From the NCBI GenBank assembly GCA_946405485.1, contig CAMJHJ010000045.1, positions 1 to 13,073 of the forward strand: a stretch of 13,073 bases of DNA, read 5' to 3'. Shown one piece after another: positions 1-13,073 of the stretch. The notes beneath the pieces were generated by a model. That model did no database searches. It saw only the letters and a list, made by a program, of their open reading frames with translations, and was not told the DNA's origin. Position 1 is the first letter of the stretch; the number at the start of each line of letters is the position of its first letter. The DNA comes from an uncultured Bacteroidales bacterium (GTDB taxonomy: Bacteria; Bacteroidota; Bacteroidia; Bacteroidales; UBA932). A program made the position numbers and the translations under genes.

Positions 1-171
1 GGTTCCGAGGTGATTGAAGGCCACGATATAGCACAGGCCCAGCACAGAACCCGGGATCACGTAGGGCGCCATCATCAGCATATCCAGCGCGCCACCGGTT
101 TTGCCCCTGCGGCGTACGATGACGTAGCTCATCAGGATGCCCAGAGCCAGGAAATAAACGATTTTTCTCAT
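1..171 (-). CDS. ABC transporter permease fragment (Fe3+-type), partial, apparently lacking its N-terminal part
   Basis: An open frame of 57 codons starts at ATG 171-169 and runs off the left edge of the window. It begins with a hydrophobic segment (residues 4-19), then a basic RRRGK loop (20-24), then PYVIPGSVLGLCYIVAFN at residues 36-53. That last motif resembles the conserved IPGTVLGI..LLAFN stretch of inner-membrane permeases of Fe3+-type ABC importers (binding-protein-dependent transport family). In that family the stretch normally comes after the first transmembrane helices of the permease domain, so the usual upstream part seems to be missing here. The ATG is separated from the stop codon of the fucosidase by only three bases and is in the same reading frame. 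It could be a decayed or truncated permease, a rearrangement junction, or an assembly join. The start is therefore uncertain. The family call rests on motif recognition only. Confidence 0.6.
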   Translation of the reverse strand, partial: MRKIVYFLALGILMSYVIVRRRGKTGGALDMLMMAPYVIPGSVLGLCYIVAFNHLGT

Positions 172-174
172 ATC

Positions 175-1563
175 CTATTCAATCTCAAATTTCAAAGCGA
201 AAGACTCTTGCGCGAGTCCCTTGGGCAGGGTGACGGACACCCTGCCGTCCCTGACCTTGCAGGACAGCCGGTGGCCGTCACCGACCAATTGCACCTTTCC
301 GGCCGGGACATTGCCGGTCCATTCGACGGTCGCGGGAAGCGATTCACCGTCGGCGAGGGCGTAGATCGCATAGAGCGTCCTGCCATCCTTGGAGGCTGTG
401 AACCAGAGATTTCCGTCGTGGTAGACGGGCGTCGTGCGGGTTGCATAGATCGCCTCCCCGTACTTTCGCAGCCACTCGCCGATCCCGTGGAGACGGCTCT
501 GCGCCAGATCGTCGATCGTGCCGTAGGGCGTCGGAGCGATACCCAGGATCAGGTTGCCGCCCTTGGCGACCACCTCCACCAGCTCGGCGACCACCCTGCG
601 TACGCTCTTGTAGTTGGGGTTGAAGCGCCAGCTGAAATCCATCAGCGGGTCGCAGGTTTCCCAGGGGATGTTGCGCTGCTCCGGAGGGACCGTACACTCG
701 GGAGTCTGGTAGTTTTCGTTGTCATCCCGGGATACACGGTCCACGCAGATCATCCCGGGGTTGCGCTGGCGCGCAGCGACAAGCACCTCGTCCAGCCCCA
801 CTTCCTTACCGGAAATCCAGCCGCCGTCCAGCCAGATCAGATCCATCCGGCCATAATCGCGGGTAAGTTCCGTCAGCTGGTTCTTCGTAAAATCCACGTA
901 ATTCTGCCACCAGTCCGGGTGATTCTCTTTCTTGTAATTGATGCCCCGGCGCGGCGTGGCCAAGATCGGGTTCCAGAACCACTTGCAATGCCAGTCGGGC
1001 TTGGAGAAATAGGCGCCGACCCAGAAATCCTTGGCCCGGAAAGCATCGAAGACTTCCTTGGCCACATTGCTGCGCGGGTGGTCTCCGAAAGGCCCGTTGG
1101 TGATCTTATAGTCTGTATACTGCGTATCGAACATGCAGAAACCGTCGTGGTGCTTGGTCGTGAAGACCATATATTTCATCCCGGCGTCCTTCATCACGTC
1201 GGCCCAAGCGTCCGGATCGAACTGCCGGGGGTTGAAGAAACGGCTCAGGCCCCAGTACCACTGCTTGAACTCATCGTAGCTCAAGCCCGTCTCGCGACGG
1301 TAGTTGTACTCCCATTCCTCATCCTCGGAGCAGAGGTTCCAGGACTCCATGATCCCGGCCACCGAATAGATGCCCCAGTGGAAGAGCACCCCGAACTTGA
1401 GGTCCTGCCAGGCGTCCAGTTTCTGCAGCACCAGCGGATCCGTAGGCTCAATATAGCCGTTCACCGGCGAATAATGATGGGCGTAACCCGTCTCCTGCGC
1501 CGTCACGCAAAGCGGGCCGGCGCATATCAAAAGAGTCAGGAGAAGCAAAGGAAGTTTTTTCAT
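175..1563 (-). CDS. GH29 alpha-L-fucosidase, secreted
   Basis: The 462-residue product is a retaining alpha-L-fucosidase of glycoside hydrolase family 29, which releases terminal L-fucose from glycans. Residues 1-22 form a signal peptide (basic start, leucine-rich core, VTAQ cleavage region), so it acts in the periplasm or beyond. Family hallmarks are HWG at 62-64, the KHHDGF motif at 137-142, LIWLDGGW at 243-249 with Asp246 as the expected catalytic nucleophile, PWETC at 300-304, and GGNLILGIAPTPYGTID at 335-351, which matches the family GGNLLLN.gPTpdG block. The acid/base residue is variable in GH29; Glu289 and Glu295 are candidates but cannot be assigned. The last about 90 residues fit the small C-terminal beta-sandwich. 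Length is normal and the gene looks intact. It follows a SusC/SusD pair, but with a terminator and its own predicted promoter between, so it may be co-regulated rather than strictly co-transcribed. Linkage specificity cannot be read from the sequence. Confidence 0.93.
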   Translation of the reverse strand: MKKLPLLLLTLLICAGPLCVTAQETGYAHHYSPVNGYIEPTDPLVLQKLDAWQDLKFGVLFHWGIYSVAGIMESWNLCSEDEEWEYNYRRETGLSYDEFKQWYWGLSRFFNPRQFDPDAWADVMKDAGMKYMVFTTKHHDGFCMFDTQYTDYKITNGPFGDHPRSNVAKEVFDAFRAKDFWVGAYFSKPDWHCKWFWNPILATPRRGINYKKENHPDWWQNYVDFTKNQLTELTRDYGRMDLIWLDGGWISGKEVGLDEVLVAARQRNPGMICVDRVSRDDNENYQTPECTVPPEQRNIPWETCDPLMDFSWRFNPNYKSVRRVVAELVEVVAKGGNLILGIAPTPYGTIDDLAQSRLHGIGEWLRKYGEAIYATRTTPVYHDGNLWFTASKDGRTLYAIYALADGESLPATVEWTGNVPAGKVQLVGDGHRLSCKVRDGRVSVTLPKGLAQESFALKFEIE

Positions 1564-1585
1564 AAGAATCAGATGTGCATTTCAA

Positions 1586-1616
1586 CAAATATAATAAACA
1601 TTGTCGAAATAAGAAA
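1586..1616 (-). promoter_or_regulatory. Predicted Bacteroidota sigma-type promoter for the fucosidase gene
   Basis: On the minus strand the sequence TATATTTG (1593-1586) matches the Bacteroidota -7 consensus TAnnTTTG exactly. Nineteen bases upstream is TTTC (1616-1613), a three-of-four match to the -33 element TTTG. Transcription would start near 1580, leaving a leader of under 20 bases before ATG 1563. The -33 element begins directly after the hairpin of the preceding terminator. Prediction by pattern only. Confidence 0.5.
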
Positions 1617-1642
1617 TCGGGCGGCCCAGATGGGTCGCCCGA
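1617..1642 (-). terminator. Hairpin terminator after the SusD-like gene
   Basis: The arms 1618-1627 and 1632-1641 form a 10-bp GC-rich stem with one G-U type pair and a 4-base loop. It is extended by one A-T pair at 1617/1642. On the minus strand it lies 24 bases after the SusD-like stop codon and is followed by the T-rich ATTTCTTATTT. This fits a factor-independent terminator, possibly leaky because the T run is interrupted. Confidence 0.7.
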
Positions 1643-1665
1643 AATCAATCTAGAGCAGATAACTG

Positions 1666-3300
1666 TTATTTGAGGGATTTCGCCCAGAAAAGAGTGAAAT
1701 TCTCAGAGTCATCTCCAACATTCGCTTTGGCAACCGTATAGTTCGCCTTGTTGTTGGCAGCTTCCGTGTTCGGATACTTCACGCGGTTGACGATGTTCGC
1801 AATCTTTACACCGTTGCCCGTGTCGGTCGGATAGTCAAGCTTCGGGTAACCGGTACGGCGGATGTCCGTCCAGGCCTGAGTCGGCTGAGTGATACCGAAA
1901 TGTGCCCACTTCTGCGTCATGATTGCATCCATCTTGTCAGTGTAGGCATTCCAAATCTTCTGAGCGAAGGCAAGGGCATCAGCTTCAGACGGGATGTCCT
2001 CGGCCTTGAACTTCTTGAAATAACGCTCTCCGGTGGACGTGGCCTTTTCCTGACTTCCGTTCACGTTCTCGTCAAATAACTGCTCGATGGAAGCGGCGAC
2101 ACCCTTCTTGAAAGCGTTCTCGGCATTGCCGGAGGCATAGCCCTTCTGGTAAGCCTCGGCAAGGAGGAACCAGGTCTCGGCAGCTGAAATGATAGGGCTG
2201 ACGAAAAGGTTGTTGTAAGTGAAGGTAGCGTAGTTCAGGCGTGCATAGTAACGCTGCTCATATTCTTCAGCGGCATTATGCTCGTTCTGTTCAGCGGTTG
2301 TCTCACCGACATGTTCGCCGAAATACTCACCCGCTTCGTTCGGGAAGTAAACAACAGGGAGACGAGGATCGTTTTCGCCGGTGATCTGGAAGGCGTCAAT
2401 CACCTTCTGGGAAGCCGTCGCGTTGATGTCCTTCCAGCTGTCACGGAAGTTCTCCCAATATGCGAAGTTTTCAAAGTCAGCATGTACCTTGATCGATTCC
2501 GCCCAATTGGTAGGAAGGGTGCGGCCAGCTGCCTTGGCAACGGCAGCCTTACCCTCAGAGACGAGAGCTCCCTGGGCAGCAACGTGAATGCCGAGACGGA
2601 GAAGGAGGGCATTGGCATAAGCCTGCCACATATTGAGGTCTCCGCCACAGATGTAATCCTGCTTCTCAAGCGTGATTTTAGTAGCATTGCGGACACTGGA
2701 AGCAAGGCTGCCAATCTCGGTATAAAGGGCATCCAACTTGGTCAGCATCATCTTGTACAAATCGACATCACTGTCATATTTAGGGAAGGACGTGGCAAGT
2801 TCGCCTGTAATGGCAAGATAACATGCTTCCTCAAACGGGACCGGGCCGAAGATATCCACAAGCTGGGAAAGATGATCATAAAGGTAAACCTCGGTCAGCG
2901 CTAAGTAGAGACGGTCTTCCGCCTTCTGCTCCTCCGTTTCGGATTCGTACTGCCGCTGCATGATGCGGTAGTTACGGAGGATATCATAGAAACTGTTCCA
3001 ACGATCGTTAATATAACCATCATTGATATAATACATGGTACCGCTATTGACAGAGAAGCCGATAGTCTGGGCAAGTTTTCCGAAATAGTTATCCCAAGTA
3101 TACATCCTCCAGTAGGCATTGAAGGTGTAACCGTTGCCCAGCATGAAGGTACCCGTCATGAGTTTTTCGCAAGATACCGCAGTCGTCTTGGACGGATCAT
3201 TGTACTTGTCCTTAAAAATCTGGTCGCTGCAAGAAGCAAGGAGAGACAGAACGACGGTGGTCAGGATCAGAGTATAGATTTTTTTCATTGTCTTATCCAT
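1666..3300 (-). CDS. SusD-like outer-membrane glycan-binding lipoprotein (SusD/RagB family)
   Basis: This 544-residue lipoprotein is the surface glycan-binding partner that caps its SusC-like porin. The N-terminus carries a lipoprotein signal with lipobox LLASC, so Cys24 would be lipidated, with a following SDQ. Family-like stretches include NDPSKTT near 34-40, WNSFYDILRNYRIM at 101-114, DIFGPVPFEEA at 149-159, and a C-terminal block beginning QKWAHFGITQPTQAWTDIRR at 463 followed by an R.KYPNTEA segment. These point to the SusD branch described as starch-binding associating with outer membrane (SusD-like_2 type); the exact subfamily is an inference. ATG 3300 lies 20 bases after the SusC stop and is used here. 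ATG 3288 (MKKIYT) gives an equally good signal peptide and may be the true start. The gene is probably co-transcribed with susC and is followed by a hairpin terminator. The glycan bound is unknown; the fucosidase next door suggests a fucosylated one. Confidence 0.92.
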   Translation of the reverse strand: MDKTMKKIYTLILTTVVLSLLASCSDQIFKDKYNDPSKTTAVSCEKLMTGTFMLGNGYTFNAYWRMYTWDNYFGKLAQTIGFSVNSGTMYYINDGYINDRWNSFYDILRNYRIMQRQYESETEEQKAEDRLYLALTEVYLYDHLSQLVDIFGPVPFEEACYLAITGELATSFPKYDSDVDLYKMMLTKLDALYTEIGSLASSVRNATKITLEKQDYICGGDLNMWQAYANALLLRLGIHVAAQGALVSEGKAAVAKAAGRTLPTNWAESIKVHADFENFAYWENFRDSWKDINATASQKVIDAFQITGENDPRLPVVYFPNEAGEYFGEHVGETTAEQNEHNAAEEYEQRYYARLNYATFTYNNLFVSPIISAAETWFLLAEAYQKGYASGNAENAFKKGVAASIEQLFDENVNGSQEKATSTGERYFKKFKAEDIPSEADALAFAQKIWNAYTDKMDAIMTQKWAHFGITQPTQAWTDIRRTGYPKLDYPTDTGNGVKIANIVNRVKYPNTEAANNKANYTVAKANVGDDSENFTLFWAKSLK

Positions 3301-3320
3301 TTAAAGTTAGTCGGACACGA

Positions 3321-6300
3321 TTAGAAGTTCGCACGGAGCGTGAAACCGAAGGTCCGGGAAGAAGAGGTGGAACCACCGATCTGAACAGCATCCATCCAGT
3401 TTGTACTATCCATCGCCTCCGCATCGAAAATGGGCAGGTTCTTGTAGACAAAGAACGGATTGCGGGCGAAGACGGAGAGACGGAGCGCGTTGCATTTGAA
3501 CTTGCGGGTGAAGTTCTCCGGCAGGGTATAGGAGAGGGAGAGCTCACGGCACTTCAGATAAGTGTTCCTGAAGATGGAGTGGCTGTAATAGTTCGCACCG
3601 CCAACACCCCAGGAATAGGCTTCCGTGAGCATGTCATCGGTGCTGATGATCTTCGTATTGGGCTTTCCGTCCTCGGTCACGCCTTCGAGAATTTGCCCGT
3701 CGTGATGGATATATTCGCCATTAGGGCCTTTGTCCAAACCCTCCGCAGCGATATAATTACCGTTTGCGTCGGCATAGTACGCGAGACCACCGTGAGCTTC
3801 ATCACGGAAAGGCATGGAGTCTTCAATGGCACCGACACCCATCATGTACTGATAAGGCTGATTCCAGACATCACCGCCAATCTGGAAGTTGAAGAGAGCA
3901 TCCAGCGTCCATCTCTTGTAAGAAAGCGTCGTAGCAAAACCACCGATAAGGTCAGGGATAGCATTACCCACCTTGACCGGCTCGTCAGTAATCTTATAAT
4001 AGCCGTTGGCATTGACGATCTTGTTGCCGTTGGCATCCTCCAGAGGAGCATAGGCATAGATATCACCCATCTTTTGTCCGGGGATGGAATAGAGATAGAC
4101 TGCGCCGTTATCCCAGCGTTTGTTCTCGAGACGATCAAGGCCTTCCATCAGCTTGACCACCTTGTTGGTGTTCCAGGCGAGATTGCCGGAGATATCCAAG
4201 CGCCAGTCACCGCTCTCGATCGGGGTGCCATAAAGGGCCAACTCGATACCCTGGTTCTCCAATTCACCGACATTGACGAGCATGGATTTACCGCCGGCAC
4301 TGCGAGGTGTGGTTGCCTCGAGTATCTGATCGACAATTCGCTTATGATAGTAAGAGAGATCAAACCCGAGACGATTGCGGAAGAACTTGTTCTCGATACC
4401 GAATTCCCACTCGTGGGTCATCTCAGGACGGATATTGTCATTGCCAAGATCACTACCAAGCTGTTGATAAACATACTTATTGGAAGCTGTAGACTGGGTG
4501 TAGGAAATCGGAGCCTTGTAAAGCTCAGGAGCAAGACCAACGATACCATAAGAAACACGGAACTTTCCGTAGTCCACCCATGCAGGAAGGTCAAAGAGCT
4601 CAGAATAAATGATGGAAGCGTTGACGGAAGGATACCAGAAGGACTGACCATTCAACGTGGAGGTCTTTTCATTACGGATCGTGCCCTCCAGATAAGCCCA
4701 ATCTTGCCAGGAGAAGGAAGCCGTTGCGAAGACGGCCTGCTTGAGCATGTCACTGACGCTTTCACTGCCACGAGCATCCTCATTCGAGAACTTGAGATTG
4801 AAATGGTTAAGGTCAGTCAATCCATTCTTGGCCTGAGCGGTCGTCGCAAGGTATTTTTCCTCACGGACAGAATAACCGACAATGGCATTGAAGCCCAAAT
4901 CCTCGGTGATTTGAGTGTCCCAGTTCAGCATGACGTCACCATAAAGGGTCTGATAGTCACGCTTGGTGATGGCATAGTGACCGGTCGGCTTACCGGTAAT
5001 GGCAGGAGAGGTCTTTGCATACTCCTTGAGTTCGATGTTCTGGACGGACCAGTCAGTCGCGAGATTCGACTTGAGGGTGAGACCCTTGACGATCTCCCAG
5101 GAAGGAGTTACACTGGCGATGAGACGCTGGTTATTCTCATACTGCTCGCGGCCGAGGATATTCCAGGCGTACTCATCAAGGAAGCCGCCCAGGTTGGAAG
5201 GATTATAGTACCACCCCTCGGAAGGATTCTCATGGTTGGCGTCGGTCCAAGGCTTATTGTAGAAACCAGCGGAAGTCCGAACGTGTTCACGGTAATATAC
5301 GATATCGTCAAAAGCACCGAACATACCGGAGTAATTCGCGACCATACGCGCGATACGATAGGGACGGTTCTTGACATTCTGGTTCATGTAGTTGACCGAA
5401 TAGCCGAGTTTGACCCCTTTGGCAATATCCTGGCTTCCGCTGACCTGGAAGTTGTGCTTTCCAAGATGGGAGTTATACTGATTAGGGATATTGTCCATGA
5501 AAGTATAGGAGAAACGCGTGTTACCGTGTTCGTTACCGGTGGTGATAGCAAGATTATACTGCTGAAGGATACCGGTCCTGAAAAGATCACTCCAAGGATC
5601 ATCGGTATAAGCCGTGAACTTGCGATAACCGACAGGGGTATAAACCTCACGACCATCATACTTGGGGCCAAAGTAATAATAAGCGTTAAAGACAGAGGGG
5701 ACATCAATGGTCTTTCCGTTCTTATCGGTTCCACCCATACGACGGATATCAAAGCCATAATACTCCGAGGTAGGGTCATCGACTAAAGCGGCCTGACTCC
5801 AATACTGCCAGGGATAACCAGGGCCGAAGGTCGTCTGATACTTGGGCATGTAGGCAACAGCGTCAGCCTGAATGCTACCACTGAAATCCACATGGACACC
5901 ACTGTTCTTCTTGCCTTGCTTCATCGTGATAAGGACCACACCGTTAGCACCCTCGGAACCATACAGGGACGTCGCAGACGCACCCTTCAGGATGGTGAGG
6001 TTCTCGATATCTTCCACATTGATGTCGGTCAGACCGTTGGACTGCATACGCTGCACGGCCCAGTAATCACCGAGGTTTGCTTCACCGTTACGGATCGGGA
6101 CACCGTCCACGATCACAAGCGGCTGGCTCGTACCGGTAATGGAGGAAAGGCCTCGGACATTGATTGAAATAGCACCTGTCGCACCACCCGGAGCCGTACT
6201 GATACGGACACCGGAAGCTTTACCGTAGAGGGCGGAGCCGAGGGACGGAGAAGCAGTGGCAACCAGCTTGCTGGCATCGACAGAACTCACGGCGTAACCG

Positions 6301-6656
6301 ACCTTCTTCTCATCCTTACGGATACCGAGAGCCGTTACAACCGTACCCTCCAGCAATTCAGAGTCCTCATCAAGGACAACGTTGATGGGGCCACCGTTCC
6401 AAGTCACGACCTGGGAGGTGTAGCCGATGCAGGAGAATTCGATCTTATCTCCTACCTGGGCATTGGAAAGAGAGTAGGAACCGTCAAAATCGACAACAGT
6501 GCCGTTGTGGGTTCCCTGTACGAAAGCAGATGCGCCGATAACGGGTTGACCAGCCGCATCTTTCACTGTTCCTGTGACGGTAGTCTGGGCAAAGGCAGAG
6601 AAGCCGAAGCCAAGCAGGGCGACCGTCATTGCAATTCTGATAAACAGATTCTTCAT
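3321..6656 (-). CDS. SusC-like TonB-dependent outer-membrane glycan transporter (SusC/RagA family)
   Basis: The 1111-residue product is a TonB-dependent beta-barrel that imports oligosaccharides across the outer membrane. A signal peptide occupies residues 1-23 (cleavage around AFA-QTT). Next comes a carboxypeptidase-regulatory-like N-terminal domain (about 25-97, TVTGTVKDAAGQPVIGAS), the extension characteristic of SusC proteins. A plug domain follows (about 103-250), with VIVDGVPIRNGE at 181-192 and LYGSEGANGVVLITMKQGK at 231-249, the latter being the SusC plug signature. The remainder is a long barrel ending in TFGFTLRANF, whose terminal Phe is the usual outer-membrane insertion signal. 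The length is typical of the family and no frameshift is visible. It is the first gene of the pair with the SusD-like gene 20 bases downstream. A consensus Bacteroidota promoter lies about 80 bases upstream of its ATG. Base composition is visibly more AT-rich than the purine genes. The substrate is not identifiable. Confidence 0.96.
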   Translation of the reverse strand: MKNLFIRIAMTVALLGFGFSAFAQTTVTGTVKDAAGQPVIGASAFVQGTHNGTVVDFDGSYSLSNAQVGDKIEFSCIGYTSQVVTWNGGPINVVLDEDSELLEGTVVTALGIRKDEKKVGYAVSSVDASKLVATASPSLGSALYGKASGVRISTAPGGATGAISINVRGLSSITGTSQPLVIVDGVPIRNGEANLGDYWAVQRMQSNGLTDINVEDIENLTILKGASATSLYGSEGANGVVLITMKQGKKNSGVHVDFSGSIQADAVAYMPKYQTTFGPGYPWQYWSQAALVDDPTSEYYGFDIRRMGGTDKNGKTIDVPSVFNAYYYFGPKYDGREVYTPVGYRKFTAYTDDPWSDLFRTGILQQYNLAITTGNEHGNTRFSYTFMDNIPNQYNSHLGKHNFQVSGSQDIAKGVKLGYSVNYMNQNVKNRPYRIARMVANYSGMFGAFDDIVYYREHVRTSAGFYNKPWTDANHENPSEGWYYNPSNLGGFLDEYAWNILGREQYENNQRLIASVTPSWEIVKGLTLKSNLATDWSVQNIELKEYAKTSPAITGKPTGHYAITKRDYQTLYGDVMLNWDTQITEDLGFNAIVGYSVREEKYLATTAQAKNGLTDLNHFNLKFSNEDARGSESVSDMLKQAVFATASFSWQDWAYLEGTIRNEKTSTLNGQSFWYPSVNASIIYSELFDLPAWVDYGKFRVSYGIVGLAPELYKAPISYTQSTASNKYVYQQLGSDLGNDNIRPEMTHEWEFGIENKFFRNRLGFDLSYYHKRIVDQILEATTPRSAGGKSMLVNVGELENQGIELALYGTPIESGDWRLDISGNLAWNTNKVVKLMEGLDRLENKRWDNGAVYLYSIPGQKMGDIYAYAPLEDANGNKIVNANGYYKITDEPVKVGNAIPDLIGGFATTLSYKRWTLDALFNFQIGGDVWNQPYQYMMGVGAIEDSMPFRDEAHGGLAYYADANGNYIAAEGLDKGPNGEYIHHDGQILEGVTEDGKPNTKIISTDDMLTEAYSWGVGGANYYSHSIFRNTYLKCRELSLSYTLPENFTRKFKCNALRLSVFARNPFFVYKNLPIFDAEAMDSTNWMDAVQIGGSTSSSRTFGFTLRANF

Positions 6657-6704
6657 GAGCAGTTTAGTTGGGTTAATAAAAAATGTTGTGGTTATAGTGT
6701 TTTA

Positions 6705-6720
6705 GTTTGTTTACACAAAC
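6705..6720. repeat. Short inverted repeat in the susC leader
   Basis: GTTTGT (6705-6710) and ACAAAC (6715-6720) are perfect inverted copies around a 4-base loop. They lie about 10-25 bases downstream of the expected susC transcription start. It could be an operator or a weak leader hairpin, or chance in AT-rich DNA. No regulator in the window can be linked to it. Confidence 0.3.
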
Positions 6721-6735
6721 AATACTAATAATTCG

Positions 6736-6766
6736 CAAATATAACCAAATAATAGATAAAATCAAA
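6736..6766 (-). promoter_or_regulatory. Predicted Bacteroidota promoter for the susC/susD pair
   Basis: On the minus strand TTTG (6766-6763) and TATATTTG (6743-6736) are separated by 19 bases. This is a full match to the -33 TTTG / -7 TAnnTTTG promoter consensus of Bacteroidota. Transcription would start near 6729, giving a leader of roughly 73 bases before ATG 6656. The -33 box overlaps the last bases of the folD terminator stem, so the promoter begins where the previous operon ends. Confidence 0.7.
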
Positions 6767-6792
6767 ACCGCCCAAAGAAATCAGGCGGTTTC
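6764..6792 (-). terminator. Terminator of the purine/folD operon
   Basis: The 8-bp perfect stem AAACCGCC (6765-6772) / GGCGGTTT (6784-6791) has an 11-base loop. On the minus strand it is followed by TGATTTTAT. It starts 26 bases after the folD stop codon and closes the purine operon before the susC promoter. A factor-independent terminator is the best reading. Confidence 0.75.
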
Positions 6793-6817
6793 ACTACAAA
6801 TTTTTAACTTACAGCAT

Positions 6818-7666
6818 CTACCGATGGGACTCGAAGCAACGTAAGGTATTGACCATCAGCATCGCGATGGTCATCGGGCCGACGCCGCCCGGAACGGGCG
6901 TAATCCAGCCGGCGACCTCCGAGCAGGACGCGAAATCCACATCCCCGCAGAGATGCCCTTCCGCGTCGCGGTTCATGCCGACGTCGATCACAACGGCGCC
7001 GGGTTTGACCATTTCACCCGTAATGAGCCCGGCCTTGCCCACGGCTACCACCAGGACATCGGCCTGCGCGGTGACGGAGCCCAAGTCCGCCGTGCGGGAA
7101 TGGGCGATGGTGACGGTGGCGTTGCGGTCCAGCAGGAGCTTGGCGACCGGCTTCCCGACGATATTGCTGCGGCCCACGACCACGGCCCGTTTCCCGGCCA
7201 GGGAGACACCCGTGCTGTCGATCAGGCGAAGGATGCCCGCCGGCGTGCAGGGCACGACGCAGTCCCGGCCCAGCCAGAGATCCGCCACATTGGAGGGATG
7301 GAAGCCATCCACGTCCTTGCCGGGTGCGATCGCGTCGATGACCTTCGCCTCGTCGATGTGCCGGGGCAGCGGCAGCTGCACCAAGATACCGTCCACGGCA
7401 GGATCGGCGTTCAGGGTGGCGATCCGCTCCAGCAGGGCATCCTCGGTGGTATCGGTCGGCAACTCGATCTTCAGAGAATCGATGCCCACGTATTCGGCGG
7501 CCCGCACCTTGTTGCGCACATAGACCTGGCTCGCGGGGTTCTCCCCCACGATGATCACACATAGGCTGGGCTTGCGCCCGCATTGTTTCTCCAGCGAAAG
7601 CACCTGCTCCCGCACCTCGTCCTTGATGGCGGCGCTGAGCGCCTTTCCGTCGATGATAGTGGCCAT
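6818..7666 (-). CDS. folD: Bifunctional methylenetetrahydrofolate dehydrogenase / methenyltetrahydrofolate cyclohydrolase FolD
   Basis: FolD interconverts 5,10-methylene-, 5,10-methenyl- and 10-formyl-tetrahydrofolate in the cytoplasm, using NAD(P). The 282-residue protein has the normal length. Visible motifs are YVRNK at 49-53 (catalytic Tyr and Lys), VQLPLP at 96-101, KDVDGFHP at 117-124, PCTPAGI at 139-145, the dinucleotide-binding stretch GRSNIVGKP at 165-173, and GGVGPMT at 260-266. ATG 7666 is chosen. A TTG two codons upstream (7672) directly abuts the purD stop but gives a poorer start. The ATG lies 6 bases after the purD stop, so folD is the last gene of the purine operon and is followed by a terminator. 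Its product 10-formyl-THF is the formyl donor for PurH, encoded two genes upstream, which explains the linkage. Confidence 0.97.
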
Positions 7667-7672
7667 AATCAA

Positions 7673-8929
7673 TTATTCCATTTCCAGCGCACAATGCGCA
7701 ATGTCGGTCCGGCAGAACAGGTTAGCGCAACGCACCTTGCCCACCTGGGCATAGATGCGTTCCCGTGCCCGGGCGACGCTCTCCCCCTGCCCGACCAGCA
7801 TCAGGACGCGGCCGCCGGCCGTCACGAGACGCCCTTCGGAGAAAGCCGTGCCCATGTGATAGATCTTGGCGTCCACTTCCTCCAGGCCTTCGATGGCGTA
7901 GCCTTTCTCATACTTGCCCGGATAGCCTTTGGAAGCCAGGACCACGCCCAGCGTCACATCGTCGCTCCAGCGCAGCGGCTGCGGTTCCGCGCCGGTCGCC
8001 ACGGCCTGGAAAACGTCATAGATGTCGCTCTGCAGCAGGGGCAACACGACCTCCGTCTCCGGATCGCCGAAGCGGGCGTTGAACTCGATCACCTTGATCC
8101 CCTGCGGGGTCTTCATCAGGCCACCGTAGAGCACGCCGCTGAGCGGGCAGCCTTCCTGGGCCATCGCCTCCGCCGTACGGCAAAGGATCTTCTCCAGCGC
8201 GAACTGCTTATCCTCTTCCGTGATGAAGGGCAGCTGCGTATAGGCGCCCATGCCGCCCGTATTCGGTCCCTTGTCGCCGTCGAAGGCACGCTTGTGGTCC
8301 TGAGAGAGCGGCATCGGATACACCTTGCGTCCCTCGACAAAGCACATGAAGGAGAATTCGGGCCCCGTCAGGAAATCTTCCACGACCACCCGGCCTTTGC
8401 CGAACGTCTCATCCAGGAGCATGCTGGCAAGCGCAGCCTTCGCCTCCTCCAGATCGGCAGCGATCACCACACCTTTTCCGGCGGCCAAGCCGTCGTACTT
8501 GAGCACGGCCGGGAACGGACGCCCCGCCACATAGGCGAGCGCCTCCTCATAGTCGCTGAAACTGCGGTACGCGGCGGTCGGGACGCCGTATTTCTCCATC
8601 AGGCGCTTGGCGAACTCCTTGCTGCTCTCGATCTGCGTCGCGCCTCTCGTATGCCCGAAGATCGCAAGTCCCGCTGCGCGGAACGCATCCACGACGCCGG
8701 CCGCCAGGGCCGCTTCCGGACCCACGACGGTCAGGTCGATCTCCTTCTCTTTCGCGAACGCGAGCAGACCGTCCACATCCGTGTCCTTGATCGGCACGCA
8801 GGTCGCCTGGAGGGATATGCCGGCGTTGCCGGGCGCACAGAAGATTTCGCCCACCTGCGGGCTGCGGCCGAGCGCATCGACAATCGCATGCTCGCGGCCT
8901 CCGGAACCTATGACAAGTACTTTTTTCAT
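7673..8929 (-). CDS. purD: Phosphoribosylamine-glycine ligase (GAR synthetase) PurD
   Basis: PurD joins phosphoribosylamine and glycine using ATP to make glycinamide ribonucleotide, the second step of purine synthesis. The 418-residue product has the ATP-grasp organisation: N-terminal VLVIGSGGREHA (residues 4-15), GPEAALAAG (70-78), the ATP-grasp KYDGLAAGKGV (144-154), a phosphate/metal-binding region from QDHKRAFDGDKG (210-221) to NTGGMGAY (223-230), and the metal-binding EFNARFGDPETE (282-293). The frame is open for 31 further codons upstream, but these lie in purH and lack family similarity; ATG 8929 (MKKVLVIGSGGREHA) is the standard family start. It sits 13 bases after the purH stop and 6 bases before the folD ATG, in one operon. 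Nothing abnormal is seen. Its substrate, the unstable phosphoribosylamine, comes from PurF encoded in the same operon. Confidence 0.97.
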   Translation of the reverse strand: MKKVLVIGSGGREHAIVDALGRSPQVGEIFCAPGNAGISLQATCVPIKDTDVDGLLAFAKEKEIDLTVVGPEAALAAGVVDAFRAAGLAIFGHTRGATQIESSKEFAKRLMEKYGVPTAAYRSFSDYEEALAYVAGRPFPAVLKYDGLAAGKGVVIAADLEEAKAALASMLLDETFGKGRVVVEDFLTGPEFSFMCFVEGRKVYPMPLSQDHKRAFDGDKGPNTGGMGAYTQLPFITEEDKQFALEKILCRTAEAMAQEGCPLSGVLYGGLMKTPQGIKVIEFNARFGDPETEVVLPLLQSDIYDVFQAVATGAEPQPLRWSDDVTLGVVLASKGYPGKYEKGYAIEGLEEVDAKIYHMGTAFSEGRLVTAGGRVLMLVGQGESVARARERIYAQVGKVRCANLFCRTDIAHCALEME

Positions 8930-8942
8930 CGCTGAAGGGTTA

Positions 8943-10496
8943 TCAATGTTTGAAATGGCGCATGCCGGTGAACAGCATGGTGATACCATGCCTGTCCGCT
9001 GCTTCGACAGAATCCTGGTCACGGACGCTGCCGCCCGGCTGAACGATGGCCGTCACGCCGTATTCCGCGGCCGTCTCGACACTGTCGCCGAAGGGGAAGA
9101 ACCCGTCGGAACCGAGCACGACGCCGGCATTCCGGATGTCGGTCCCCCGCTCTGCCAGTGCTGCTTTCGCTTCTTCCAGGGCAATCCTGGCCGAGCCGAC
9201 ACGGTTCATCTGGCCGGCGCCGACACCCAGCGTGGCCCCGTCCTTGACAACGACGATGGCGTTGGACTTGATGTGCTTGACGATACGCCAGGCGAATTGA
9301 AGGTCCGTCATCTGAGCCTCCGAGGGCTGCGCTTTCGTCACGCACATTGCAGGATCGAGCGCCTTCGTCACGAGATCCTGGTCCTGGACCAGCATTCCGC
9401 CGGTGACGGAGACATACTGCTTGCGCACGATGCCATCTTCCTTCATATCCACCTGCAGCAGTCGCAGATTCTTCTTGGCGCAGAGGATTTCCAGCGCTTC
9501 AGGCGTAAACGAAGGTGCCATGATGATTTCCAGGAAAATGGGCTTCATCAGGGCCGCGACCTCCGCGTTGACCTCGCAGTTGGTGGCGACGATGCCGCCG
9601 AAGATGCTGACCTTGTCAGCCTCATAGGCCTTGGTCCAGGCATCTACGACATCCTTGCCGATGGCGGCACCGCAAGGATTCATGTGTTTCAGGCCCACGC
9701 AAAACGGCACTTGGCCGAACTCCCGGACGATACTCAGGGCCGCATTGGCATCTTGTATATTGTTGTAGGACAACTCCTTGCCATTCAACTGCACGGCACC
9801 CGCCAGAGAGAACGGGACCGGCTCCATGGCGGCGTAGAATTTCGCCTCCTGATGGGGGTTCTCACCGTAGCGCAGGCCTTGTTTGAGATCGTACTCGAGG
9901 AAGAGTTTCTCGTTCAAACCGGCCTGGGCGCGCATATAGGTCGCAATCATCATGTCATACTCGGCCGTGTGCGTATAGGCCTTGGCGGAAAGCTTGAGAC
10001 GCGTCTCCTGCGAAGTGGAACCGTTGGCCCGCAACTCTGCAAGGACCGTGTCATAATCCGCGGGGTCGCAGACAATCGTGACATCGCGCCAGTTCTTAGC
10101 CGCGCTGCGCACCATCGAAGGACCGCCGATATCGATGTTCTCAATCGCCTCTTCGAGCGTGACACCCGGCTTGGCAATGGTTTGCTTGAAAGGATAGAGA
10201 TTGACGCAGACGAGGTCGATGGTCTCGATCGCATTCTCCTTCAGGACCGCCATGTGCTCCGGCAGTTCCCGGCGGGCCAGGATGCCTCCGTGGACCTTCG
10301 GATGAAGGGTCTTGACGCGACCGTCCAGGATCTCCGGGAAACCGGTCACCTCACTGATGCCGATGGTCTTGACCCCTTCCTTTTCCAGGAGTTTCTGCGT
10401 GCCTCCGGTGGCGATGATTTCCCACCCGAGGGCGACCAGGCCCTTGACGAAATCCACCAGGCCGGTCTTGTCACTTACGCTGACTAATGCTCTCAT
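8943..10496 (-). CDS. purH: Bifunctional AICAR formyltransferase / IMP cyclohydrolase PurH
   Basis: PurH carries out the last two steps to IMP: formylation of AICAR with 10-formyl-THF, then ring closure. The 517-residue protein begins with the MGS-like cyclohydrolase domain (about 1-150): [14 protein letters not shown] at 3-16, IIATGGT at 27-33, TLHPKVHGG at 63-71, [15 protein letters not shown] at 121-135. The formyltransferase part follows, with RYGENPHQ at 209-216, the catalytic Lys-His pair in KHMNPCG at 270-276, and a C-terminal SDGFFPFGD...QPGGS.RD block. ATG 10496 is chosen because the family starts [16 protein letters not shown] at 10502 overlapping the purM stop (GTGA) is a possible alternative and would imply translational coupling. 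Length and motifs are normal. It depends on formyl donor made through FolD from the same transcript. Confidence 0.97.
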
Positions 10497-10498
10497 AC

Positions 10499-11530
10499 TC
10501 ACTTCATTATTATATTAACGCCCGGCACATCGGTGACCTTTCCGATCACGGAGGCCTTTTCACCGCAAGCAGTGAGGATATCGATCGCCTGCTGCGCTTC
10601 GCTTTCATCAAGGACCGCGATCATGCCGATGCCCATGTTGAAGATATTGAACATCTCGCGATGAGGCACGCCGCCCCATTTTTCCAGCATCCGGAAGACC
10701 GGGAGGATCTCCCAGCTGCCTTCACGGATTTCCAGGCCCTGGCCGGGTTGCAGGACGCGCGGGATATTCTCATCGAAACCGCCGCCCGTGATATGACAGA
10801 TCCCGTGTACGTCGCAGGCACGGATCACCTCCAGCATCTGCCTCACATAGATCTTGGTAGGGGTCAGCAGGACCTCACCCAGCGCCCGTCCGCCGAACTC
10901 GGGAATCATGTCCGTGTAATTCAGGCCCGCATCCGCGACGATCTTGCGCACAAGGCTGAAACCGTTGGAATGCACGCCCGTGGACGCAACGCCGACCAGC
11001 ACATCTCCGACCTTGACCTTGCTGCCGTCGATAAGTTTCGATTTTTCGACGACGCCGGTGGTATAGCCTGCGATGTCGTATTCGCCGTCGGCATACATGC
11101 CCGGCATCTCAGCCGTCTCACCGCCTACCAGGGCGCAACCCGCCTGCCGGCAGCCTTCCGCCACACCGGCGACGATCGCCTCGACCTTCTCCGGCACATT
11201 GTGCCCCAGGGCCACATAGTCCAGGAAAAAAAGCGGTTCGGCGCCCTGCGCCAGCACGTCGTTGACGCACATCGCGACGGCGTCGATGCCGATCGTATCG
11301 TGCTTGTCCATTGCAAAGGCGATCTTGAGCTTCGTGCCCACTCCGTCGGTCCCGCTGACCAGGATAGGTTCCTTGATTCCCAGGGAGGCGAGGTCGAACA
11401 TGCCTCCGAAGGAACCGATATTACCCATCGAGCCCGGACGGGCCGTGGAAGCGACATGCTGCTTGATGCGGCGGACCACTTCGTATCCGGCTTCCAGGTT
11501 CACGCCGGCGTTTTCATAAGTCTTAGCCAT
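10499..11530 (-). CDS. purM: Phosphoribosylformylglycinamidine cyclo-ligase (AIR synthetase) PurM
   Basis: PurM uses ATP to cyclise FGAM to aminoimidazole ribonucleotide. The 343-residue length is typical. Hallmarks of the PurM/PurL ATP-binding fold are seen: [11 protein letters not shown] at 59-69, [14 protein letters not shown] at 133-146, [11 protein letters not shown] at 183-193, [13 protein letters not shown] at 246-258, and [12 protein letters not shown] at 292-303. ATG 11530 lies 5 bases after the purF stop. The stop codon (TGA, 10501-10499) lies 2 bases before the purH ATG and overlaps a possible GTG start, so close translational linkage is likely. The enzyme for the preceding step (PurL) and the GAR transformylase (PurN or PurT) are not in the window and must be encoded elsewhere. 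Nothing abnormal is seen. Confidence 0.97.
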
Positions 11531-11535
11531 GGTAT

Positions 11536-12894
11536 TCAGTCATTGTTGATTTCATCATCATAGAGGATAGTCGGATACTCGCCCGTGAAGCACGCCTGAC
11601 AGGGATCCGCACAGCCGAAACAGGACGCGCGTGTGGATTCGGGACTCAGGTAACCGAGAGAGTCGGCGCCGATGGCCTCGCGGGCCTGCTCCAGGGTCCG
11701 GTGGGAGCACAGGAGCTCTTCGGGAGTGGAAGTATCCACGCCGTAATGACAAGGGAAACGCATCATCGGACTGGCGATGCGAACATGCACCTCCGTGGCG
11801 CCGGCCTCGCGCAGCATACGTACGATCTTGAGCGATGTGGTGCCGCGCACGATACTGTCATCCACCAGGACCACACGCTTTCCGCGCACGACATCCTCCA
11901 CGGGCGAAAGCTTCATCTTCACACCCAACTCGCGTATCTCCTGGATCGGCTCGATGAAGGTACGGCCCACGTATTTATGCTTGATCAGGCCCATCTCGTA
12001 CGGGATGCCGCTCGCCTGGCTGTAACCCATTGCCGCAGACAGGCTGGACTCCGGCACACCGACCACGATGTCCGCCTCGACGGGGCACTCATGGTACAGG
12101 CGACGGCCCGCTTCCTCGCGGTAGGCGTGGACGTTACAGCCGTCGATATTACTGTCGGGACGCGCATAATAAATGTATTCCATCGCGCACATCCGATGCT
12201 TCTGGAACTGGGAATAGCGGTTGGAGCGCAGTCCGTGGGCATCCAGCGTCACCACTTCGCCGGGCTCGACGTCCCGCAGGAACTTCGCTCCCATGATGCC
12301 GAAGGCGCAGGACTCGCTGCTCACGACATAGCCGTCGCCCAGGGTGCCGATCACCAGGGGCTTGATGCCGTACTTGTCCCGGCAGGCGTAGATGCGGTTG
12401 CGGGTCAAGACCAGGATGGAGAATCCGCCCTCTATCATATTGAGCGCCTTGAGGATGTTGACGATACGCTCCTCACCGTTGTGCTTCTTGATCAGATGGG
12501 CGAAAATCTCACTGTCCGTCGCGGTCTGGAAGATGATGCCCCGCTTCTCAAGCAGGGACTCCAACTGCTTGGCATTGATAAAGTTGCCATCGCAGGCAAC
12601 GGCGAAATCCCCTTTCGTCTGATAAAAGAGGATGGGATCGACGTTGTCCAGGCCGCCCTTGCTGACATTGGCATACTTGACGCTGCCGATGCCGACGGAG
12701 CCTTCCAAACCGAGCACGTTACCGTCCGTGAAGACTTCGCTGAGCAGCCCCTGTCCGCGGTGGCGGCAAGGCTTGCCCGCATCATCGAAGGTGACGATGC
12801 CGGCGCCTTCCTGGCCCCGGTGCTGGATGTTATGCAGTCCGTAATAGAGATAGGTCGAGGCGTTCGCGACGCCGAAAACTCCGAGTACACCCAT
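11536..12894 (-). CDS. purF: Amidophosphoribosyltransferase PurF, Fe-S type, lacking the glutaminase nucleophile Cys1
   Basis: PurF starts purine synthesis, converting PRPP to phosphoribosylamine with nitrogen from glutamine or ammonia. The 452-residue protein has the N-terminal Ntn glutaminase-like domain (about 1-230) and the phosphoribosyltransferase domain. The PRPP loop VVLVDDSIVRGTTS (341-354) is complete. Cysteines 236, 382, 432 and 435 match the [4Fe-4S] ligands of the B. subtilis-type enzyme; Cys425 and Cys428 are additional. The N-terminus MGVLGVFGV...QHRGQEGAGI aligns gap-free with the classical CGIVGIAGV...QHRGQ, but Met1 occupies the Cys1 position and no Cys lies nearby. GHVRYPTAG is replaced by GSVKYANVS (Arg73 to Lys), and the oxyanion-hole HNGN by CDGN (Asn to Asp at 102); Asp127 is kept. 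ATG 12894 is 2 bases after the purC stop; no conventional in-frame start lies between it and an upstream TGA (12936-12934). The glutaminase is therefore probably inactive and the enzyme possibly ammonia-dependent. A paralogue elsewhere could supply the normal activity. Confidence 0.92.
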   Translation of the reverse strand: MGVLGVFGVANASTYLYYGLHNIQHRGQEGAGIVTFDDAGKPCRHRGQGLLSEVFTDGNVLGLEGSVGIGSVKYANVSKGGLDNVDPILFYQTKGDFAVACDGNFINAKQLESLLEKRGIIFQTATDSEIFAHLIKKHNGEERIVNILKALNMIEGGFSILVLTRNRIYACRDKYGIKPLVIGTLGDGYVVSSESCAFGIMGAKFLRDVEPGEVVTLDAHGLRSNRYSQFQKHRMCAMEYIYYARPDSNIDGCNVHAYREEAGRRLYHECPVEADIVVGVPESSLSAAMGYSQASGIPYEMGLIKHKYVGRTFIEPIQEIRELGVKMKLSPVEDVVRGKRVVLVDDSIVRGTTSLKIVRMLREAGATEVHVRIASPMMRFPCHYGVDTSTPEELLCSHRTLEQAREAIGADSLGYLSPESTRASCFGCADPCQACFTGEYPTILYDDEINND

Positions 12895-12896
12895 GG

Positions 12897-13073
12897 TCAG
12901 TTCTCTTTCAATACAGTTGTAAGCCGTTCATATACATTGCGGTAGGAGGCCACCACGTCGCTGAGGTCCAGGCGGAAGCGGTCCTTGTCCAGGCGCTCGC
13001 CAGTCTCTTCGTCCCAAAGGCGGGCGGTATCCGGACTGACCTCGTCGGAGAGGATGATCTCCCCGTTGTCCGT
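12897..13073 (-). CDS. purC: SAICAR synthetase PurC, C-terminal 58 residues (partial at window edge)
   Basis: The frame enters from the right edge and ends at TGA 12899-12897. The visible 58 residues contain [14 protein letters not shown] and LDKDRFR, the conserved C-terminal part of phosphoribosylaminoimidazole-succinocarboxamide synthase, which joins aspartate to CAIR using ATP. It ends with an amphipathic helix-like tail ([18 protein letters not shown]), as usual for PurC. The stop lies 2 bases before the purF ATG, making it the upstream visible gene of the operon. The catalytic N-terminal part, the gene start and the operon promoter are outside the window. Confidence 0.93.

Follow-up and report, generated by a model that had tools for sequence, protein, structure and literature searches.

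How does a purine operon open its pathway with a PurF whose start codon stands exactly where the catalytic cysteine should be? Textbooks present PurF as the first step of purine synthesis, and the enzyme serves as a model glutamine amidotransferase with an internal ammonia channel. The question is raised by a stretch of 13,073 nucleotides from an uncultured Bacteroidales bacterium, referred to here as the window, in which the initiator methionine (Met1) of PurF takes the place of the nucleophile Cys1. The original prediction, made from these letters, held that the enzyme has lost its glutaminase while its transferase half remains under selection, and that it uses free ammonia, takes ammonia from a separate partner, or has a regulatory role beside a normal PurF paralogue.

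Results

A purF of the Met1 type in a purine operon

The region first described covers only the 5' (glutaminase) part of purF, and the whole gene occupies positions 11536-12894 of the minus strand. The features of the window on which the analysis draws are the following.

12897..13073, minus strand: 3' end of purC, directly upstream of purF (TIGR00081, 35.8 bits, profile positions 195-274; a fragment, below the whole-protein cut-off)
11536..12894, minus strand: purF of the Met1 type, 452 aa, with an inactive-looking glutaminase domain (residues 1-230) and an intact phosphoribosyltransferase domain
12892..12894, minus strand: ATG start codon at the position of nucleophile Cys1 (from alignment, relatives and the upstream stop)
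12667..12684, minus strand: SVKYAN (residues 71-76), which replaces HVRYxT; glutamine-site His, Arg73 and Thr76 replaced
12583..12594, minus strand: CDGN (residues 101-104), which replaces HNGN; Asn changed to Asp
12187..12189, minus strand: Cys236, kept (Cys in 75/75 Met1 rows)
11836..11865, minus strand: PRPP loop VDDSIVRGTT (residues 344-353), intact (from alignment to B. subtilis PurF and the row comparison)
11749-11751, minus strand: Cys382, kept (Cys in 75/75 Met1 rows)
11599-11601, minus strand: Cys432, kept (Cys in 75/75 Met1 rows)
11590-11592, minus strand: Cys435, kept (Cys in 75/75 Met1 rows)
10499..11530, minus strand: purM (TIGR00878, 448 bits)
8943..10502, minus strand: purH (TIGR00355, 692 bits)
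7673..8929, minus strand: purD (TIGR00877, 489.5 bits)
6818..7666, minus strand: folD, last gene of the conserved block (two FolD models above their cut-offs, 362.9 and 359.1 bits)

The order purC-purF-purM-purH-purD-folD, with no gene intervening, is a purine operon context, and the purC reading frame is complete in the nearest locus, L001 (goat abomasum, 98% identical to the window). By sequence the protein is a PurF: it scores 455 bits over its full length against NCBIfam purF (TIGR01134, cut-off 350) and 517 bits against B. subtilis PurF, in an alignment that begins at residue 2 in both. We take Cys236, Cys382, Cys432 and Cys435 to be the Fe-S ligands, and the Asn of HNGN to be the oxyanion-hole residue. 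The AlphaFold2 model of the window PurF was of moderate quality (pLDDT 78, pTM 0.66), and all statements on the glutamine pocket come from alignment and not from model coordinates. An Rfam search (six sources) gave no match. The purine operon is adjoined, at positions 175-6656, by an alpha-L-fucosidase-like gene and a SusC/SusD-like pair.

Reality of the missing nucleophile

In the type-a Cys1 copies that were read, the Cys stands exactly 23 residues before QHRGQ; the window has Met there, as had been claimed. Its ATG is the first ATG, GTG or TTG after the in-frame stop, so that the window offers no alternative start. The same arrangement was found in 87 Met1 loci, drawn from L001-L080 (76 of the 79 there), L216-L235 (10) and the window itself (loci with missed motif patterns were excluded): an upstream in-frame stop is present in 87/87, and another ATG, GTG or TTG between stop and start in 0/87. 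The statement that no Cys lies nearby has to be corrected, insofar that an in-frame TGT (Cys) lies seven codons upstream of the ATG; this codon has no preceding start codon, does not adjoin GVLG and cannot be the nucleophile.

Relatives agree with the window. The 120 best protein clusters listed, of 7998 matches, all start with Met and have no Cys at residue 1 or 2, and Met1 is found in 79 of the best 80 loci (L001-L080) of 408 from the genome collection, the exception being L079 (Alistipes), which has a propeptide and Cys. That a sequencing, assembly or start-site error conceals a normal Cys1 is hardly conceivable in view of these relatives and of the upstream stops, and since nothing was found in its favor we rejected it. 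Following Met1, residue 2 is Gly in 74, Ser in 11 and Ala in 2 of the 87 loci. Methionine before Gly, Ser or Ala is normally trimmed; Met1 would thus normally be removed, and the chain would then begin at residue 2.

Compared with glutamine-dependent PRPP amidotransferase (EC 2.4.2.14), the window has Met in place of Cys1. The residues that we take to bind glutamine in PurF, Arg73, Asn101/Gly102 and Asp127 (E. coli numbering), read Lys, Asp, Gly and Asp, so that two of the four are kept. The changes reported for the glutamine site, SVKYAN at residues 71-76 and CDGN at 101-104 with Asp127 retained, are all present. The accompanying claim that only Gly and Asp127 remain went too far: Gly103 and Asp127 are indeed kept, but so are His25-Arg26-Gly27.

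Spread and origin

Judged by record titles, the carriers are mostly rumen and gut Bacteroidales MAGs. In a PurF tree of 123 rows the 76 Met1 rows form one clade with support 100. When the sister branch described below was included, with the Met1 rows thinned, all 39 Met1 rows again formed one clade, with an SH-aLRT of 93 that lies just below the 95 mark. A tree of the transferase domain only, built from 58 chosen rows to exclude the columns of the trait itself, separated 25 Met1 from 33 Cys1 rows with support 99/93. These trees indicate that Met1 is of single origin.

Gene order is shared as well: Met1 purF is immediately followed by purM in 73/75 testable loci and has purL upstream in 71/73, and purC is found between purL and purF in 76/80 main-branch loci. 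L079 is among the nearest Cys1 relatives, and the neighbors of its purF are likewise purL, purM, purH, purD and folD, which argues that the nucleophile was lost from the PurF already resident in the operon. L021 and L024, two Met1 purF contigs that are nearly identical, come from a single MAG (G138), into which two strains may have been binned.

Conservation and selection in the two halves

Residues were compared between 75 Met1 rows and 48 Cys1 rows, 16 of the latter being copies from carriers; L072 was excluded. His70, Arg72, Thr75, His101 and Asn102 (B. subtilis numbering) are invariant in 48/48 Cys1 rows and are replaced in most or all Met1 rows. His101 is present in 0/75 of these; Arg72 (residue 73 in the window) is Lys in 65/75 and stays Arg in 4/75; Thr75 (Thr76 in the window) is Asn in 74/75; and Asn102 is Glu in 47/75 and Asp in 28/75, hence acidic in 75/75. 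Asp127 is kept in 67/75. Of the Met1/Lys73/Asp102 pattern that had been put forward as possibly clade-wide, only Met1 is so; Lys73 is restricted to the 65 rows, and Asp is the less frequent of the two residues at 102. The near uniformity at residue 102 and Thr76 hints that the pocket has not simply drifted and may have acquired a new role, beyond mere loss.

The PRPP loop and the Fe-S cysteines are intact, as stated in the original prediction: DDSIV, Lys305 and the four cysteines are invariant in all 75 Met1 rows. Of the 155 positions invariant in Cys1 PurF, the N-domain has 68, of which Met1 rows keep 46; the C-domain has at most 87, of which they keep 80, a position being counted as kept if retained in 93% or more of the Met1 rows.

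Selection was gauged from dN/dS, in rough counting estimates over pairs with moderate dS. Medians for the Met1 main branch were 0.187 in the N-domain and 0.066 in the C-domain, a ratio of 2.78 (1133 pairs); the corresponding values for the Cys1 set were 0.208, 0.188 and 1.11 (73 pairs). The carriers' Cys1 copies had the highest medians (0.434 and 0.323, ratio 1.38, 22 pairs). Besides these carrier copies, the N/C ratio was also raised, again to a smaller degree than in the Met1 main branch, in the Cys1-Leu73 genes (2.12, 11 pairs) and in the MSVL genes (1.57, 4 pairs), two groups that are described in the next section. Taken together, conservation and dN/dS imply relaxed constraint on the glutaminase half but not on the transferase half. 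At the level of sequence there is thus good support for the prediction that glutaminase was lost while selection continued to act on the transferase: the trait is clade-wide and of single origin, and the PRPP-loop core and Fe-S cysteines are invariant.

A sister branch with intermediate states

The related group surveyed comprises 41 genomes, the genus of L079's genome. Eight genomes (L216-L223) have a Met1 PurF that starts with MSVL, in which Arg73 is replaced by Leu and NGN is kept (AHNGN or ANNGN). Six others (L224-L229) have a Cys1 PurF in which Arg73 is also Leu (GHVLYTAAE) and NGN is altered. Read from the alignment, the glutamine site of the latter has decayed separately, without loss of the nucleophile, and a degraded glutamine site thus need not accompany the loss of Cys1.

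A second PurF was found in 0/8 MSVL-type genomes, in searches that included a type c query, and rpoB and a GlmS-like match were each found in 6/8. The figure of 0/8 for this sister branch compares with 46/78 in the main branch (Fisher p 0.0014). Searches of the six Cys1-Leu73 genomes, also with the type c query, revealed no second kind of PurF; rpoB is present in 12/14 genomes of the two groups. Two candidates were rejected along the way: a second purF in G306 is a probable assembly duplicate, identical to the first over the last 440 residues, and a weak PurF match in G301 is, by eye, a different Ntn protein. The Cys-less PurF is probably the only PurF of the sister branch, and no other observation speaks as strongly for the use of ammonia.

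In 7/8 loci the MSVL purF is flanked by purL on one side and by purM, purH, purD and folD on the other (L218 is too short). Within the operon, purC was found in 0/8 MSVL loci, in which purL is followed directly by purF; this lowers our confidence in the ammonia reading. Changes at the usual T and NGN are also seen in L192, L195-L197 and L199-L201, whose Cys1 PurF reads GHVRYSNAG and ANNGQ and keeps Cys1 and Arg73.

Second, Cys1-type PurF genes in main-branch carriers

The search for a second PurF with Cys1, proposed as a check, was positive in 46 of the 78 carrier genomes behind L001-L080: 29 have a type-a PurF matched from profile position 1, 17 a long type c, none has both and 32 have neither. 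Cys1 was read directly in 16/29 type-a copies (all HEEC) and in 4/17 of type c (HECG), the rest being judged by score and profile range. The carrier MAGs are incomplete (any rpoB match in 51/78, pyrG above cut-off in 53/78), and in G166, one of the 32, 32 residues of a PurF are seen at the edge of a contig. On account of this incompleteness we withdrew the missing paralogue in these 32 genomes as evidence, and dropped the idea that many carriers are truly without CTP synthase. The exception is a remnant near the Cys1 purF at L151:5433-5534 (G002), where only about 34 codons of the pyrG 3' end and 83 of dapL remain. The contig is long and carries full-length carAB, glnA and purA around the remnant, which looks like decay of CTP synthase.

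The carriers' type-a copies fall in three separate places of the PurF tree, and type c is separate and long. In 13/15 loci viewed, the Cys1-type copy adjoins glutamine synthetase III/pyrG/carAB, or gltD, pyrG, amtB, asnB and glmS; it adjoins purA and purB in the remaining 2/15. This gene neighborhood suggests that the main branch carries an isozyme pair, one PurF using ammonia and the other glutamine.

Discussion

The Met1 protein is the PurF that belongs to the purine operon, and we consider it likely, from sequence comparisons, that it is an NH3-dependent phosphoribosylamine synthase. A single ancestor lost the propeptide together with Cys1, and translation now begins at the Cys1 codon, as alignment, synteny and trees show. 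The glutamine pocket has changed, whereas strong selection on the phosphoribosyltransferase persisted. According to our hypothesis, cytosolic NH3 would enter by way of what was once the glutamine site, pass along the channel and attack PRPP. In the sister branch the Met1 protein appears to be the sole PurF. Many genomes of the window's branch seem to have added a Cys1-type PurF, usually in a nitrogen-assimilation or glutamine-enzyme cluster; the NH3-PurF may serve when ammonia is plentiful and the Gln-PurF when it is scarce, a division drawn solely from gene neighborhood.

Cells that carry the Met1 gene have not generally given up glutamine. PurL keeps its Cys motif GICNGFQ in 93/100 operon loci, some of them with a Cys1 PurF (the other 7 comprise two differing matches, possibly in other frames, and five with no match), and in L147 GlmS starts with MCGI and the AsnB frame contains MCGI. 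A general loss of glutamine use was ruled out on these grounds, and the retention of GICNGFQ implies that the loss of glutaminase is specific to PurF.

Known systems offer partial parallels. The Met1 protein differs from B. subtilis PurF (1gph, 1ao0; TIGR01134) in having neither propeptide nor Cys1. In the beta-lactam and carbapenam synthetases (1jgt, 1q15) an Ntn amidotransferase domain is likewise kept as a shell without glutaminase function; there the nucleophile was lost and ammonia is no longer needed, unlike in PurF chemistry. E. coli PurF with Cys1 replaced loses glutamine use and still uses ammonia (Mei and Zalkin 1989, as cited in PMC3261824); these mutants too are without the nucleophile, whereas the Met1 state is natural, clade-wide and accompanied by further changes of the pocket. 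The same source describes Mlab_0150 of Methanocorpusculum labreanum, a natural PurF paralogue with Ser for Cys in a genome with a second PurF, Mlab_0202. It is, however, a recent duplicate in one species that its authors suspect not to be PurF, while the Met1 protein is the PurF of its operon across a broad clade. The NAD synthetase family likewise has NH3-using and Gln-using members (PMC3376133), but its glutaminase is a separate nitrilase-like domain, whereas in Met1 PurF a built-in Ntn domain would be disabled. Searches of the open-licence literature yielded no account of a naturally Cys1-less PurF clade in bacteria, which is no proof of absence, and nothing relevant on Cryptobacteroides and ammonia.

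Physiological reports are compatible with ammonia use. External NH3 has been proposed to enter PurF via the glutamine site, yeast PurF being able to use ambient NH3, and a yeast PurF mutant relies on ammonium for growth (both from PMC12017579). Rumen bacteria are said to prefer ammonium as their source of nitrogen, and a shortage of it strongly induces amtB, asnB, glnN and gltBD in Prevotella ruminicola; PurF is not mentioned in the accessible portion of that source (PMC5552732).

Among the three options of the original prediction, free ammonia is the best supported, owing to the sister branch. The Cys1-type PurF of the main branch, in 46/78 genomes and perhaps more, means that the Met1 copy there need not be a working phosphoribosylamine synthase, and it could invite a two-part system in which Met1 PurF is the transferase and a Cys1 paralogue or other glutaminase provides ammonia, either within a mixed oligomer or from close by in the cell. 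For yeast condensates, a transfer of NH3 from one PurF molecule to another has been proposed (PMC12017579). We nevertheless regard a two-part system as unlikely, since no paralogue accompanies the Met1 gene in 8/8 sister-branch genomes, no co-evolved partner is evident among paralogues drawn from three type-a places of the tree and a long type c, and the window operon runs from purC to folD with no additional gene in between.

The same paralogues bear on the idea of a regulatory pseudoenzyme beside a real Cys1 PurF. A normal paralogue does exist in the 46 genomes, with a glutamine site as intact as that of other Cys1 rows, 16 of the 48 being carrier copies; a purely regulatory role is nonetheless improbable. 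The gene located away from the purine operon, and of diverse origin, is the paralogue and not the Met1 gene, so that the regulatory reading fits poorly with the place the Met1 gene has retained. The invariant DDSIV, Lys305 and Fe-S cysteines also argue against it, as does a C-domain dN/dS lower in Met1 than in Cys1 PurF, with the carriers' Cys1 copies the least constrained. Alternatively, the pocket might have been remade for another amine donor or as an ammonium-binding site, in which the acidic residue conserved at 102 would be central. This we think doubtful at best, given that the sister branch keeps NGN yet lacks Cys1, and the change is thus not needed for the loss of glutaminase.

Ammonia-fed PurF may extend further if a second set of Bacteroidales homologues, here called type b, is considered. 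These proteins, with MGG or MSG starts, are likewise without Cys1 (23/23 read, from L141-L143 and L236-L255) and keep DDSIVRGTQ (23/23). They are distant, L142 scoring 191 bits to TIGR01134, below the cut-off of 350, and no purine gene was recognized by eye alongside in the three loci viewed (L141-L143). The window is not of this type: it has MGVLGVFG and QHRGQ, where type b has its MGG/MSG start and LGTxxxG (or MGTxxxG). Type b occurs in 63/119 genomes surveyed (a hand count by score and length) and in 0/78 Met1 carriers. In 35 genomes with type b, chosen for having no listed type a or c, 24 gave no strong type c match, so that no other PurF was found in them; in all 35 there is a distant purM match, which scores less than the cut-off of the family.

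A more far-reaching scenario, which we offer tentatively and think rather unlikely in full, is an obligately ammonia-fed PurF that runs the purine operon with an ammonium-capturing pocket, built around the acidic residue 102 at the former oxyanion hole. Glutamine-using PurFs of several sources would have been gained later, as low-ammonia isozymes in nitrogen-assimilation clusters, and purine synthesis from ammonia would, with type b, be common in Bacteroidales. A clade with intermediates (Arg73 lost with Cys1 kept; Cys1 lost) and added PurFs of the glutamine-using type offers a means of testing by what route channelled enzymes give up glutamine, and whether the level of gut ammonia drives that loss. 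Some Met1 proteins are labeled amidophosphoribosyltransferase in their sources (P0035, P0045, P0049, P0062 and P0119), and metabolic models of these rumen bacteria may consequently assign the wrong nitrogen source.
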